64,000 nucleotides of DNA from the IMG/VR virus record IMGVR_UViG_3300042691_037870, positions 62,001 through 126,000 of that record. One strand, given 5' to 3'. Positions 1 to 64,000 of the stretch are shown here, in pieces. A program made the translations under genes and the position numbers. This stretch comes from a virus. Positions within the stretch are counted from its first letter, which is position 1; every line of letters starts with the position of its first letter. The notes under the pieces are model-generated. The model was not told the origin of the DNA and did not search any database. It saw only the letters and a program-made list of their open reading frames with translations.

Positions 1-3000
1 CCATCATAACTCAATAAGTACAAGTCATTACCAATAATACTATCAATAATTGTTCCTTCAGGTATATTAGTATCTGATTTGATAATTTTACCAGCTGTGA
101 TAAAATTTAAACCACCTGCAGGTAATGCTGGAGTAACAGTAATAATATCGTTAAAAGCACCTGGTGATACTGTTGAAGATAAATTTTGTACTTCATATTC
201 AACAATATTAAGTTTACCACTTCTTAAACTATTACTCACAACAGTTGCACCGAATCCTCCACCTCCATTAACGGTAAATGTAGGAGCAAAGTTGTAATCA
301 GAACCTTGACTTATAATTTCAACAGCAATAAGATCTCCAGTACCTGCAGGTAATGAATAAACCCAAGCTTTAAGTGTTGCATCATTACTACCTGTAAAAG
401 TATTCCAAGGATACACTAACTCATCCCAAGTAACATCAAATGTAGTAGACACATTTACAAGTGCACCTACTGGAATATTAGGTGCATCACTATAAGGTTT
501 AACTGTGTCGGAATCATTAAAGTAACTTATAGGTGCTGATTCATATTCTTTAACAGTAAGAGTTGCTGTTGGTGTTAAGCCTGTAATACTATCCCATAAG
601 AATTGAATCGTAGGATATGTTGCATATCTTTTACCTAAATCAAAGAGGGTAACTTCTTGTAATTCAAAAGGTATTTCAGTAGCTGCTATTTCAAAACCTA
701 TTGCATCGACAGGAATTTCATATTGATTACCTACAGGTCTAACAACTGTTCTTTGAGAAAACGTAGTTGGTAAACTCGTATAATTGCTTCCTTGTTGAGG
801 ACCTGCATTAATCTGTATATCAGTGACAGACCCATTAACATCTACAGCGGTTACTTCAATACGAAACGGTATTTCATAGGAACCACCACTTAATGTTATA
901 ATATCACCTGCTTGATAATCAGCACCAGCAGGAGTAATTGAATATGAAGCGATTGCCATTGCTTTAACTCGACAACGACCTCTTGCTTGCTGAACAGCTG
1001 ATCCTGGAAAAGTAACTTGTGGGATTTCTCCATAAAAGTTACCACCCGCCCCTGTTACTATTACATCATTAATATCATAATAAGTGGAATAAGGTAAAAG
1101 TGAATTGTCAACTTCAGGTGTAAGTAATCCTCCTAAACGGTCATACGGTCTAAGATCAATAATTTGAGATTTTTTATCATACGTAAAATCAAGTTTCTTA
1201 CCAGAGTTTACAATTAATCTGTCATTTCGATCACTCCAAGAATTAATTGCGTATCTTTCATAATAAACACCTTCACCAGTAATATCAACAATTCTTGTAT
1301 TAAGTGGTAAGAATTTTTCTTTTAAGTAGGCCTTTAAAGCAAATAGCTTAATAAGAACTTCTTCATTGGTGTAGGCAAATGCATCTTCAGTAATTGGGAT
1401 ACCGAATTCATCAGTATCTCCAGAATCACGATTAATGTCATAAAATAAACCAAAAAGATTTGTTTTCTTATAGTGTTTACTTGGTAAAAGATTAATCTGT
1501 TCTGGACTTACCTTTTTATTCTTAAGTTGTAAAGTTATAGGAACTTGACGATATCTATTAAAATAAGTATCATCTGCATTTACATTTAACCAATATTCTT
1601 TAATACGAATATCATAATAACCAAACCAATTAATGATATTTACAAGACCTTTATACGAACCTACATACGGCCATATTTGGTCTCCTTGTAATAGCATTTC
1701 TTTTCTTTTCTGGTTTAACAGAATATAATCAGGATTATCTTCATTAATATCAGAATCTCTTAATATTAATTCTTGGTCAATTGTGATGTCTCTACCAAAG
1801 TTTTCTAAAAGTAATCCTAATCTTTCGTCTTCAGCAATTACTTCACATTCAATAGGGATTTCTAATAATATTGGACTGTAATTGCTAAAAGTAGTATCAG
1901 AGATTTTTAGATACCCTACGTAAGAGCCTTCCACATCAGCTTGAATCCCATAGTTAATTTGTAGTAACCTTTTTTCTAAATCTTCAAACACAATACGTAT
2001 CCATTCATCATTTTGGGCTGTAAATGAATCAGGCATTGTGGCAAGACTGGCATCAGTTAACTCAAAACTAATCTCTTTTGACTTTTGAATCGTAGGGTAA
2101 TCTGTGCCATATTCTACTTCATATAAAAACCATTCTGGGTCAGATGATCTATCAAGAGATGCTGTAAATTGTGGAATAACACTATAATATGTAAAATATG
2201 ATGCTGATGAATTTAAAGTACTACTAAAAGATAATGTATAAGTGCTTAATGCAGTAATTGTATGAATTCCTGCAAGAGGCCCTGCATTAATGTTAATTTT
2301 AGATCCTACTTTTAAATTATGACTAACATAAAAAGTAAAACTAATATTTGTGCCTTCAGCAACATCGTTATTTAATGTAACTTCGCCTATAGTAGGTTCA
2401 ATATTTTTTATAACAGTTCCATCTGGGACACCGTTACCAAAAACTGTCATACCTACTATAAGATTACCTGTTACTCCTAAATTAAGTTCATTGATCTTAT
2501 TTAGAGATTTGCCATGTACATTACCTGTAGTTGTGTATGTGGCGATTGCGACGGTTGCTGATGTGCCATTTGCCGCATAAGAATCGATATAAAAAGGACC
2601 GTATTCTTCAACACGAGGGTGTGTATAACCTATTCTATACTTATCTATTGGAGTATTTGTTTGCGTAGAAATAGCAGGTTTATTAATTGTAACTGTTTGA
2701 TTAAGCAAATCGACCTGTGTAATATAAGTATCGTCATTTAAGCTAATACCTGCTATTCTTACACCTACTAAACTTGTGTCAATAAGCGTAAAAGTTGGGG
2801 TAATAATGTTTGAATCAATAACAGTATTCCAAGTTGAAGTACCAATATATTCCCATACTTTTTCAATTAAAAATAAGCTATCTGACTGAATTAAGCCAGC
2901 AGAAACAGGTTCAAGAAAGTAAGCTGAAAACCCTGAAATAGTAGGATACTTAAAGTAAAATTTATTTACCAAAGAAGAAGAAACTATATCAACAGACTGT

Positions 3001-3311
3001 ATGCTTCCACCTGCTGTAAAAGTTATATATGAAGAATCAATCTTAAAAGTTGTTAAAGTAGTAGCTGTTAAATCAGTATTTAATAATGACATATTTTGTA
3101 CTTGAATATAAGTATCAGCGCTATATCCAAAACCTCCATCAATAATAGATAAATGAACTATCTTGCCTTCATAATTTGAATAAACTTTTAAGACAGCATT
3201 TTTACCTTCACCTCTGGGATCAATTGCTATTGCAGTTGTCTCATCAATAGTTGAAGGATTAATGTTATTTCCTTTCTTATTAAAAAACTTAAATTGATTA
3301 TTTATTAACAT
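1..3311 (-). CDS. Large virion structural protein, C-terminus beyond window
   Basis: An open frame of more than 1100 codons runs from an ATG at 3311 off the left edge with no stop. Its ATG overlaps the stop of the preceding gene by one base (TAATG), so the two are translationally coupled. The translation is rich in short beta-strand repeats of the kind found in T4-like baseplate and fibre proteins, with recurring GGGxGAT and GxxYxxAP patterns near the visible C-terminal part and D/N/G/T-rich turns throughout. No enzyme motif was seen. Position directly after gp6-like and gp25-like wedge genes suggests a baseplate wedge or fibre-attachment protein (gp7/gp8/gp10 role), but this is inferred from context only. 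Confidence 0.75.
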   Translation of the reverse strand, partial: MLINNQFKFFNKKGNNINPSTIDETTAIAIDPRGEGKNAVLKVYSNYEGKIVHLSIIDGGFGYSADTYIQVQNMSLLNTDLTATTLTTFKIDSSYITFTAGGSIQSVDIVSSSLVNKFYFKYPTISGFSAYFLEPVSAGLIQSDSLFLIEKVWEYIGTSTWNTVIDSNIITPTFTLIDTSLVGVRIAGISLNDDTYITQVDLLNQTVTINKPAISTQTNTPIDKYRIGYTHPRVEEYGPFYIDSYAANGTSATVAIATYTTTGNVHGKSLNKINELNLGVTGNLIVGMTVFGNGVPDGTVIKNIEPTIGEVTLNNDVAEGTNISFTFYVSHNLKVGSKININAGPLAGIHTITALSTYTLSFSSTLNSSASYFTYYSVIPQFTASLDRSSDPEWFLYEVEYGTDYPTIQKSKEISFELTDASLATMPDSFTAQNDEWIRIVFEDLEKRLLQINYGIQADVEGSYVGYLKISDTTFSNYSPILLEIPIECEVIAEDERLGLLLENFGRDITIDQELILRDSDINEDNPDYILLNQKRKEMLLQGDQIWPYVGSYKGLVNIINWFGYYDIRIKEYWLNVNADDTYFNRYRQVPITLQLKNKKVSPEQINLLPSKHYKKTNLFGLFYDINRDSGDTDEFGIPITEDAFAYTNEEVLIKLFALKAYLKEKFLPLNTRIVDITGEGVYYERYAINSWSDRNDRLIVNSGKKLDFTYDKKSQIIDLRPYDRLGGLLTPEVDNSLLPYSTYYDINDVIVTGAGGNFYGEIPQVTFPGSAVQQARGRCRVKAMAIASYSITPAGADYQAGDIITLSGGSYEIPFRIEVTAVDVNGSVTDIQINAGPQQGSNYTSLPTTFSQRTVVRPVGNQYEIPVDAIGFEIAATEIPFELQEVTLFDLGKRYATYPTIQFLWDSITGLTPTATLTVKEYESAPISYFNDSDTVKPYSDAPNIPVGALVNVSTTFDVTWDELVYPWNTFTGSNDATLKAWVYSLPAGTGDLIAVEIISQGSDYNFAPTFTVNGGGGFGATVVSNSLRSGKLNIVEYEVQNLSSTVSPGAFNDIITVTPALPAGGLNFITAGKIIKSDTNIPEGTIIDSIIGNDLYLLSYD

Positions 3312-3580
3312 TAGTTAAGATACTTGTAGTTTTTATCAACTGTGTAATTCATTGCTTTTTTTATAAGACTTACACGATCAATCATATAAACCATTAAAAT
3401 TTTCATTTGGTTTATGAAATTCTCTCTCTTTTTATCAGATAAAAGATATGAAGAAACCGACTTATTAAATAGGTTAGTTCTCCAGTCATAACCCGTGTAC
3501 TTTAAATTATCTTGTAGATGTATCATATATTGATAATAACTTTGACGAACTAAATATCTACCTTTTCTTGGATCAGCCAT
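3311..3580 (-). CDS. Small protein in baseplate operon, unknown function
   Basis: 89 residues, basic and tyrosine-rich (MADPRKGRYL start), with predicted helices and no membrane segment. It sits 3 bases after the gp6-like wedge gene and overlaps the start of the next structural gene by one base. The tight packing argues that it is a real late gene and possibly a minor baseplate component. I do not recognise the family. Confidence 0.7.
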   Translation of the reverse strand: MADPRKGRYLVRQSYYQYMIHLQDNLKYTGYDWRTNLFNKSVSSYLLSDKKRENFINQMKILMVYMIDRVSLIKKAMNYTVDKNYKYLN

Positions 3581-3583
3581 ATC

Positions 3584-5275
3584 TTATTGATTTTTTATTG
3601 CGTCTACATTAATTCTATGCAATTCCATATTTATTGTAAACTCTGAATCTTTACCAAAAACAATATTAATACTACCAGGTTTTGACGCATCGGTAGTATC
3701 ATAATATTCAAATCCTTTACGATCTTTCCAACCACCACGAATAAGTGCATACTCACCACGACCTATTAATATGTCTCCATATTCATCAAGACCTTTAGGT
3801 GGCTCGTTTGCATTTGCTATGTCAGTTTTAAATGCTTCATTCTCTTCACTTACAAACCAAACATTTACAGAATCCACACCTTCAACAGATTCTATAATAG
3901 AAACTAAGTCAGACTTAGGAATTTTATCACGTCTACGATTCTTTAAGAAATAGTCAGAACATTTAGAAACTACCGCTTGACGAATGATATCTTTACTATA
4001 TCCTTCATAAGCAGCAATTTTAATGTTAACTACATACTTCTTAACAATAGGATCAACAATTTTTACAACTGTCGTTAAAATCTTTTGCCCACTTTCCTCT
4101 ATCAGATTATAGATCTTGGTTTTTTCTTCTTCGGATAATAAGAATAAATTAAGAGGGGTGTTAAAATAATCAGCATTTGTAGGTTTTCTTTTATTTACGT
4201 CAGGTATTAAGAAAAGATAAACTACATTATCATCAGATATGTCATTATCGCTAAACGTACTAAATGCATCAATAACACTAAACATATTAAATCTTTCTAA
4301 GAAATATACATAGTTATCAGCATTTGCTAAAACATACGCACGACTAGTTTTAGGAGCAAGAATCCTTGTTAAGAACAATGGTTCACTGTCAGCACCAAAG
4401 TTAATAGGCAAACCAATACGAATATTAAGTGCTTGGTTTAAATCAACAGTTTCACCTGCAAGATCAAACCCATCATCCAGAAAAGTAAATTTAGGTTGTG
4501 AATTATTAAAAATGTTTCCGCCATTACCCGCAGTTGTTAAGTATTCAACACGAATTGTAAAACCTAAATTTGGTATATTCCCGAAGTAACCATTTCCAAA
4601 GTAAATATCAACACCATCGCTAATTCCTGTCTTAACCACTACGCCTTTTCCTTCGTAAGGAATGTCATAAAGAGAATCATATACTTTCCATCTTTCATTA
4701 TTTACAAAAACATTAATTATGTTGTTGTCCATCTGATAACCTTTTTTAGGTTTAATTGTATATGATTGCATAGGCAACCCTGTAGATGTTACTTGTTGCG
4801 ATTCAATTTCACCTTGCACAACTTTAACTTCAACAGATTTGTTTCCTGTAAGTTCAAGACGAGTTTCTTCTGTGTTTAGAACTATTAGATACGGTAACCC
4901 AGTGCCTGCATTAACTAATCGGGTATAATTAGGTATAATGACAGTATTTCCGTACATATCAATTTCATTACCGCTGTAAGATAATATAGCTGTTCCTGTG
5001 GCTGAAATTGCACGTGTAGGATTATGTCCCGCGATTCTTGCAAGACCTTTAATGGAAACTTCTCGAGATGCAGTGTAAATGTTTAGTTCAGTGATGCTGT
5101 CTTCAATGTAATAAAAAATAAGTTTACCCATGTCAAGTATTACGGACAGTAACTGTCCATAGGCACTTGCTGGGCTAAACACTTCACCTACTTGTTGAAA
5201 TTGTGTAGTAAGATAACTTCTAACATCAGTATACAACTGCTCAAAAGTTATCCTATTAACTTTAAAAATTTCCAT
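3584..5275 (-). CDS. Baseplate wedge protein, gp6/baseplate J-like
   Basis: 563 residues. The N-terminus (residues about 1-100) is helical, with an FxxLYxDVRSYL stretch and a VILDMGKLIFYYIEDSI segment, followed by a beta-rich central region and a conserved KKYVVNIKIAAYEGYSKD-type strand/helix. This layout is typical of baseplate J/gp6 wedge proteins of contractile tails. In T4, gp6 forms the inner iris of the baseplate together with gp25 and gp53. Here a gp25-like gene lies 10 bases upstream, which supports the call. Family assignment is by pattern and synteny; length is close to that of T4 gp6. Confidence 0.8.
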   Translation of the reverse strand: MEIFKVNRITFEQLYTDVRSYLTTQFQQVGEVFSPASAYGQLLSVILDMGKLIFYYIEDSITELNIYTASREVSIKGLARIAGHNPTRAISATGTAILSYSGNEIDMYGNTVIIPNYTRLVNAGTGLPYLIVLNTEETRLELTGNKSVEVKVVQGEIESQQVTSTGLPMQSYTIKPKKGYQMDNNIINVFVNNERWKVYDSLYDIPYEGKGVVVKTGISDGVDIYFGNGYFGNIPNLGFTIRVEYLTTAGNGGNIFNNSQPKFTFLDDGFDLAGETVDLNQALNIRIGLPINFGADSEPLFLTRILAPKTSRAYVLANADNYVYFLERFNMFSVIDAFSTFSDNDISDDNVVYLFLIPDVNKRKPTNADYFNTPLNLFLLSEEEKTKIYNLIEESGQKILTTVVKIVDPIVKKYVVNIKIAAYEGYSKDIIRQAVVSKCSDYFLKNRRRDKIPKSDLVSIIESVEGVDSVNVWFVSEENEAFKTDIANANEPPKGLDEYGDILIGRGEYALIRGGWKDRKGFEYYDTTDASKPGSINIVFGKDSEFTINMELHRINVDAIKNQ

Positions 5276-5285
5276 CTATATCTTT

Positions 5286-5648
5286 TTATTTTGCCATGAC
5301 TCCGATATACTTTGTCCCGTTAATGTATATATCTATGAAGCAAAAATCTCTTACTTCTCCAGGTTGGAAATTTACTTCCACCGTTACATCATATTTTCCG
5401 GACTCAGGTACATATGCAGCAAGCTGATCATAAAAAGATCTTTGCAACTGTGCAGTATTTGCTTGAAATTCAAATAACTGTTCTTCTAAGTTTAAACCCA
5501 AACCAGGGAATCCAAGAACTTCACCACGAGTAGTAAATATAATCATACGGATTTTAGTTAAAAGTGCTTCTAATTCACTTGAAGTTTCTAACTGGGTAGG
5601 TCTGTAACTGGGGTCATTAATATTTCTACAATAAAGTTCCTTTAACAT
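5286..5648 (-). CDS. Baseplate wedge protein, gp25-like (GPW/gp25 family)
   Basis: 120 residues, the usual size for gp25. It carries the family pattern: an N-terminal strand, a helix with LLTKIRMIIFTTRGEVLGFPGLG, then a helical section, and a final beta-strand pair ending in IDIYINGTKYIGV. In T4, gp25 starts sheath polymerisation at the baseplate and binds gp6. The T4-type EPR-like turn is replaced by RGEVLG. It is tightly flanked by neck and gp6-like genes in one operon. Confidence 0.85.
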   Translation of the reverse strand: MLKELYCRNINDPSYRPTQLETSSELEALLTKIRMIIFTTRGEVLGFPGLGLNLEEQLFEFQANTAQLQRSFYDQLAAYVPESGKYDVTVEVNFQPGEVRDFCFIDIYINGTKYIGVMAK

Positions 5649-5651
5649 ATA

Positions 5652-6383
5652 TTAGTGGAAGATGAAGAACCAATCTGGTGAGTTTTCATCATCTATTTTT
5701 TGTTTAATTTCATCTAATTCTTCTTTACCTTCATCACGAATAGATGAAGCATCAATCTGAATCCCACCCGGAAGATTAAAAGTAAATGTTCCAAGAATTC
5801 TTGCTAAAGATATTTTTGCTTGAGCTGTCACCCAACGCTGAAAAAACCAATCATCGTATAATTTGTTTTCTTCTATCTTAGAGTATGTCTGAATAAAAAC
5901 ATTTCTTTTAGGATCTCTACCTAAAATCTTTAATCTTTTTGTATTACGATTAAAGTCAAATGAAATTCTTTCAAGAATAAAGGCTTGTGTTAAATCCCAA
6001 TAAGAATATTGAGCAGTTCTAAGAACCAAGTCATCGGATTGAAACGGAGATAAGAATAATTCTGAAGCAAGAAGACGATTATCAGAAAAATCACGGTCAA
6101 CAGTACCAAGTCTACCACCACCTGTTACTTCTTTAACTTCAAATACACTAATTACACAATCAGGTAACAGTATGCTACGATACTTTTTAAACTCAGGATC
6201 TGAAAACCATTTTCTTTCAATAATGTAATATTGTGTTTCAACAGCAGGACCATAATTGGCATAAAACCAATTAAGTGCCTGGTCAATTATACGATTAGCT
6301 TCTCTCTCAGGTACAGAATACGGAAGTGCTCCACTACCTGTGATTTCAGCAGTCATCATATCTATAAGTTCTGCTCTTGTCAT
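5652..6383 (-). CDS. Probable neck protein, gp13-like
   Basis: 243 residues. The N-terminal arrangement (a short helix MTRAELIDMM, then EREANRIIDQALNWFYANYG, then a QYYIIERKW strand and a PDCVISVFEVKEV strand) resembles gp13-type neck proteins of T4-like phages, which begin with a short helix and a 'DRIDEAL.YF' helix. The C-terminal half contains a helix set rich in D/E and W (QRWVTAQAKISLARILG). gp13 proteins join the portal/head to the tail. The assignment rests on pattern resemblance, so a different virion role is possible. It lies 3 bases upstream of the gp25-like gene. Confidence 0.55.
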   Translation of the reverse strand: MTRAELIDMMTAEITGSGALPYSVPEREANRIIDQALNWFYANYGPAVETQYYIIERKWFSDPEFKKYRSILLPDCVISVFEVKEVTGGGRLGTVDRDFSDNRLLASELFLSPFQSDDLVLRTAQYSYWDLTQAFILERISFDFNRNTKRLKILGRDPKRNVFIQTYSKIEENKLYDDWFFQRWVTAQAKISLARILGTFTFNLPGGIQIDASSIRDEGKEELDEIKQKIDDENSPDWFFIFH

Positions 6384-6386
6384 ATT

Positions 6387-6629
6387 TTAAGAAAGTACAA
6401 CAATCTCTGTTGCTCCTATTTTTTTAGCTTCACCCTTTGCCCATTTTACAGCATCAGTATACATCATTGCAGAAGGAGTGTAAACATCCATTTCTGTTTG
6501 ATGACCTTGTAGTTTAAATGCCCACATACCTTTACCACTTGGTTTTTTGCCATGTGCGCCTTGATACTTATTAGTATTTACTTCTACCCCTTCATTAAGA
6601 AATTCTTCAAATAATTGTATATGTTTCAT
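6387..6629 (-). CDS. Small capsid-targeted (internal head) protein candidate
   Basis: 80 residues when started at the second in-frame ATG (6629), which gives MKHIQLFEEFLNE and aligns with the neighbouring gene's MKYIKLYENFLNE; an alternative ATG lies two codons upstream. This N-terminus matches the T4 capsid-targeting sequence (MKTYQEFIAE), with a prohead-protease type LxE site at residues 11-13. The remaining mature part is small, basic and Gly/Lys-rich, with a C-terminal alpha/beta look (DAVKWAKGEAKKIGATEIVVLS). It resembles T4 internal proteins in size and arrangement. The function after injection is unknown. Confidence 0.65.
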   Translation of the reverse strand: MKHIQLFEEFLNEGVEVNTNKYQGAHGKKPSGKGMWAFKLQGHQTEMDVYTPSAMMYTDAVKWAKGEAKKIGATEIVVLS

Positions 6630-6643
6630 AATCATTTATTTTT

Positions 6644-7384
6644 TTAATCCCAAACTTCTGTATAAGTTCCACCTACAATCATAACACCTTGTTTCCAATC
6701 AAAATCTAAACGATCCTTCTTAAAGAAAAAGTGATTCTTAATAATATTTTCAGTTTCTTCTTCAGTTTTCCCAAAAGCAATATTAAGATCCTTAATTACA
6801 TATGCCTTATCATACGATTTTGTAATATGTGTAGATGCATGTCTACCAATACCTTGATCTCGTGTATTGATTGTTTTATAATTTGCTGTTGAAGGTTTCC
6901 AGAATTGTAAGATTCTTCTAATTAAATCATCATTAAGAGGCTGTTTTTGAGAAAATCTAATCCAATCTTTAATCTCTTTTGAAATATTTGATTTTCTTGG
7001 GTTACTTAAGTTAAAACTTTTATAGTTATTGATATAATCAACTCCAGCAACACCAATACCACCCATTGCTTCTTTAGGAGAAGCATTACTGATAACTTCA
7101 TAATATGTAACAGATGCTTTTATATACATTCCGCTAATATTACAATTTTGTAAAATCTTAGCACGTTTAGGATCTAACCAACTCCAGTCATCAGTTTGGT
7201 AACGATTAGAAACTCCAACATATCCATTTTTGTAATCATAGTACTTATCATTCTTACCATTCATTTGGTAAGAAACGTTTCTGAAATTGGAAAGCATTGC
7301 TTTCTCAAGATCATTGGCTAACATCATACCTTCTGGATTTTCAGCCTCATTAAGAAAATTTTCGTATAACTTTATGTATTTCAT
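6644..7384 (-). CDS. Capsid-targeted protein of unknown function
   Basis: 246 residues. Residues 1-13 (MKYIKLYENFLNE) match the T4-type capsid-targeting sequence with a predicted cleavage after Glu13. The rest is a soluble alpha/beta protein with many aromatic and Asn residues and no motif I can name. A conserved-looking RDQGIGRHASTHITKSYDKA stretch carries two histidines and might be catalytic, but that is speculative. Its ATG overlaps the stop of the amidoligase gene by one base, so it is coexpressed with it. Confidence 0.65.
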   Translation of the reverse strand: MKYIKLYENFLNEAENPEGMMLANDLEKAMLSNFRNVSYQMNGKNDKYYDYKNGYVGVSNRYQTDDWSWLDPKRAKILQNCNISGMYIKASVTYYEVISNASPKEAMGGIGVAGVDYINNYKSFNLSNPRKSNISKEIKDWIRFSQKQPLNDDLIRRILQFWKPSTANYKTINTRDQGIGRHASTHITKSYDKAYVIKDLNIAFGKTEEETENIIKNHFFFKKDRLDFDWKQGVMIVGGTYTEVWD

Positions 7385-8775
7385 TATTCTTTATCTTTTT
7401 TCTTTTTGTCTTCGTCTTTCTCAATTTCCTGTTCTCCAGGTTTCTTGATAGTTTCTACAATTAAGGTTTCTTTGGATATTTTTGCTAACTTACCAATTTC
7501 ACCATTACGAATAACCCCACGATTAACTTCACAGTTAATCATATCTTTTTTGTTCTCAATAAAACAATCATTACATACATTTGTAATATGCAAAGGTGTA
7601 TCAGCAACTTTAGAAAATTCAAACTTGTTTGATTTCATTGCATAACAGTTTGCAATTCTGGAGTTTAAGATAGTACAATTATAAAACCAACAACCTTCAA
7701 TTACTCCTTGAACTTCACAGTTAATAAATTCGATATCAGTTGCACGACAGTTTACAACTTTGGTATTTTGAACTTGAAAACGTCCTGTTTCTGTGTCATA
7801 ATTAAATTCACCTTTTGTCATACCTCCAGTAACTATCAAGGCAAATAACTTATCTCGTAAAATACCCCATACTGACTGTAAAGTTTGATCATCATTAATT
7901 AAATCAATTGAAACTTTAATATCAGGGAAGTGTCTTTTAAATTCACCATACTTAATAAATGATTTGTAAATAGGTTCTTGTTTACCCATGATGTCTTTAA
8001 ATTTAGCACGGTCTGAATCCGACCAATTACCATTAAAGTTAATAGTCTTATACAAATGAATTAAGTAGTAGTCAATAAGATCCAATATTTTTCGGGTTTT
8101 CTTATGATAGTTTTCACCACCCATATATCGATACTCCAAATAACCCTTTTCAGCTTTGGTAAAGTTTACTCCGTAGTACTTTTCATCAGGCAATCTTAAA
8201 GTTGCTTTACTAAAATCTTCAAGTGATGGAGAATAAAACATTACATCATTAGGGCGGATTTCCTTAATACTTCTTGCATAAACAGAATCTTTTCTGTTTG
8301 GAAACACATCATAAACACGCTTTTCATCAAAGTCAAGAATAAACTTTGTAATATTCATTTTAGATATGTCAATAGGTAAAGGAATCTTATTACCGTCTAA
8401 GCTACAATTTGCATGTATTGAGCATCTTTCATTTGTGTAACCATTATCAGCGATCCATTCAAATACTTTAATGATTGTATTACGTGCATCTTTATAAGCC
8501 ATAGGACCAGTAACAAGTTCACACATATTTTTACCACCTGAATAGTCAGGTTCAAGTTTAAATACATCAGATGTTGGTGTGATAGGTGAATGATACAAAG
8601 GTTTTGGATCAGTGATGTTATTCAAATTCATTGGAATAACAATTCTTTTCTTAACATATTTTGCTAATTCACGAGCAGTTTCAACAAGTGGTAAATTTGA
8701 ATAAAATTCAAATTCGATTCCAACTTTACCAGTCTCAAGGATCTCAGCATCAGTATATGACTTTTTAATTTTCAT
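7384..8775 (-). CDS. Amidoligase-like (COOH-NH2 ligase) with C-terminal beta-helix
   Basis: 463 residues. Residues 17-27 (GKVGIEFEFYS), a GGKNMCELVTGP segment near residue 85 and CSIHANCSLDG near 120 form the pattern of the Amidoligase_2 family (glutamine synthetase-like fold, ATP-dependent amide ligation). The last third (about 340-430) has repeating short N/C/F-rich rungs such as EFINCEV, GCWFYNC and SRIANCY, which look like a right-handed beta-helix of pentapeptide type. A charged K/E tail ends the protein. Substrate is unknown; phage amidoligases are thought to modify proteins or build peptides. It lies between S1-like and capsid-targeted genes. Confidence 0.7.
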   Translation of the reverse strand: MKIKKSYTDAEILETGKVGIEFEFYSNLPLVETARELAKYVKKRIVIPMNLNNITDPKPLYHSPITPTSDVFKLEPDYSGGKNMCELVTGPMAYKDARNTIIKVFEWIADNGYTNERCSIHANCSLDGNKIPLPIDISKMNITKFILDFDEKRVYDVFPNRKDSVYARSIKEIRPNDVMFYSPSLEDFSKATLRLPDEKYYGVNFTKAEKGYLEYRYMGGENYHKKTRKILDLIDYYLIHLYKTINFNGNWSDSDRAKFKDIMGKQEPIYKSFIKYGEFKRHFPDIKVSIDLINDDQTLQSVWGILRDKLFALIVTGGMTKGEFNYDTETGRFQVQNTKVVNCRATDIEFINCEVQGVIEGCWFYNCTILNSRIANCYAMKSNKFEFSKVADTPLHITNVCNDCFIENKKDMINCEVNRGVIRNGEIGKLAKISKETLIVETIKKPGEQEIEKDEDKKKKDKE

Positions 8776-8859
8776 TGGGATTTGTATCTTTTGTATCTTT
8801 GTATATTATTTATCTCTAAGAAAGAATTGGTTTTTGGATTTTAAGAAAAACTTATAAAA

Positions 8860-8888
8860 AAATGGGACAGCTTTAAACAGTCCCATTT
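8860..8888 (-). terminator. Rho-independent terminator after S1-like gene
   Basis: Read on the minus strand, a 9-bp stem (AAATGGGAC/GTCCCATTT) with an 11-base loop is followed by a run of T (plus-strand A run 8855-8862). It lies 21 bases after the stop of the S1-repeat gene and would separate that gene from the amidoligase unit. Confidence 0.85.
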
Positions 8889-8908
8889 ACATTTATTTGT
8901 TTTAAGAA

Positions 8909-10114
8909 TTAAGATTCATTAGGCAATGACAAAAACACTTTATCATTATGTACACGATCAATTGAAACCATCACTGTATCACCCACATTAAAGAATTTTT
9001 TCTTGGTTTTAATTTCTTTCTGTGCAATTAATCCCACGATATCTTTCTGTAATTTTACAAGTGCTCCAAACGGTTGAATTGAAACAACTTCTCCACCGCG
9101 AATAATTCCAATGTTTTGTTCTTTAAACTCTTCAAGTTCTTTTCTTCTGAAAGAAGGATCTTCATCAGAAAGAATAATTTTCTTATCAGGTGTGATTTCT
9201 TTAATCCAAAACTCAATTTCATCACCTGCATTAAATTCAAAGTTCTTAAACTTATCTTTAAGAACAGATGACATTTTACTACTGTGAAGTAACCCTGTAA
9301 AGATTTCATCAAACTCAACAAAGATACCATACTTTGCAAGACCTGTAATAGTACCTGTGTATTTTTTCTCAACATCAAGTTCTTCAATTTTTGTAGGAAG
9401 AACGTGTGTAAGATATTTCTTATATGAAAATACAAATGTACTACTTTCAGTTAAGTAATCTTCAACCATCACAGGAACGGTTTTCCCAATCATACTATCA
9501 AAATCACGTACAATATTAGCAGCAGCAAGAGATCCTGGTAAGAAACCGTCAATGCCTTGAACTGAAATAATAAACCCACCTTGATTCTTACCTGTAATTT
9601 TTCCATAGTAAGCACTTGTAGGTTTTGCAATTTGTGAAAAGAATTCATCTTTAATATGTTTAAGATGTCCTTCATATAGTGAAACCTTTACATAAGGTTT
9701 TACCATTTCAACTATTGTACAATAATCTTGAGCAATAAAGTTTCTACGCCCTTCTTCATCAGATAAACTTAAGACAAGATCGCCTTCTGTAATTCCTAAC
9801 ATAGAAAAGAATTTCTTTTCTTGTTCTAAATTAATTACAGCATCAATAAATCCTGTTAGCGTTACATTAAGATTTCTTTCTTTACCAACTCGTACATCAA
9901 CGATTTTGTACATTTCGCCATTCTTAGGTTCTTTATTGGCTACTTCAGTAATATTTTCATAAAGCTTTGCAAGATCTTCTGCATATGCTTCATGACAATA
10001 TATGTTGGTTTTGTATTTAGAAGATAGTTTTTTGTTGGGAATCAACTTTCCATTTGTTGCAAGCACGTCCCACTCGAGCTCACTGAAAAAGTCATTTTGT
10101 TTTTTTAGTTCCAT
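8909..10114 (-). CDS. S1-repeat RNA-binding protein (ribosomal protein S1-like)
   Basis: 401 residues. Three S1/OB RNA-binding repeats can be read: about 166-232 (YYGKITGKNQGGFIISVQGI), about 250-318 (YTGTITGLAKYGIFVEFDEI) and about 336-399 (GIIRGGEVVSIQPFGALVKL), preceded by a divergent N-terminal region. The G.I.G....G.fV...G..GLl pattern is diagnostic. Host S1 has more repeats and binds mRNA leaders on the 30S ribosome, and it is especially important where Shine-Dalgarno sequences are missing, as in Bacteroidetes. A phage version could bias ribosomes toward phage mRNAs or bind phage RNA. It is flanked by its own terminator and sits inside the virion module. Confidence 0.85.
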   Translation of the reverse strand: MELKKQNDFFSELEWDVLATNGKLIPNKKLSSKYKTNIYCHEAYAEDLAKLYENITEVANKEPKNGEMYKIVDVRVGKERNLNVTLTGFIDAVINLEQEKKFFSMLGITEGDLVLSLSDEEGRRNFIAQDYCTIVEMVKPYVKVSLYEGHLKHIKDEFFSQIAKPTSAYYGKITGKNQGGFIISVQGIDGFLPGSLAAANIVRDFDSMIGKTVPVMVEDYLTESSTFVFSYKKYLTHVLPTKIEELDVEKKYTGTITGLAKYGIFVEFDEIFTGLLHSSKMSSVLKDKFKNFEFNAGDEIEFWIKEITPDKKIILSDEDPSFRRKELEEFKEQNIGIIRGGEVVSIQPFGALVKLQKDIVGLIAQKEIKTKKKFFNVGDTVMVSIDRVHNDKVFLSLPNES

Positions 10115-10156
10115 ATATTGAATTTTTGTATATATCTGAGATCAAATAGGCATTTT

Positions 10157-12871
10157 TTAACTTTCAAAAAATCCCATAGTCTTTTTACCCGCCGCACACC
10201 ATTTTCCTAAGTAAAGTACATATGCAAGATTTGATAAAGAAAGTCTTTCATATGAAGGCAAATCATCTTGAATAAATGGAAGTAATGCAGTAACAAAAGG
10301 TGCTGCATCAACAGTTACAGGTTGAGTTTTTTCAACACCTTCTATTGTGTATTTTAATGGAATTGTTATTTTAGGAATTGCGCCAAGAGGTTCAGAAGTA
10401 GTTATACCATCCACTATGACAGAACCTCGAATTCCTGTCGTGTGCCAAGATTCTTTAGAACCAACCATCTTAATTGAAAACGGCCATCCCGGATTAACTA
10501 TATAAACAAACGGGGCAGGACATAAACCACAAATTGCAATTCCTATTACAATTAAACAGATAGGATTAGGAATTACAGCAATAGGTTTCCAAATAATAGG
10601 AAGAGGTATTTTAATTAATGTAGTTGGAGTAGGTATTACAATCCCAATTGGCCAGTATAAAGGTAATAAGTTAACTATTGTTGCATTGTTACAATATTTT
10701 TTCCAATACTTTAAAGAAGTAACTGGCGGTGAATTAGGTCTTGGGTTTCCTGCGTAATTAATATCTTCAGGAGGTTCAGTTACATCTATTTCATTTTTTA
10801 CAGGCCACTTAATAAGAGTAACTTTATCACCGTTAATAAATGAGGAAGTTGGTGAACTACCTTCAGGTAATACACAACCACTTTTAACTATCATATCAAG
10901 ACGAGCAGGAAAACTATCAATATATGACTCTAACTCTTTAATTTTACTTAAGAGGTCATCATATTTTTTTTGTAAAGTATCATAAGCATTAACTGTAGAG
11001 ATACGTAAAGTCTCTATTTTATTACGGCTTTCAATCGGTAATCTTAATGCATGATAACCTAAATTTTTAGAATATTCAACAACTTGCTGATATACATCCT
11101 CTGATAAAATTCTTACTGTTTCAGGTAGATTACGATCCTTAGATTTTAAATCTTCAATTTCTTTTTCTACATTTCCAGCATCAGACTCTGGTTTTATACT
11201 TTCGCTTAAAGATAACGCTTTTAACAAAACACCATTTTCAGTATCGGGTAAACTACCCTCCCATATTCTAATTCCTGTGTCTACGTTAAAAATATAAGTA
11301 CCTACTTTGTTAGGATTAATTCTTAAAGATGAATAAGTAAATACAGAATTAGTATTAACCTCACGATCAATTTTTTGCGAGTTAACGCCATAACCAAATG
11401 GTGGGTCAATTTTTTGATCCCATAGACTTAAATAATCGCCTCCACACAATATATTATTTGTAAAAGGTTGAATTATGTCTCTCAATTCACTCAGAATTTC
11501 TTCTATGGGTTTATATGATTCTTTTTCAATTTTTTCAAAATTAATAAACACATATTTTTTAGCATCACCTTCTTTTGTTTTAATATCTGATACATCCACT
11601 CTTGCAAGGGCTGCTGTATCTTCTTCTTTAACATAAACACCGCCTTTTCCTTCTGCTAAAGATTGTAATTGTGCATTAATGTCTAATATTTGATTTGCAA
11701 TTTTAACTTGTTGTGTTATTAAATCAGTGGCTTGTTTTTTTACCTTGTCTGATAGCTTATCATTAACAATAACAGCGCCTTCCTTAGTTATCTTATCAAG
11801 AAAACTTTTGTTTTTATTATAAGTCTCAAAAAGTTTATCCTTTTGTTTTGCAAGTTCTGAAAAAATACCTGTGTATTTAGAAACCCCCATATACTGGCCT
11901 ACATAAATTCCTGAGATAATTTTTCTTACATATACTTCAGGTTCAAGCTTACCAATTTTATCTTTAAGATCACTAAGTTCAGCAATTTTTTGTTTTAGAA
12001 TTTCTGACTCTGCAAAAACTTTTGTAACTGTTTCATCCGGTGAAGGCTCTTCAATCATTATAAGATTATCACCTTTCTTTGTTGTGGACTTAACATATAT
12101 CTTTTTAATTACACCTTCCTTAACAGGTGAAGTTAAAACTTTTCCACCTACTTCTAAAATAGGTTCTCCACAGTTAACGCTATCTCCTTCATTTTTTAAA
12201 ATCTTAACGGTTGCTGTTTTAGTTTTTTTGTCAAGTAAATCTTTAGCACCTGAAAAAACTACAACAGTTTTAGGAGGTTTTTGTAAAGCATCTGCAGGTT
12301 CTACTTGAGGTGGTGGAGTAATAACCAATTCATCTGTAAAATCTAATTGCTCTACAGGTTGTGGTAATTGAATGTCACATTTTGCATCAATCGCCTCAGT
12401 AAGAGAAACGTCAGAAAGTATGTTTGGTGTTTCTTTTCTTATTTCACATTCTACTGAAACGTCTTGAATAACCTTTTCAATTTCTTCTGGGGAGTAGTTC
12501 GGTAAAATTGTAGTTGTATCAGCAGGACAAGCAGTAATGTCAATATCTTCTATAACAGAACTTCTTTCTGTAAAAGAAATAGATTCTTTATCTTCATCAT
12601 CAAAATTAGATAACGATCCTCCAGTATTCCCTACTGCATTATCTTTTGTTGTAAATGAAATGTTTGCAAGAGGGCCGTACTTTTCAGCTACAATAGACAT
12701 TAATTCATTAATATTTTTACCTTCTTCACCTGTAGGTATAAAAGGTACTCCGTCTATTCTTTTTGCTTTTTGCTTAATTTCATTAACTATCGCATCTGCA
12801 ACAGCCTTTTTACCACTTAAAGAACTAAGTAGTTGTTGAATATATGCTGCTCCTGCTGTTGGGTTTGCCAT
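10157..12871 (-). CDS. Large tail/baseplate structural protein with lipoyl-like domain
   Basis: 904 residues. The N-terminus is helical. Residues about 218-275 (TATVKILKNEGDSVNCGEPI ... TSPVKEGVIKKIYV) read as a biotinyl/lipoyl-type barrel-sandwich hybrid. The central part has long helices and coiled-coil-like stretches (about 280-420, 560-660). A very hydrophobic, Pro/Ile-rich segment follows near 735-790 (LLPLYWPIGIVIPTPTTLIK), which in a tail protein may be buried or may contact a membrane. It lies directly downstream of the gp5-like spike gene, so a baseplate or tape-measure-like virion role is inferred. I cannot name the family. Confidence 0.7.
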   Translation of the reverse strand: MANPTAGAAYIQQLLSSLSGKKAVADAIVNEIKQKAKRIDGVPFIPTGEEGKNINELMSIVAEKYGPLANISFTTKDNAVGNTGGSLSNFDDEDKESISFTERSSVIEDIDITACPADTTTILPNYSPEEIEKVIQDVSVECEIRKETPNILSDVSLTEAIDAKCDIQLPQPVEQLDFTDELVITPPPQVEPADALQKPPKTVVVFSGAKDLLDKKTKTATVKILKNEGDSVNCGEPILEVGGKVLTSPVKEGVIKKIYVKSTTKKGDNLIMIEEPSPDETVTKVFAESEILKQKIAELSDLKDKIGKLEPEVYVRKIISGIYVGQYMGVSKYTGIFSELAKQKDKLFETYNKNKSFLDKITKEGAVIVNDKLSDKVKKQATDLITQQVKIANQILDINAQLQSLAEGKGGVYVKEEDTAALARVDVSDIKTKEGDAKKYVFINFEKIEKESYKPIEEILSELRDIIQPFTNNILCGGDYLSLWDQKIDPPFGYGVNSQKIDREVNTNSVFTYSSLRINPNKVGTYIFNVDTGIRIWEGSLPDTENGVLLKALSLSESIKPESDAGNVEKEIEDLKSKDRNLPETVRILSEDVYQQVVEYSKNLGYHALRLPIESRNKIETLRISTVNAYDTLQKKYDDLLSKIKELESYIDSFPARLDMIVKSGCVLPEGSSPTSSFINGDKVTLIKWPVKNEIDVTEPPEDINYAGNPRPNSPPVTSLKYWKKYCNNATIVNLLPLYWPIGIVIPTPTTLIKIPLPIIWKPIAVIPNPICLIVIGIAICGLCPAPFVYIVNPGWPFSIKMVGSKESWHTTGIRGSVIVDGITTSEPLGAIPKITIPLKYTIEGVEKTQPVTVDAAPFVTALLPFIQDDLPSYERLSLSNLAYVLYLGKWCAAGKKTMGFFES

Positions 12872-12882
12872 ATCATATTTTA

Positions 12883-13662
12883 TTAAGGAACTGTTACTGT
12901 TACGTTATTTGATGTAGATGCAGTTTCTGCCGCTGCCGCTGCCGACGCATTAGCGCCTGGACTTGGTGGCCATTTTAAATCAACTGCTGCAGATAAAGAT
13001 TTTAAGAATGCCCATAGTGGTTCTGCGCCTACTGCACTAAAATTACCAACTGGCCCTAATTGTGTTAACGTAGTTCCGTTATAGATACAAGTTTGTGCAG
13101 TTGCTTCAATCTTATTTGCAGCTGTAATATTAATGTTATTTTGTGTTGTGATATTGCAGTCAGGACCTACAAGTTCAATAATACTTTGTGAGTCAGCGTG
13201 TTCAATTGTAATACTTACATCAGGATTAATTGTAATGTGCGATTTTTTAAAGTAAATTTCAAATCCCTTAGATGGTGTATAAAAAACTCTCATATCTTCA
13301 TCAACATCATACATAATTACATGTGAATTAAGATATGAATCTGCTATTTCATCTTTTACAGCTTGATTAATGTAAGCAAGTGAGTGCCATTCAGGGTTAT
13401 ACATTTCTCCTTCTGAAAATGTTACTCTTACAATAGCTTTGTTCTTTGGTATTGAAATATCACCAAATCCACCATCAGCTCCACCACCAAACATTTTTGA
13501 AGATCCAGGTGAAGCCCAAGGTAAATCTTGGGTTGGTATATCATTAAAGATACCAAAAACATTTACTTTACAACGCCCTTCTTGTAATGGGTCATTATTA
13601 TCAACAACTTCACCGTAGAAAATTCTACCTACAAGTTCATCTTTATTTAATCCTTTTATCAT
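12883..13662 (-). CDS. Baseplate central spike/hub protein, gp5/gpV-like
   Basis: 259 residues. The N-terminus has the OB-fold of gp5/VgrG/gpV proteins: VGRIFYGEVVDNNDPLQEGR followed by CKVNVFGIF and LPWASPG. After it, residues about 140-195 show alternating short strands (SITIEHADSQSIIELVG, NITTQNNINITAANKIE), the pattern of the trimeric beta-helix needle. The lysozyme domain of T4 gp5 is absent. The C-terminus is Ala/Ser/Thr-rich. It would puncture the outer membrane at the centre of the baseplate. It overlaps the upstream gene by one base. Confidence 0.85.
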   Translation of the reverse strand: MIKGLNKDELVGRIFYGEVVDNNDPLQEGRCKVNVFGIFNDIPTQDLPWASPGSSKMFGGGADGGFGDISIPKNKAIVRVTFSEGEMYNPEWHSLAYINQAVKDEIADSYLNSHVIMYDVDEDMRVFYTPSKGFEIYFKKSHITINPDVSITIEHADSQSIIELVGPDCNITTQNNINITAANKIEATAQTCIYNGTTLTQLGPVGNFSAVGAEPLWAFLKSLSAAVDLKWPPSPGANASAAAAAETASTSNNVTVTVP

Positions 13663-15422
13663 TATAAATCTGCTTTACCTAATGTTGTTTTTGGAATAAA
13701 TGGAGCGGTTAAATCCGCTTTACCAGGATTGGTACCTGCTTGCGCAAATGCTGTTAAATTTGTTTTTTGTGGAGATGATCTATTTACATTAGGTGCCTCT
13801 AAACTTGCATTTCCAATATTTGAGGAATCTGTAGTTATATCATTACCGCTATCAGCAATTGTACCAGCTCTACCTGCTACGCCTGGGTTAACAGGCACTG
13901 TTGTTAAATTTGCATTTCCTAAAGGCCCTCCAGCATTTGCATTGCTTTCAAAAGAAACTGATCCTAAATTTCCTGGAATTGGTATATTTCCTTGCATATT
14001 TCCTTGACCAATAATGTTTTGTACTAATTCTATTTCAGCTCCGGTGAGTTCAACTTTTTTTGCTATCTCAGAACCTATTGTAGGACTACTGTGTTTTCTT
14101 AATAGATTTTCTATAGCGCCTGCAGGGTTATTTAGTATATCTTGAGCTGAACCCAATAAACTTGTAGGAGATACTCCAAATGCATTTCCTAAAAGAAAGC
14201 TATTTACCTGATTTTTTACAAAGTCTGTTGCTGCTGCTTCTAATCCTTTAAGTGCTCGGCCGGCTAGTTGACCCAATAATCCACTACTATTGGGTAAACC
14301 ATTATCAGAATTAAATTGTTTTTGAGATTGGTCGCGCTGAAGTAACCCACTTCCAAAATCATCTTTTGCAGAAGCTTCATTTGCAACAGATTCAGGTATT
14401 ACTCCGTTTTCATTAGGAATTGGACTTGGGGTATAAATTGTTTTATTTGCGGCATCTTTACCATAATCACTATATGTGGCAGTGTCTTCAAGAATAGCAC
14501 CTAATAAACCATAAACATTTCTTTCACGAATTACATTTGTTTTAATTATAAGTTTATTTGTTGCCATTACATCAGGCGAAATCCCAACACTTTCTAAAAA
14601 AGGAGGTGCTTCAGTAAAAAAATCAATTTCGCATTGCTCAAAAGAAAATTTAACAAATGTAGCTGTAGACCACGGAACCGTAGGATCGTATAAACCATAT
14701 TGCTCTCTTTGATTTGCATTAGATAATCCAACGCTTGCTTTAAAAGAATCTATACGATTATTTACTCCATCAACAATTTTTTCTTTTGCTTTTGCAAATT
14801 TTGATTGTGGTTCATTTTTTGGCTGACCTGGTGAATTTGTAGTTTCACTTTTCTTTACCCCAAACTTCATAGGTCTAACTTCACTTACCACAATATTCAT
14901 TTTAAAATATCTCATGTGGTCAGGAACTGCCCATCTCATCCAATTTGCATCCCAAACAGCTTTACGATATAAGTCAATAATGTAATTCATTTTTAAATCA
15001 ATTGACTCTAAAGTTTCAATGGTTAACTTTTTATCTTTACCTCTCCAATTTTGAGCAGGGTCCATTTTCCAAGCATCTGCTAATCCACTTACTTTAACAA
15101 AATACCACGGGCATTCATTAATTAGTTGTTTAAAATGTTTTTCAAAAAGTAATATGTAATTAGCTCTTTTATATTCACCTCTATTTTTTAAGTAATTATA
15201 TGTAGAATAGATGTCTTTTTCAGGGTCTTGAGAAAATAGACCATGAGGTAAATCATTCATATCGTATAAATTATTTACGCTTCTTGTTGGAATCTCTACA
15301 AGCTGTATCTGAAACCCTACATAAGTAGGATCTTGATAGTCACTCATTGGACTCGGTGCTGTTTGATCCAAACTATTTCCATAGTTATGAAACTGCTTAG
15401 TAACTTTATCAGCGTAAAACAT
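13662..15422 (-). CDS. Tail/baseplate structural protein
   Basis: 586 residues. The first 300 are a folded domain with many aromatic residues (DANWMRWAVPDHMRYFKMNI) ending in a strand set. The rest is low-complexity, rich in Gly, Asn, Ala and Ser, and ends in a short imperfect repeat of type GKADLTAP. It lies between the gp27-like hub and the gp5-like spike. The KFSFEQCEIDFF pattern resembles the strand pairs of tube-like domains, so a tail-tube or hub-associated role is possible. The family was not recognised. Confidence 0.65.
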   Translation of the reverse strand: MFYADKVTKQFHNYGNSLDQTAPSPMSDYQDPTYVGFQIQLVEIPTRSVNNLYDMNDLPHGLFSQDPEKDIYSTYNYLKNRGEYKRANYILLFEKHFKQLINECPWYFVKVSGLADAWKMDPAQNWRGKDKKLTIETLESIDLKMNYIIDLYRKAVWDANWMRWAVPDHMRYFKMNIVVSEVRPMKFGVKKSETTNSPGQPKNEPQSKFAKAKEKIVDGVNNRIDSFKASVGLSNANQREQYGLYDPTVPWSTATFVKFSFEQCEIDFFTEAPPFLESVGISPDVMATNKLIIKTNVIRERNVYGLLGAILEDTATYSDYGKDAANKTIYTPSPIPNENGVIPESVANEASAKDDFGSGLLQRDQSQKQFNSDNGLPNSSGLLGQLAGRALKGLEAAATDFVKNQVNSFLLGNAFGVSPTSLLGSAQDILNNPAGAIENLLRKHSSPTIGSEIAKKVELTGAEIELVQNIIGQGNMQGNIPIPGNLGSVSFESNANAGGPLGNANLTTVPVNPGVAGRAGTIADSGNDITTDSSNIGNASLEAPNVNRSSPQKTNLTAFAQAGTNPGKADLTAPFIPKTTLGKADL

Positions 15423-15443
15423 ATTCTAAATTATATATCTTTT

Positions 15444-16988
15444 TTATCCCAACGGAGTCGGCCATTCACGTCTTGTCATAATAAATGTTTGAAACATGGT
15501 TGGGCCTGCATTTTCACCAGAGTTAACAGGTGAATAACTTGTACCTTCACCTGTGTATGTAAGTTTCATACCGTTTATCATATAATACCCACTATAAAAT
15601 TGATCCATCACAATAAAATCCTGATAAGAAGAAGCTTCTGTAACTTTTGCATCTTCTCCAGTAGCATCAGCCATTGCTTTCATTTTATCAGTTTGTGAAA
15701 TAAGAACAATGGGTATTTTTTCACCCATATAAATGTTAGGATTCCATCTTGTAACATTTACTTCAAGATATAACTTACGAGTTTCCAATAAGTTTCTTTC
15801 ATTATGTGCTTTTGCATAAATAAATTTATCGTGAACATTTGTACTTTGAATTCCTTTCCATACAAAACGATTTTGAGTTTTCCAATATTCTTCTTGAGAC
15901 GGTGATTTTCCACTTGCGTCCTTTTCATCTTCTTTCTTAGGAAATGTTCTACCTTTAAGAATGATTTTTTTATTCTCAGCTCCATCTGAAGTTTTTGGGT
16001 CAATAAAAATATCCCAATACTTTAAGCTTTTCATATCAAAGAATTGTACATGATACTTATATCCATACTGCTCATGTATTTTAGTACTTTCGTTAATCGT
16101 TTTATACTGGCGAACAAACATATTAGTTCCTTTTAAACTTCCAATGTTTGTTAGCATTTTAGCTGACTGTGTTTGCGATCTTTCAACTTTGCCTACATCA
16201 TTAGAATAAAAATCTCTAAAGAGAGTAGAATCTAAAATGCCTGCCGCTAATTGCCCATCACCTTCAAGCTGATTATTTACATTTATAAAGTTTAAGTGAT
16301 AATATACATCAATAAATACTTTATAAAAACTACGTTCATCTTTCCAAGATGCGCTTACAATGTCTTCAATATATTGTTCCCATGTACTACCCGGACAAAT
16401 CCAGGCTTGTGAATCTGCAGTAGAAGTTTCATTTGTGGCAAAACCTAATTCTAATTCTTTTGCAATATCTTGCAATACATTAAATGAATTTCCGTTATAT
16501 GATGTAATAATTTCATCTTTAATATGTGGTATGAATAATTCTCCAGTAATTGTAGTTGTACCACCACGATTCTCAATTCCACCACCACCAGATTGAACCT
16601 GTTTAATTATGTAATCATTACGAATAGGTTTAAAAGCATCATTCTTAGCACGAATAAAAACACTTAAGATATCACCGTCTTTAGGATATGATTGTGAACG
16701 AAACGCATCAGTTTTAACTAATGTAAATACTAGGGTGCATGTAGGGACAAACCCTGTTGCATCAATCCTAAAAGATTGAATTTCATCCGCATCAAAAACA
16801 TAGTTATTAATTGTAAGAAATGGGTAATCAACTCCAAGTTGGTTTTGATGCTGTTCACCAGTAGTTATACCTTTTTGTGTTTTAAGTTTATCACTTGTTC
16901 CTGTAAACACATCTTCTACTTCAAGACGGTCAATCTTGATTTTAGGATCAAATAGCGATCTTACAATGGTATTTTCGTCTTGTGCCAT
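15444..16988 (-). CDS. Baseplate hub protein, gp27/gpD-like
   Basis: 514 residues. Residues about 65-110 (YVFDADEIQSFRIDATGFVP, LVFTLVKTDAF, DGDILSVFIR) give the first beta-barrel of tail hub proteins of the gp27/gpD type, followed by an IIKQVQ strand, a helical section with NVLQDIAKELELGF, and a second barrel later (RKLYLEVNVTRWNPNIYMGE). In T4, gp27 forms the trimeric cylinder carrying gp5. The linkage here (hub, then spike two genes later) supports the call. Assignment is by pattern and synteny. Confidence 0.7.
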   Translation of the reverse strand: MAQDENTIVRSLFDPKIKIDRLEVEDVFTGTSDKLKTQKGITTGEQHQNQLGVDYPFLTINNYVFDADEIQSFRIDATGFVPTCTLVFTLVKTDAFRSQSYPKDGDILSVFIRAKNDAFKPIRNDYIIKQVQSGGGGIENRGGTTTITGELFIPHIKDEIITSYNGNSFNVLQDIAKELELGFATNETSTADSQAWICPGSTWEQYIEDIVSASWKDERSFYKVFIDVYYHLNFINVNNQLEGDGQLAAGILDSTLFRDFYSNDVGKVERSQTQSAKMLTNIGSLKGTNMFVRQYKTINESTKIHEQYGYKYHVQFFDMKSLKYWDIFIDPKTSDGAENKKIILKGRTFPKKEDEKDASGKSPSQEEYWKTQNRFVWKGIQSTNVHDKFIYAKAHNERNLLETRKLYLEVNVTRWNPNIYMGEKIPIVLISQTDKMKAMADATGEDAKVTEASSYQDFIVMDQFYSGYYMINGMKLTYTGEGTSYSPVNSGENAGPTMFQTFIMTRREWPTPLG

Positions 16989-17611
16989 TATTTAGTATTT
17001 AATCTATTCTTAATAAGTCTTGAAATAAATTCACTTTTAGATAGCGGCTTATCGCAGTCTTCATCTTGTTTTGTAACATTAGGTCCAAAAATAATCTTAC
17101 CATTTCTAACTTGTAATTCAGTATCTCCAAACCCAGCATAGTTAGGTGGTAATGCAGGCTGATTACCTTTAGATGGATCAGGTTTTCTTGGCGTGTCACG
17201 TTTATCAAATGTTCTAAAGTTAGGATCAACTGTTGATTTTTTCTCTGGGGTAATATATTGATCACGGATATCAGCCCTATCAATTTTTGATTCATTACCG
17301 GATCTCATGTTTCTTTCCATACTAGGTATATCAAACGTATATAAAGTTTCCCCTTCATCAATCGCAAAAGGGTTTGAGATTCCGTTAAATTTAAGAACAC
17401 CTTCCATTGAGTCGAGATAACCGTACATTTTTTGTGTAATTAAATCAGGCCTCATAACATCATCAGCGGTAACTAAATAATAAGAAATTACACTCGGATA
17501 AACACCCTCCTCGGATTTTACTAAATCTTTTTTTAGTAAGTCAACTATATCGTTACCTTTTTTATCTTTAATAAGAGGTTTACTGTCTACGGTTTTTGTA
17601 AAACTTAACAT
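16988..17611 (-). CDS. Baseplate wedge protein, gp53-like with LysM-type segment
   Basis: 207 residues. Residues about 40-95 (ISYYLVTADDVMRPDLITQK, LKFNGISNPFAIDEGETLYT) match the arrangement of T4 gp53 and gpX proteins: a low-affinity LysM-like module with a disordered linker. The C-terminal half is polar, with a PALPPNYAGFGDTELQVRNG stretch. gp53 staples wedges together around gp6/gp25. It overlaps both neighbours by one base. Confidence 0.6.
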   Translation of the reverse strand: MLSFTKTVDSKPLIKDKKGNDIVDLLKKDLVKSEEGVYPSVISYYLVTADDVMRPDLITQKMYGYLDSMEGVLKFNGISNPFAIDEGETLYTFDIPSMERNMRSGNESKIDRADIRDQYITPEKKSTVDPNFRTFDKRDTPRKPDPSKGNQPALPPNYAGFGDTELQVRNGKIIFGPNVTKQDEDCDKPLSKSEFISRLIKNRLNTK

Positions 17612-19713
17612 TATTTCTTAGCATTATTTTCATTAGCAGCGGCTACTTTTCCTGCTTCGGGGTTATAACCATATCCTTGAGCATATAAAGCACCAAACTT
17701 ATTAGCTACTACAGGCTGACTTGCAGTATTCCCAGGATCGTTTTGCTGTTCACGCTGTACATCTGGATTACTTGCCGTAGCTTCTTTTTCAGAACCTTTA
17801 GGATCATTTGAGTAATACTTATATCTACTTGGAATTGATGTATCAACTGGTGATTGAGTTGTAGATGCTAAGTTTTCTTCATATCCTTTAGGAAGTGCAT
17901 AAATTCGTCCACGACCTTTGTTAAACATGGATTCAATTGCAGGTTTATCTCGAGGCATACCGTGCTCAAGAGTTATTGTTGCTTTAATCTCTGTTGGAAA
18001 ATCATCAGGACCAAGCTCATCACTAAATTCAAGTTTGCAATTAGTACATATCATATTACCCATCATCATAATCGGATTTTGAGGAGGTCCTATCATTAAG
18101 TGCCATTCACCCACAGGTGCTCCAGTTAATAAAGAGTGAATACCCGTAACACGTGTTCTTGCTTGTGAAGATGTCAAGTTCATAAATTGTTTCATACCGC
18201 CAGATGCAATTTGTTGTAATCCTTCTTCAGGACTACCACCTAATAACTTATTAAATAAATCACTCATGTTCTGAAACACTTTTGTGAATTGATCTGAAAG
18301 AGCGGAAAAGAATGCTTCAGGATTGCCTTGCATCCAAGCAGCTTTACCTGCCGCGCCTCCTAAGAAAGGGTCAGCCGTACCGAAACCAGCATTAGGCATA
18401 TGACGGTTAGCACCACCCCAGAATGGAGCTGTTGCCGAACACATTAACATAATGTTACCAATAATATCTAATCCAGCTGCTTTAGTGTTTATCCCACCAA
18501 TTGCTCTAAGACTATATTCAAATTGTAGATTAATCGTATGTTTAAATTCTAAACCTCTTTCTCTACCTTTAGTTTTATCAATTACATTTACAGGTCCAAT
18601 AATCTTATTAGCATAAGGACCGTTGTTATAAGGATCAACTGGCTCAGGACCTGGAGTTTTTGTTTTTGCACCAGCAGCACCACTTGTTAAGAATCCTAAA
18701 ACTTTTGATAAACCTGGAGCAGGATTATTTACAGATCCTCCATCACTATCAGTATTTACTTCCCAAACAGCAGCTTCAATATCTTTCCATTTAAGTGCAG
18801 TTTCAATAGGCCCTAAAATAGTAGACATTTTATTTCCCGTATCTTCACCTAAGAAAGTAAGCATTGTTGCTACGGGTTTTAGTTTTTCTCCCTTAACTTC
18901 GTTACGGACTTCTTCAGCGCTGGAAACCGCATCATTTACAGGGAATGCATATCTTCTTAAAGTAATAAGATAGTTATTAGGAATTTTGTTCCACCATTTT
19001 AAAAATGCAAAGTCTGTAAACTTATAAGGAAATTTATTTACATTAAGAGGAGTTCTTGACCAATTTACAATTTCTTGCGTTGTAGGTGCAGTTGATGGCT
19101 GAACACCAGCACCACCGTCAACTGTAGGCTCAGAAACATTATACCAACGTATTTGATTCTCGCGATCAATTAAATACTTATTATTTACTTTACCACCCGC
19201 CGCTTGTAGGTTAATATATGAGTTAGGGTTAATTAAAGCAGGTACACCAAAGAATTCTGTAAACTTATTTGCCACTTCAGGAGGAGCATTTTGTCCAGCA
19301 ACTTTAGCTGATTTTTCATCATTAGGGTCGCTGGGGAACGCCATACCATCAATAAGAGGGTGCTCATTTGCAGCGCTCATTGAATATACAACTGCTCCAG
19401 TATCGCTATTTACAGCAAACACAAGTCGTGGATCTTGAGGACTAAGATCGTCAATACTAGGTGGTGGCGCTGCTGGAGTTGTATTTGTCTGTGGTGGTTC
19501 TGCAGGCGGTGGCGTAATAGGATAATCTATGATTACAGTATTTGGTGGATAGTTTGTTTCAGGGGCTGTTTTCCAAGTACCTTTAGTTTCATCCACAGCA
19601 CTACGAATCATCATCACATCTTCTGTAGCTGATAACTCTGGATTTTCAGTATCAATGTTTCTATAATAAAAGATTGGACCTTGTTTTCTAATAAACTTTT
19701 CTGCTTCTGCCAT
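17611..19713 (-). CDS. Tail-tube/baseplate junction protein, gp48/gp54-like
   Basis: 700 residues. The most informative part is near residues 540-610: GEWHLMIGPPQNPIMMMGNM, then CKLEFSDELGPDDFPTEI and LEHGMPRDKPAIESMFNKGR. I associate this pattern with tube-initiator proteins that cap the baseplate and nucleate the tail tube. The N-terminus is Pro-rich (about 60-95), and a Gly/Ala-rich middle precedes the conserved domain. It is the first gene of the virion operon; upstream is a 235-base gap. Confidence 0.6.
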   Translation of the reverse strand: MAEAEKFIRKQGPIFYYRNIDTENPELSATEDVMMIRSAVDETKGTWKTAPETNYPPNTVIIDYPITPPPAEPPQTNTTPAAPPPSIDDLSPQDPRLVFAVNSDTGAVVYSMSAANEHPLIDGMAFPSDPNDEKSAKVAGQNAPPEVANKFTEFFGVPALINPNSYINLQAAGGKVNNKYLIDRENQIRWYNVSEPTVDGGAGVQPSTAPTTQEIVNWSRTPLNVNKFPYKFTDFAFLKWWNKIPNNYLITLRRYAFPVNDAVSSAEEVRNEVKGEKLKPVATMLTFLGEDTGNKMSTILGPIETALKWKDIEAAVWEVNTDSDGGSVNNPAPGLSKVLGFLTSGAAGAKTKTPGPEPVDPYNNGPYANKIIGPVNVIDKTKGRERGLEFKHTINLQFEYSLRAIGGINTKAAGLDIIGNIMLMCSATAPFWGGANRHMPNAGFGTADPFLGGAAGKAAWMQGNPEAFFSALSDQFTKVFQNMSDLFNKLLGGSPEEGLQQIASGGMKQFMNLTSSQARTRVTGIHSLLTGAPVGEWHLMIGPPQNPIMMMGNMICTNCKLEFSDELGPDDFPTEIKATITLEHGMPRDKPAIESMFNKGRGRIYALPKGYEENLASTTQSPVDTSIPSRYKYYSNDPKGSEKEATASNPDVQREQQNDPGNTASQPVVANKFGALYAQGYGYNPEAGKVAAANENNAKK

Positions 19714-19796
19714 TTATAGAATATCTTATTTTTTCTATATATCATAGAATCAATTATACATAAGATTGGGATATATAGAAAAACTAGTTATACATT

Positions 19797-19985
19797 ATGA
19801 AACAGTCTTCACAAAGAGAATTTACTAAAAATCTTATACCACCTAAGAAAAAACAAAAAGATTCTGTTTATACGCTAAAGCCGCGTTTAAATAAAAGATT
19901 GATATTGAGAATGCGTAGTCAGCAGTGGGAAGTTATTAAAGAAGAAAACTATTCTTCTACTTCGGAATCCATCCAACAAACTTGA
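19797..19985 (+). CDS. Small basic protein, only plus-strand gene candidate
   Basis: 62 residues, Lys/Arg-rich (IPPKKKQKDS, LKPRLNKRLILRMRSQQWE). It fills almost exactly a 235-base gap between two minus-strand genes and overlaps the 3' end of the convergent gene by 37 bases. Its composition looks like a real protein, unlike other plus-strand frames here, which are Ser/Leu/Phe-rich shadows. No Shine-Dalgarno is visible, as for most genes in the window. Function unknown; a DNA- or RNA-binding role is only suggested by charge. Confidence 0.45.
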   Translation: MKQSSQREFTKNLIPPKKKQKDSVYTLKPRLNKRLILRMRSQQWEVIKEENYSSTSESIQQT

Positions 19986-20386
19986 ATAGGTGTGCATTCA
20001 ATAATATGCACTTTTTTAATACTAGGAAAGAATAAGACTTCTTCAAAGAGTTCGTAATATTCTTCATTCTTTCCTTTTTCTGTTAAGAAGATTACTTTTT
20101 GAACTTGTGTCTGTTCTTGACAAAAGTGAATTAAACCACGAATAATTTCATCATTAAGATTTTCATTAACATAAATAATCGACTGCATCTTTTTACTTGA
20201 CGCAGTCGATGTAATGATTTTCTTAATCTTTTGGTTTACAATATAAGATGAATAAGAATCAATATTTTCTATAGAATACCCTAAGTCAACGACCACTTCG
20301 TCAACCGCAATAATTTGTTGCTTTCTTAAATTAAGAAAGGCTTTTTTAAGTTTTGCTCGGTTTTCTATAGTTATGTATAGATTCAT
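19949..20386 (-). CDS. Hypothetical protein
   Basis: 145 residues, alpha/beta, with hydrophobic strands (IIAVDEVVVDLGY, KVIFLTEKGK, KKVHIIECTPIQVCWM) alternating with helices. No motif was recognised. Its start overlaps the stop of the upstream gene, and the run of four genes 19949-21788 is closely packed, so coexpression is likely. Confidence 0.7.
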   Translation of the reverse strand: MNLYITIENRAKLKKAFLNLRKQQIIAVDEVVVDLGYSIENIDSYSSYIVNQKIKKIITSTASSKKMQSIIYVNENLNDEIIRGLIHFCQEQTQVQKVIFLTEKGKNEEYYELFEEVLFFPSIKKVHIIECTPIQVCWMDSEVEE

Positions 20387-20721
20387 TATTCAGTAGGGTG
20401 TACGTGTGCCGTTGTAATTTTTTTCATATGACGCTTTTCCCATTTAGCATTTTCCAAAGCATATAACTCATCTACATGAGCGGTTGCTTCTTCAATCGTC
20501 ATACCTGTTTCTTGAAAAGAAGTAATTCTCTTTTGATACACTTCTGCTTCAAAAGCTTGTTCATACTGCTCGCGTGCTTGAACATTTTGCAAGTGAATTT
20601 GTTTTCCACTTTCCATTCTTCTTTTACGCATTTCAGCTTTTTCAGAGGCTGACATATTTGCAAATTGTTTACGCAGACCTAACTGCTTTTCCATTTTTCG
20701 TCTTTGTTGTCTGTTATACAT
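20386..20721 (-). CDS. Hypothetical charged helical protein
   Basis: 111 residues, very rich in Arg, Lys, Glu and Gln (MYNRQQRRKMEKQLGLRKQF), almost certainly helical with coiled-coil potential, ending in a His-containing tail. It overlaps the Nudix gene by 8 bases. No family was recognised; charge suggests a nucleic-acid or protein-scaffold role. Confidence 0.65.
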   Translation of the reverse strand: MYNRQQRRKMEKQLGLRKQFANMSASEKAEMRKRRMESGKQIHLQNVQAREQYEQAFEAEVYQKRITSFQETGMTIEEATAHVDELYALENAKWEKRHMKKITTAHVHPTE

Positions 20722-21256
20722 GTCCTATAGTTTTTAAGTAGTAATAATTAAATAGTCTTAAGAAAGCGCCTAATGGTAATAGTTCTTCAGTTATCATAAT
20801 ATCATTAGACGGAATAAATTCCAATTGTGATAGTTTTTCTTTTTTGGATCCATCACCTTTTACTTCACCAGCAGTTAACCCTGTTACATCCACAGCAAAT
20901 GTAGGCACTTGTCGATCACTATCTTTATAGGGGTAAAAATTACCTAAATATAACCATCTTTCGGTTTCATTAGCGGGTATCTCAAAGCCTCCTTCTTCCT
21001 GAAGTTCACGATTAGCTGTATACAAAAGAGTATCATCTTCATAATCAATAGTACCTGTGATTAATGTATGACAGTAGTCGCCTTCACGAAGAGGGTTATA
21101 TTCTTTAAGTAAGCCTACGTTGTGAATCATTCCATGTTCATCAACGGTATACGGCATCACAGCAACCGAAACACGATTCATTTTAATTTTTTCGTGACCT
21201 TCAATTTCAATGATGTCAAAGTTTTTATACTTTTGTAATGTTTTATACTCTTTCAT
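20714..21256 (-). CDS. Nudix hydrolase
   Basis: 180 residues. A Nudix box is visible near residues 68-92: GTIDYEDD followed by ANRELQEEGGF, giving the G...E...REL.EE.G signature that binds the metal and nucleotide diphosphate. The N-terminal strands (VSVAVMPYTVDE) fit the fold of ADP-ribose/ADP-sugar pyrophosphatases. In T4-like phages, Nudix proteins act on ADP-ribose derivatives or, as NudE.1, on diphosphate-linked nucleotides. The substrate here is not determined. Confidence 0.85.
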   Translation of the reverse strand: MKEYKTLQKYKNFDIIEIEGHEKIKMNRVSVAVMPYTVDEHGMIHNVGLLKEYNPLREGDYCHTLITGTIDYEDDTLLYTANRELQEEGGFEIPANETERWLYLGNFYPYKDSDRQVPTFAVDVTGLTAGEVKGDGSKKEKLSQLEFIPSNDIMITEELLPLGAFLRLFNYYYLKTIGHV

Positions 21257-21788
21257 ATTTTTCTAAATTTTCTTTTTCTTCCAAAATATCAGCCATAATA
21301 TCAAGCGCAGCTTTTCTTGTTATTTCATCGATCGCTTCTGGAGTAAAAGTACTAATTAAGTAATTTAAAATTTGTTCATTCCCATCTTCAAAAGATCCTG
21401 CTAATACACGAATAAGATCATAAGGTGGTACATCGATCGTTAATTCAATTTTAACTGTCTTAGGGTTTTTCTTTGCTGTTGACAACAAAGAAACTAATGG
21501 GCTATCTACTTTCTTAACAGGATTAGATTTTTCCGTTGGTTTTGCTTCAGGTTTTGGTTTATTAACTACTTGTAAAGGTTGCGGAGCAATTTCATTTAAA
21601 AGAATTAAGTCTTCTTCATTTTCACTTGCAACTGACATAATAAAATCACCAAGAAGATTTTCGTTACATCGAGTCCCGTCAGTGAATACTAAGAAATTGA
21701 TGTCTCCTTCTTGTAAGATAGTTCCGTCAGATTTCACTACATCACCAGCGCGATCACCTTTAATCCATTGATATGTGGTTAAACTCAT
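21243..21788 (-). CDS. Hypothetical protein
   Basis: 181 residues with start at ATG 21788 (MSLTTYQWIKGDRAGD). A longer frame upstream to 21962 is rejected because it overlaps the next gene and reads as low-complexity Asn/Thr/Lys. The N-terminal part has short strands (GDVVKSDGTILQEGDINFLVF) followed by TDGTRCNENLLGDFIMSV. The middle is Pro/Lys-rich linker and the C-terminus is helical. Function unknown. Confidence 0.65.
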   Translation of the reverse strand: MSLTTYQWIKGDRAGDVVKSDGTILQEGDINFLVFTDGTRCNENLLGDFIMSVASENEEDLILLNEIAPQPLQVVNKPKPEAKPTEKSNPVKKVDSPLVSLLSTAKKNPKTVKIELTIDVPPYDLIRVLAGSFEDGNEQILNYLISTFTPEAIDEITRKAALDIMADILEEKENLEKYERV

Positions 21789-21813
21789 TTTGTTTGTTTT
21801 AGTATATATTGAG

Positions 21814-22140
21814 TTAGATTTCGAGGAAGTTTTTGTATTCGTGGTGGTATTCAACCATCCATTCAACTGGGAATCCTTGGGCTGCCCATGATAAGTATTC
21901 CTGTCGAAAATTTTCAAGAACGTATTGAATATGTTCTTCATAGTTACCTTTTGACATTTCATTTAGTGTTACTAAGGGTATTCTAAAAGTATGTCGAGTT
22001 TCTTTAACTCTCCAAAAGAAATTTTGAACATCACCTACGTAACCGTACCCATATTCAATTACAAGTTTTTTCCAGCCATACGGATGCACATTAATTTCTC
22101 CTATGCTATATAATTCAGAAAAGTCTTGATGAAATGGCAT
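21814..22140 (-). CDS. Hypothetical protein
   Basis: 108 residues, rich in Tyr, Phe and Trp (WKKLVIEYGYGYVGDVQNFF, VKETRHTFRIPL). The pattern suggests a small alpha+beta protein with a strand for binding a partner or ligand. Starts at 22140, 6 bases after the next upstream gene. Not recognised. Confidence 0.65.
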   Translation of the reverse strand: MPFHQDFSELYSIGEINVHPYGWKKLVIEYGYGYVGDVQNFFWRVKETRHTFRIPLVTLNEMSKGNYEEHIQYVLENFRQEYLSWAAQGFPVEWMVEYHHEYKNFLEI

Positions 22141-22146
22141 AACACA

Positions 22147-22344
22147 TTACTCAGTAAGTTCTTTCTTAGGAGTAGTTTCTAAAGCACCGAGTAACATATC
22201 AATTACTTGCCCTCTTGACATATTATGAAAAACGCAAAGATTATCAATATCATCTTTCATCATAGTTGCTTTTCCACCATATTCTTCACCCAGTTCAATT
22301 TGAATAGTAAGTCTATCCCAAGGGTTTACAATTTGTTCTTCCAT
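22147..22344 (-). CDS. Small hypothetical protein
   Basis: 65 residues (MEEQIVNPWDRLTIQIELGE), acidic, with a possible C-terminal helix-turn-helix-like segment FHNMSRGQVIDMLLGAL. It follows the terminator at 22402-22424, so it begins a new transcription unit. Function unknown. Confidence 0.6.
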   Translation of the reverse strand: MEEQIVNPWDRLTIQIELGEEYGGKATMMKDDIDNLCVFHNMSRGQVIDMLLGALETTPKKELTE

Positions 22345-22401
22345 AAGTGTTTATTTTGTTTTATTTATATTCAATCTTTTTTACATAGTTTTGGGACAAA
22401 A

Positions 22402-22424
22402 AAATTGGGTTCTGGACCCAATTT
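22402..22424 (-). terminator. Rho-independent terminator
   Basis: Minus-strand hairpin with 9-bp stem (AAATTGGGT/ACCCAATTT) and 5-base loop followed by a T run. It is placed just after the nuclease-like gene ending at 22448. Confidence 0.85.
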
Positions 22425-22447
22425 TTTAATATGCAGTTTTCTTATTT

Positions 22448-23890
22448 CTAAATCTTTTTCTTCAAACGTCTTTTTCTTTCAGCTTCTCTTTGCTTTTCTC
22501 GATGAGCAGCATAACGAACAGGATCCGCTTTTAATCTTTCAAGAGCAGCACGAGATTGTTCACGCTGTTTTCTTTTATATTCAGCATATCGCACAGGATC
22601 CGCTTTAATCTTTTCCATTAATGCTTTTGATTGTTCACGCTGTTTTTTGCGATATTCTTCATAACGAGCAGGATCCGCTTTAATCTTTTCCATTTGTGCT
22701 CTTGACTGTTCACGGCTTTTCTCTCTTTGTGTTATTATAGACTGTTCTAATTCAGCAGAATACTCAAGCATCTCAGGATTTTCTTGAATGTATTCTTCTC
22801 GTTCAGCAACGGTCATTCTTCCATACTTATTAATCTCAATTTGTAACCAATCAGATTTCTTAAGAGCAACACCTATTGAAGATGATTGACCAAACGACCA
22901 CCCAGAATAAGATATTTGCTTACCGTACTCAAAGATTTCTTCTATCGTAGCACCTGTTATCTTAAATAGTTTACATTTTGGATATTCATCTTTACCGTCA
23001 GAGAATAACAATAAATCATCAAATTTGGAAGCATCATAATAACTCATGATTTGAATTGCTAAGAAAACTTCCATTATTTCACGCTCATTCTTAAATCCTT
23101 TATGAACCTTTTGAATAATCTCATGTTTATGAGTAGTAAAAGTATCAGGATGCTGTGAAAGCGCATTTACAAAAACTGTTGCGTCAGGATACGATAATCC
23201 ATTTTTAACAAGAGGGTATACATAACGCTTTAAGTAAGTAGATGAAATGCCTGGCCACTCATAGTTTATTCCAAGCAAGCGGTTAATCGTTTCACGAGCA
23301 TCATTACCGTTAGCAACTTTACTAATTGCTACTAAGCGGCCGTCTTTGCCTTTTACTTCAATCGCACGATCAGAATACTCATCATAAAGATCACCTTTAC
23401 TACCTTTTCTTAAAGTAGTAAATGAAGCAAGCATTAACTCGGCTGGTCCCATATCACCAGGTTGCTCTTTAATGATTTCTTCAAAGAATATGGGTGACAA
23501 GTAATTATAATGATTAGAGAGTGTTTGGATTAAATCCATCTGTTCATCATAAAGATTACCAGCTACCAAATAGAAAGGATTTTCTACCATGTTTTCTACA
23601 AGATCCAACATTTCAGGTCCACCTTGATAGTGAGTTTTAAATAATCTGCCAATTTTCTTAATAGCGGATTCTCTTACATTTGAAGGTAATCTTTCGGCAA
23701 TGATTTTCAGAATTGTATCAATTCTATCTTCATGTAAGATGTTTTTGATAGCGTTAATTTTCTTTTCATACATTGGATCATTAGCATCAATAGTGCCGAT
23801 AACCTTAAAAGTGTTTAGAAAATTTAAAGTAATCTGGTGTAATACATTTTCACCCATTAGATAATAATTTACAATATAGATAGGATTCAT
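22448..23890 (-). CDS. PD-(D/E)XK nuclease-like protein with C-terminal tandem repeat
   Basis: 480 residues. Residues 148-190 (GPAELMLASFTTLRKGSKGD and then RAIEVKGKDGRLVAI) give a helix Glu151, Asp167 and Glu178-x-Lys180, the arrangement of a PD-(D/E)XK nuclease core. The C-terminus is a 25-residue unit repeated three times (residues 393-467; units share REQSxAxxEKIKADPxRYxx), then a very basic tail (RKRRLKKKI). The repeat is Arg/Lys/Gln/Ala-rich and helical, consistent with binding DNA or a partner. No capsid-targeting N-terminus is visible. Nuclease activity is an inference. Confidence 0.55.
   Translation of the reverse strand: MNPIYIVNYYLMGENVLHQITLNFLNTFKVIGTIDANDPMYEKKINAIKNILHEDRIDTILKIIAERLPSNVRESAIKKIGRLFKTHYQGGPEMLDLVENMVENPFYLVAGNLYDEQMDLIQTLSNHYNYLSPIFFEEIIKEQPGDMGPAELMLASFTTLRKGSKGDLYDEYSDRAIEVKGKDGRLVAISKVANGNDARETINRLLGINYEWPGISSTYLKRYVYPLVKNGLSYPDATVFVNALSQHPDTFTTHKHEIIQKVHKGFKNEREIMEVFLAIQIMSYYDASKFDDLLLFSDGKDEYPKCKLFKITGATIEEIFEYGKQISYSGWSFGQSSSIGVALKKSDWLQIEINKYGRMTVAEREEYIQENPEMLEYSAELEQSIITQREKSREQSRAQMEKIKADPARYEEYRKKQREQSKALMEKIKADPVRYAEYKRKQREQSRAALERLKADPVRYAAHREKQREAERKRRLKKKI
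22490..22714 (-). repeat. 75-bp in-frame tandem repeat, three units
   Basis: Three consecutive 75-bp units encode the 25-residue repeat at the end of the nuclease-like protein. The shared GGATCCGCTT core occurs at 22521, 22596 and 22671, exactly 75 bases apart. Units differ by scattered substitutions, so they are coding repeats under selection rather than a recent duplication or a CRISPR array. Confidence 0.95.
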
Positions 23891-23985
23891 CTAAAGTCAT
23901 ATTTGATAATCCTATGTATACTTGATTAGTTAGTATAAAAATATACAATTTTATTTAAGATAGCAAAAAGATAACCAAAAAGATA

Positions 23986-24312
23986 TTAACAATTTGGTGC
24001 TACTCTTAAGTATTTGTTGAAGAGGTTTTTAGCGTGCTTCCAGTCAACAGGCTGTTTATCCATTACCCAATGAGGTATGTAAACTTTGCGTTCAGCTCCA
24101 TTAGAAAACTGAATAATCCAACCAACATATTTAGCATTTGAAACTTCGGAAACATCATCAATATTATGATTTGCCCATTGATAAACTCCGTCAATAAATC
24201 CACCACAGATTTCAGCATATACAGAATCACCAATTGTGGAGAAACGATTATAGATTGCAAGGTTAAACCCAATGTTTCCATCCATTTCTAAAAATTGTTG
24301 CATGGTTGCCAT
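23986..24312 (-). CDS. Hypothetical protein
   Basis: 108 residues, aromatic-rich (IGFNLAIYNRFSTIGDSVYA; VGWIIQFSNGAERKVYIPHW). Looks like a small beta-rich domain. The stop codon lies inside a variant of the TTGTTAAT box (TGT TAA), as in some other genes here. It begins downstream of regulatory module A. Function unknown. Confidence 0.65.
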   Translation of the reverse strand: MATMQQFLEMDGNIGFNLAIYNRFSTIGDSVYAEICGGFIDGVYQWANHNIDDVSEVSNAKYVGWIIQFSNGAERKVYIPHWVMDKQPVDWKHAKNLFNKYLRVAPNC

Positions 24313-24331
24313 AAGTAATTGTTTTTGAATT

Positions 24332-24394
24332 ATAGTATAAAATTAAACTAAAAGTCCCACAAATAAAAATTTATGGGACTAAAGTTATTAACAA
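24332..24394 (-). promoter_or_regulatory. Regulatory module A (box + hairpin + AT motif)
   Basis: Minus-strand order after the 24401 gene: box TTGTTAATAACTTT (24381-24394), hairpin (24353-24380), then AGTTTAATTTTATACTAT (24332-24349), then the ATG at 24312. The same order recurs at 32.2 kb, and parts of it at other sites. Confidence 0.6.
24353..24380 (-). terminator. Hairpin terminator in module A
   Basis: A 12-bp stem (AGTCCCATAAAT/ATTTGTGGGACT, one G-T pair) with a TTTT loop, followed by TTTT AG. The copy at 32178-32205 has the same shape with compensating base changes in the stem, which supports base pairing in RNA. Confidence 0.75.
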
Positions 24395-24400
24395 TTTTCA

Positions 24401-25243
24401 CTATTTAATGTGATACTCAGTAGCAATATCGCGTAAATCGTTTGTAGGTAAATTTTCAATAGCTTTAAGAATGATTTTTCTTTCGTCAGCTAGTTTTTGA
24501 ATATCGCTTCCGCTAATTCCTTTTATGATAAATGTATTAGCAGGCTTAAATCCTAAAATACTTTGAATATCATTTGCAGCTGATAATCTACCTTTTGCGT
24601 CTCCATGTAATTTGTCAACATTCTTAATGAATGTGTCAAGTAAATCAACACCGCTTACTGCAACAGTTTTTTCAATTACAAAATCATTTCCACTTTTATA
24701 ACATGCTGCAATTGAATATAGACCAGCAGGTTTAACAGCAGGTCCTTTACCTTCTTTTAACTCTGCAAAGTACTGCTCTTTTTGTTTATCACTGATTGGA
24801 GATAATCCTCCACTATAAATGATACTTAAAATTTGATTAACTTTAATTCTTGAACTTGTCAGAACCTTGTTAAATCCTATTTGCTTTGATGATTTGACAG
24901 ACACCTTTTCTCCATTTGACATAGTCACATCTGAAAAGATAGTATCAGCTTCACCGTAAGTATTTGAATTATCACCTTTAAGAATAATAGCAACAAGATC
25001 TTCGGTATACTTTGATACTTCGCGTGCATCTTTATCAAGAACATTAAGTAAGTTCTCAAAGAAATTAATTTCATTTAAGACAGCACCTTCATTCTTAGCA
25101 TTTGCTTTATCATTTAAGATATCACCATAGTTAATAACTTTAGTATTACCACCACTATTAACATATGCCTCTAAATATTGAAATGATTTTGTGGCAGTAC
25201 CTTCATTTACTGACATCCAGCTATTATAATCTTTTAAACTCAT
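24401..25243 (-). CDS. Capsid-targeted protein, possible PD-(D/E)XK-type nuclease
   Basis: 280 residues. The N-terminus (DYNSWMSVNE, residues 5-14) is a weaker form of the shared capsid-targeting motif. Residues 97-119 (GEADTIFSDVTMSNGEKVSV KSS) resemble the D...xxK strand pair of restriction-like nucleases: Glu98/Asp100, then Val-Ser-Val-Lys117. The C-terminal part is helical. If the motif is right, it would be a nuclease or nuclease relative injected with the genome. This is a low-certainty reading. Confidence 0.5.
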   Translation of the reverse strand: MSLKDYNSWMSVNEGTATKSFQYLEAYVNSGGNTKVINYGDILNDKANAKNEGAVLNEINFFENLLNVLDKDAREVSKYTEDLVAIILKGDNSNTYGEADTIFSDVTMSNGEKVSVKSSKQIGFNKVLTSSRIKVNQILSIIYSGGLSPISDKQKEQYFAELKEGKGPAVKPAGLYSIAACYKSGNDFVIEKTVAVSGVDLLDTFIKNVDKLHGDAKGRLSAANDIQSILGFKPANTFIIKGISGSDIQKLADERKIILKAIENLPTNDLRDIATEYHIK

Positions 25244-25255
25244 GTTTATTTGTTA

Positions 25256-25477
25256 TTATTTACTTAACGATTCAGCAGAAATATATTCTGTGATACCGCT
25301 TTTGCTAATTCCGCGAATTTCATGGTCAATAGTTAACCCTCTAAAATACTCACGAATTAATGTTTGCGCAGCTTCAATCGTTTCTGCTTCAATAAGGTAA
25401 TTTTCCATTTTACCTCTAATTTTACCTGTGTCAAGGTCTTCTGTCGTTACTCTAACTCTAACGTTCCAATGATTCAT
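25256..25477 (-). CDS. Small DUF4494-like protein
   Basis: 73 residues: NHWNVRVRVTTEDLDTGKIR, then ENYLIEAETIEAAQTLIREY and a final strand. The W..V.V.......G.....YLV.A.t..eA pattern is like DUF4494, which is common in Bacteroidetes genomes and their phages. Function is unknown. This is one of the small clues for a Bacteroidetes host. Confidence 0.6.
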   Translation of the reverse strand: MNHWNVRVRVTTEDLDTGKIRGKMENYLIEAETIEAAQTLIREYFRGLTIDHEIRGISKSGITEYISAESLSK

Positions 25478-25488
25478 ATAATTTGATT

Positions 25489-25602
25489 TTAGTTAATACT
25501 CAATCTTGATAGAATCTCATTATTAATTGCTAACCTTTTAAGTTGCTTTAAAGCACTTTTTCTACTTTTAGGTTTCTTTTGAGATTTCTTAGCTCTTGCC
25601 AT
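25489..25602 (-). CDS. 37-residue basic protein
   Basis: A short ORF (MARAKKSQKKPKSRKSALKQ, 37 residues) between two close genes on the same strand. It has 11 Lys and 5 Arg, no hydrophobic core, and a helix-forming second half. Its spacing to neighbours (11-17 bases) is normal for this operon, which argues for coding. It may bind nucleic acid. Confidence 0.55.
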   Translation of the reverse strand: MARAKKSQKKPKSRKSALKQLKRLAINNEILSRLSIN

Positions 25603-25619
25603 TTTTATTACACATATTT

Positions 25620-25961
25620 TTAACGAACTGCACCGCTCATAACTGGTACATCTTGTACAGTGCCTTGTCTCATATCGCCATCAGTGCGATTAAAACCAGC
25701 AATGTTTGAAAATTGCTCACGAATCTTATTCATAGATTCTTTAATGTAATTTTCACAAGCATTCATATAACCTTCAGCTGTATGTTCTTTATGCTCATCT
25801 TCATTCCAAGCAATAGCTTCATTCATTGCCATTTCCATACATTTGTCTACAGCTTCACACATTTCTTCAGAAAGTGCGGTTGGTTTTGTTGCAGTGATTT
25901 CATCGTGTCCGACTACATCAGTTTCATTTATAAATTGTTCGTACGTAGGAATGTGTTTCAT
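25620..25961 (-). CDS. Capsid-targeted small protein
   Basis: 113 residues. Residues 1-13 (MKHIPTYEQFINE) match the T4 capsid-targeting sequence with an IxE site, close to the IAE of T4 internal proteins. The mature part is acidic and helical, with Met and His (CMEMAMNEAIAWNEDEHKEH). No function is known. It neighbours two other capsid-targeted genes. Confidence 0.65.
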   Translation of the reverse strand: MKHIPTYEQFINETDVVGHDEITATKPTALSEEMCEAVDKCMEMAMNEAIAWNEDEHKEHTAEGYMNACENYIKESMNKIREQFSNIAGFNRTDGDMRQGTVQDVPVMSGAVR

Positions 25962-26003
25962 TTATATTTTGTTATTTTTATATTCAATTCTTATGTATTT
26001 GTT

Positions 26004-27155
26004 TTATACAGTTTCTTCTTTCTTTTCTTCTTTGTCTTCTTTGCCTTCACCACCCACAATTTCATTAATCACCCCATGAATTACAAGTGCAAGACCGCCG
26101 TATTTAAGAACTTTAATTATGATACCAAAACCAGGTATAACAATTCCTAATGATTTTTCAGCAACAGACTGTAAATCGAGTAAGCCTTTTTTGAATTGGG
26201 TTTCTGCTAAATAACCTGCAGCAATACCTACAAGTCCCGCAATTACAGGAAATTCAAAAGGGCCAGGTGCTGATGCAACTTTTGTCATAAATACTGAAAA
26301 CGCATTTAATCCTTTTTCAGCCTTAGCGGCTACAGCATCTTCAATTTTGTGAAATGCTGAAAACGGTGGAGTATGAGCTAATTTAGAAAGAACAGATGAA
26401 ATAAAAGGAATATGAATACCGCCTTTAGCTTTTCCATGTTCTTCTTCAAAAAGTGCAAGTTCTTCTAATACAGATTCCAATGTATATCCTTCATAAAGAG
26501 TTTCAGCAGCTGCATAATAAAATGCGGATTCAAAAGCTTTAAAGTAATCCTCTGATTCCTCAGTAATTGCAGCCTTTTCTCCAGATTTTTCAATTGCGTC
26601 AATAAAACCACCACCTAACCATTTTACAGAAGAACTTGCCATTGCTTGTAAGTTTTTAAGTTCTTCAATAATTCTCTTTCTTTTATCAGAATCTTGAAGA
26701 AGAGGTTTTATTTTTTCACGAATCTTTTCTTTTGCTTTTTCAACAGCTGCTTTAGTTTGATCTTTTGCAATATCCCAGGCTTTTTTGATAACCTCTTTAA
26801 TTTTACCTAAAACCATTTTAAGAGGTGCTAAAAGATTTCCTCCAAATTTTAAAGCTGCTTGTGTTTTATCACCGAGTTTCTTTACGTAATCTTTTCCCTT
26901 TTCTTTAATCTTTTCTTTTGCATTAATTGCAAGCTGTTTAAACTTTTCAGCAAAAGAACTTTCATTAATGTCACTTGCTAAATCAAAAAGTTCATTAACA
27001 TATCCTTCATTAATAAAATATGATAAAGACTCCTTTTCTTCGATTGAAGCACCTGCAACATCAGCACAAGCAATTAGTAAGGCTTTCTTACTTTCTTGCT
27101 CATGATGAACCGAGTAACCTTCAAGAAGAAAGTCGTTATAAGTTAATAAAGACAT
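26004..27155 (-). CDS. Capsid-targeted Lys-rich helical protein with hydrophobic C-terminus
   Basis: 383 residues. Residues 1-12 (MSLLTYNDFLLE) match the targeting motif. The mature protein is very helical and Lys/Glu-rich (KEKIKEKGKDYVKKLGDKT; KAKEKIREKIKPLLQ), with hydrophobic helices near residues 260-370 (FPVIAGLVGIAAGYLAE; IVIPGFGIIIKVLKYGGLAL) and a final acidic KEDKEEKKEETV tail. Packed Lys-rich proteins can neutralise DNA; the hydrophobic C-terminal helices could insert into a membrane. Both ideas are inferred. Confidence 0.6.
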   Translation of the reverse strand: MSLLTYNDFLLEGYSVHHEQESKKALLIACADVAGASIEEKESLSYFINEGYVNELFDLASDINESSFAEKFKQLAINAKEKIKEKGKDYVKKLGDKTQAALKFGGNLLAPLKMVLGKIKEVIKKAWDIAKDQTKAAVEKAKEKIREKIKPLLQDSDKRKRIIEELKNLQAMASSSVKWLGGGFIDAIEKSGEKAAITEESEDYFKAFESAFYYAAAETLYEGYTLESVLEELALFEEEHGKAKGGIHIPFISSVLSKLAHTPPFSAFHKIEDAVAAKAEKGLNAFSVFMTKVASAPGPFEFPVIAGLVGIAAGYLAETQFKKGLLDLQSVAEKSLGIVIPGFGIIIKVLKYGGLALVIHGVINEIVGGEGKEDKEEKKEETV

Positions 27156-27202
27156 TCAAAATCCTTTTTCTTTATATATCTACTTTCTTTTAAACATAAA
27201 AA

Positions 27203-27226
27203 GACCCCTCCTTTGACAGAGGGGTC
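27203..27226 (-). terminator. Rho-independent terminator
   Basis: Minus-strand hairpin GACCCCTC/GAGGGGTC (8 bp) with an 8-base loop and a following T5 run. It lies about 40 bases after the gene ending at 27268 and ahead of the unit starting at 27155. Confidence 0.9.
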
Positions 27227-27267
27227 CTGACCACACACAAATCTCAATGAAAAAATTCTTTGAGATA

Positions 27268-28404
27268 TTAGTTCATTATAGCAAGTTTCGGATAATCGAT
27301 TTTTGCAACACCGGCAACATCTTCAAGGTCAAGTTCTTTCTTAAACAAGAATGAAGAAGCCTTAATTTGTAACTCAATACGATCTTCAGAATCTACCTTG
27401 ATTTCGTCCGGGTGACTTGCGATATAAGTTAACAAGTTAAAGAAATCATATGCGTTAATCCCGGTATTGGCAGTAGACTTCCATTTTCTACTTTTTTCTG
27501 TTATGTTAACTCCATAACCTTTGTAGAATGGCTGATCATTAAAGTATTGATCAACGATCTTGTCATATTTACCATTTTCATTTTTCTTTTCAAAGAAATC
27601 ACGGTATTGATAAAACTCAAGAAGAGATACTTGGTTTCTGCTTAAATGCTGAGCTGCTTGTTGCACAATCTCTGACAAATTATCTGAACCAAATTCAATA
27701 GCTTTCTTGATGACAGATTGAATTCTTTTATTATTAAAAGTGGTTTTTGAGATATCAGCACCAAAACCAAATTCTGCAGCAGTAGCACCATTCGCGCAGG
27801 AAAGTCTTTGTAAGAAAGGCGCATGATTAAAACGCAAACCATTGAAGTAAAAACGTTCTCCGCCTTTCCACATATCAGTACCTGTACCGAATACGTCGAT
27901 TTCATTGGTTTCGTTAAGTAAAATGATTTCAGTCATTTCATTTTGATCGTTAAATGAAAGACTCTTTAGTGAATAATCAATCTCTGAAGCACTTAATGCA
28001 TCATACATCCAGTCAAGATATTGCTGGTAACTTGCATCATCAGATTGTTTTTTGTTTTCACGATGAAGGTGTGCATCGGTAACAGTAGGATTACCTTGAG
28101 GATCTTTGCTGATTGTGGCATAAAGTTTAACATTGCCTTCAGCATTTTTAATTTTTTCTGAGACAGATAACCAATCCTCAGCGGTCATTTTGTCAGCAAA
28201 TTTTGTAAAGTCTTTCTTTACACGCAAGATACTTAGGACTTTTGACAAAGCAATGCCGTCAATTGGCATGTCATTTAAAAATAATCCTTTTTCTGTGATG
28301 GATAAGTCTTTTAACTTAAATTCACGAGTTTCACGGTCTGTTAGTTTTTCAATAAATTGAGCAACTCCAGACTTAATTTGCTCAATTACCAATTGATTGT
28401 TCAT
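27268..28404 (-). CDS. DUF932-like protein (tentative)
   Basis: 378 residues. A stretch near residue 180-205 (KGGERFYFNGLRFNHAPFLQ, then RLSCANGATA) resembles the DUF932 pattern of phage/plasmid proteins with a 'CxNG' signature. Other parts are helical with polar loops. The gene is followed by a strong terminator and is probably transcribed on its own. Function of the family is not known to me. Confidence 0.5.
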   Translation of the reverse strand: MNNQLVIEQIKSGVAQFIEKLTDRETREFKLKDLSITEKGLFLNDMPIDGIALSKVLSILRVKKDFTKFADKMTAEDWLSVSEKIKNAEGNVKLYATISKDPQGNPTVTDAHLHRENKKQSDDASYQQYLDWMYDALSASEIDYSLKSLSFNDQNEMTEIILLNETNEIDVFGTGTDMWKGGERFYFNGLRFNHAPFLQRLSCANGATAAEFGFGADISKTTFNNKRIQSVIKKAIEFGSDNLSEIVQQAAQHLSRNQVSLLEFYQYRDFFEKKNENGKYDKIVDQYFNDQPFYKGYGVNITEKSRKWKSTANTGINAYDFFNLLTYIASHPDEIKVDSEDRIELQIKASSFLFKKELDLEDVAGVAKIDYPKLAIMN

Positions 28405-28451
28405 AGAATAAGTATTTAGTAATGTTTATATTCCTGTCTTTAAAATAGTTC

Positions 28452-28700
28452 TTAATTTATGTAATAAGTTAATTCATAAGAACCGCTATCCATTCTGTAA
28501 AGAGAAACGTGTAAATGACGTTTAACCATATTTCCTGTCTTTATCCATTTAAGTGAAAATGTATACTTAACCGTTTTGCCGTACGCAACATGTTCAGTCC
28601 ATAAATTATCAGGGTAAACTATTTCATAACCTTTACGGTTAACTTTTTCATTAACATGTATTAAAGCACCAGCTTGTGTAGAAAAATAAGTGTCAGACAT
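28452..28700 (-). CDS. Hypothetical protein
   Basis: 82 residues with alternating short strands (KGYEIVYPDN, VKYTFSLKWIKTGNMVKRHL, VSLYRMDSGSYELTYYIN), so probably a small beta-sandwich-like domain. It lies 2 bases after the upstream gene. Function unknown. Confidence 0.65.
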   Translation of the reverse strand: MSDTYFSTQAGALIHVNEKVNRKGYEIVYPDNLWTEHVAYGKTVKYTFSLKWIKTGNMVKRHLHVSLYRMDSGSYELTYYIN

Positions 28701-28702
28701 AA

Positions 28703-28975
28703 TTAAGCAAATGTTTCAGTTGGATACTTTTTAATAATTCCGCAGATAGTAGAAATCTTTGCACCTAATTCTGCATTTTCATGAGTAACTTGTGCAAGTT
28801 CTGTTGAAAGGATTATCTTTTCAGAATAATCATAACCGTCAAATAAACCCCAAAGCATGTTTTCCAAATGACAAACATTTGTTTTTAAATCGCCAACTTC
28901 AATGATTGTGTCAAGAATCATTCCGCGTGTTTCGGAATCCATGTTCTCATGTCGGTTAAATCTACGAATTTCCAT
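28703..28975 (-). CDS. Hypothetical protein
   Basis: 90 residues, helical, acidic (MDSETRGMILDTIIEVGDLK). It is preceded by regulatory module B. Function unknown. Confidence 0.65.
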   Translation of the reverse strand: MEIRRFNRHENMDSETRGMILDTIIEVGDLKTNVCHLENMLWGLFDGYDYSEKIILSTELAQVTHENAELGAKISTICGIIKKYPTETFA

Positions 28976-28995
28976 ATTGATATTGTTTTAATTTG

Positions 28996-29058
28996 ATAGT
29001 ATAAAATTAAACTAAAAAAATAACAAATGCAAATATTTAAGAAAAAAGTTATTAACAA
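28996..29058 (-). promoter_or_regulatory. Regulatory module B (TTGTTAATAAC-N14-TTTGC)
   Basis: On the minus strand TTGTTAATAACTTT (29045-29058) follows directly after the stop at 29059, then N14 and TTTGC (29029), then AGTTTAATTTTATACTAT (28996-29013), then an ATG at 28975. TTG to TTTG spacing is 22 bases, which fits the Bacteroidetes -33/-7 promoter plan (TTTG ... TAnnTTTG). Confidence 0.6.
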
Positions 29059-29433
29059 CTATGAAAGTTTAAATCCGCCTGATAATCCACAAAAATGAGC
29101 AAACTTACTTAACTCATCAACAGAAAAAGTAAAGTCACCGTTAGGGAATGTACTTTCACCAAAGGCTTTTGCATTTCCATTTTCTATTTCAGAAAATAAA
29201 GCTCTTGCCATTTTAATTGAAATATCTTGTGGGATTTGGGATCTTAATTGTTTAGGATAGAATCCAATTTGTTCTTCATCTTCAGATAAAAAGTCTTCGC
29301 AAACTATTGTAATATAAGACCAAAGTGGAAACCAAGAATCTGTAGTTGTTGTAAAATATTCTCCGTCTATTGATATAGGATTTAAGCCGGTTGCAAAAAT
29401 TTCAACCGGCTGTATAGATTTATGTTCTTTCAT
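29059..29433 (-). CDS. Hypothetical protein
   Basis: 124 residues, acidic, with an N-terminal strand (PVEIFATGLNPISIDGEYFT) and a C-terminal part with several Phe/Gly residues. The stop is directly followed by the TTGTTAAT box of module B. It overlaps the transglycosylase gene by one base, so it may belong to lysis. Function unknown. Confidence 0.6.
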   Translation of the reverse strand: MKEHKSIQPVEIFATGLNPISIDGEYFTTTTDSWFPLWSYITIVCEDFLSEDEEQIGFYPKQLRSQIPQDISIKMARALFSEIENGNAKAFGESTFPNGDFTFSVDELSKFAHFCGLSGGFKLS

Positions 29434-29948
29434 TAAAAAGGAATTTTGTAGTTATACACATTAAGTGCATATCCGTTGATCATAGGTCTACCCGTATTAT
29501 AATAACCAAATACGATTTTCCAATTGTGATAACGATTATGTAAATGTCTTAAGAATTTCATACTCGTCTCAACATTAAGCGCAATGTTATCACGCAGTTC
29601 AGTTTTCGTAAACTTTTTACCAGGCCACATATACTTTGCAGTAGGATACATAATTTGCATAGGTCCAACCGCTCCAGCAAAAGATGTTTGTTTGTGATAA
29701 TAAGTCCATTGAAAAGGGTTACGATATCGTGTTTCACAGTAAGCTATACCGTATGCATATCTTTTAGGAATGTTATACTGTTCAGCATATTTCTCAATAA
29801 GATAATACATTTGTAAGCAAGGCGGTGAATCTTGCGATATGATAGGCGCATCTGAAGATGTGAACTCAATAGGGTTCTTAATGTAAATCCAGAAGGCCGT
29901 TAATCCTACGATGATAGAAATCATCAGGGTTTTAAACATGTCCTTCAT
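29433..29948 (-). CDS. Membrane-anchored lytic transglycosylase (endolysin candidate)
   Basis: 171 residues. One membrane segment at about residues 8-23 (LMISIIVGLTAFWIYI) precedes a soluble SLT domain: YNIPKRYAYGIAYCETRYRN with the predicted catalytic Glu72, then the GAVGPMQIM and TAKYM segments. A GPMQI block is the usual SLT signature. It would cleave the peptidoglycan glycan strand from the periplasmic side. The two small membrane proteins downstream and two upstream make this a lysis cassette. Confidence 0.85.
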   Translation of the reverse strand: MKDMFKTLMISIIVGLTAFWIYIKNPIEFTSSDAPIISQDSPPCLQMYYLIEKYAEQYNIPKRYAYGIAYCETRYRNPFQWTYYHKQTSFAGAVGPMQIMYPTAKYMWPGKKFTKTELRDNIALNVETSMKFLRHLHNRYHNWKIVFGYYNTGRPMINGYALNVYNYKIPF

Positions 29949-29959
29949 ATTACATTATT

Positions 29960-30286
29960 TTAGTTACCTGTCTTGGTTTGATAGATCTTATTTGCGTAAA
30001 GGCTAAAGATCATATTACCAACTTGCTTATCATAAAGCGTGTAAGTACCTCTTTGACGATTAATAATCATCAATTCACCACGTTCATTAATTGCAACTGA
30101 TGTTTGCTCTGGAGTTTTGCTTTCCTGCATACTCAAGTTTCGTGTGTGCGTTTGATAATTATGATAGATTTCTCCACCAATAAAACCAACAGCAATTGAT
30201 ACTATAATGATTGTTGCACGCCCAATACTTTTAAGAGTTGTTGAAATTTTCTCCCAATTAGGTTTAAGATTCATTTTTGTAATCAT
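29960..30286 (-). CDS. Small membrane-anchored protein, possible lysis partner
   Basis: 108 residues with one hydrophobic segment near residues 22-42 (GRATIIIVSIAVGFIGGEIY), then a soluble polar domain with RGELMIINRQRGTYTLYDKQ. The single N-terminal anchor with an external domain next to a transglycosylase gene fits a spanin- or holin-associated role, but no family was recognised. Confidence 0.5.
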   Translation of the reverse strand: MITKMNLKPNWEKISTTLKSIGRATIIIVSIAVGFIGGEIYHNYQTHTRNLSMQESKTPEQTSVAINERGELMIINRQRGTYTLYDKQVGNMIFSLYANKIYQTKTGN

Positions 30287-30302
30287 AACTAAAAAATTTA
30301 GG

Positions 30303-30647
30303 TTAAACTAGATTTGCTTGTGTTCTTACAAGATGACCTAATTGTTGGTCATTTGGTAAATCAATAATATCTTGACGATATGTAAGAACACTATGAGGAA
30401 CTTCCTCGGTTGTAATATCAAAACCAAATTTTTCAAGAATCTGATTTGTGTCAAGATATAAGTAGTCTGTTTGCTCCATATCACCCCACTCAATAATCAC
30501 ATGATATGTTGCAGGGGATACTTGCCAACCTGTCTTAATGAAATATACACAGATAGGTTCATCATTGAGGTCATAAAGAGTTCTTGCTCTTACACCTCTG
30601 CCTTCTTTAAAGGCATAAGGAATTGTTTTATTTGCTTCCATGTTCAA
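30303..30647 (-). CDS. Hypothetical protein
   Basis: 114 residues. Reads as a beta-rich small domain (RTLYDLNDEPICVYFIKTGW; TYHVIIEWGDMEQTDYLYLD). It overlaps the next gene by 20 bases. Function unknown. Confidence 0.6.
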   Translation of the reverse strand: MNMEANKTIPYAFKEGRGVRARTLYDLNDEPICVYFIKTGWQVSPATYHVIIEWGDMEQTDYLYLDTNQILEKFGFDITTEEVPHSVLTYRQDIIDLPNDQQLGHLVRTQANLV

Positions 30648-30978
30648 ATTTTACAATATTAGGGTACATACTCAAGAAACCGCTACGATATCCGATAGTA
30701 TGAAATGTATAAGTAGAATCTTTTTGGATTTGACCGTACCAATCGCTGGAGTTAAAATTTCCGTAGAAAAGGTCATCCTCAAGTTTAAAAGTTCCTTTAT
30801 CTGTAAAGATTAAGTAATATGAATTTACAGTTTTTCCTGATTGATCTGTAATTCTTTCTTTATCCGTTACTTTTGCGATAAAAGTTTGCTTATTTTGTCT
30901 ACCTGTACAAGTATATACAAGTCCACCAAAAAATAAGATCACAAAGATACCAATAAAAATACTTGATGCGTTTCTCAT
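30628..30978 (-). CDS. Small membrane protein with external domain
   Basis: 116 residues with the start at the second ATG (30978), which gives a clean N-terminal anchor (MRNASSIFIGIFVILFFGGL) followed by CTGRQNKQ. The external domain has strands such as FIAKVTDKERITDQSGK and YLIFTDKGTFKLED. It could be a lipoprotein only if the Cys at residue 24 is modified, but no proper lipobox is visible. Possibly a DUF1372-like phage protein. Confidence 0.55.
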   Translation of the reverse strand: MRNASSIFIGIFVILFFGGLVYTCTGRQNKQTFIAKVTDKERITDQSGKTVNSYYLIFTDKGTFKLEDDLFYGNFNSSDWYGQIQKDSTYTFHTIGYRSGFLSMYPNIVKFEHGSK

Positions 30979-30982
30979 ATGT

Positions 30983-31204
30983 TTAAGAATTAGAATTAGA
31001 CGATTTTGAACCTGATGGTAAAATAAACCAAGCAAGCATCATTAGCCCTACCGCTTGTAAGAAGTTAATTTCTGGTAGTTTAAAGATCACGGGCATTAGC
31101 CAGTTCCATAACCACATAGTTGGTAATCCTAAGATAAGAATTAGTAAAAAGGCAACACCTGATGCAAGAAAAATTGCCATTACGGCTTTCATTAAAGTTT
31201 CCAT
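30983..31204 (-). CDS. Small two-helix membrane protein, possible holin
   Basis: 73 residues with two hydrophobic segments (VMAIFLASGVAFLLILILGL and FLQAVGLMMLAWFILPSG) separated by a LWNWLMPVIFKLPEI stretch. The same LWN...IFxLPEI...QAxGL pattern is frequent in small phage membrane proteins. Position next to the transglycosylase suggests a holin or regulator of lysis. Starts downstream of module C. Confidence 0.6.
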   Translation of the reverse strand: METLMKAVMAIFLASGVAFLLILILGLPTMWLWNWLMPVIFKLPEINFLQAVGLMMLAWFILPSGSKSSNSNS

Positions 31205-31219
31205 ATTTGTTTTAATTTG

Positions 31220-31282
31220 ATAGAATAAAATTAAACTAAAAAAATAACATAAGCAAATAATTACCTAATAAGTTATTAACAA
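31220..31282 (-). promoter_or_regulatory. Regulatory module C (TTGTTAATAAC-N14-TTTGC)
   Basis: After the stop at 31284 comes TTTGTTAATAACTTA (31269-31282), then 14 bases, TTTGC (31253), a T run and AGTTTAATTTTATTCTAT (31220-31237), then ATG at 31204. Same order and spacing as module B. Confidence 0.6.
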
Positions 31283-31283
31283 A

Positions 31284-31775
31284 TTAGATAATCATTCCTT
31301 TATATTGCTTATGATACCAATCTAACCAAGAAGGCGTGTTTTTATCCAAAGCTTTGAAAGTTTTCCAGTAATGAAAGAATTTCTTTTCAGAACCTTCTTC
31401 GTATTTCTTAATTAAAGCATCTTCTTCCGCCATAATTGTTTTTTCTTTTTCAATTACATTGGCAAGTTCAAGTATTTTTTCTTCTAAGTCTTTAAACTTC
31501 CTAACAGCGTCAGTAGTGTCAATACCACTAACAGCAAGATCAACAATAAGATCACGCACTTTTGTTCGTTGAGCAATTAAATCATTAATCTCAGGTATGA
31601 TTTTATTATGACGTTCTTTTGCCGCTTCACGAGTTCTTTTAAATCTGTCATATCTTTCTTGAAGTTCTTTATCATTCAAGTCAGACTGAAATTCAGCATA
31701 GATTAATTCATAAGCACTAAGTTCTGGCTTAGGCGTTTTCTTTCTTGTTGCTTTAGGTTTTAGTTCTTTTTCCAT
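31284..31775 (-). CDS. Coiled-coil hypothetical protein
   Basis: 163 residues; residues 40-125 are helical with heptad-like leucine/isoleucine spacing (DRFKRTREAAKERHNKIIPE). N-terminus is Lys-rich. The ATG overlaps the stop of the upstream cREC-like gene (one base). Function unknown. Confidence 0.65.
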   Translation of the reverse strand: MEKELKPKATRKKTPKPELSAYELIYAEFQSDLNDKELQERYDRFKRTREAAKERHNKIIPEINDLIAQRTKVRDLIVDLAVSGIDTTDAVRKFKDLEEKILELANVIEKEKTIMAEEDALIKKYEEGSEKKFFHYWKTFKALDKNTPSWLDWYHKQYKGMII

Positions 31776-32143
31776 TAAGATAAATGTTTAGATGCATTAT
31801 TTAATAAGCCTGTGATATTTGCAGCACCTACTGGGTTTGCACTTTGGATTCTAAATGCAGGAATCTGTTTGTGATTGTCCATACAATACTCTACCAACCA
31901 CTGTGCACAGGTAAAACCTGTCTTTTCTTTGTAAGTACTTTTATAACAATGAATGTCAGACAAATCGTGATCAAAGCAGATTAAATCGGGTAACCCATTT
32001 TCTGTGATCCATTCAACAAATTGATTATAACTTTTTACCCAATGTACTTCACCTTCTCCGTAAGCAAACTCAGGAGCATAGCGCATTAACCAATCAGCTA
32101 TGTATGGATTACGAATATCGTCTAACCAAAGTAATCTTTTCAT
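31775..32143 (-). CDS. cREC-like receiver-domain protein
   Basis: 122 residues. LWLDDIRNP at 5-13, then LICFDHDLSD and a C-terminal RIQSANPVGAANI. This follows the pattern of 'cyclic-phosphate processing receiver' domains, small receiver-fold proteins with LDDxRxP, FDHDL and HSANPxG motifs. Family work links them to RNA 2',3'-cyclic phosphate handling, as I recall it; no activity can be read here. A paralogue lies at 43040-43480. Confidence 0.65.
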   Translation of the reverse strand: MKRLLWLDDIRNPYIADWLMRYAPEFAYGEGEVHWVKSYNQFVEWITENGLPDLICFDHDLSDIHCYKSTYKEKTGFTCAQWLVEYCMDNHKQIPAFRIQSANPVGAANITGLLNNASKHLS

Positions 32144-32156
32144 ATTATTTGTATTT

Positions 32157-32219
32157 AAAGTATAAAATTAAACTAAAAATCCTACAAATAAAAATTTGTA
32201 GGACTAAAGTTATTAACAA
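32157..32219 (-). promoter_or_regulatory. Regulatory module D (box + hairpin + AT motif)
   Basis: Box TTGTTAATAACTTT (32206-32219) contains the stop codon of the upstream GNAT gene (TGT TAA). Then a hairpin (32178-32205) and AGTTTAATTTTATACTTT (32157-32174), then the ATG at 32143. Confidence 0.6.
32178..32205 (-). terminator. Hairpin terminator in module D
   Basis: A 12-bp stem (AGTCCTACAAAT/ATTTGTAGGATT) with a TTTT loop and a following T run. It is the covarying sister of the hairpin in module A. Confidence 0.75.
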
Positions 32220-32704
32220 TTTTTACTTTTCAAATCTTTTCGTAGTATTGACATTATAATTGAATCAACCCAAACACCATTTTTATAAACTTCTTGTCTT
32301 TTAATACCTTCTTGAATAAACCCAAGTTTATCATATAAACCTATAGCTATATGATTAGTATGTAAAACTTCTAAAGAAACCTTATGTAAATCATATTTTT
32401 GAAATAGAAAAGGCAAAAAAGCTTTATATGCTTGATAACCGTATCCTTTACCTGTATAGTCAGGATGTATATCAGCTCCTATATAAATATTACGATTTTC
32501 TACAGAATGATTAGATAGCCTAAAATATCCTATCGGTTTATCATCAACCAAAATCATATAAAAGTCTGGTTTATTTTGTACAAACCAAACTTGGGTTTCG
32601 CTTAATGTAAAAGTTCTTGAGTCGTGTAAGAATTCTTTTGCATATTGATTTCTTACCTCATTTAAGAATGGCAAATCATCAAGAATTAAATTTCTAAATT
32701 TCAT
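32213..32704 (-). CDS. GNAT N-acetyltransferase (sugar or protein)
   Basis: 163 residues with the GNAT fold: IGADIHPDYTGKGYGYQAYK gives the acetyl-CoA binding motif (GKGYGYQ), then LEVLHTNHIAIGLYDKLGF, typical for RimJ/RimL/PseH-like enzymes. The next gene upstream is a DegT aminotransferase with one-base-type overlap. Together they could make an N-acetyl amino-sugar nucleotide, as in many polysaccharide pathways. The true substrate is not readable. Confidence 0.8.
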   Translation of the reverse strand: MKFRNLILDDLPFLNEVRNQYAKEFLHDSRTFTLSETQVWFVQNKPDFYMILVDDKPIGYFRLSNHSVENRNIYIGADIHPDYTGKGYGYQAYKAFLPFLFQKYDLHKVSLEVLHTNHIAIGLYDKLGFIQEGIKRQEVYKNGVWVDSIIMSILRKDLKSKNC

Positions 32705-33891
32705 TACCAGCCTTTCTTAATACATTCTACAATATATTCACGGTCTTCATCAGTCACCCACCATCCAACAGGAATAGAAACCACTTTACCAATAGTTTTC
32801 TCAAGTGTTGGTAAATTAGAAACAAATTCTTTTACACACGTATGTTTGTCATTTCTTTCATGAACTTGTGAAACTGAAATTTTGCATTCTTTCATCCACT
32901 TATAAAACCCATCACGATTTTCAACTAACATACTATAAATCCAAAAAGCTGAATCGTGGTTTGGGTTTCTTTCAAGAAGAGTAACTCCTTTAACATTTTT
33001 TAGGTGTTCATCATAATACTTAGCGTTTTCACGATGTCTGCTAATAATCTTTTCAGCATCTTTTAAATTTTCAATACCTACTGTTGCACATACATCATTC
33101 ATATGAAACTTAAATCCCCACTCGTCAATGTTTGCTTCACAACGAAAATCCTTACGGTTAGAATCACGATCAATACCATACCATCTTGTAAGTTTTGCAC
33201 GATTATACAATTCTTGGTGTGGCAATATGAGTAAACCGCCATCAATCGATGTAATGTGTTTAATTGCTTGTAATGAATACATTACAATGTTTCCGTGATT
33301 TCCTAATTTTTTTCCTTTATATTCTGAACCAAACGAATGTGCTCCATCTTCAATGATTACTGGCTTAAACCCATAAAGTTTTTGTGACTTTTGTTGAATT
33401 TCTTTTAATCTATCAAGATCTAAAGGATACCCACCCCAATGAACAGCAATAATTGCTTTTGTTTTAGGTGTGATTTTTCTTTCAAGATCATCAAGATCCA
33501 TATTAAGAGTTTTTTCATCAATATCAACCCACTTAATCTTTAAACCGTTTGCAAGAATTGGCCAGTTTGAAGCTGTGCATGTAAGTGGTGTTGCTAGGAT
33601 TTCGTCACCTTCATGTAATCCTGTCCAACCACCTTCAAATATACTATACCCATCAGCCGCGGTTACCTTTGAAGACTTTTTTAATAAATGTAATGCTAAA
33701 TGTAATCCTGAGGTTCCACTATTTAAAGTAACAATTCGGTCATTATCAAAATATGTTTTTAGGTCTTTTTCAAAATCTTCAACTTTTGGACCTTGCCCGA
33801 TATAACCGCTATTTAAAACTTTTGTAACTGCAGGTGCAGCGTTTTCTGACATATAAACTTTAAACAGTGGAATTTCATGTGTTCTTTTCAT
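32704..33891 (-). CDS. DegT/DnrJ/EryC1-type sugar aminotransferase
   Basis: 395 residues. PLP-dependent fold: NSGTSGLHLAL near 57-67 and EDGAHSFG (181-188, PLP ring Asp) followed by the Schiff-base lysine Lys211 in YSLQAIKHITSIDGG. Such enzymes transfer an amino group to a nucleotide-linked keto sugar. The partner GNAT gene overlaps the stop, supporting an acetamido sugar product. A keto-sugar source (dehydratase) is not seen next to it, though an SDR epimerase/dehydratase-like gene lies at 41.9 kb. Confidence 0.9.
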   Translation of the reverse strand: MKRTHEIPLFKVYMSENAAPAVTKVLNSGYIGQGPKVEDFEKDLKTYFDNDRIVTLNSGTSGLHLALHLLKKSSKVTAADGYSIFEGGWTGLHEGDEILATPLTCTASNWPILANGLKIKWVDIDEKTLNMDLDDLERKITPKTKAIIAVHWGGYPLDLDRLKEIQQKSQKLYGFKPVIIEDGAHSFGSEYKGKKLGNHGNIVMYSLQAIKHITSIDGGLLILPHQELYNRAKLTRWYGIDRDSNRKDFRCEANIDEWGFKFHMNDVCATVGIENLKDAEKIISRHRENAKYYDEHLKNVKGVTLLERNPNHDSAFWIYSMLVENRDGFYKWMKECKISVSQVHERNDKHTCVKEFVSNLPTLEKTIGKVVSIPVGWWVTDEDREYIVECIKKGW

Positions 33892-33934
33892 AAGATACTT
33901 TTAATTTATATTCTTATTTTTTATTATAGTTTTA

Positions 33935-34612
33935 TTAGCTATCTTCCCAAACTCCTGACGTTGAAACAAAAAGTGAAACCCCTGATATTGTATTAGGTTC
34001 TAATCCTTCAAGTGGCACAACATTATATTGATAAAACCCGTGTTCAATATCTATAATTGATTCGTCTTTATTGTAATCTTCATATAACTTTTTTAGTTGT
34101 GTATAAAAATGATTGAAATGCTTAATTGGTATTTTCCAATATCTTCCTGAACATGCGCCTTTTCCGCTCCAAACTAAATGTGAAAAATTCATAACACAGA
34201 TATCTTCAGATGTAAAAATAAACTTATCATTTAATAAAATTCTACCTCCTGCTTTACTAATACTTAATAAGCTATCCTTTATTTGAAAAAATTCATTTGT
34301 AGAAAAATACTCTAAAAATAATGTCATTTCACCGTAAGATTTGCTGCGGTTGTGATTTGGTAATCTTTTACCATTTTCTACTAAATCATAATTAAAAACT
34401 TCATTAGCGCCTGCATTAAGCATACAATTTTTATCTTCTTGATTATAAGTACCACCTTCTAATACAACTATGTAATAATTTGGAATCTTAGAAACACAAG
34501 ACTTAATTGTATTAAGTAATTGATTAAGTCTTTCTTGTTCAGACATATGAAATGATAACACAGGGTTTCTAATAACCGAAGGTATTAAGATAAGATTAAA
34601 TTGATTTTTCAT
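33935..34612 (-). CDS. Hypothetical protein in glycan cluster
   Basis: 225 residues with a mixed fold (NLILIPSVIRNPVLSFHMSE, YYIVVLEGGTYNQEDKNCML). The NHNRSKSYGEMTLFLEYFS stretch may be a glycosyltransferase-like core, but no DXD motif is obvious. Placed in a block of sugar and transferase genes, so a glycan role is inferred. Confidence 0.55.
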   Translation of the reverse strand: MKNQFNLILIPSVIRNPVLSFHMSEQERLNQLLNTIKSCVSKIPNYYIVVLEGGTYNQEDKNCMLNAGANEVFNYDLVENGKRLPNHNRSKSYGEMTLFLEYFSTNEFFQIKDSLLSISKAGGRILLNDKFIFTSEDICVMNFSHLVWSGKGACSGRYWKIPIKHFNHFYTQLKKLYEDYNKDESIIDIEHGFYQYNVVPLEGLEPNTISGVSLFVSTSGVWEDS

Positions 34613-34616
34613 ATGC

Positions 34617-35177
34617 TTATTTTTTTATTAGAATACCTAATCCATAACTACCTTCATAATTATAAAATTCAAGATTATAGTTTTTAGCTAAATCTTTACA
34701 AGCTTGTAACACTTCAGGAAAAGACATAGTATCATGAAATACTATAACATCAGCATGATTAACACACCATTCACCACATGCATAAGTATCTTCATACGTA
34801 TGAACAATATCAACATGTGCAAAGTCATAATAATTAGTATGTTTTTTACAAAAGTCTTGATACTTAGTTTGTACAAGATTAATGTTAGGGTATGAGGAAA
34901 GATAATTAAGAGTTTCTCTATATATGTCACCTTTAAATCCTGCATGTATATCACCCGTAAAGGTGTCAACTCCAGTAACGTTGGTAAAAATATTTGCAAG
35001 TGCTGATGTAGAATAACCGTACTCAACACCAAATTCTATAGCACTATTTGTCTTTATGTTAAACTTTTTAATTAAACCTGGTAAAATTGAAGGTATGTCA
35101 CCCCAAGCACTAGGTTTTTGAGTTGCTAATCTTAAACTAAAATCTTTATATTCTGGGATGTATTTAATTGGATTCAT
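34617..35177 (-). CDS. Class I SAM-dependent methyltransferase (tentative)
   Basis: 186 residues. The SAIEFGVEYGYSTSALANIF segment is a motif I for Rossmann-fold methyltransferases (E-x-G-x-x-x-G), followed by NVTGVDTFTGD. A predicted DFAHVDIVHTYEDT helix-strand resembles motif II/III. In this context it may methylate a sugar or a small precursor. Overlaps the upstream gene by 14 bases. Confidence 0.65.
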   Translation of the reverse strand: MNPIKYIPEYKDFSLRLATQKPSAWGDIPSILPGLIKKFNIKTNSAIEFGVEYGYSTSALANIFTNVTGVDTFTGDIHAGFKGDIYRETLNYLSSYPNINLVQTKYQDFCKKHTNYYDFAHVDIVHTYEDTYACGEWCVNHADVIVFHDTMSFPEVLQACKDLAKNYNLEFYNYEGSYGLGILIKK

Positions 35178-35850
35178 TTTGTATGTATTTATTTATTGTA
35201 GATTCTATAACGTATGGAGCTTCATTACCACATTCAAAAGTGGACCCTAATTTAGGTGAATTACCAGATCCTATCCAAAATTCAACTAAAAATCTATTAG
35301 AGGTTTCTTTAAGCCAATCATCTTTAAGAGTTTTTAAATACTTATCAGTTGCCCAAAAGTAAGTTCCACTAAAATGTGGAAAGTATCCTAAATGTGTATG
35401 ATATCTTAAATTAGGACCTACTGCATCATAACCATCTTGAAGCATTTTAATGTTTTTTTCCCATTCATATATAGTTACATAGTCTGAACTATGTCTCCAA
35501 AGTTCAACATAATAGTTTCTATTTGAAATTCCTTTTGTATGAATATAGCAATAGTATCCAGGAATTTCATCAGCCATTTGTTTTAAATGAAGCATTGTGA
35601 TTTTTTCTTCACGCCAGTCAGATGGGTATTGCGAACGATTAACATTAATAACTATTGGGTTAATCTTTTTATAGTCTTTTATAAGTTCAAGAACCCAATC
35701 AATTCTATCTTGAGCGGGAGAAGCAATTCTCATTTCAATACTATCACAGTTTTTATATAATCCTGAAGTAAAGATTTTTGTTAATTGCTCTTGAATAACC
35801 AAGCGATAAGGCTCATCTAAATAAGCATGATAAAAAACTATTTTTTTCAT
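35164..35850 (-). CDS. Conserved-looking protein of glycan cluster
   Basis: 228 residues. YCYIHTKGISNRNYYVELWR and HFSGTYFWATDKYLKTL with a final NRFLVEFWIGSGNSPK are sequence stretches of the kind seen in proteins linked to polysaccharide synthesis. No clear DXD or nucleotide-binding motif is seen. Function unassigned, but the genomic block suggests a glycan role. Confidence 0.5.
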   Translation of the reverse strand: MKKIVFYHAYLDEPYRLVIQEQLTKIFTSGLYKNCDSIEMRIASPAQDRIDWVLELIKDYKKINPIVINVNRSQYPSDWREEKITMLHLKQMADEIPGYYCYIHTKGISNRNYYVELWRHSSDYVTIYEWEKNIKMLQDGYDAVGPNLRYHTHLGYFPHFSGTYFWATDKYLKTLKDDWLKETSNRFLVEFWIGSGNSPKLGSTFECGNEAPYVIESTINKYIQNESN

Positions 35851-36587
35851 TATCTATAATTTTCGTTTTTCTTATAATACTTTTTGAAGTTATGAATAAT
35901 TGGGTAAGATGCAGTTTCATCACCATTTTCAATAATAGGTAATTCTGTTGATATTTTTGCATTTTCAGCATACATAAGTACACATATAATTGAATCATTC
36001 CATCCCCAACCGCCAATACCGTGTTTCATAGAATCTTCATAGATTCTTTCATAATTTTCTGTAAAAGAATCTATATGATTTTCGTATGCCTGAATAAACT
36101 TTTGACGATTTATGATACTACCACCGCCTGCAGAATACCAAGGATAACTTATATCTCCACCCCGTTCTTTTATCCATTTAATACCTGCCAAACAAATTGC
36201 ATTTTTTATATTAGGTATCATAATAAGATCAACAGCAGGAAACTTAAAACGTTCTTTTATAAGAACATCTTCTTCCATTAGCATAACCCAATTATTAGTT
36301 ATTAACTTACAAGCTTCGTAAACTCTATCCAACCAAAGTTTAGCTTCGTTAACAGTCCAACCATATCTGTTACCTTCTAATGATTTATGACAAGGGCCGT
36401 GTGATTGATTACCGTGTATGTATTGTATAGCATTGTGTTTAACAGCAATACTTTTCATATCAGAACCATTATCAGAAGAAAGAACCAAATCACTATCAGG
36501 GTACGATTCTCTTAATTTACCTAAAACATAATCAATACTTTCTGTGTTAGCGTAACCCCAAAGATAAAATCCTAATTGTGATTTCAT
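35850..36587 (-). CDS. Glycosyltransferase-like protein (GT-A type)
   Basis: 245 residues. SDLVLSSDNGSD and a WVMLMEEDVLI stretch give the acidic catalytic patch of a GT-A type enzyme; further on come GGGSIINRQKF and GIGGWGWNDSIICVLMY. The overlap with both neighbours marks an operon. Substrate unknown. Confidence 0.55.
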   Translation of the reverse strand: MKSQLGFYLWGYANTESIDYVLGKLRESYPDSDLVLSSDNGSDMKSIAVKHNAIQYIHGNQSHGPCHKSLEGNRYGWTVNEAKLWLDRVYEACKLITNNWVMLMEEDVLIKERFKFPAVDLIMIPNIKNAICLAGIKWIKERGGDISYPWYSAGGGSIINRQKFIQAYENHIDSFTENYERIYEDSMKHGIGGWGWNDSIICVLMYAENAKISTELPIIENGDETASYPIIHNFKKYYKKNENYR

Positions 36588-37228
36588 ATTTTTGCTTTTT
36601 CAAAATAACCACCTATATCAAATGGAGTTTTCATATTAATTGAGCCTTCCGTATTTGCTATAAATTTTTCAGGTTCTACTAACCTAAAATCAATTGATAA
36701 ACGAGAATCCGGGGTTTCATTAATTTGATTACCGTGCGTTAAATTTGCCCCACTAAATACTAAGATTTCTCCGTATTTTACAGAGTATGGAGAGTAATCT
36801 CCTTTATCTTCTTTACTTTCACACCAGATTGTATTAGTATCATAAGTATCTGTAAAAGGTAACCAAAAATTTACTTCAGATACTCCATGATTATAGTTAC
36901 GATCTTTATGCCATTCACCTACTCCTAAATTATTTACCAAGTGAACTCTAAAAGTGGGTATTTTTTGATAAATTAATTCATCATAATTAAAAGAATTTGC
37001 AAGATGATGTATAAATTTTAAATAAAGAGGATAAAATTCTTTTTGAAAATTTTCGTAGTAAAGTTTATGCCACTTTGTGTACTGATCATTTTCACGAACT
37101 AAAAGATCAATTTTTTCTAATTCATGAATTTTTTCTAAATCTTTAACACCTAATATTTGTTGAATTACTTCACGAAAAGGAAATTCATTGGTGTCATATT
37201 TAATTTTATAAGGTAAGTTTAAGTACAT
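36584..37228 (-). CDS. 2OG-Fe(II) oxygenase-like protein (StrG-like)
   Basis: 214 residues with start at ATG 37228 (MYLNLPYKIKYD); a longer frame would overlap the upstream gene by 52 bases. WHKDRNYNH (H107, D109) and LTHGNQINETPDSRLSIDF (H165, R176) form the H-x-D...H...R site of a 2-oxoglutarate oxygenase. The surrounding EVNFWLPFTDTYDTNTIW resembles StrG-type proteins from sugar antibiotic pathways. It may oxidise a sugar or a DNA base; context in a glycan cluster favours a sugar. Confidence 0.75.
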   Translation of the reverse strand: MYLNLPYKIKYDTNEFPFREVIQQILGVKDLEKIHELEKIDLLVRENDQYTKWHKLYYENFQKEFYPLYLKFIHHLANSFNYDELIYQKIPTFRVHLVNNLGVGEWHKDRNYNHGVSEVNFWLPFTDTYDTNTIWCESKEDKGDYSPYSVKYGEILVFSGANLTHGNQINETPDSRLSIDFRLVEPEKFIANTEGSINMKTPFDIGGYFEKAKI

Positions 37229-37239
37229 ATTTTTGTTTT

Positions 37240-38145
37240 TTAAGAAACGTATTGAACACCAGAATATTTTTGTAAAAGAATTTCTTTCCAAGGTTGATAT
37301 CTATCATACTGATGAACTATTGCAAAAGGTTTTCCATTATCAGCATAAATTTTGCCGTCTTTCATTTGTGGTACTTTACATTTCATTGCTTCCACAAAAG
37401 TTTTATTCTTGCGATTTCTTTCAAAAGAATTATAAGCTGATCTTGAAGCGGTTGACCATTCAGGCTGGTTTTCAGGTATTGCTTTTAAAGTACCTAAATT
37501 TGCGCACCAGTTTTGAGATGCTGGAACAATCTTAGTAATTTCTGAATAGATTTCATAGATTGCAATGTTATAAAAAATTTGGTCTATAAATGCATGTGGG
37601 TCATTTGAAAAGAAAGCTAATTCGTAGACAGTTTTAAATAGCTGAATAATAGGTTCACGTCTACCAGCAATAATTCCAGAGCAAAGAGTTTCATAGTCAG
37701 CAAATTTTAAGAAACGTGTTTTTCCAAAATGAGCTTCTAAATTATCACCATTCCAATCTTCGTGTCGAAAACATATTCCTTCGCTGGTTGCCATTAATCC
37801 ATAATCCTCAATGTTATGTTTAAACCAAACACCAGGATCAGATTGAAAAACTACATCACGAATATCTGTTGTGATAATTCCTTCAACATCTTTTGCAAAT
37901 TCCGAGTTTAAAATTTCTACATAATCCATGAATCTTTGTGTTGCCATATTAGTTTCACCATTTAGGCGCCCTATCATAACAAAGATATCATTTTCTTTAA
38001 GGTAATTTAATAGACTTTCTTCTTGTGGGTTATAAACAAGAACAAAAACCTTTCCACCAAATTTGGTTCTTTTTAAACTTTCAACCCAGGGTTTAACTTG
38101 TTCAATATTATAGCCGTATGCTGATGCAATAATTGCTAAATTCAT
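37240..38145 (-). CDS. Glycosyltransferase-like protein (GT-A type)
   Basis: 301 residues. Starts MNLAIIASAYGYNIEQVKPW and has EGIITTDIRDVVFQSDPGVW, an acidic D-x-R-D motif as in several GT-A families, followed by EGICFRHEDWNG and a long helical C-terminus. No named GT family can be fixed by eye. It overlaps the upstream TPR-type transferase by four bases. Confidence 0.55.
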   Translation of the reverse strand: MNLAIIASAYGYNIEQVKPWVESLKRTKFGGKVFVLVYNPQEESLLNYLKENDIFVMIGRLNGETNMATQRFMDYVEILNSEFAKDVEGIITTDIRDVVFQSDPGVWFKHNIEDYGLMATSEGICFRHEDWNGDNLEAHFGKTRFLKFADYETLCSGIIAGRREPIIQLFKTVYELAFFSNDPHAFIDQIFYNIAIYEIYSEITKIVPASQNWCANLGTLKAIPENQPEWSTASRSAYNSFERNRKNKTFVEAMKCKVPQMKDGKIYADNGKPFAIVHQYDRYQPWKEILLQKYSGVQYVS

Positions 38146-39293
38146 ATTTGATTGCGTTTTTCGTTAATAAATTCTTCAAGAGCTGTTTCTGAAAAGTGGC
38201 CTAATGATTTTCTTGCGTACCAAATATTTTTCTTAATTCTTGGAATCTCAGATTGAGGTAAATCTGGATGTTGAAGCAATCTTAAACCAGACTGTAAAGA
38301 CTCGTCATATTGTCCTACCCAATAAGAAGAAACATTAAATTCGTCAAGAGCGGAAAAACCGTGAGCGGCTTTTGTAATAAAAAGAACATCATGAATTGGC
38401 CACGGCATTGTTGCAGCAATTTTTGATAACTGATATGCATGATGCCACATTTCTTTTTCTCTTGCGTATCTTGCAAGAGCCCACACAGGTTCAGCTCTCC
38501 AAGGGCGAAGCATCCAAGCATTAAACATAACAGGATAAAAGTCTTCCCATTTATCATTTCGGTTAATCATACAATATCCTACCATGTAAAGGGCAAACCA
38601 TCTTTCTTCTTCCCAATCACCAGCGTCAACTCTTTTTTGGTACCATTCAATAGCCTTATCATATTGCCCAATATCACGGTACGATTGTGCAAGATAAAAC
38701 ATATAGCGAGAATTATTAGGTTCATCAATTAATCCTTGTTCTAAAAGACGAATATCACGTTCAAATTTATCACCTTTTGATCCACCATCAGAAACATCGT
38801 TAAACCAAAGGCTGTCTAATTTATCACGAAGTTTAACGCCTCCGGTACAATCATAATATTCATGCGTAACACCTATACATTTCCATTCACGCTTTGTGTT
38901 AAGTAAACGCATGTTATTATAAACTGTTCCAGCGTTATCTTGAACTAAATCGTAAACGTCAAAATTAGGATTTAGCTGATTTTTATCAAACCCATTATTT
39001 ATGAGTATCATATCAGCATCAATAAGAAGAATCCATTCTCCCCATTCTCTTCCTAACTGTAATGCTTCATTACGATTATGTCCAAAGTTAATCCACGGTT
39101 TTTCATGTAGGATACCTGGTTTATCTTTAAGAACTTCTTTAATAATATCTTGAGTGCCATCTGTTGAACCAGTGTCAACAATACACCAACTGTCTATGAT
39201 ATCAATTACAGAATCCAAACATCTTTTAATGATCTTGGACTCGTTCTTAACGATCATATTAAGACATATTCTGGGAGTTTTTATTTTTGACAT
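38142..39293 (-). CDS. GT2 family glycosyltransferase with TPR-like tail
   Basis: 383 residues. N-terminal GT2 domain: RICLNMIVKNESKIIKRCLD, SWCIVDTGSTDGTQDIIKEV (residues about 34-54) and ILLIDADMI (about 88-96; the DxD metal site). The C-terminal half (about 200-310) has TPR-type helical repeats (RYMFYLAQSYRDIGQYDKAI). This GT2-TPR combination is common in polysaccharide-building enzymes. Acceptor unknown. Confidence 0.8.
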   Translation of the reverse strand: MSKIKTPRICLNMIVKNESKIIKRCLDSVIDIIDSWCIVDTGSTDGTQDIIKEVLKDKPGILHEKPWINFGHNRNEALQLGREWGEWILLIDADMILINNGFDKNQLNPNFDVYDLVQDNAGTVYNNMRLLNTKREWKCIGVTHEYYDCTGGVKLRDKLDSLWFNDVSDGGSKGDKFERDIRLLEQGLIDEPNNSRYMFYLAQSYRDIGQYDKAIEWYQKRVDAGDWEEERWFALYMVGYCMINRNDKWEDFYPVMFNAWMLRPWRAEPVWALARYAREKEMWHHAYQLSKIAATMPWPIHDVLFITKAAHGFSALDEFNVSSYWVGQYDESLQSGLRLLQHPDLPQSEIPRIKKNIWYARKSLGHFSETALEEFINEKRNQI

Positions 39294-39316
39294 ATATTCT
39301 ATTATCGGAATTGATA

Positions 39317-39679
39317 TTATGAATTAGTAGTCGTTGTAGTATCAGTTTTTTTCTTACGAGGTTTGTAAGTTCTTTTCTTTTTTGGTTTTTCTTCGGATGC
39401 AGAAACAACCTCTTTTGTTAATTCTTTAGATTCTTTATAAACTTTATCAGCAGATGTAAGTTCATTATGAATAAATGTTGAAATTAGTTTACCTTGTTTT
39501 CTGTCTACATAAATAGTGCATTCACAAGCAGAATCTGTAAAAAGATCAAAAAATCTTTCTTTAAAAGACTTTTTCTTAGTGTACATTGTAATCTTAAATT
39601 CAGCATCAAATGGATTTTCACTAACATTCTTGATGTTTAAATCACCATTTTTTGCTAACACTTTAATACTTGGTTTCAT
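39317..39679 (-). CDS. Hypothetical protein with basic tail
   Basis: 120 residues: an N-terminal beta-rich half with FDAEFKITMYTKKKSFKERF and a C-terminus that is basic and then Thr-rich (KKKRTYKPRKKKTDTTTTTNS). Such tails can bind nucleic acid. Function unknown. Confidence 0.6.
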   Translation of the reverse strand: MKPSIKVLAKNGDLNIKNVSENPFDAEFKITMYTKKKSFKERFFDLFTDSACECTIYVDRKQGKLISTFIHNELTSADKVYKESKELTKEVVSASEEKPKKKRTYKPRKKKTDTTTTTNS

Positions 39680-39694
39680 AGTTAAAAATTTAAT

Positions 39695-40105
39695 TTAGTT
39701 AGTTCTTCCCCAAGAATAGTTTATTACTTTTCCGTTTATGTATTCTTTCCAATACTTTTGCCACGGTCCTGATAATAGAATAGTACAACACCCAGTGCTA
39801 TTTCCTATTTTATGATAACTATTTCTGGGAAAATATTTAAAAGTTTGGTTTCTTTTTTCAATTCTATAGTTTCCTGTTTTTTCATCTTCAAGTATGTATT
39901 CATCATATTCACCAAATAGTTTAATTGAAATTGCATTAAATGCGTGAGTATGAAATCTATCTTGCGATGAATTTGATTTGTGAAAGTAAAAGATAATTAA
40001 ACTAAAAAGGTACTTACACTCAAAGATAACGAATTGTGATACGATTTGTTTACCAAAAGTAAACTTGTTGTATTTTAAAAACGAAAAGATTTTTGTCTTA
40101 AACAT
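39695..40105 (-). CDS. Cupin-like protein
   Basis: 136 residues. RFHTHAFNAISIKLFGEYDE followed by YFPRNSYHKIGNSTGCCTIL gives the two cupin-type histidine motifs (HxHxxN... and ...H). The hydrophobic N-terminus (FLKYNKFTFGKQIVSQFVIF) might be an anchor or an unclear start. Small cupins often act as sugar or amino-acid oxidation or isomerase enzymes. Substrate unknown. Confidence 0.6.
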   Translation of the reverse strand: MFKTKIFSFLKYNKFTFGKQIVSQFVIFECKYLFSLIIFYFHKSNSSQDRFHTHAFNAISIKLFGEYDEYILEDEKTGNYRIEKRNQTFKYFPRNSYHKIGNSTGCCTILLSGPWQKYWKEYINGKVINYSWGRTN

Positions 40106-40164
40106 AATTCAAAAGTTTTTAAAAAAACAAATCGAAGTTTATATACACAAATGATATAAAAGTT

Positions 40165-41220
40165 TTATCCTAGAATAGAATTAACCTCTTTTTCAGCATC
40201 CATTGATGTTTTAAAAATCTTATCACGAGCAGCGATTGCCATTGGATCTTCTGCTTTTTGGAATTTACTGTCATTTCTCAATTCAGCCATTTTCTTTGCA
40301 TAATTAACAGCAACAGCTTTCTTTAATTCTTTTGCGCTTTTAAAAGAAACTGTGTTTCCATCAAGAACGCCGTTACGTTCAAGAACTTCAGCAAGTGAAG
40401 CAATTCCTTGCGCAATACCTGCAAGACTAAGATTCTTAGAATCTATACCTGCAATATCATTTTGTAAAAACGCAGGGTTTTGTGTATTATCTTTTAAAGA
40501 AACGAAAAAGTTAACAATGTCGGTAAACAGCGTTTTAAAGTTTAATGAAATGGCAATTTCTTCCACATCTTTTCTCATACGAAATGGTACAAGTGCTCCT
40601 GCTTGAAGTTTTGCTCTGGCACCACGGTCGCCCATTGATATTGAAAGAGCATCAGCAAGTGATGAATAAAGATTGCCTGAAACAAATCCTTTAATGTTAT
40701 GTATAGGTGTAAATCTGTCAAGAGCCCAATCAACATATTTTGCATGTGTTACAACAAAGTCAACTTGGATGTACACGTTAGGTTGAACTTCAGCAATAAG
40801 AACCGCTCCGCTACCATCAGCACCTCGTGAATCTTTAAGATCAATCCCTTTATATTTAGTTTCATTAAAAAATCTAAACAATTCACGATTATAAAAACGA
40901 ATAGCTTCTGTTTCAGTTTTTCGTTCATCCGTAGAATCACCGTACACAGGATATTCTATAAGATAATCTATATCTCCGTATATCTTTTCAGGCTCATTTT
41001 TTAAATCTTCTTCATAATAGATACCTGAACCTACTGGTCGAATTCCTTTAAGTGGTAAAGTATTAGGATGGTTTTTTTTCATCCACTTTTCAAAATCAGC
41101 AAATAATTGCTTTACGTAATCATCAGCAATTTTTAAAATAGCAGGTGTGATTTTAATCCCTTGTGTTTTAACAGAAGACCACCCACCTTCATTAAGAACC
41201 CATTCTTTGTAAGATAACAT
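40165..41220 (-). CDS. Capsid-targeted nucleotidyltransferase-fold protein
   Basis: 351 residues. Residues 1-11 (MLSYKEWVLNE) carry the shared targeting motif with LNE at the predicted cleavage site. The mature part has a pol-beta type nucleotidyltransferase core: PVGSGIYYEEDL (GS at 64-65), YGDIDYLIEY (Asp83 and Asp85) and VYIQVDFVV (third Asp, 154). The C-terminal half is helical. Packaged and injected, it could transfer nucleotides to a host protein, tRNA or metabolite. The family subtype (MNT, CCA, cGAS-like) cannot be decided by eye. Confidence 0.7.
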   Translation of the reverse strand: MLSYKEWVLNEGGWSSVKTQGIKITPAILKIADDYVKQLFADFEKWMKKNHPNTLPLKGIRPVGSGIYYEEDLKNEPEKIYGDIDYLIEYPVYGDSTDERKTETEAIRFYNRELFRFFNETKYKGIDLKDSRGADGSGAVLIAEVQPNVYIQVDFVVTHAKYVDWALDRFTPIHNIKGFVSGNLYSSLADALSISMGDRGARAKLQAGALVPFRMRKDVEEIAISLNFKTLFTDIVNFFVSLKDNTQNPAFLQNDIAGIDSKNLSLAGIAQGIASLAEVLERNGVLDGNTVSFKSAKELKKAVAVNYAKKMAELRNDSKFQKAEDPMAIAARDKIFKTSMDAEKEVNSILG

Positions 41221-41236
41221 AACAGTTAGATTTTTG

Positions 41237-41923
41237 TTATTTATCTTTCATTTTTTCTGCGGGGTAATGACCGTCAGTTGGAGTAAAAGATTTGGTTTTC
41301 ATTATTTCCAAAATTTCAGTATGACTATAAGGTCTAAACTGTGGGTGTGTATCTAACCCCACATCAAGAGATCTACCATTAGGACAATAACCGTCAACTT
41401 CTTCATTATTTGCAAGTGCCCATAAAACATCCATTTGGTTTTCTTCAAGCAATCTTTTAAGTAATGAAGCTGGTATTTGATGTTGTAATTTACCGTGACA
41501 GTGACCATGTAACATAAAACTACCGTGATGCCATTTATTCCAAGTTCTAAGTGGGTAATGACACAATACTATCTTTTGTCCATTTATGTTAATCTCACGA
41601 TAAAAATCAACAGTTGTAAACATTTGTTGAAGTTCAACCATTTTGTGAATGTCAACATCATGATTGCCTAAAATTAGGTGAACGGTTTTACAACGAATAC
41701 GATTACGAAATTCAATAATTTTTTCAGGGCCTTGGAATGCAACATCACCAAGATGAAAAAGAACGTCATCGCGCTTTACGCAATCGTTAATATTTTTTAT
41801 GACAGTTTCGTCATGTTCTTCTTTAGTTTTAAAATCTCGACAACCGCTTTTGTCTTCCCATCGAGATACTCCACTTACAATGTTTTTATGATTGTAGTGA
41901 CTGTCAGATGTGTAATAAATCAT
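41237..41923 (-). CDS. Metallophosphoesterase (calcineurin-like)
   Basis: 228 residues. TSDSHYNHKN at 5-14, LFHLGDVAFQGPEKI, LILGNHDVDIHKM, LCHYPLRTW and FMLHGHCHG make the five-block metal site of the calcineurin-like superfamily. A late SLDVGLDTHPQF stretch follows. Substrate is not readable; the neighbour is an SDR epimerase. Confidence 0.9.
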   Translation of the reverse strand: MIYYTSDSHYNHKNIVSGVSRWEDKSGCRDFKTKEEHDETVIKNINDCVKRDDVLFHLGDVAFQGPEKIIEFRNRIRCKTVHLILGNHDVDIHKMVELQQMFTTVDFYREININGQKIVLCHYPLRTWNKWHHGSFMLHGHCHGKLQHQIPASLLKRLLEENQMDVLWALANNEEVDGYCPNGRSLDVGLDTHPQFRPYSHTEILEIMKTKSFTPTDGHYPAEKMKDK

Positions 41924-41925
41924 TT

Positions 41926-42795
41926 TTAATCTAAGTTAATTTTTGAGATCCAATATTCTAAACTGTGGGTAGGTTTCCAGCCAAGAATACTTTCTGTTTG
42001 TGTTTCTATTTTTGCGGAACTTAAACGTTCTCCGCGACGTTCTGGTACTATTTCATAAGGATGTTGAAACATTTCAGCTACCTGTAAAATTGAATATTCC
42101 TTCCCAGATCTTAAATGCCATTCTCCGTTATATGAAACTTTACTTGCAGCTATAAGTCCGGAAACAATATCATTTATGTGAGTAAAGTCACGTGTTTGTG
42201 TTCCAGGATATACTACAGTAAGTGGAACACCTTCAGATTTTTGTCTTTCAAAAATTCCGATAACAGTTGCATAGTCTCCAGCTGTGATTTGGCCTGGTCC
42301 ATATACATTAAAGAAATAGCAAATTTCATAATCAAGATCAAACCACTCTCCATAGTTTTTAATGAGCTCAACCATTTTTGCTTTTGCCCATGAATATGGA
42401 GAAAGATTTTCATCTTTGCCATTATTACCAAATTTTGATGAACTTGCTGAATAAATTAATTTAGCGCCCCATCTTCTGCAAAGTTCAAGAACTTTAGGTG
42501 TACCTCCAAGAATGGTTTGGTTTACATATGCAACATCATCAAAAGATTTTACAATTCTTGAATATTCTCCAAAATGATAAACTAAATCAAATGTTCCTTT
42601 ATCGTTAGAGAACGCGTATGTAATATCCCAAGTATCTCCAGTTAAGTATTTTACGCCTTCTACGTGATTTTCTTTCTTACCTGTAAAATAATTATCGTAT
42701 GATGTTATTTCTGCATCTGGATAGTCTATTCTTAATCTTTTAATTAGGTTTGAACCAACAAATCCAGCTCCACCCGTAACTAATATTTTCTTCAT
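41926..42795 (-). CDS. NAD-dependent nucleotide-sugar epimerase/dehydratase (SDR)
   Basis: 289 residues. Rossmann NAD site LVTGGAGFVGSNL (5-17) and catalytic Tyr134-x-x-x-Lys138 in YSWAKAK. The upstream Ser-rich YSASSSKFG is the usual substrate loop. Close to GalE/RmlB-type enzymes by length and motifs. It would provide an activated sugar for the transferases around it. Confidence 0.85.
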   Translation of the reverse strand: MKKILVTGGAGFVGSNLIKRLRIDYPDAEITSYDNYFTGKKENHVEGVKYLTGDTWDITYAFSNDKGTFDLVYHFGEYSRIVKSFDDVAYVNQTILGGTPKVLELCRRWGAKLIYSASSSKFGNNGKDENLSPYSWAKAKMVELIKNYGEWFDLDYEICYFFNVYGPGQITAGDYATVIGIFERQKSEGVPLTVVYPGTQTRDFTHINDIVSGLIAASKVSYNGEWHLRSGKEYSILQVAEMFQHPYEIVPERRGERLSSAKIETQTESILGWKPTHSLEYWISKINLD

Positions 42796-43056
42796 TTACT
42801 TATTTTCAAAATTCCACCCATTGTTTAAATCATAATCTAACCAAGTGCATAGGTGAGTATCAACTATCATTGAGGAACTTGTCCATTCCCCACTTTTTTT
42901 TCTTTTAACAATTACGTGTATGTATTCAGGATCTTGCGGATCTTCAATGTACTCACGAACGATAGGACTTCTTGGTTTAATCATTCTATGAATTACTCTT
43001 GCTGTTGCAAGATATGCCTGTTCGTCTTCTTGTGAATAGTTACCCCATTTCGCCAT
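42796..43056 (-). CDS. Small hypothetical protein
   Basis: 86 residues (MAKWGNYSQEDEQAYLATAR) with a tryptophan-rich C-terminus and a PQDPEYIHVIVKRKKSGEWT strand-like stretch. It overlaps the upstream gene by 17 bases. Function unknown. Confidence 0.55.
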   Translation of the reverse strand: MAKWGNYSQEDEQAYLATARVIHRMIKPRSPIVREYIEDPQDPEYIHVIVKRKKSGEWTSSSMIVDTHLCTWLDYDLNNGWNFENK

Positions 43057-43480
43057 CGATCTTTCTTAAAAATTTTTGATATTGTGCAATTAGTTTTTCA
43101 AGATTTTCACGCCCTTTAGGATTTGCACTATGAACATAACATTCAGGAAACGGCATTTTAGTAGCTTCACAATGTGAAATTAACCAAAATAGACAATCCT
43201 CTCCTGTCTTATTAACAAAATGAGCATCATTTGGATTAGGCGGATTATCGTGACCACCATTTTCAAAATACCATTTTGTGTGTTCTACATGCAAGTCATG
43301 GTCAAATGAAATCACAGATGGGAATTCTGAATGCTCCCAATTATATCTGATGATTCTGGTAAATTCATCAAAACTTGAAACCATTATCCAATCTTTACAC
43401 TCATAAAGATGAGCCAATTCAGGAAACTTTTTTGCGCTGTCAGCGGGCTTACGATGATCGTCTAAATAAAGTTTATACAT
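43040..43480 (-). CDS. cREC-like receiver-domain protein (second copy)
   Basis: 146 residues from ATG 43480 (MYKLYLDDHRKP), which has an unusual GGAGAAG Shine-Dalgarno-like sequence 5 bases ahead; a longer frame to 43516 is probably spurious. Motifs LYLDDHRKP, ISFDHDLH and VHSANPKGRENL match the family seen at 31775-32143. Two copies in one phage window are notable. Family function, as I recall it, relates to cyclic phosphate ends of RNA. Confidence 0.7.
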   Translation of the reverse strand: MYKLYLDDHRKPADSAKKFPELAHLYECKDWIMVSSFDEFTRIIRYNWEHSEFPSVISFDHDLHVEHTKWYFENGGHDNPPNPNDAHFVNKTGEDCLFWLISHCEATKMPFPECYVHSANPKGRENLEKLIAQYQKFLRKIDGEMG

Positions 43481-43518
43481 ATCTTCTCCTTTATTATTAT
43501 ATGTAAATATAAACAAAA

Positions 43519-43560
43519 AGTTCTGAAGATAAGTATCCCAGAACTAAAAGTTATTAACAA
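43519..43560 (-). promoter_or_regulatory. Regulatory module E (box + hairpin)
   Basis: Box TTGTTAATAACTTT (43547-43560) directly follows the capsid-targeted ATP-grasp gene, then hairpin AGTTCTG/CAGAACT (43519-43545) and a T5 run. The next gene starts at 43480. Confidence 0.6.
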
Positions 43561-43565
43561 TTTAA

Positions 43566-44504
43566 CTACTTGGTAACACTCCACTCAGGATTATCTTTTA
43601 AAGTTTCTTTAATATCATTATTGCGATACTCATTTAAAAGATCAATTGTTTCATCTGTTAATTTTTCTTTAAACCAATCTTCATATATTTTACGATACAC
43701 AAGAGCCATAACACCAAAAATTGGTCCAGGTTCTGTGTTCATCTCAAATACATAAAGTTTCCCATCTTTGGATTCTGCTACATCAACAGCATAAAAATCT
43801 AATCCTTTATGAGCATCAGAAAAATAACTACAAAGTTTAATTATGTTTTCTGCAGGTTTACCGTGTGTAAGAATGTAAGCAAAGTTTGTTTCTTCATTAG
43901 CTTTCTTTTTTGAAATATCTTTAGTGGATTCATCAAGAGGTTCTCGTTTACACCACTGAAGTATTTCTCCTCTCCATACAAAAAATCTATGTTCACTCTT
44001 AATGTCAATCTTTTCAGAAAACAAGGAAAACTTACTCAAATCAGCTTCATCAAGTTCTTTCTTATCTTTAAAAACTTGAATACCTAAACCGCTATGACGA
44101 TTGTCAGGCTTAGCAACAATAGGAAAATTAAGTTTGCTAATTTCTTTAGGATTAGATACCGAAGGCACCATGTAATTGCTGTCTTTGTGTTTTTCGGTAA
44201 ATGCTGATTTTGAAGAAACATTTTCACGAGCGTCCGGCTTATTATAAACTTGCTTTAAATCAATTTCACCGCTTTTAATTAATTGCTCAAGCGCTGTTAC
44301 ATCATAATTAAGAACAGGAAATTCGTGAGAAATGTTTTTTGTTTTTCTTGTGATTATTTTCCAATAATCTTTTGCTTTAAACTCGGAACCCGTGATATGC
44401 GAATCTTCAAGCTTTTCTGCTCGAGTAATCATCACTTTTTTTAGTTGTGATTTTGTAGATTCATTTAAAAAATCCTGAAAAGGAAGTAGGTTCTTGGTAA
44501 ACAT
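43566..44504 (-). CDS. Capsid-targeted ATP-grasp protein
   Basis: 312 residues. N-terminus FTKNLLPFQDFLNE (residues 2-15) carries the targeting motif. The mature protein has ATP-grasp blocks: FPIVAKPDNRHSGLGIQVF (K132, G139, G141 loop) and YAVDVAESKDGKLYVFEMN (D241; E254 and N256 metal site), followed by TEPGP. Such enzymes join a carboxylate to an amine or thiol. As a packaged protein it may modify a host or phage protein after injection. Substrate unknown. Confidence 0.75.
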   Translation of the reverse strand: MFTKNLLPFQDFLNESTKSQLKKVMITRAEKLEDSHITGSEFKAKDYWKIITRKTKNISHEFPVLNYDVTALEQLIKSGEIDLKQVYNKPDARENVSSKSAFTEKHKDSNYMVPSVSNPKEISKLNFPIVAKPDNRHSGLGIQVFKDKKELDEADLSKFSLFSEKIDIKSEHRFFVWRGEILQWCKREPLDESTKDISKKKANEETNFAYILTHGKPAENIIKLCSYFSDAHKGLDFYAVDVAESKDGKLYVFEMNTEPGPIFGVMALVYRKIYEDWFKEKLTDETIDLLNEYRNNDIKETLKDNPEWSVTK

Positions 44505-44520
44505 TGATGTGTTTATGTTT

Positions 44521-44955
44521 TTATACAGTTTCTGCTGAACTCATATATGAAATAACATTCTTAGGATTTTCAAGTTTATTCATACATGTGCTAATCATTC
44601 CTTCGTAATCAGTTGGCACAGAGTAATCAGAGATTAAAGAAGATTTTCTGTAAACTGGGATAATGCTTGCAGTGTTTTCCATTGGAGAAATTTCCACAAT
44701 TTTAAATACTGATAGTGCTAATCCGTGTTTATCTTCAAAAACCTTTGCAATATGATCTCCTGGTACGATTGGAACCAGCGCTTGTTTTTCTTTTTCTTTA
44801 TTTAAGAAAACTGCAGGTTTTGATTCACCTTCATTTCCTAATATAGCGGTAGCTCTTCTAAGATCCGCGAATTTCATTGTGCTTTCCCATAGACAAGGTA
44901 CTCCTGATCTTGTTCTTGCAATTTTAATTTTCTTCTCTTTAATTTCGGTTTCCAT
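44521..44955 (-). CDS. Hypothetical protein next to DNA-modification genes
   Basis: 144 residues, basic N-terminus (METEIKEKKIKIARTRSGVP) and an alpha/beta middle. No motif recognised. Sits 2 bases after the hydroxymethylase-like gene and 16 bases before the ATP-grasp gene, so may serve either system. Confidence 0.55.
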   Translation of the reverse strand: METEIKEKKIKIARTRSGVPCLWESTMKFADLRRATAILGNEGESKPAVFLNKEKEKQALVPIVPGDHIAKVFEDKHGLALSVFKIVEISPMENTASIIPVYRKSSLISDYSVPTDYEGMISTCMNKLENPKNVISYMSSAETV

Positions 44956-44957
44956 AG

Positions 44958-45809
44958 TTATTGAATAAAAAAGTATTTGGTTAATATTTGTTTTGAAATT
45001 TCTTGTGTTATTTTTTCACCAGATTCTACTAAAGAATCTACATCGGAAATAAATTGTTTGCCTGCTGATGTTAATTCCATTTCATTATTACTTAATGTAA
45101 ATAGAGGTTCACGAAGCAAAAACATAATTGGCTCTTTAACTTTTTCTTTTACGATCTGATCCGCTAATTCAAAATGTCTTTCATAAAAATGAATGTTATC
45201 AGCACAATGATAATAAGTACCAAGTTCCAATTCAGTATATTTATCTCTAAGCAATTTCCACATAGTTTGCTGTACAAATGCAAAGAAAGGAGCGTCATAA
45301 GATAACCCATAAAAAATATCGTTAGATCTCATTTGTACTTTCATATTAAGTTTATCATTCTTAATCCAAAAGTTAAGATATATTGTACAAACGAAATCTT
45401 TATTACCTTTATACTGAACTGAAGGTCTACTTACAAAAGCGATTGCTTGCCTAGTATTCTTATCATTCAGTAATGAATCAAGCGCCCATTGTAATTGCTC
45501 ACCAAATAACATAAATCCATAGTTAGAATTGATTTCATTATTTTCATCAGCAATATTTTTCCAAAAAGATGAAAAATGATTAATGTAGTCAATGTTTCTG
45601 TCTCGCTTTAAATACCAAGACATTTCACCAAGAAAATATTTAAAGTTAAAAGGTCTAACCTCAAAGTCAGGAATTGCAAACAGTGGATTAATCGTTAATC
45701 TTTCCATTTCCAATTCTTTAACCTTTAATCCTCTGGGTGCAGAAACTGAGCCTTGTGTTTCAATCTTATTAATTAATTTGTGGTATTCTGTATTAAGATT
45801 ATTATTCAT
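44958..45809 (-). CDS. dCMP hydroxymethylase-like (thymidylate synthase family)
   Basis: 283 residues, thymidylate synthase fold: catalytic Glu62 in LGEMSWYLKRD, catalytic Cys141 in DFVCTIYLNFW, RSND at 161-164 and an H-x-Y-type NIHFYERH. In thymidylate synthases the residue after RSxDxxxGxxx is Asn (dUMP binding). Here it is Asp172, the change known from phage dCMP hydroxymethylase (T4 gp42). So it most likely makes 5-hydroxymethyl-dCMP. The enzyme overlaps a dNMP kinase gene. Confidence 0.75.
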   Translation of the reverse strand: MNNNLNTEYHKLINKIETQGSVSAPRGLKVKELEMERLTINPLFAIPDFEVRPFNFKYFLGEMSWYLKRDRNIDYINHFSSFWKNIADENNEINSNYGFMLFGEQLQWALDSLLNDKNTRQAIAFVSRPSVQYKGNKDFVCTIYLNFWIKNDKLNMKVQMRSNDIFYGLSYDAPFFAFVQQTMWKLLRDKYTELELGTYYHCADNIHFYERHFELADQIVKEKVKEPIMFLLREPLFTLSNNEMELTSAGKQFISDVDSLVESGEKITQEISKQILTKYFFIQ

Positions 45810-46365
45810 TTAGTAGTTGTTTTACTTGATTAATGATACTTTCTTTAGACACATACGAATCACCTTCATTTACTTTAATTGCGAGTTTATGTATAATTTT
45901 TGAATCTTTAAAAGCTTTCATAAAAACTTCTAATTCAGCTCGCTTATCATCAAGTTTTGCAGAGTATGATTCTCCGTCATCTTTCTTTACAATAAATTCA
46001 GGATCTGCATAAAGATAAACAAGATACACATCAGGATCTTTATGAAATTCATATTCTTCTTCAAGTTGCATAACCCAATTTTCAGGGTTTGAGTTACGAT
46101 ACAGGGAACCGTAAACCAACTCTCCAAGGTGTGCACGATTCCATATCATAAGATTATTTTGTTGATAACGACGGGACTTTGTTACACGGTAATTTTCAAA
46201 TTCCCAATTAAACGAATCTTTTTGATATGTGGTTTTATCTTCATTAGTGCTTCCTTTGGGAAATGACCAATGTCTTTTAATTATGTTAGGATATTCAGCA
46301 GAAATAGCATTGATTAAAGAATCTTTACCACAACGATCTTGTCCTTCTATTATAAGTAATTTCAT
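45802..46365 (-). CDS. Deoxynucleoside monophosphate kinase
   Basis: 187 residues with P-loop IEGQDRCGKDS (residues 5-15), then SFPKGSTNEDKTTY and a WNRAHLGELVYG segment (DR[YH]-like of thymidylate kinases). It overlaps the hydroxymethylase-like gene by 8 bases, so it is probably the kinase that lifts modified dCMP to the diphosphate, as T4 gp1 does. Confidence 0.8.
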   Translation of the reverse strand: MKLLIIEGQDRCGKDSLINAISAEYPNIIKRHWSFPKGSTNEDKTTYQKDSFNWEFENYRVTKSRRYQQNNLMIWNRAHLGELVYGSLYRNSNPENWVMQLEEEYEFHKDPDVYLVYLYADPEFIVKKDDGESYSAKLDDKRAELEVFMKAFKDSKIIHKLAIKVNEGDSYVSKESIINQVKQLLNE

Positions 46366-46399
46366 ATAAATTATATCATAAAAAGTTAATAAAGTTTCA

Positions 46400-47614
46400 T
46401 TAAAATAAAACTTTTGATCGCATTTTATTTTCAGCGTAATCGACTTTTTGTGTTACATTATTCTGTTTTACAAAGTCACCACCAAATTCAGTAATTTCAC
46501 CTTTAATAAAACGTATAACTTCAGTAGTCCAATCACTTGCGGTTTTTACAGGAACATTTTGGCAAATGTGATTCCAATGACCACCTTGTAAATCAAAATC
46601 ATGAGGTAATCCCATTAAGTGCATTGCTTCACGAACAGTTATACCTCTTTCACCATTAGGGTGTACAATCCCAGAGTTCTTAGCAATAATTGCATTTGTT
46701 GCTTCATTAAAAAGTAAAGGACTTGCATCCCATACACCTTTACCATCTTTAGCTTTTGCTTCTGCTCTTTCACATAATCTCCAAACATCACGTTTTTCGT
46801 TTTCTTTACCCCATATAATAGCATCATTTATCCAGCCTTCACGCCAAATTAATTGTAAAACTGTCATTGCTGGAGATGCAATAGCATCTTTAATATCGTA
46901 GTTTTTATGTTTTAAGAACTGAATCCATTGATTATCTTCCAATGCGCCTAAACCAAACCCTTTATCCATTAAAGTACAACCTTCAGGTATTTCTTCAAGA
47001 TAATCTTTTAGTAAAGGTGCTTCGCGTTTATGATAACCTAAAATAGGAGCTTCACTGTCTTTCCAGAAAAAGTAAAAAGAACGGTGTCTGTGTTGTGGGA
47101 TACCGTGAACGAATGTATCAGTTTTAATTAAAGACAATGAATAACCATTTCTTTTACCAATTTCTTTCAATCTTTCAACCACTCCAGCACCCATAGAAGT
47201 ATAAAGTCCTGGTGCATTTTCGCCCCAGAATACTTTAGGTTTAACATGTTCTAAAACCAATTCAGCTGATTTGTACATCCATTCATTTTGAGCAGCATCA
47301 GAACCTCTTGCTTTTTCGCTTGATCCGTTATTTGAATTAAGCATTGAAAGACCTGCACAAGGACAAACAGCAGATACAAAATCCACATCTTCAAAAAGAG
47401 CTTTTTGATCTTCGGGTAATACGTTTTCTTCGCCTTCAATTACAATGTATGGTGTTTTCTTAAAATAGTTTGTAGCGTGAGAATCATTTCCTGCGAATGG
47501 CGGATATGATAAAAAGAATGCAGGATCATGTCCTACTATTTTTGAGTTAGCCACTGTCATCCCACCTATAAGAGGTACGATTGATCCAAATTTAATTTTG
47601 TTTTTCTTTGCCAT
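46400..47614 (-). CDS. DNA cytosine-5 methyltransferase-like
   Basis: 404 residues. PCAGLS (85-90, with Cys86 as nucleophile), ENA (132-134), QHRHR (174-178) and a late CQNVPVKTA match C5-MTase motifs IV, VI, VIII and X. The order is normal. A methyltransferase beside a hydroxymethylase, kinase and glycosyltransferase suggests that this phage has both methylated and hydroxymethylated cytosine, or that this enzyme has been recruited to another base modification. Target unknown. Confidence 0.85.
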   Translation of the reverse strand: MAKKNKIKFGSIVPLIGGMTVANSKIVGHDPAFFLSYPPFAGNDSHATNYFKKTPYIVIEGEENVLPEDQKALFEDVDFVSAVCPCAGLSMLNSNNGSSEKARGSDAAQNEWMYKSAELVLEHVKPKVFWGENAPGLYTSMGAGVVERLKEIGKRNGYSLSLIKTDTFVHGIPQHRHRSFYFFWKDSEAPILGYHKREAPLLKDYLEEIPEGCTLMDKGFGLGALEDNQWIQFLKHKNYDIKDAIASPAMTVLQLIWREGWINDAIIWGKENEKRDVWRLCERAEAKAKDGKGVWDASPLLFNEATNAIIAKNSGIVHPNGERGITVREAMHLMGLPHDFDLQGGHWNHICQNVPVKTASDWTTEVIRFIKGEITEFGGDFVKQNNVTQKVDYAENKMRSKVLF

Positions 47615-47616
47615 TT

Positions 47617-49011
47617 TTAAAATAATGATTTTGCTTGTAGTTCGGGTTTTTTTGGTGTTTTGCCTGAAAGATCTGCTAAGTCAGGTACTCGTGCAATTTC
47701 TTCACTAAACCCTTTTATCATTCTAACATTTATGCCTGCTCGCTCTAAGAATGGGTTAATTACATCACATAAGAATTCACCTTTGCGAACACCAAGTAAG
47801 AACTTTAATTGTAATTCTTTTACAAGTTTAATTCTTAATTGAGGGTTTGCCTCCATTTCTTCAATTTTAGCAAACATTTCTTGTGGAGTTTTTACTCTTA
47901 AGTAGTGATCTTTTGGTAATGTAGAAAATTGAGTATCATAATCAGGATGAAAGAAAGGAACTACTCCGATCTTTAACATTTCTGCGTATTTACTTGTTAC
48001 CCAATCAGGGCGAATAGGAATAATTAATGTATAGCGTGTATCTTTAAATGTAGCATCAATTACGTCAGGTGTTTTATACCCTTGAAATTGTGTATAACCT
48101 TTAGTGAATCTTTCATCCCACTTACCATAAATTTTAAAGTTATCGCTGCCTGGTTGTGATAAGATCCATTTTTTAAGAGCTTCTAAACGGTAATCAACTT
48201 CAGCTTTTCCATAAGCTGATTGCATTGCTACGATTGCAAACTTAGTATTACGTTCAGTATCAGGTGGGATGATAGTTTCACCTATCATATTTAATCTTTC
48301 AATACCAGAGTATGTAAGTTTAAGTGTTTCACTGATTTCTTTACCCTTTGAAGGTTCTGGGTAAGTATCATAATGTATAAACTCAATTGTGTCATTATAT
48401 TGAGCAATACATTCACGAGGTCCATTTACAAGATCTCTCCATTTTTGTTTTTTCTTGATGTAACGTGGGTCTGTCATTACCATAAAGTATGGCAGTTTTG
48501 ACATATTTAAGTAGTGAACCATTGGAGCGCTGTAGATTTGTGTCATATCCAATGCGCCTGTCATTCTACTTGGATCTTTAATACTTGGAACAATTCCAGG
48601 TATGTTAACTAAGGTTAAACCTTGTGAAGCAAAACAGATACCAAAGTCAGGTTGTTCTAAGTGTTGAATTTTATCCCACAAATCTTTGTATCTACCTTGC
48701 TCTTCTGGAGTATGAGGTAATAGTTCGCCGTCTTCACCAGCACGACGCCCAGGCGGTACTTGTACATTAAATTCAGTATAGATATCTCTTAAAACTCCTC
48801 GAGGATCAAAAGCAACTTTTTCATCAAAGGTTAACTTTTTCCAATCACTTCTTTGCATAATCCAAACTTCTGAGATATTTGGATTTCTTACTAAACCGTA
48901 AAAAAGTTTGTAATATTCCGAAGTACCATCGGAACGTTTTACATTTTCTTTACGAAATTTCATTGCAGATCCTAAAGGTGAAACTGCGATTTTTAAATTT
49001 TCAGTTTTCAT
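47617..49011 (-). CDS. GT-B type glycosyltransferase, possible DNA glucosyltransferase
   Basis: 464 residues. The C-terminal half has the GT-B look: RNTKFAIVAMQSAYGKAEVD, YGKWDERF and IIPIRPDWVTSKYAEMLKIG with a following VVPFFHPDYDTQ. The gene directly follows the C5-MTase by 2 bases. By position it may be the enzyme that glucosylates hydroxymethyl-cytosine, as T4 alpha/beta-gt do, but sequence likeness to those is not obvious. Host-surface or protein targets are alternatives. Confidence 0.55.
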   Translation of the reverse strand: MKTENLKIAVSPLGSAMKFRKENVKRSDGTSEYYKLFYGLVRNPNISEVWIMQRSDWKKLTFDEKVAFDPRGVLRDIYTEFNVQVPPGRRAGEDGELLPHTPEEQGRYKDLWDKIQHLEQPDFGICFASQGLTLVNIPGIVPSIKDPSRMTGALDMTQIYSAPMVHYLNMSKLPYFMVMTDPRYIKKKQKWRDLVNGPRECIAQYNDTIEFIHYDTYPEPSKGKEISETLKLTYSGIERLNMIGETIIPPDTERNTKFAIVAMQSAYGKAEVDYRLEALKKWILSQPGSDNFKIYGKWDERFTKGYTQFQGYKTPDVIDATFKDTRYTLIIPIRPDWVTSKYAEMLKIGVVPFFHPDYDTQFSTLPKDHYLRVKTPQEMFAKIEEMEANPQLRIKLVKELQLKFLLGVRKGEFLCDVINPFLERAGINVRMIKGFSEEIARVPDLADLSGKTPKKPELQAKSLF

Positions 49012-49058
49012 TATTAACTTTTATTATTTATTTTCTATACATTTTTGTGAAAAAAGTT

Positions 49059-49733
49059 TTATTTAACTTTGCTATTAATATCAGAATAACTTTTTCTTTG
49101 TATTATCAAATAAGGGTTAGTAATTAAGTATCTGTTCTTATTCTTTTTGTCATCACGAATAAGTTTACGAAGAGCACGATCAGCAAAATACCCACGTTCA
49201 AATAGATTTTTCATTCTATCATAGATATCTTGAGTATTGCGAATGATGTATGATTGAGAATTCCAAACGCTGACAGCAATATCTAAACCAGGCAAATATT
49301 CTTCTTTTTTATCATTTTTTGGATTTCTTAATCCACCTAAATAAATAAGATCCCAATCATCGGTTGTATTAATTGCTTTACTTATTGCTTCGTTAAAACT
49401 TTTAGGGTCTTTAATTTGAAAGTCATCTTCAAGCATGATAGCAATTTTAGTACCATCTGTTCCATATTCTTTTAAGAATTGTTCAATACAACGGACATGA
49501 GTAATACCACAACCAAATAATCCTTTTTGTGCTACTTCATCTTTTGTCACATGTCGATACTCACGATTAAGATAAGATTCCAATTCATCTTTTGGGTAAT
49601 CTTTCCAATGAGTTGACATAAAGTATTCATAATTTTTTATATCAGCTGCTTGTAATTCTATATCGCATTCATCTCTACGGTCTTGACGAGACGCAAGATT
49701 CATTATGTAATATTTACTTACTTCTTTTAACAT
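49059..49733 (-). CDS. Glycosyltransferase family 25-like
   Basis: 224 residues from ATG 49733 (MLKEVSKYYIMNLASRQDRR); the longer frame to 49787 overlaps the upstream gene and is rejected. YIMNLASRQDRRDEC at the start, GLFGCGITHVRCIEQFLKEY and AIMLEDDFQI (E-D-D metal site), then DWDLIYLGGL fit GT25 (LPS biosynthesis) enzymes. Probably transfers galactose or a related sugar. Confidence 0.8.
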   Translation of the reverse strand: MLKEVSKYYIMNLASRQDRRDECDIELQAADIKNYEYFMSTHWKDYPKDELESYLNREYRHVTKDEVAQKGLFGCGITHVRCIEQFLKEYGTDGTKIAIMLEDDFQIKDPKSFNEAISKAINTTDDWDLIYLGGLRNPKNDKKEEYLPGLDIAVSVWNSQSYIIRNTQDIYDRMKNLFERGYFADRALRKLIRDDKKNKNRYLITNPYLIIQRKSYSDINSKVK

Positions 49734-51127
49734 AATTCTTTTATTAAGTTTGTTTCTTTTAATTTGTTTCTCCAGTTGGTTACCCACCCGTTAACATCAA
49801 AATGTTCTTGCATTTCTTTCAAGATAGCAAGTCTTTCTTTTTCATTCTTATCGTAGTATTCAACTCGCTCACGTAATTCATCGGCATTCTTAACGGTTAG
49901 CTTTTCTTGAAATTTAAGAGGGATCCAAATACCTTCAGGGTCATACATAAAATCAAAAATGGGTAATACTCCAAAATAAAGGTATTGAATATGACGATAA
50001 GTTAATCCGCCATTTGCTGAAACGTTTCTTGAAATAAAAGCAGTTTTACATTTCTTAAGAACATTCATATATTCACCGTTTGGCATAAAGTCGCCACGGA
50101 AATTAGGATGTGCTTCAACTTCTTTACCTAAAGCATCAAAAGTTTCTTTATCCATTCCATAGATTAAACTTAACTTAAAATAAAGTTCTGCGCCTGGGTA
50201 TGAAAAATCTTTAAAGAAATCTCTCCAAATCCACTTTCTTGCACCTTTATCATTTAATAAAGATCCTGCAAAGAAAAACGGAATTTTACCTCGTGAATCA
50301 AATTCATCAAGTAAGTTTTTCTTTTCAGGTTTAATGTTTTGCCAATGTGGTTCATAAACAAGATGTTGTAATTCACTGATTGGAGATGCATGAAGATTTC
50401 TTAAATGCCTTTTATCATCAGTAAAGTACCAAAATTTATGATTAACTTTTTTGTACTCAAAAAATGGTATTGCAGCAGAAGGATCCATAATCATAATATG
50501 AACTTTTGCATTATACATTTTTGAAACATGCTCCACGGTTGATAGCATGATATTCTTATACATGTATCTAAATGCAAGTGGGGAAAATCCTTTTGCAGTG
50601 ATACTAAATAATCTGTCATTAGTTTCACGAATTGCTTCAAGGACTTCTAAATCATCATCATCAAATGAATCAAAATAATCGTTAAATAAACCTTTAAGTT
50701 TTGGGTGTGTTGATAGCGGATTAAAAGGTAACATCAAGTTGTGATTATCAATTATAATGATAGCATCAAATTGAGGTTCTTCTTTAAAGAAATCAATAAT
50801 ACATTCATCAATTTTGTTTTGATTATGTTCGTCTGATGTTTCTAATTCTTTCTTGCGAAATAGGTTACCTGATGCAGGATCTTTAAATATGCTATATTCA
50901 CCTTTGTTTAAACGATAAACATTGGTTAAACCAAAAGCTTCTATTGATTTTAACCCACCTTCAAAAAAGTAATAGATGTTATACTTTTCTTTCAGAATTT
51001 CCACAAGAGGAAAAACATATCCGTATGTATATTCACGTGTTTCAATTTGTGAAAGTGTAATTAAAAGATTCTTTTTGTTAGGATCGTTTTCAACAAAGTT
51101 TCTTTTTTCAAATTTGAATTTTTTCAT
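49727..51127 (-). CDS. Putative glycosyltransferase (GT-B)
   Basis: 466 residues. N-terminal Rossmann-like start (NLLITLSQIETREYTYGYVF) and a C-terminal YRHIQYLYFGVLPIFDFMYD segment typical of the sugar-nucleotide domain of GT-B enzymes, followed by a helical tail. No DXD motif is essential for this fold. Acceptor unknown. Overlaps the GT25-like and GT32-like genes. Confidence 0.6.
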   Translation of the reverse strand: MKKFKFEKRNFVENDPNKKNLLITLSQIETREYTYGYVFPLVEILKEKYNIYYFFEGGLKSIEAFGLTNVYRLNKGEYSIFKDPASGNLFRKKELETSDEHNQNKIDECIIDFFKEEPQFDAIIIIDNHNLMLPFNPLSTHPKLKGLFNDYFDSFDDDDLEVLEAIRETNDRLFSITAKGFSPLAFRYMYKNIMLSTVEHVSKMYNAKVHIMIMDPSAAIPFFEYKKVNHKFWYFTDDKRHLRNLHASPISELQHLVYEPHWQNIKPEKKNLLDEFDSRGKIPFFFAGSLLNDKGARKWIWRDFFKDFSYPGAELYFKLSLIYGMDKETFDALGKEVEAHPNFRGDFMPNGEYMNVLKKCKTAFISRNVSANGGLTYRHIQYLYFGVLPIFDFMYDPEGIWIPLKFQEKLTVKNADELRERVEYYDKNEKERLAILKEMQEHFDVNGWVTNWRNKLKETNLIKELC

Positions 51128-51918
51128 AAGTACTGACTAATTAACCAAGTATGTGAACTTTTTTGTGGGTTTTCTAAAATTTCTTTTTCAGTATACAGGT
51201 TTACATCTTTAAGATTTTGGGAATCGTATAAATGAACACTGTATGTATTAAGTGTAATCTTATCAGGTCTAAATTGATGAAACAGTTCTTCTATTTTATA
51301 ATGACTATATGGGTAAAAGAAATCCGACTTTACAATTTCAAAAGTACCTGCAAGTTCTGGATCTTTACTTAAAGTTCTATGTACTCTTACACTTAATTCA
51401 TCCCAGTATTTATCTCTACCTTTAGAACGAAAGTCTTTCCACATACCCAACCAAGTCTTTAAGTATTTTGAGTTAGGCGGCGCTACTATTACACCATTAC
51501 CCATTGTCATTTTACGATTACTTAAATCACCTACAATATGAACATTGCGTTTAAGTAATGGGTCAAAATTCTTAACAGTAATTGTATCAAAATCACAATA
51601 TACACCGCCTTGTGAAAGTAAAAGCTGTATACGAAACACATCAGAAATATGTGCTGGGTGATGTAATGTATTTCCAAAAATGCTTTCTTGAGGTTGTACT
51701 ATATGAAGTTTACAGTACTTACTTGCTCTTTCCCAATATTCACCAGTAGGCATTTCATTGGTAAAAAAGTTAATTTCATAATCAGGGTTATGAAACGCAA
51801 AAGACTTTACAGCTATATACCGCATAAGATCCCACTCAGTAGATCTTTTGCTTTTTTGATTATAGAAGTAAATAAAATGTCCTTTTTTCGATATTTTTAT
51901 ATTGTCTGTGAATAACAT
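51124..51918 (-). CDS. GT32-like glycosyltransferase (DXD)
   Basis: 264 residues. SDVFRIQLLLSQGGVYCDFD with Asp109-x-Asp111 (DFDT) is the GT32/capsular transferase signature, after a DYEINFFTNE strand. Initial IPFIFYFYNQ-like segment is not a signal peptide. Suggests transfer of a hexose to a growing glycan. Confidence 0.8.
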   Translation of the reverse strand: MLFTDNIKISKKGHFIYFYNQKSKRSTEWDLMRYIAVKSFAFHNPDYEINFFTNEMPTGEYWERASKYCKLHIVQPQESIFGNTLHHPAHISDVFRIQLLLSQGGVYCDFDTITVKNFDPLLKRNVHIVGDLSNRKMTMGNGVIVAPPNSKYLKTWLGMWKDFRSKGRDKYWDELSVRVHRTLSKDPELAGTFEIVKSDFFYPYSHYKIEELFHQFRPDKITLNTYSVHLYDSQNLKDVNLYTEKEILENPQKSSHTWLISQYL

Positions 51919-51933
51919 AGGTAAGCGGTTTCT

Positions 51934-52530
51934 TTATATATACGAACCTAAATTAAAGTAGATAGGTTTATAAACAATTTTAAAGTTTTTTATGATATCA
52001 CGATGTGCTTCATGAAAACTTAAAGCTGCATTTAATCCAAACTCGCTATCTTCATGTATAATTAAAGTATCTTCCTCAGAATTAAACTCATGTTCAATTT
52101 GAGAAAAAGCATAGTTGTATAAATCTGGAGAAGGCTTACGACTTACACCTTGATAAACATCTGAACCTATAAGTTGAGAAAAATGATCTGACAGTTTGAG
52201 TTTTTCTAACATTTCATAAATAACATCATGAGTAGTATTTGATACTATGATATGTTTTTCAGAAGGATGAAACTGATTCTTTAAAACTTCAACATCTTTC
52301 CAGTATTTGCTTAAATAGATTTCGTTCTTATTTTTTTTAACTTCAAGAATTTCTTCTGAAGTAAACCCATGTTCAGCCATGTACCCGTTAGAATTTGCAT
52401 AAAGTTTATCAAATTCTTTAGGTGTTAGTTTAATGTCTTTAACTTGTTGTAAAGCATACTTGTATGATGAAAATATCGCATATCTTGTTAGTACGATAGT
52501 ATCATCCCAATCATAAAAATTCCATTTCAT
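51934..52530 (-). CDS. HAD-like phosphatase
   Basis: 198 residues. Motif I FYDWDDTIV (Asp7 and Asp9), motif II-like IIVSNTTHD, a lysine near 130 (SRKPSPDL) and motif IV-like DTLIIHEDSEFGL. Length and layout match small HAD phosphatases. Overlaps the nucleotidyltransferase by one base, so likely acts on a sugar-phosphate or nucleotide-sugar intermediate. Confidence 0.8.
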   Translation of the reverse strand: MKWNFYDWDDTIVLTRYAIFSSYKYALQQVKDIKLTPKEFDKLYANSNGYMAEHGFTSEEILEVKKNKNEIYLSKYWKDVEVLKNQFHPSEKHIIVSNTTHDVIYEMLEKLKLSDHFSQLIGSDVYQGVSRKPSPDLYNYAFSQIEHEFNSEEDTLIIHEDSEFGLNAALSFHEAHRDIIKNFKIVYKPIYFNLGSYI

Positions 52531-53210
52531 TATACGTATTCCAATTCTTCTCGGCTTGTGATATCAAACCAATGCATATTAAGTGGATGCACGCCTCGTG
52601 ATTCGCCAAGGTTAAACAATTCAGTAATTTCATATTCTCCTCTACGAGAAGGCTGTAATTCTTTTACTTTTTCTATCATATGTTGATTAAACATCATAAA
52701 GCCAACAAAGAATCTGCCCTCATCATAAAGATGTGGTTTTTCAATAATTGTGTTATCATCTTCTACATATGATAATCTGAGGTTTTCTTTACTCTTGGTA
52801 AAAGTTTTATAAGTAGCAACACAATCGTGAGATTCACCTGTAAAGTCAATTAATCCATCATAGTAATTATCACCAAATAAGACAATAAATTTTTCTTTAA
52901 CTTTATTTACCCAAGGAAAAAGTGCAACTGCTGTTCCATACTTATCTTCAGGTTGGTGATCAATTTCAATTGATAGCTTATTAGTTTCATTTAACTGATA
53001 GTCTTTAACTAATGTTTGTGAAATTTTTTCTACTTCACGATTAATATCAGCACCAAACTTTTCATTGGTTGTAATGTAAATAGTACGAATACCGTTTTCA
53101 ATACAAAAACGAATATTCCACTCGAGTAAAGATTTTTTCTTAAAGACGGTAAGAACCTTATTTCCACCGTATCTTGTTGCGGAGCCGCCGCAGAGAATAA
53201 TGCCTGTCAT
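52530..53210 (-). CDS. Nucleotidyltransferase (sugar-1-phosphate type)
   Basis: 226 residues. The signature GIILCGGSATRYGGNKVLTV (3-22) is that of NTP-transferases acting on sugar-1-phosphates or phosphocholine. IVLFGDNYYDGLI carries the metal-binding Asp. Part of an ordered kinase-transferase-HAD trio (53207, 52530, 51934), each overlapping the next by a few bases. The combination resembles phospho-alcohol activation (LicA/LicC-type) in capsule clusters. Confidence 0.8.
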   Translation of the reverse strand: MTGIILCGGSATRYGGNKVLTVFKKKSLLEWNIRFCIENGIRTIYITTNEKFGADINREVEKISQTLVKDYQLNETNKLSIEIDHQPEDKYGTAVALFPWVNKVKEKFIVLFGDNYYDGLIDFTGESHDCVATYKTFTKSKENLRLSYVEDDNTIIEKPHLYDEGRFFVGFMMFNQHMIEKVKELQPSRRGEYEITELFNLGESRGVHPLNMHWFDITSREELEYV

Positions 53211-53974
53211 AAAATTTTTAAAAGTATTTGAAATTCAGCGTATCTTTGATAGTAAACGATAAAGTTTTTCTTTATGTAAGGAAACATACGAATATAATTT
53301 GCAATCATCAGTAAATGAATTAACCTAAAGATTTCTGGGTATTCATTTTTAGGTACTAATTGTGAAAACTCAAAAGTTTTCTTCATATCATTAAAGTATA
53401 TGTTTTGGTAAAACTTGGCAATGTCTTGTAACCAAGATGACCACATGCCTTCTTTATAGATAGGATCTATCAGTACTAAACGATCACCAGATACCAAGAT
53501 GTTTTCCATTGTAAAGTCACCGTGAGATGTACTTTTAAAAAGATCAAAATCTTGTGTATACTTTTTTAGAGTATCGTAATATTTTTGTAAAAGATCTAAT
53601 TCGTCTTTCTCAAAAACATCAGTATTCTTGTTAATTACATCTTTAAGATAATTAATGTAAGTTGTAAATGAAGGGATTTCTTTATCAGACTGTAGATTTG
53701 CGCATACATTAATTAACTCAAAAACTTGTGGTAAATGATAATCTTCAATTCTTTCAGCATTATCAATGTATTCCATTAAGTAACCCCATCTGCCAGGTTC
53801 TTCATGCCATTCAATATTACGAGGTGCAATTATAGAATCTTTAGAAGCTATAAGTTTAAGATGATTCATTTGTTCTTTCATAAATGAAATTCTTGCAGAA
53901 TCATTTGTGTACTTATAAATTCTATCATCTCTCATTACGAATAATTCAGATGTATAGCCTATATGTTTTTTCAT
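53207..53974 (-). CDS. APH/choline kinase-like phosphotransferase
   Basis: 255 residues. Brenner motif H151-G-D153 in STSHGDFTMENILVSG with Asn158, and a metal-binding Asp170 in LVLIDPIYKEG. N-terminal lobe has YLMEYIDNAERIEDYH as a hinge. Fold of aminoglycoside phosphotransferase and choline kinase. Linked to the transferase by 4-base overlap, so it probably phosphorylates the compound that is then activated. Confidence 0.8.
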   Translation of the reverse strand: MKKHIGYTSELFVMRDDRIYKYTNDSARISFMKEQMNHLKLIASKDSIIAPRNIEWHEEPGRWGYLMEYIDNAERIEDYHLPQVFELINVCANLQSDKEIPSFTTYINYLKDVINKNTDVFEKDELDLLQKYYDTLKKYTQDFDLFKSTSHGDFTMENILVSGDRLVLIDPIYKEGMWSSWLQDIAKFYQNIYFNDMKKTFEFSQLVPKNEYPEIFRLIHLLMIANYIRMFPYIKKNFIVYYQRYAEFQILLKIL

Positions 53975-54032
53975 TTAATAGTAATTTAATTTTATATACA
54001 TTAACTTGGATAAAGTTCTAAAACAACTAAAG

Positions 54033-54090
54033 ACCTCAATAAAAAGGATTAGGCATATATTAATATTTGCCTAATCCTAAAAACTGAGGT
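54033..54090 (-). terminator. Nested rho-independent terminator
   Basis: Core stem GGATTAGGCA/TGCCTAATCC (54046-54077) is enclosed in a second stem of 6 bp (ACCTCA/TGAGGT, 54033-54090). A T run follows the core on the minus strand. It lies 14 bases after the phosphoesterase gene ending at 54104. Confidence 0.85.
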
Positions 54091-54103
54091 TCATTAGAAG
54101 GTT

Positions 54104-54910
54104 TTAATTTACTTCAATATCCACATTGTAGACATCTCCGAGATCTCCGTATTCTAAACAATCAATATAAGCAACTTTTTCAGTTTCCCATATTGTGCTT
54201 TGTGGAGTATGTCCAACGATTTGAAAATAACCATCAATTGCATGATTATTTAATATGTGAGGTCTTACCCAAAGCGGGCCTGCCCATCTTTGCCATCCGC
54301 CTGAAATACGGTCTACATTATAAATAGAACTTAACTTCATTTCCCAACCTAAGTTAAGTTTTTCATCAATCGTTGCTTCTTTATAATGCTGAGCAACATC
54401 AAAAAATCTGCCATCAGCTTTGAAAAGTTCTGTTTCAAATTCTTTATACCATTCAGTAGTAACTCCTGCATGCGTCCAAAGATAATTTTCAATTCTATAA
54501 GCAAGTTGAAAAAGATTATTGTTCTTTACATACAGTTCATAAAAATCATGTTTCATTTCAGCTCTATAACCTGAACATTGTTGATCACTTACTATGTAAT
54601 GAACATCATGATTACCTAAAAGTAAAACCACTTTATCCGGTAGAACTGTTTTAAAGAATATGATATCTTCAAGATTCTTTTTCATATCAATATTTTTAAT
54701 ACTAAAAGAATCTACATAATCACCAACAAAAATGATCTTATCGACATTTTTAAATCCATAAATTTCAGGATTCCAAGAATCTTCAACAGGACCCCCATTT
54801 GCTACAACTCCTTTCCAAGTTTCAAATTCCTCTGGTGAACCGTGTGTAAAGTACATCCAATCGTTTCTACCGTGAATGTCTCCAATTGACATTGTTTTAA
54901 TCGTTTTCAT
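54104..54910 (-). CDS. Ser/Thr-type metallophosphoesterase
   Basis: 268 residues. Motifs GDIHGRND (9-16), IIFVGDYVDSF and LLLGNHDVHY with a later THAGV and a final HTP. The GDIHG/GDYVD/GNHD order is that of PPP phosphatases and bacterial ApaH/PrpE relatives. May act on nucleoside polyphosphates or on phosphoproteins. Not the same subfamily as the calcineurin-like gene at 41.2 kb. Confidence 0.9.
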   Translation of the reverse strand: MKTIKTMSIGDIHGRNDWMYFTHGSPEEFETWKGVVANGGPVEDSWNPEIYGFKNVDKIIFVGDYVDSFSIKNIDMKKNLEDIIFFKTVLPDKVVLLLGNHDVHYIVSDQQCSGYRAEMKHDFYELYVKNNNLFQLAYRIENYLWTHAGVTTEWYKEFETELFKADGRFFDVAQHYKEATIDEKLNLGWEMKLSSIYNVDRISGGWQRWAGPLWVRPHILNNHAIDGYFQIVGHTPQSTIWETEKVAYIDCLEYGDLGDVYNVDIEVN

Positions 54911-54999
54911 AATTTTCTTATCAAATAGTAGATGTATTTAATTATATTACTTAAATACATAAAAGTTTTAATTTGGTAAAACAAAAATAAAACAAAAAA

Positions 55000-55038
55000 C
55001 CCAGATTAAAAAATATCTGGGGGTAAAGTTATTAACAA
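55000..55038 (-). promoter_or_regulatory. Regulatory module F (box + hairpin)
   Basis: Box TTGTTAATAACTTT (55025-55038) after the 55058 gene, then hairpin CCCAGAT/ATCTGGG (55000-55021) and a T6 run, then an A/T-rich leader to the ATG at 54910. Same order as modules A, D and E. Confidence 0.6.
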
Positions 55039-55057
55039 AAACAGTGTTTTGCGGTAA

Positions 55058-55333
55058 TTACTTTTTAGTTAATACTAATTTGTAGTTAGGGTTTAATTGA
55101 TAAATTTGATCAAAAACGTCAGTATCAGTATTTGCTTCATTTAATAATACTCCTCTTTGCCAAACTTCTTCAGATTTTTTTATGTACTTATCTTCATCTA
55201 TATTTAGAAAAAGATAACATTGCTCTTTAATTTGCTTAACTGTAAGCGAGTATTCTGATGTTAGCTTAATAACTTTTTTAAATAAGAGACCTTCTTTTTC
55301 TAAGCCAACGGTTGCAGTTATTTGATATTTCAT
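55058..55333 (-). CDS. Hypothetical protein
   Basis: 91 residues with alternating strands (MKYQITATVGLEKEGLLFKK, NPNYKLVLTKK) and a central helix. No family recognised. Module F follows it. Confidence 0.6.
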   Translation of the reverse strand: MKYQITATVGLEKEGLLFKKVIKLTSEYSLTVKQIKEQCYLFLNIDEDKYIKKSEEVWQRGVLLNEANTDTDVFDQIYQLNPNYKLVLTKK

Positions 55334-55357
55334 ATTTTCATTTTATATTTTAATGTA

Positions 55358-57964
55358 TTAGTCCCACCAGACCCATTCATTAATATTATAATCCCAACCA
55401 TCTTTATTAACTGTCTTTGTAATATAAGTAGTGGGTGTGATTGCGTATGTAATTAAATCAGAATTAGATTCTATGCCTAATACAACATAAACTCTATCAC
55501 CAGAAACTCTCAAGCTATATAAATAGTCAAAGTCGGTTGTAATAGTTTGAATTAAGCTTCCTTCAATATCATATACATCTATTACATACTTATTATCGTT
55601 TTCTGCATCCGGCCAGGCATTATAAAGATGTGTTTTATTTAAGTCATACTCACCCAAGAACCCATTAAGTTGAACTTCTGCAGGAGGTGTCACATCTGAG
55701 GATAATATATATGCTTCATCTTGACTTATTATAATAAGAGTATTTCCATCTCTATGATAGTCAATATAATTAGTGTTAAAATTTCGATATATATCAATAA
55801 AATCAGCAGTTCCGAGCTGAGTGATTGTGTTTCCTAACGATCCTTGTGCTGAATTCCACCAATATGTTAAATTCTGACTGTAATCAGCCATATAAAAGGT
55901 ATCATAATTAGTACCCCAAAAATTATTTGTAGTAGTCCAAATCCAATCATCATCTATAAACCCCTCTTGTTGAATATCCCAAATTCCCCAGAATTGTGTG
56001 TTGGGTGCTTGACTATCATCATTATGCGTTAGTAGAACATATTCATCTCCAAGTGCAACAGTATTAAAATAAGGACCTGTACTTTCATAATTCGTTACTG
56101 TCTCTATTAAATCAATACTACCGTTTTGTTTTAACTTAAGCAATTGTAATTTAGTAGAATCTGGAAAATTCACATAAAGTAAAAATGGTACAGCAAGTCC
56201 ATCATCATTTGTAGATAACCCAAATGTTGTAACTTCTTTAATATCTATTGTGATATTATCAATAGGAGCAGAACCACCAATCATATCTCCCATGATTATT
56301 ACCTGATCATCAGGGCTGTATCCGTTACCCATTGTATTTACTGCAATTGTGGAAATATTTCGATTAGAATCAGTAACCACATCAAATGTTACCGTATCTC
56401 CTGCAAAACCGGTAGGGTTTATTACAGCAACATTTGTGTAAGTCTGATTTTCTCCGTATGGCCCAGGATTTGCTGGCAGAGGTAAGATAGGATCAATCTG
56501 AAGAACTCCACCAGTTTCAGGTTCATATGAATATAGTTCACCTGTAACTGCATTAGACCAAATTATTTTTAGAGGAAAATATCTAGTCATTCTCCCGTCA
56601 GACATACTATCTTTATAAATACACACTGCAAAAGATTCATCGCCAAATGGTGATGGCGACCAAGAAGAAAAACTTTTAAGCGAATTAGATTGAATTTCTT
56701 GATAACTACCGTAGACTTTATTATAATCAAAAGATATAAACCAGCAGCCAAGATCATCAGGATTAATACTTATAATTGTGTCATCTAAACCGTTAGCATC
56801 CGCATGTAGCCATATAATTAATTTATTTGTACCGATTAACCATTCTTGCTGGACAGTATTAGCATTATATACTGAAATATCAATGTCAGTATATGTGCCA
56901 TCAGTTTGAATTATTCTTAAGGTTTCTACGCGTTCTCCTTGGAATACAACTTCTTGCTCTTCGGAGCTACCCTGGACGTTTTCATTTATAGTAATAGTTG
57001 TGCCATCAATATCAATTACATAGGGAGTTAAGCCTGTAAAAGTACTAATATCTGGGATTGCATATCCTATTTTAATTTCTGGATTAGGCTCGAGTAATGT
57101 TATAAAATTATCACCCTCGTTATAAGATACAGTACTTTCTGTACTACTTTCTTCTCCTATTACAATATACATAAAATTACCTACACTTTTCAGCCCATTA
57201 CCGTAATCAGGACCGAGAATATCCGTAATCTCTGTTATAACTCCTGTATGTGCATTAACTAAGTAAGTTCTTGTTTTTTCAAGAACAGTATCGTAATAGT
57301 AAATAGAAAATGTTCCATCTATTGTACAGCTATCCCAACTAAACCAATCATAGTATACATACTCATCACTAACGTTATTAAAAGTTTCTGTGTAAATCGT
57401 ATCTCCTCCCCACCATTTAAGGGTTACTAACCCGGATATTGGGTCTGTGTATGATAATAAAGAAGCAAATCCATCTAAAGAACCATTGTTACGTGATGAA
57501 TTACCAATATTAACAGTTTCTATAAGATTTCCACCTGCATCTATGAAGTAAAAAATTCTGTTATTTGAAGAATCAACTTTTTCAAAGATCCAGCCTCGGC
57601 CTTCAACCAGTCCTGTAAATTCCAAGTCATTTACAGATGTATAATCAGGGTCAAGTTCAATCTCTTCGCTAAAAGTTAAATTGTCATAATTAACTATAAA
57701 GAATTTAAGAGCACCTGATGAAAGATCTTCATAATAAACAGCTACGTGTTTTGCACTAATAACTTGTGCTTGCGGATTAACATTAGCAGAACCTCCCCCT
57801 CCAGCACCTCCGCTAGAAGATTGTGATTGTGATTGTGATTTCATAGCAGCCTCCCATAGCGCTTGCATTTCTTCTTCTTCTTGAAGCAATCTCCACTTGC
57901 GTTCAAGTTCAGATTGGTTAATACTTAAGTTTCTATGTCTATCAAAGAATTGATCTTTTCTCAT
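55358..57964 (-). CDS. Large beta-rich tail fibre or receptor-binding structural protein
   Basis: 868 residues. A charged helical N-terminus is followed by a Ser/Gln/Gly linker (MKSQSQSQSSSGGAGGGGS), then repeated strand-turn units rich in Y, W, D and T of beta-propeller style (VNAHTGVITEITDILG, SNAVTGELYSYEPETG, WDIQQEGFIDDDW). A segment AVNTMGNGYSPDDQVIIMGD resembles the G-x-x-Y-rich repeats of the protein at the left edge. It has no enzyme motif. A role in host contact is inferred from composition and linker design. Confidence 0.6.
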   Translation of the reverse strand: MRKDQFFDRHRNLSINQSELERKWRLLQEEEEMQALWEAAMKSQSQSQSSSGGAGGGGSANVNPQAQVISAKHVAVYYEDLSSGALKFFIVNYDNLTFSEEIELDPDYTSVNDLEFTGLVEGRGWIFEKVDSSNNRIFYFIDAGGNLIETVNIGNSSRNNGSLDGFASLLSYTDPISGLVTLKWWGGDTIYTETFNNVSDEYVYYDWFSWDSCTIDGTFSIYYYDTVLEKTRTYLVNAHTGVITEITDILGPDYGNGLKSVGNFMYIVIGEESSTESTVSYNEGDNFITLLEPNPEIKIGYAIPDISTFTGLTPYVIDIDGTTITINENVQGSSEEQEVVFQGERVETLRIIQTDGTYTDIDISVYNANTVQQEWLIGTNKLIIWLHADANGLDDTIISINPDDLGCWFISFDYNKVYGSYQEIQSNSLKSFSSWSPSPFGDESFAVCIYKDSMSDGRMTRYFPLKIIWSNAVTGELYSYEPETGGVLQIDPILPLPANPGPYGENQTYTNVAVINPTGFAGDTVTFDVVTDSNRNISTIAVNTMGNGYSPDDQVIIMGDMIGGSAPIDNITIDIKEVTTFGLSTNDDGLAVPFLLYVNFPDSTKLQLLKLKQNGSIDLIETVTNYESTGPYFNTVALGDEYVLLTHNDDSQAPNTQFWGIWDIQQEGFIDDDWIWTTTNNFWGTNYDTFYMADYSQNLTYWWNSAQGSLGNTITQLGTADFIDIYRNFNTNYIDYHRDGNTLIIISQDEAYILSSDVTPPAEVQLNGFLGEYDLNKTHLYNAWPDAENDNKYVIDVYDIEGSLIQTITTDFDYLYSLRVSGDRVYVVLGIESNSDLITYAITPTTYITKTVNKDGWDYNINEWVWWD

Positions 57965-58008
57965 TAGATTTATTTTTTTCTATATATCTTTAACAGTATT
58001 ACATAAAA

Positions 58009-58030
58009 AGAGGTCCCAATTGGGACCTCT
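58009..58030 (-). terminator. Terminator after tRNA-like RNA
   Basis: Perfect hairpin AGAGGTCCC-AATT-GGGACCTCT on the minus strand with a T5 run. It begins 2 bases after the tRNA-like RNA and would end its transcript. Confidence 0.9.
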
Positions 58031-58032
58031 AA

Positions 58033-58149
58033 GAGGGCGGCCGGACTTGCATCGGCGGCACGGCTATTTTCCTTCTAAGTACTTTTCTCGAGAACTTTTT
58101 CCTATCAATGAAGTACTGGAGCTTGCTCTACTACCTGAGCTACACCCTC
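58033..58149 (-). ncRNA. tRNA-like RNA with replaced anticodon arm (Y-RNA candidate)
   Basis: 117 bases. Acceptor-type stem GAGGGTG/CGCCCTC (7 bp, one G-T), TA, D-arm GCTC-AGGTAGTA-GAGC, and a T-arm-like GCCGA-TGCAAGT-CCGGC with a changed T-loop (U54U55C to UGC) and one A-C mismatch. In place of the anticodon arm is a longer stem AGTACTT/AAGTACT enclosing about 26 bases, so a normal anticodon cannot be assigned. No CCA is encoded. Bacterial YrlA-type Y RNAs combine a Ro60-binding stem with a tRNA-like domain and are encoded near Ro60; a Ro60 gene lies at 59980-61608. A decayed tRNA is the main alternative. Confidence 0.65.
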
Positions 58150-58323
58150 TTATAATTTAGATCTTAAAATATCAATTTCTTTTTCAAGACGTTTCTTATC
58201 ACTGTCTGTAAGTGGTATTTTTACATCATGAGTTTTCTTTTGTGTTTTAACTCCACTTTTGAGTTGGTTCTCAAACATTTCTAATGCTCTTACTTGTCTT
58301 GAGCGTTTTTGTGCTGTTGCCAT
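58150..58323 (-). CDS. Small charged protein
   Basis: 57 residues (MATAQKRSRQVRALEMFENQ, ... DKKRLEKEIDILRSKL), Lys/Arg/Glu-rich and helical. Its TAA stop is directly followed by the first base of the tRNA-like RNA, so both would be on one transcript. Function unknown. Confidence 0.6.
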   Translation of the reverse strand: MATAQKRSRQVRALEMFENQLKSGVKTQKKTHDVKIPLTDSDKKRLEKEIDILRSKL

Positions 58324-58407
58324 ATTATTAGTTATTCAGTGATTATATTCATGAGACAGGTAATAGTTCTCTAATTGTTAAAAAGTGGGGAGCCTACCCA
58401 GTTTTAT

Positions 58408-59130
58408 TTAGATTTTAGTTCCGCAACTTGGACAAAATTTCCAAGTTGCCTTTTTAGCGCGAGTTCCGCAGTTTGTACAATAATTACGGATCTCGCTTAC
58501 TTCAACAGGTTTAGCTGAAACAGGAAGAATCTTTAACTTACGAGTCTCAAATGCCCATGAATTAAATTGATCATTAGAAAAACTTAATGACTGTCCTGTT
58601 TCTTTTCCACCCTCTATCATCCCTGTTTCAATTGACTCACAAGCATTTGTTGAAAAAGAAACTTGTGAAGAGTCAGCAATATGAGAAGATATCGTTGAGG
58701 AATAAAAATTGGTAGTTGGCGAATTAAAGTAAGTGTATGTTTGACCGTTCCACCAATTTCCACCTGTATTAGATAATGTGTTAAACATTTGTTGTGAGTA
58801 GTATTCTACTTCAACATCACCATTTAATGCAATAGCTGCTTTAGATTCAGCAGTGTTGTCAACATCGTATGTGGAAAAGATAAAGCTTTCATCTTTATCA
58901 AGAAATCTTTCTAAAAATACTCGTTGACCTGGATTAAGAATTAATCCGCTAGAAGAAATGTAATAGCCATTAAGTTTAATTTTGGCTAACACTTTGTAAG
59001 TGTGAGGATTGTGTAATTCAATTTCGAACTTTTGTCCGTCTTTTAAATACACAATTGAACCGTATGTTTTTACGCGATTACGGTTAGTTGTGATGTTTAA
59101 ATCACAAGTCTTTGAAGTTATAATATTCAT
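58408..59130 (-). CDS. Zinc-ribbon protein
   Basis: 240 residues. The C-terminus carries a zinc ribbon: Cys218-x-x-Cys221 and Cys233-x-x-Cys236 (NYCTNCGT ... FCPSCGTKI). The N-terminal 180 residues are beta-rich with Ser/Thr/Asn-rich loops. Domains of this kind bind nucleic acid or proteins. The gene is flanked by a GC-rich structured element upstream and by a GGCTCCCCA copy downstream. Confidence 0.75.
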   Translation of the reverse strand: MNIITSKTCDLNITTNRNRVKTYGSIVYLKDGQKFEIELHNPHTYKVLAKIKLNGYYISSSGLILNPGQRVFLERFLDKDESFIFSTYDVDNTAESKAAIALNGDVEVEYYSQQMFNTLSNTGGNWWNGQTYTYFNSPTTNFYSSTISSHIADSSQVSFSTNACESIETGMIEGGKETGQSLSFSNDQFNSWAFETRKLKILPVSAKPVEVSEIRNYCTNCGTRAKKATWKFCPSCGTKI

Positions 59131-59187
59131 AATGTCTGTCTGGTTGTTTTTTGTTTATACTTACTTCTTCATATCCGTTTAAGATAT

Positions 59188-59233
59188 TCCAGGGCTATTA
59201 CACCCGAAGCAAGCCTAAGTTTGGCTCCCCAGA
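59188..59233 (-). ncRNA. GC-rich structured RNA candidate
   Basis: In the 130-base gap between the CAP-lipoprotein and zinc-ribbon genes. On the minus strand outer stem TCTGGGG/CCCTGGA (7 bp, two G-T) encloses hairpin AGCC-AAACTTA-GGCT and a GGGTGTAATAGCCC stretch. GC content is well above the surrounding DNA. A leader element or small RNA are both possible; no known riboswitch consensus fits. Confidence 0.4.
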
Positions 59234-59260
59234 TTTGTTTATATATTCATCAAATAATAT

Positions 59261-59746
59261 TTAGTTCTTAACAAGAAGCATACTAAATGTTTTTCTTCCT
59301 TGCTCATTTGTCTGTATAGAACATCCTACAAGATTTGCATCTGATCTAATTACCATATAATGACTAGGGCTGTTAATTAAAGCATTAAGCATACTTTGCG
59401 GAGTGTAATAGTTGTATCCTACGCATTCACCTACTCTTGAAGCATTAAGAATGCATTGTATGTTATCAAATCTATCCTGAAACCCTGAATGATTATATGT
59501 ATTATTTTCTATCATCCATCTTGTATGACGAAAGCATACACTACCAATGTGATTATTTGGTATTACATGTGATAAATTATTTTGTATTCGATACGTATTC
59601 AATAACATCATTAATTCATACTCTTCTGCAGAATAAGGATGATATAGTAGGTTATATGTAGAACAATCAGGTTCTGTTCTTTCGGGTTCACTACAAGATA
59701 AAAAAAGACTAATCATAACAAAAAATGTATAGATTAGTCTTTTCAT
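59261..59746 (-). CDS. CAP-domain lipoprotein
   Basis: 161 residues. N-terminus is a signal peptide with lipobox LFLSC (Cys18). After a short spacer, the CAP/SCP domain shows MLLNTYRIQNNLSHVIPN, SVCFRHTRWM, NHSGFQDRF, RVGECVGYN and NSPSHYMVIRS, as in bacterial CAP proteins. Phage-coded CAP lipoproteins are uncommon. A surface or periplasmic role such as superinfection exclusion or envelope change is an inference. Confidence 0.8.
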   Translation of the reverse strand: MKRLIYTFFVMISLFLSCSEPERTEPDCSTYNLLYHPYSAEEYELMMLLNTYRIQNNLSHVIPNNHIGSVCFRHTRWMIENNTYNHSGFQDRFDNIQCILNASRVGECVGYNYYTPQSMLNALINSPSHYMVIRSDANLVGCSIQTNEQGRKTFSMLLVKN

Positions 59747-59773
59747 TATTTAAAGGATTTTGTTTATATATTT

Positions 59774-59980
59774 CTAAACATCTTCCCAATTTGCTTCTTG
59801 AACAGTTTCACAAAAAACAAAGATTCCATCTTTCTTGAGAACTTTATCAGCACCTAAGAAATCTTTCCAGGCATTAAATAACTCTCCTTTAAGAGAGCCA
59901 TCACGATTACTTAAGGTGCTGACTTTTATCTCACGGAGAATAACATAAAACTCTCCTCCGTATTGAAAAAGCTGTTTCAT
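59774..59980 (-). CDS. Small protein linked to Ro60 gene
   Basis: 68 residues (MKQLFQYGGEFYVILREIKV), starts on the TAATG overlap with the Ro60 stop. Mixed alpha/beta with a DGIFVFCETVQEANW end. It is translationally coupled to Ro60, so it may be a partner, but no family is known. Confidence 0.65.
   Translation of the reverse strand: MKQLFQYGGEFYVILREIKVSTLSNRDGSLKGELFNAWKDFLGADKVLKKDGIFVFCETVQEANWEDV

Positions 59981-64000: not shown

What the first reader, a model, noticed from the sequence alone, without database searches (positions are those of the whole stretch)
44958..49011. DNA hypermodification set: hydroxymethylase-like, dNMP kinase, C5-MTase and GT-B
The TS-family enzyme has Asp172 where thymidylate synthases have Asn, the change known from dCMP hydroxymethylases, and overlaps a dNMP kinase gene. 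A C5-MTase and a GT-B enzyme follow. This implies 5-hydroxymethylcytosine, perhaps glycosylated, in the phage DNA. Having a C5-MTase in the same block is odd, because hmC-containing DNA blocks C5 methylation.
Basis: partly seen in the sequence, partly recalled or inferred. Interest (0 to 1): 0.75.

Follow-up and report, generated by a model that had tools for sequence, protein, structure and literature searches.

The report
Phage hydroxymethylcytosine genes plus odd methyltransferase
A phage gene block that very probably makes sugar-coated hydroxymethylcytosine DNA as phage T4 does also carries a methyltransferase-like protein with a rebuilt cofactor pocket, whose relatives repeatedly sit beside the same pathway, so the seeming oddity may be an unknown step in DNA disguise that cultured phages could reveal.

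Summary
The TS-family protein is a T4 gp42-type dCMP hydroxymethylase by residue: Asp172 (=Asn177 of TS), Thr142 (=His147), with the folate contacts that RB69's 5-hydroxy-dCMP synthase lacks. The GT-B model's best PDB match is T4 DNA beta-glucosyltransferase, Z 20.9 against 16.8 for the best non-DNA enzyme. Glycosylated hmC is the best reading. The 'odd' C5-MTase is no accident: its virus-restricted family lies beside an Asp-type hydroxymethylase in 44 of 69 sequence clusters, always same strand; all 10 contigs of 100 kb or more carry one. In 73 of 73 members the catalytic Cys, Glu and both Arg are kept, while conserved cofactor/base-pocket residues are changed. It is neither canonical by motif nor CmoX. 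C5-MTase and GT-B alone end in [LFIVM]F among 88 ORFs of the record, a possible clamp-binding tail. The C5-MTase's reaction is unknown; cultured phages XG4, S-TIM5 and G make it testable. No biochemistry was done.

The parts
44958..45809 (-). dCMP hydroxymethylase-type member of the thymidylate synthase family (T4 gp42-like)
   Evidence: Cys141, Thr142, Glu62, Trp83, Asp164, Gly168, Asp172
45802..46365 (-). P-loop kinase, probable (hm)dNMP kinase, its end overlapping the start of the hydroxymethylase gene by 8 bp
   Evidence: (weak), conserved next to the hydroxymethylase in the closer loci; homologue in XG4
46400..47614 (-). C5-MTase-fold protein with kept catalytic residues and altered cofactor/base pocket
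46403..46414 (-). C-terminal tail KVLF of the C5-MTase-fold protein, possible sliding-clamp peptide
   Evidence: inference
47617..49011 (-). GT-B glycosyltransferase, fold closest to T4 DNA beta-glucosyltransferase; probable hmC-DNA glycosyltransferase
47620..47631 (-). C-terminal tail KSLF of the GT-B, possible sliding-clamp peptide
   Evidence: inference
49059..49787 (-). GT25-type glycosyltransferase, same operon
   Evidence: Glyco_transf_25 5e-9; relative in L004
49727..51127 (-). second GT-B glycosyltransferase
   Evidence: Glyco_trans_1_2 3.7e-6; relatives beside the C5-MTase in L002-L008 and L016
51124..51918 (-). GT32-type (DXD) glycosyltransferase
   Evidence: Gly_transf_sug 7.6e-12; relative next to tandem C5-MTases in L007, L008, L016
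51934..52530 (-). HAD phosphatase, probable nucleotide-sugar precursor step
   Evidence: HAD_2 6e-14
52530..53210 (-). nucleotidyltransferase, probable NDP-sugar (or NDP-polyol) synthesis
   Evidence: NTP_transferase 6.5e-13
53207..53974 (-). small phosphotransferase-like kinase overlapping the nucleotidyltransferase
   Evidence: TCAD9 28.2 bits, APH 15 bits, both under the cut-off
44521..44955 (-). unknown 144-aa protein conserved directly downstream of the hydroxymethylase
   Evidence: 54-72% identical copies in L002-L008 and L016; no Pfam, PHROG or NCBIfam match

Best explanation
The block is a cytosine hypermodification operon. Step 1 (inferred from residues): the TS-family enzyme puts a hydroxymethyl group on dCMP using methylene-tetrahydrofolate. 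Step 2 (inferred, weakest label): the overlapping kinase phosphorylates hm-dCMP towards hm-dCTP, which is polymerised into DNA. Step 3 (inferred from fold): the GT-B, built like T4 beta-glucosyltransferase, puts a sugar on hmC in DNA; the upstream phosphatase, nucleotidyltransferase, kinase and further glycosyltransferases make the sugar donor and may lengthen the chain. Step 4 (association shown, chemistry inferred): a dedicated C5-MTase-fold enzyme acts on DNA of the same phage at cytosine C5. It keeps the covalent catalytic apparatus of C5-MTases but has a rebuilt cofactor and base pocket, so it probably does not simply methylate cytosine; it either works on cytosine that already bears a C5 substituent or uses another donor. 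Step 5 (suggestive): both the C5-MTase-fold enzyme and the GT-B carry a short hydrophobic C-terminus like that of the phage DNA polymerases, and may ride the sliding clamp to act on newly made DNA.
For: Hydroxymethylase: T4 gp42 is the best PDB hit; 69 of 69 collected relatives have Asp at TS position 177 and Thr at 147, 66 of 66 scorable have Trp at 80, 69 of 69 Asp at 169, whereas RB69's 5-hydroxy-dCMP synthase has Ala80, Asn169, Val173; positions 177 and 147 are the two that MetaGPA (PMC8670742, passages read) found to separate modified-cytosine contigs. A second, canonical thymidylate synthase occurs in G004, G006, G018, G023 and ThyX in G039 and XG4. GT-B: T4 BGT Z 20.9, 4.3 A over 312 residues; next non-DNA enzyme 16.8; T4 AGT 15.9. 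C5-MTase: fold Z 25.2 to M.HaeIII; 44 of 69 clusters have the hydroxymethylase in the fetched locus, 44 of 44 same strand, 16 of 26 with full flanks against 0 of 27 Dcm-type loci; 10 of 10 contigs of 100 kb or more; 73 of 73 with Cys, Glu, Arg, Arg kept and Gln82 to Ala, Asn304 to Gln. Neighbours of relatives include AGT-like, TAGT, UDP-galactopyranose mutase, nucleotidyltransferases, dCMP deaminase and a PRA-PH pyrophosphohydrolase. Tails: 2 of 88 ORFs.
Against: No DNA chemistry or enzyme assay. No dCTPase-type (PRA-PH) gene was found in the window's record, so replacement of C by hmC may be partial, though the record is a fragment. The kinase matches are under the Pfam cut-off. 19 of the 26 C5-MTase records searched showed no hydroxymethylase; all are under 93 kb, but two of them (76 and 90 kb) carry a close C5-MTase. 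The altered pocket does not exclude SAM: Asp60 (61 of 73) and an aromatic at the Trp41 place are kept. Polymerase and C5-MTase tails agree in 6 of 10 lineages only (permutation 0.039, classes set by me after seeing the tails), and XG4's C5-MTase has no such tail.
Confidence: 0.65

Rival explanations
1. The C5-MTase-fold protein is still an ordinary SAM-dependent cytosine C5-methyltransferase that marks residual unmodified cytosines (or host DNA), and its pocket changes are neutral drift or tune specificity.
For: Fold and all covalent-catalysis residues are those of C5-MTases; Asp60 mostly and an aromatic at Trp41 are kept; no dCTPase-type gene was found in 16 of 19 records searched, so plain cytosine may remain.
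Against: Positions conserved in canonical enzymes are uniformly changed in 73 of 73; the two pocket positions Gln82 and Asn304 are described as shared by all C5-MTases (PMC10666283, passages read), and cutting Gln82 back to Ala lowered methylation there; the tight link to the hydroxymethylase is unexplained by drift.
Confidence: 0.25
2. The TS-family protein makes 5-methyl-dCMP (or is a thymidylate synthase) rather than hm-dCMP, so the phage carries 5mC or normal DNA.
For: An Asn-to-Asp change alone turns thymidylate synthase towards dCMP with 5mdCMP as product (stated in PMC8670742); S-TIM5's homologue has Asp177 with His147, an intermediate set.
Against: Thr at 147 and the SNYG loop as in T4 gp42; a DNA-glucosyltransferase-like GT-B next door needs a hydroxyl handle; separate TS or ThyX genes in relatives.
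Confidence: 0.1
3. The TS-family protein is a 5-hydroxy-dCMP synthase as in RB69, giving sugar linked directly to C5.
For: Such enzymes are TS-family members in phages with sugar-synthesis clusters (PMC13390438, section 7 read).
Against: RB69's protein has lost Trp80, Asp169 and Gly173, which the window protein keeps; one reference sequence only.
Confidence: 0.04
4. The glycosyltransferases decorate virion or host-surface molecules, and their closeness to the hydroxymethylase is coincidental.
For: The island holds several glycosyltransferases, an epimerase, an aminotransferase and an acetyltransferase, as in surface-glycan clusters.
Against: The GT-B immediately next to the C5-MTase has T4 BGT as top fold match by a margin of 4 Z units and recurs next to the C5-MTase or the Asp-type TS in other phages, including XG4 and Enterococcus Planchet. 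For the other glycosyltransferases this rival stays open.
Confidence: 0.15
5. The C5-MTase-fold protein is a carboxymethyltransferase of the CmoX kind.
For: The CmoX structure 8yf3 is among the top matches (Z 24.5; E 5e-6 by profile), and in both families the residue at Asn304 is changed.
Against: CmoX needs Arg at that place and was searched for by its SPPC motif (PMC12783734, sections 10 and 13 read); here Gln in 73 of 73 and CPCA; CmoA model TIGR00740 absent in 13 of 13 records, control positive.
Confidence: 0.03

Closest known systems
Phage T4 hmC pathway (gp42 dCMP hydroxymethylase, gp1 kinase, beta/alpha-glucosyltransferase)
   Same: gp42-type active site; adjacent DNA-glucosyltransferase fold; kinase in the operon; T4 alpha-GT is known to bind the gp45 clamp (PMC13216743, passages read)
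   Different: A dedicated C5-MTase-fold enzyme; several glycosyltransferases and sugar-donor genes; no dCTPase-type gene seen in the fragment; sequence identity low (GT-B 16% to BGT)
Canonical DNA cytosine C5-methyltransferases (M.HaeIII, M.HhaI, Dcm)
   Same: Fold, catalytic Cys, Glu, both Arg, Q.R.R motif
   Different: Phe18 to Val/Ile, Gly20 to Leu, Glu40 to Ser/Thr, Gln82 to Ala, Asn304 to Gln in 73 of 73
CmoX, DNA cytosine C5-carboxymethyltransferase of cyanophage S-B43 (PMC12783734)
   Same: A C5-MTase-fold phage enzyme with changed Asn304, used for hypermodification
   Different: No Arg, no SPPC, no CmoA; the partner is a dCMP hydroxymethylase instead
5-hydroxy-dCMP synthase and arabinosyl cytosine of RB69 and relatives (PMC13390438)
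   Same: TS-family enzyme plus sugar-nucleotide genes and glycosyltransferases
   Different: Window enzyme keeps the folate-contact residues that RB69's lacks
5hmC carbamoyltransferase systems found by MetaGPA (PMC8670742)
   Same: Asp177/non-His147 TS-family enzyme feeding a second hypermodification enzyme
   Different: No carbamoyltransferase matched among the 20 window proteins scanned with Pfam; C5-MTase-fold partner instead

Membership tests
T4 gp42-type dCMP hydroxymethylase | Asp at TS Asn177 | tested here: met
   Asp172; 69 of 69 relatives
T4 gp42-type dCMP hydroxymethylase | non-His (Thr) at TS His147 | tested here: met
   Thr142; 69 of 69; three true TS controls and E. coli TS have His
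T4 gp42-type dCMP hydroxymethylase | folate-contact residues Trp80, Asp169, Gly173 (contact roles recalled) | tested here: met
T4 gp42-type dCMP hydroxymethylase | converts dCMP to hm-dCMP | not testable with these tools
   needs enzyme assay
5-hydroxy-dCMP synthase (RB69 type) | loss of folate-contact residues (my inference from one sequence) | tested here: not met
Thymidylate synthase | Asn177 and His147 | tested here: not met
dNMP kinase (T4 gp1 kind) | significant family match | tested here: inconclusive
   Pfam under cut-off, PHROG 2.5e-9, no PDB match of weight
T4 DNA beta-glucosyltransferase fold (GT-B) | overall fold | tested here: met
   Z 20.9, 4.3 A, 312 residues
T4 DNA beta-glucosyltransferase family | catalytic residue and UDP-glucose/hmC-DNA specificity | not tested
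   no residue-level superposition was available; specificity needs an assay
Canonical SAM-dependent DNA C5-MTase | catalytic Cys, Glu and Arg residues | tested here: met
   73 of 73
Canonical SAM-dependent DNA C5-MTase | motif I F.G.GG, motif II Glu, motif IV PCQ, motif X GN | tested here: not met
   73 of 73 changed; control set of 11 canonical enzymes keeps G.GG in 11 and Glu, Gln, Asn in 90% or more
CmoX | Arg at Asn304 and SPPC motif | tested here: not met
   Gln and CPCA in 73 of 73
CmoX | CmoA gene in the genome | tested here: not met
   0 of 13 records, control positive; most records are fragments
TET-linked 5mC hypermodification | Tet_JBP dioxygenase | tested here: inconclusive
   0 of 13 records, but the control was silent too

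The most novel reading that the evidence does not exclude
The C5-MTase-fold family is a new kind of DNA-hypermodifying enzyme that works on 5-hydroxymethylcytosine itself: it uses the Cys-C6 adduct not to methylate C5 but to exchange, activate or extend the exocyclic hydroxymethyl group (or takes a non-methyl donor), coupled to replication through the sliding clamp together with the DNA glycosyltransferase.
Probability: 0.33. Interest if true: 0.88.

Novelty: new variant of a known kind. Interest (0 to 1): 0.62.

Why it matters
hmC DNA is thought to be closed to C5-MTases, so a C5-MTase-fold family that occurs mainly in phages with a dCMP hydroxymethylase asks for an explanation. If it acts on hmC, it is a new chemistry for modified DNA with clear use as a labelling tool, and it would add a layer to how phages hide from restriction and CRISPR. 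Natural changes fall on the two pocket residues (Gln82, Asn304) that chemists altered by hand in M.HhaI to transfer bulky groups (PMC10666283). Three cultured phages with the family or a distant relative (XG4, S-TIM5, G) make the question answerable by nucleoside mass spectrometry.

Tried and rejected
Carboxymethylation (CmoX): rejected on Arg/SPPC/CmoA tests. TET-based route: no Tet_JBP match in 13 records but the control was silent, so not excluded. 5-hydroxy-dCMP synthase: rejected on folate-contact residues. True thymidylate synthase: rejected. A dCTPase-type gene in the window's record: PRA-PH absent; other dCTPase families were not searched. Phage Xp12 as a 5mC control: record not held. 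The preprint on 5-hydroxycytosine cited in PMC13390438 is not held, so I rely on that paper's description. A base-rate control through a structural gene gave only 5 loci and was dropped. The Dcm-type control loci (0 of 27) are small prophage-like contigs, not size-matched; the second control, 10 annotated phages with canonical C5-MTases, gave 3 TS-family matches, all Asn177/His147. Mycobacterium Rebeuca was fetched but left out of the motif alignment because its gene is split. The tail patterns were chosen after looking at the tails. Literature: searches listed no paper joining a C5-MTase family to the dCMP hydroxymethylase (listings seen; only the papers named here were opened, by passages or sections); an earlier comparative survey of phage base modification (Iyer 2013) is recalled, not read, and may mention such neighbours.


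Full report
WHAT IS THERE. The window is bases 62001-126000 of a 126,447-base virus record. On its minus strand lie, in transcription order, a GT32-type, a second GT-B and a GT25-type glycosyltransferase, then the GT-B of the finding (47617-49011), the C5-MTase (46400-47614), a P-loop kinase (45802-46365), the TS-family gene (44958-45809, overlapping the kinase by 8 bp) and a 144-aa unknown protein. Just upstream are a HAD phosphatase, a nucleotidyltransferase and a small kinase-like protein.

THE TS-FAMILY ENZYME IS A HYDROXYMETHYLASE BY RESIDUE. The best sequence match in the PDB is T4 dCMP hydroxymethylase (E 1.5e-19; best thymidylate synthase 1.9e-14) and Asp172 aligns with the T4 Asp. MetaGPA found that positions 177 and 147 of E. 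coli TS separate modified-cytosine contigs from others (PMC8670742, passages read). The window has Asp and Thr there. In 69 TS-family sequences gathered with the C5-MTase clusters, the hydroxymethylase query and the genome collection, 69 have Asp at 177, 69 have Thr at 147, 69 have Asp at 169 and 66 of 66 scorable have Trp at 80 (partly the same proteins as the 39 distinct ones, all Asp). RB69's protein, which I take to be the 5-hydroxy-dCMP synthase described for Mosigvirus (PMC13390438, section 7 read), has Ala80, Asn169 and Val173. So the window enzyme looks like the folate-using T4 kind. Records with more of the genome carry another enzyme for dTMP: a strong canonical TS (E about 1e-90) in G004, G006, G018 and G023, and ThyX in G039 and XG4, that is 6 of 12 records. 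The window's own record shows no second TS and no ThyX, but it is a fragment.

THE GT-B LOOKS LIKE A DNA GLUCOSYLTRANSFERASE. Pfam and the PDB sequence search were almost silent. The AlphaFold2 model (pLDDT 81.8) has T4 DNA beta-glucosyltransferase as top match in both searches: Foldseek E 1.9e-8 and Z 20.9, 4.3 A over 312 residues. The best other enzyme has Z 16.8; T4 alpha-glucosyltransferase has 15.9. Relatives sit next to the C5-MTase in other contigs, in Pseudoalteromonas phage XG4, and next to an Asp-type TS in Enterococcus phage Planchet. Other phages of the family carry AGT-like or TAGT glycosyltransferases near the C5-MTase.

THE C5-MTASE IS TIED TO THE HYDROXYMETHYLASE. Two scans of IMG/VR gave 130 loci (62 plus 68 further ones, which found 554 relatives and kept the best 80). 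They form 69 clusters at 90% identity. 44 clusters have a hydroxymethylase in the fetched stretch, in all 44 on the same strand; among clusters with at least 7 kb on both sides it is 16 of 26. If the gene lay at random in a 100 kb genome the chance of 16 or more would be about 2e-7 (taking 0.16 per cluster). Of 27 Dcm-type loci none has it, but those contigs are small. Whole-record searches explain some of the misses: all 10 contigs of 100 kb or more in the two scans carry a hydroxymethylase (G002, G004, G005, G008, G009, G010, G011; G018 and G023; L172); two pairs of these (G004/G008, G009/G010) look like near copies of each other. In one search, 7 of 26 records matched, one only by a fragment at the contig edge; the 19 without a match are all under 93 kb. 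The reverse does not hold: G007 and G012 (175 and 110 kb) have a 51-54% identical hydroxymethylase and no C5-MTase of this family. So the C5-MTase appears to need the hydroxymethylase, not the other way round. In 84,980 bacterial and archaeal genomes only 10 loci were found, all in fragmentary assemblies, 8 of them with a hydroxymethylase nearby. Ten annotated phages with canonical C5-MTases gave 3 TS-family matches and all 3 are Asn177/His147.

ITS POCKET IS CHANGED, ITS CATALYTIC CENTRE IS NOT. The model (pLDDT 88.9) matches C5-MTases over most of its length: M.HaeIII Z 25.2, CmoX Z 24.5. In 73 of 73 family sequences the catalytic Cys86, Glu132, Asn133, Arg176 and Arg178 are present. Profile-profile alignment to 11 canonical enzymes places Val13 on Phe18 of M.HhaI, Leu15 on Gly20, Ser36 on Glu40, Tyr37 on Trp41, Ala87 on Gln82 and Gln352 on Asn304 (M.HhaI numbers from the papers and recall). 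All 73 have Val/Ile, Leu, Ser/Thr, Ala and Gln at the first, second, third, fifth and sixth of these. CmoX's structure shows what these residues do: Phe stacks on adenine, Glu holds the ribose, and the residue at Asn304 touches the transferred group (PMC12783734, section 10 read). Gln82 and Asn304 are described as shared by all C5-MTases, and cutting them back lets M.HhaI transfer bulky groups (PMC10666283, passages read). The family has therefore a natural opening near C5 and an altered cofactor site. Asp60 (61 of 73) and the aromatic at Trp41 remain, so SAM binding is not excluded. S-TIM5 and XG4 share the signature (PLxGG, PCAGLS or VCSGLS, QNVP); phage G gp301 has CPCSGLS and AQGVP.

HOW IT MAY WORK. 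In vitro, M.HhaI-type enzymes can add or remove the hydroxymethyl group and couple nucleophiles to hmC (recalled; a search for papers on this listed none on the point). A C5-MTase-fold enzyme that mostly travels with an hmC maker, keeps the Cys-C6 chemistry and has a roomier site next to C5 is best explained as acting on DNA of the hmC pathway, either on hmC or with another donor. Its presence alongside quite different glycosyltransferases suggests a step independent of the sugar. The step itself is not shown.

POSSIBLE CLAMP TAILS. Of 88 ORFs of 150 aa or more in the window's record only two end in [LFIVM]F: the C5-MTase (KVLF) and the GT-B (KSLF). T4 polymerase ends in SLDFLFG, and such C-termini bind the gp45 clamp and are interchangeable between gp43, gp55 and gp33 (PMC2988020, passages read). 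T4 alpha-glucosyltransferase also binds gp45 (PMC13216743, passages read). In related contigs polymerase and C5-MTase tails fall in the same class in 6 of 10 lineages, for example KKLF with KKLF in G002, TQLF with KNLF in G004 and SLLSF with KLFNF in G023; G018, G021, G009/G010 and XG4 do not agree (permutation 0.039 with classes set by hand; G005, read in the same call, also agrees but was not counted). Over the family 42 of 72 C5-MTase tails match one of two patterns, against at most 170 of 1069 ORFs in the same loci (patterns chosen after inspection). This is suggestive only.

VERDICT. A T4-like hmC and glycosylation operon: new member of a known kind. The C5-MTase-fold partner makes it a new variant. 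The most novel reading, an enzyme that works on hmC itself, is not excluded and can be tested in cultured phages: XG4 has hydroxymethylase (100-804), HAD-like, nucleotidyltransferase-like, two glycosyltransferase-like genes and C5-MTase (5363-6580) in a row, with the kinase homologue at 157642-158121 (the HAD, nucleotidyltransferase and second glycosyltransferase labels there are read by eye from the sequence starts, not searched).

Noticed in passing
own record G000, 26 ORFs; in the window for example 6387-6635, 6644-7384, 25620-25961, 26004-27155, 43566-44504 (most of the rest in L020): 26 of 162 ORFs of 80 aa or more carry an N-terminal leader like MKHIxxFxxF[LIV]NE within 30 residues, against 7 of 1306 in related loci. 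It resembles T4 capsid-targeting leaders cut by the prohead protease (recalled), so this phage may pack many proteins into its head, including the ATP-grasp protein beside the block.
   Followed up: partly
G002, G004, G005, G006, G007, G018, G021 (L234-L247, L261): Family B DNA polymerase split into separate ORFs, some many kilobases apart, in seven of the related large contigs.
   Followed up: no
L007, L008, L016 (also L028, L139, L142): Two tandem C5-MTase-fold paralogues followed by a GT32 glycosyltransferase and the kinase-hydroxymethylase pair in L007, L008 and L016; tandem copies also in L028, L139 and L142.
   Followed up: partly
L088 4763-5599 (S-TIM5 ThyA): The gene annotated ThyA in cyanophage S-TIM5 has Asp177 but His147, an intermediate set; it may be a dCMP-modifying enzyme, in a phage that also has this C5-MTase family.
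   Followed up: partly
L091 4304-19495 (Bacillus phage G gp301-gp319): Phage G has a distant C5-MTase relative, two annotated alpha-glucosyltransferases, a sugar nucleotidyltransferase, a HAD phosphatase, a kinase and an Asp-type TS within 16 kb.
   Followed up: partly
L055 2933-3955: UDP-galactopyranose mutase beside the C5-MTase, one of a cluster of 6 loci, hinting at galactofuranose as a DNA sugar.
   Followed up: no
window 44521-44955: Unknown 144-aa protein conserved directly downstream of the hydroxymethylase in the closer loci that also have this C5-MTase.
   Followed up: no
L090 4260-10788 (Enterococcus phage Planchet): Kinase, Asp-type TS, dUTPase-annotated protein and three annotated glycosyltransferases close together, one related to the window GT-B, without a hit to this C5-MTase family.
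   Followed up: no

What the first reader, a model, noticed from the sequence alone, without database searches (positions are those of the whole stretch)
58033..58149. tRNA-like RNA without an anticodon arm near Ro60: candidate YrlA-type Y RNA
Acceptor stem and D-arm match tRNA very well, the T-arm is present but altered, and the anticodon arm is replaced by a 7-bp stem with a large loop. A normal anticodon cannot be assigned. Y RNAs with tRNA-like domains are known from bacteria and phages, usually near Ro60. Here the RNA lies about 1.8 kb downstream of Ro60, after other genes, and ends in a strong terminator.
Basis: partly seen in the sequence, partly recalled or inferred. Interest (0 to 1): 0.82.

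Follow-up and report, generated by a model that had tools for sequence, protein, structure and literature searches.

The report
tRNA-like phage RNA without anticodon
A phage carries a small, evolutionarily preserved RNA shaped like a transfer RNA but lacking the part that reads codons; it sits near a Ro60 gene, yet by arm order and sequence it is not the classical bacterial Y RNA that Ro60 binds, and a better Y RNA candidate lies right before the Ro60 gene instead.

Summary
A 123-nt RNA (58152-58030, minus strand) has a tRNA acceptor stem (extended to 10 bp), D-arm, T-arm and terminator, but no anticodon. An orthologue in another Ro60 phage (L001; near-identical copy L045) has the same length: 44 of 44 bases identical in the D and variable/T regions while 4-fold sites of Ro60 are 50% identical, and 5 base pairs changed on both sides, 3 of them a short helix at the anticodon-stem position. 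So it is a selected RNA, not a decayed tRNA. The YrlA reading is only partly supported. YrlA and its relatives have the opposite (circularly permuted) arm order and a Ro60-linked module (..GTTACTTC). This RNA has normal tRNA order, and its insert shows no module signal (584 of 2000 shuffles score as well). The module does occur in the window, 5' of Ro60 (62120-62072): that is the phage's best Y RNA candidate. In passing: the module sits inside tRNA bodies in many phages and bacteria, in normal and permuted order, often with a matching anticodon arm, on the strand of a neighbouring Ro60 gene. The RNA here is either a derived, anticodon-less relative of those hybrids or an independent tRNA mimic. 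Ro60 binding is untested.

The parts
58030..58152 (-). tRNA-like RNA without anticodon, 123 nt from first to last paired base
   Evidence: fold z -2.33; descriptor hit; orthologue of the same length in L001; cmsearch with tRNA-hybrid model 43.8 bits, E 2.9e-10 over 14 kb, score mostly from the tRNA body
58143..58152 (-). acceptor stem 5' strand UAAGAGGGUG, 10 bp with 58039-58030
   Evidence: 2 of 10 pairs changed on both sides between window and L001, 0 broken
58125..58140 (-). D-arm GCUC-AGGUAGUA-GAGC (A at position 18)
   Evidence: 20 of 20 bases of the region identical in L001
58120..58122 (-). 5' strand of the 3-bp helix at the anticodon-stem position (GCU), pairs with 58065-58063
   Evidence: 3 of 3 pairs changed on both sides in L001
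58078..58117 (-). 7-bp stem AGUACUU/AAGUACU with 26-nt loop; not conserved in L001
   Evidence: MFE and centroid; absent from the L001 fold
58086..58097 (-). AAGUUCUCGAGA, a 12-nt stretch of the insert identical in L001
   Evidence: sequences side by side; nhmmer alignment
58063..58065 (-). 3' strand of the 3-bp helix (AGC)
58039..58062 (-). variable region CGUGCC, T-arm GCCGA-UGCAAGU-CCGGC and first acceptor base
   Evidence: 24 of 24 identical in L001 while 4-fold sites of Ro60 are 85 of 170 identical
58030..58039 (-). acceptor stem 3' strand CGCCCUCUUA
58009..58030 (-). terminator, AGAGGTCCCAATTGGGACCTCT followed by T-run
   Evidence: a similar hairpin plus T-run follows the L001 copy (sequence)
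58150..58323 (-). 57-codon ORF (MATAQKRSRQ...) immediately 5'; its stop codon is the first three bases of the RNA
   Evidence: frame read; 70% identical protein directly 5' of the RNA in L001/L045; no PHROG match
59980..61608 (-). Ro60 (TROVE) gene
   Evidence: Pfam TROVE E 2.8e-07, PHROG 850 E 6.7e-46
62072..62120 (-). stand-alone Ro60-linked module, Y RNA candidate: CGTTCTTACAATACATTGTCACGCTTGAAGCGGTTGTTAGGGTTACTTC
   Evidence: profile 11.4 bits, 0 of 2000 shuffles as high; aligns with 12 relatives 5' of their Ro60 genes
62221..62234 (-). CATGTATATATAAT, promoter-like, about 100 nt 5' of the stand-alone module
   Evidence: only exact copy in the window; the 25 sites with up to 3 mismatches equal chance
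61825..61897 (-). second, divergent module candidate (..TTCCGAAGCGGGATTGGGTGTTACATC) between the first and Ro60
   Evidence: seen by eye, motif located; not scored separately

Best explanation
A phage-encoded tRNA mimic under strong selection. It is probably transcribed with the 57-codon ORF and released at its own terminator. It folds as a tRNA body whose acceptor stem is lengthened so that 5' and 3' ends are paired, and whose anticodon arm is reduced to 3 bp carrying a partner-binding domain of about 55 nt. The likeliest origin is the family of Ro60-linked tRNA/Y RNA hybrids of large phages in normal arm order; this copy has lost the anticodon and any recognisable Ro60 module. Most likely it acts as a stable tRNA decoy or as the tRNA-like arm of an RNP (with Ro60, PNPase or another tRNA-binding protein), not in decoding. 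Shown: existence, structure with compensatory changes, conservation, lack of anticodon, neighbourhood, lack of a module signal. Inferred: transcription unit, descent from hybrids, mimicry, partner.
For: Orthologue of equal length with 44 of 44 conserved body bases and 5 double-changed pairs. No anticodon arm possible in either copy. 10-bp (window) and 14-bp (L001) acceptor pairing unlike decoding tRNAs. Only tRNA-like element found in the phage record. Both known copies lie 3' of Ro60 on the same strand, 1.8 and 3.9 kb away, next to the same small ORF. The best match outside the orthologues is a tRNA-Gln-like hybrid, L147, matching along nearly the whole length (E 0.0023, database of selected loci). 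Hybrid RNAs with the same layout lie beside Ro60 in other phages, e.g. crAss001 and L030.
Against: The insert carries no detectable Ro60 module (584 of 2000 and 1910 of 2000 shuffles score as high for window and L001), so descent from the hybrids and Ro60 binding rest on layout and neighbourhood only. Two lineages are few. Among the 43 viral Ro60 loci only L001 has the orthologue. No expression data.
Confidence: 0.42

Rival explanations
1. An independent tRNA-derived RNA with no tie to Ro60: a tRNA-like 3' element of the small-ORF mRNA (stability, processing by RNase P) or a decoy for a host or defence enzyme.
For: Small ORF stop codon abuts the RNA in the window and the same ORF precedes it in L001; no module signal; 1.8 to 3.9 kb from Ro60 with unrelated genes between.
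Against: The RNA and Ro60 stay on the same strand and within 4 kb in both phages although the genes between them differ; similar layouts recur beside Ro60.
Confidence: 0.33
2. A Ro60-binding Y RNA in normal arm order whose module has diverged beyond sequence recognition.
For: Other Ro60 phages have Ro60-linked modules in this position of a tRNA body; the window insert retains GTTCTC and a ..GTACTTAG box reminiscent of TTCYC and GTTACTTC (by eye).
Against: Profile score at chance level in both copies; a good module already exists 5' of Ro60.
Confidence: 0.15
3. Classical YrlA.
For: tRNA-like, near Ro60.
Against: Arm order opposite to the YrlA model; no RF02553 match.
Confidence: 0.03
4. A decayed tRNA or decayed hybrid tRNA.
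For: No anticodon; altered T-loop and D-loop.
Against: Equal length, 44 of 44 conserved body bases and double-changed pairs between two phages whose 4-fold sites are 50% identical.
Confidence: 0.03
5. A functional tRNA with an intron.
For: Many tRNA bodies with an insert in these phages regain a perfect anticodon arm when the insert is taken out in the calculation.
Against: No such solution for the window or L001 RNA; altered 18/55 positions; acceptor extended to 10 and 14 bp.
Confidence: 0.04

Closest known systems
YrlA (Rfam RF02553), tRNA-like Y RNA of the bacterial Ro60 (Rsr) RNP
   Same: tRNA-like body with acceptor, D- and T-arms; neighbourhood of Ro60
   Different: YrlA is circularly permuted, with a closed acceptor hairpin and a Ro60 stem formed by its 5' and 3' ends (PMC8394870 passages). 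Here the acceptor is open, the arms are in normal tRNA order and the Ro60 module is not detectable
tRNA bodies with a Ro60-linked module in the anticodon stem (normal order), found here in phages including crAss001 and HGTV-1
   Same: same arm order and same place of the insert; Ro60 phages
   Different: those carry the module ending in GTTACTTC and often a matching anticodon arm; this RNA has neither
tmRNA
   Same: tRNA-like body with the anticodon arm replaced by other structure (recalled)
   Different: no tmRNA match here
[quoted passage not shown]
   Same: the stand-alone module 5' of Ro60 in the window may play this part
   Different: concerns 62120-62072, not the RNA of the finding; sequence not compared with YrlB

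Membership tests
YrlA (RF02553) | arm order: Y stem - T-arm - closed acceptor hairpin - D-arm - Y stem | tested here: not met
   order read from the model alignments; the window RNA has the order acceptor - D - T - acceptor; no permuted RNA found in the window
YrlA (RF02553) | covariance model match | tested here: not met
   none at gathering, none at E up to 10 on 57900-58300, 0 candidates in the phage record
YrlA / bacterial Y RNA | Ro60-binding stem module | tested here: not met
   profile of 22 inserts: 0.4 bits, 584 of 2000 shuffles as high; a sequence test only, and that the module binds Ro60 is inferred from linkage
YrlA / bacterial Y RNA | encoded near Ro60, same strand | tested here: met
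   1831 nt 3' of Ro60; 3.9 kb in L001
YrlA / bacterial Y RNA | binds Ro60; tRNA-like part modified by tRNA enzymes, cut by RNase P or bound by PNPase | not testable with these tools
   needs bench work
functional tRNA | anticodon arm with U33 and R37 | tested here: not met
   no solution, with an insert taken out in the calculation; ARAGORN 0
functional tRNA | 7-bp acceptor, canonical T-loop and 18-55 pair | tested here: not met
   10-bp pairing (14 bp in L001), A18 and G55 in both copies
hybrids: Ro60-linked module in the anticodon stem | tRNA body in normal order with a long insert at the anticodon stem | tested here: met
hybrids: Ro60-linked module in the anticodon stem | module P1 - TTCYC box - GTTACTTC box in the insert | tested here: not met

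The most novel reading that the evidence does not exclude
Ro60-linked Y RNAs of phages and bacteria are tRNA genes interrupted in the anticodon stem (mostly after position 28) by the Ro60-linked stem, in normal or circularly permuted order, and many still encode a matching anticodon arm, so that the Y stem is, or once was, a tRNA intron and Ro60 belongs to a tRNA-processing pathway. The window RNA is an end point of that series which has lost both anticodon and module and works as a pure tRNA mimic.
Probability: 0.22. Interest if true: 0.9.

Novelty: new variant of a known kind. Interest (0 to 1): 0.58.

Why it matters
It adds a strongly selected tRNA mimic in normal arm order to the Ro60 neighbourhood and names a better Y RNA candidate for the same phage, so both can be tested against one Ro60 protein. 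More broadly, the comparison turns up a sequence signature (..TTCYC .. GTTACTTC) linked to Ro60 across phages and bacteria and shows tRNA/Y RNA hybrids in two circular orders with anticodon arms that match more often than in exon-swapped controls. That makes the origin and role of bacterial Y RNAs, and their link to tRNA processing, directly testable.

Tried and rejected
Rejected: YrlA (arm order, no model match); tmRNA (no match); decoding tRNA or intron tRNA (no anticodon arm); pseudogene (conservation). The T-arm sequence GCCGATGCAAGTCCGGC alone in viral contigs gave 7 stretches: the two already known contigs (L044 is the contig of L001; L045) and five unrelated ones, L262-L266, so no third orthologue. 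The D-arm plus T-arm pattern gave only those same two contigs.

Led nowhere: Rfam hits at E up to 10 (three chance-level matches); the fold of the stand-alone Y region (z -0.47); a shared promoter motif (25 sites, shuffle mean 24); an in-script constrained fold of the window RNA, whose constraint had no effect on the result. The covariance model alignment has the module stem in two registers, so the 43.8-bit score of the window RNA reflects mostly the tRNA body; many ordinary-length tRNAs score as high or higher. Results against my wider reading: RtcB, expected if inserts were spliced by it, is found in only 4 of 39 module or Ro60 records and not in this phage. Of 16 loci from the scan meant as further controls for Ro60 linkage, 9 had Ro60; they were picked by a pattern containing the module box, so I do not count them as controls. 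In one search, 34 of 55 descriptor hits gave a good anticodon arm; the 21 others include evident chance hits. Of 118 phage occurrences of the module box before a T-arm, 40 fitted neither order, and 49 of 135 bacterial ones. Some loci are the same contigs as Ro60 loci (for example L030 and L131), so the sets are not fully independent. L044 was dropped from the scripts as a duplicate of L001.

Full report
What is there. On the minus strand, 58152-58030, a 123-nt RNA can form a tRNA body: acceptor UAAGAGGGUG/CGCCCUCUUA (10 bp), UA, D-arm GCUC-AGGUAGUA-GAGC, a long insert, variable region CGUGCC and T-arm GCCGA-UGCAAGU-CCGGC, directly followed by a terminator at 58030-58009. The fold is better than shuffles (z -2.33; 3 of 200 as good). 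A tRNA descriptor with an over-long gap between D- and T-arm finds it and finds nothing in base-shuffled copies of the same loci. ARAGORN, Rfam tRNA and Rfam YrlA do not see it. It is the only tRNA-like element found in the 126,447-bp phage record.

It is under selection. One of 43 viral Ro60 loci, L001, has an orthologue (nhmmer E 3.4e-15), and a pattern scan adds L045, nearly identical to L001. Window and L001 copies are both 123 nt between the same end pairs. The D region is 20 of 20 identical and the variable region plus T-arm 24 of 24, while 4-fold sites of the two Ro60 genes are 85 of 170 identical and the proteins 417 of 540. On the pairwise alignment, 5 of 22 pairs are changed on both sides and stay paired: 2 in the acceptor and all 3 of a short helix at the anticodon-stem position; sliding the partners by 1-3 columns gives 0. 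With two sequences only, 19 of 500 column shuffles reach the same count, so the equal length and the identical body weigh more.

It is not a decoding tRNA. No combination of bases on either side of the insert gives an anticodon arm with U33, R37 and at least 4 paired positions in either copy. Positions 18 and 55, partners in the invariant G18-psi55 pair (tRNA numbering and pair recalled), are A and G in both copies. The end stem is 10 bp here and 14 bp in L001 (sequence).

Is it a Y RNA? Bacterial Y RNAs (YrlA) have a stem made by their 5' and 3' ends that binds Ro60 and a tRNA-like domain, and tether Ro60 to PNPase (PMC8394870, passages; PMC7790460, passages). The primary papers (Chen 2013 and 2014, Wang 2018, Sim and Wolin 2018) were not read: look-ups of three of them failed. 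To find what marks Ro60-linked RNAs, I looked for sequence shared by noncoding RNAs near phage Ro60 genes. Searches show a module: a stem P1, a TTCYC box, a short hairpin, a (GAAGCGG or GTGGTGTAG) box, the second P1 strand and GTTACTTC. Its linkage to Ro60 was tested with loci fetched by RNA patterns alone. Of 201 viral loci, 108 hold a Ro60 reading frame in the fetched stretch. Of 45 viral records selected by descriptor plus motif, 29 have Pfam TROVE. Of 120 bacterial loci, 84 hold Ro60. Of 11 control phages with a plain tRNA-Asn, 0 do. In the phage set (101 loci, 53 with Ro60) 64 of 64 and in the bacterial set 97 of 97 counted RNA/Ro60 pairs lie on the same strand; loci without Ro60 in the fetched stretch give no such pair. 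That the module binds Ro60 is an inference from this linkage.

In the window this module lies 5' of Ro60, at 62120-62072 (11.4 bits, 0 of 2000 shuffles as high), and aligns with 12 relatives at the corresponding place (13 sequences chosen from the hits). It is not detectable in the insert of the finding's RNA (0.4 bits, 584 of 2000 shuffles as high) or of its orthologue (-1.2 bits, 1910 of 2000). The arm order is also wrong for YrlA: the Rfam model aligns module-bearing bacterial RNAs as Y stem, T-arm, closed acceptor hairpin, D-arm, Y stem (7 matches of 32-45 bits in 8 loci, under the curated cut-off of 69). So the YrlA label fails the features that were tested, and the phage has a better Y RNA candidate. 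Ro60 binding by the finding's RNA remains untested.

Where it may come from. The same module is found inside tRNA bodies. In normal order it interrupts the 5' strand of the anticodon stem, mostly after position 28; examples are crAss001 (L057), three tandem copies in L043, L030, and HGTV-1, whose annotated tRNA-Asp with intron re-reads as tRNA-Gln(CUG) with the module inside. In permuted order it forms the two ends, as in YrlA (16 hits in the 59 sources scanned, 0 in shuffles; the three of L043 may instead be read as neighbouring normal-order copies). A complete anticodon arm can be put together in 26 of 40 phage normal-order RNAs (exon-swapped controls: mean 13.1, at most 18 of 40), 70 of 102 phage permuted ones (mean 39.4, at most 45) and 34 of 65 bacterial permuted ones (mean 11.4, at most 16); 8 bacterial normal-order ones are too few (4 against a mean of 2.6). 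The closest non-orthologous match of the finding's RNA is such a hybrid (L147, E 0.0023 in a database of selected loci). I therefore give descent from a hybrid about even odds with an independent origin. The most novel reading, that Y RNAs are split or permuted tRNAs, was not found in the searches, but the core papers are not in the library, so this is no claim of priority. PMC12282133 (passages) suggests Y RNAs for abundant RNAs near an Rsr-like gene of a Listeria phage; PMC7824862 (passages) notes TROVE proteins in jumbo phages with a tRNA-like partner in cells; PMC7765460 (passages) mentions a Ro60-like protein in a Vibrio phage; PMC8058203 (passages) describes the Ro60-Y RNA-PNPase complex.

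Mechanism. Most likely the RNA is a stable tRNA mimic. Whether the partner is Ro60, PNPase, a tRNA enzyme or a host nuclease is open. PMC7790460 (passages) raises the idea that the YrlA tRNA-like domain could act as a competitive inhibitor of an anticodon nuclease; by inference, an RNA without an anticodon could do the same for enzymes that read the tRNA elbow. RtcB is absent from this phage record, so ligation by a phage RtcB is not part of the explanation.

Noticed in passing
L043 7112-7630, L057 6084-6226, L030 9140-9270, L061, L191 and others: tRNA bodies interrupted in the anticodon stem by a Ro60-linked module ending in GTTACTTC, often with a matching anticodon arm; 29 of 45 records carrying them encode TROVE.
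   Followed up: partly
L176 about 1883, L254 about 5017, L058 about 7473, L059 about 7247, bacterial loci such as L287, L303 and L326: Circularly permuted tRNAs (YrlA order) with the same module at their ends; 70 of 102 phage and 34 of 65 bacterial ones allow a complete anticodon arm, above exon-swapped controls.
   Followed up: partly
L049 4923-5054 (HGTV-1, KC292026): Annotated tRNA-Asp(gtc) with intron re-reads as tRNA-Gln(CUG) interrupted by the Ro60-linked module after position 28; the virus also has TROVE and RtcB.
   Followed up: partly
window 61708-62234: Gap of about 690 nt 5' of Ro60 with one clear and one divergent Y-type module and a promoter-like site; relatives have one or two modules at corresponding places.
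   Followed up: partly
L012 9316-9481 and equivalents in L017, L018, L022-L026: A noncoding stretch of 166-174 nt conserved between tRNA-Arg and tRNA-Pro in Ro60 phage tRNA arrays, of unknown nature.
   Followed up: no
L001 6674-7591: A 305-aa reading frame inserted directly after Ro60; it resembles a homing endonuclease by eye and its last residues resemble the end of Ro60.
   Followed up: no
window 59261-59746: Phage-encoded CAP (cysteine-rich secretory protein family) domain protein with a lipoprotein-like start, between Ro60 and the RNA.
   Followed up: no
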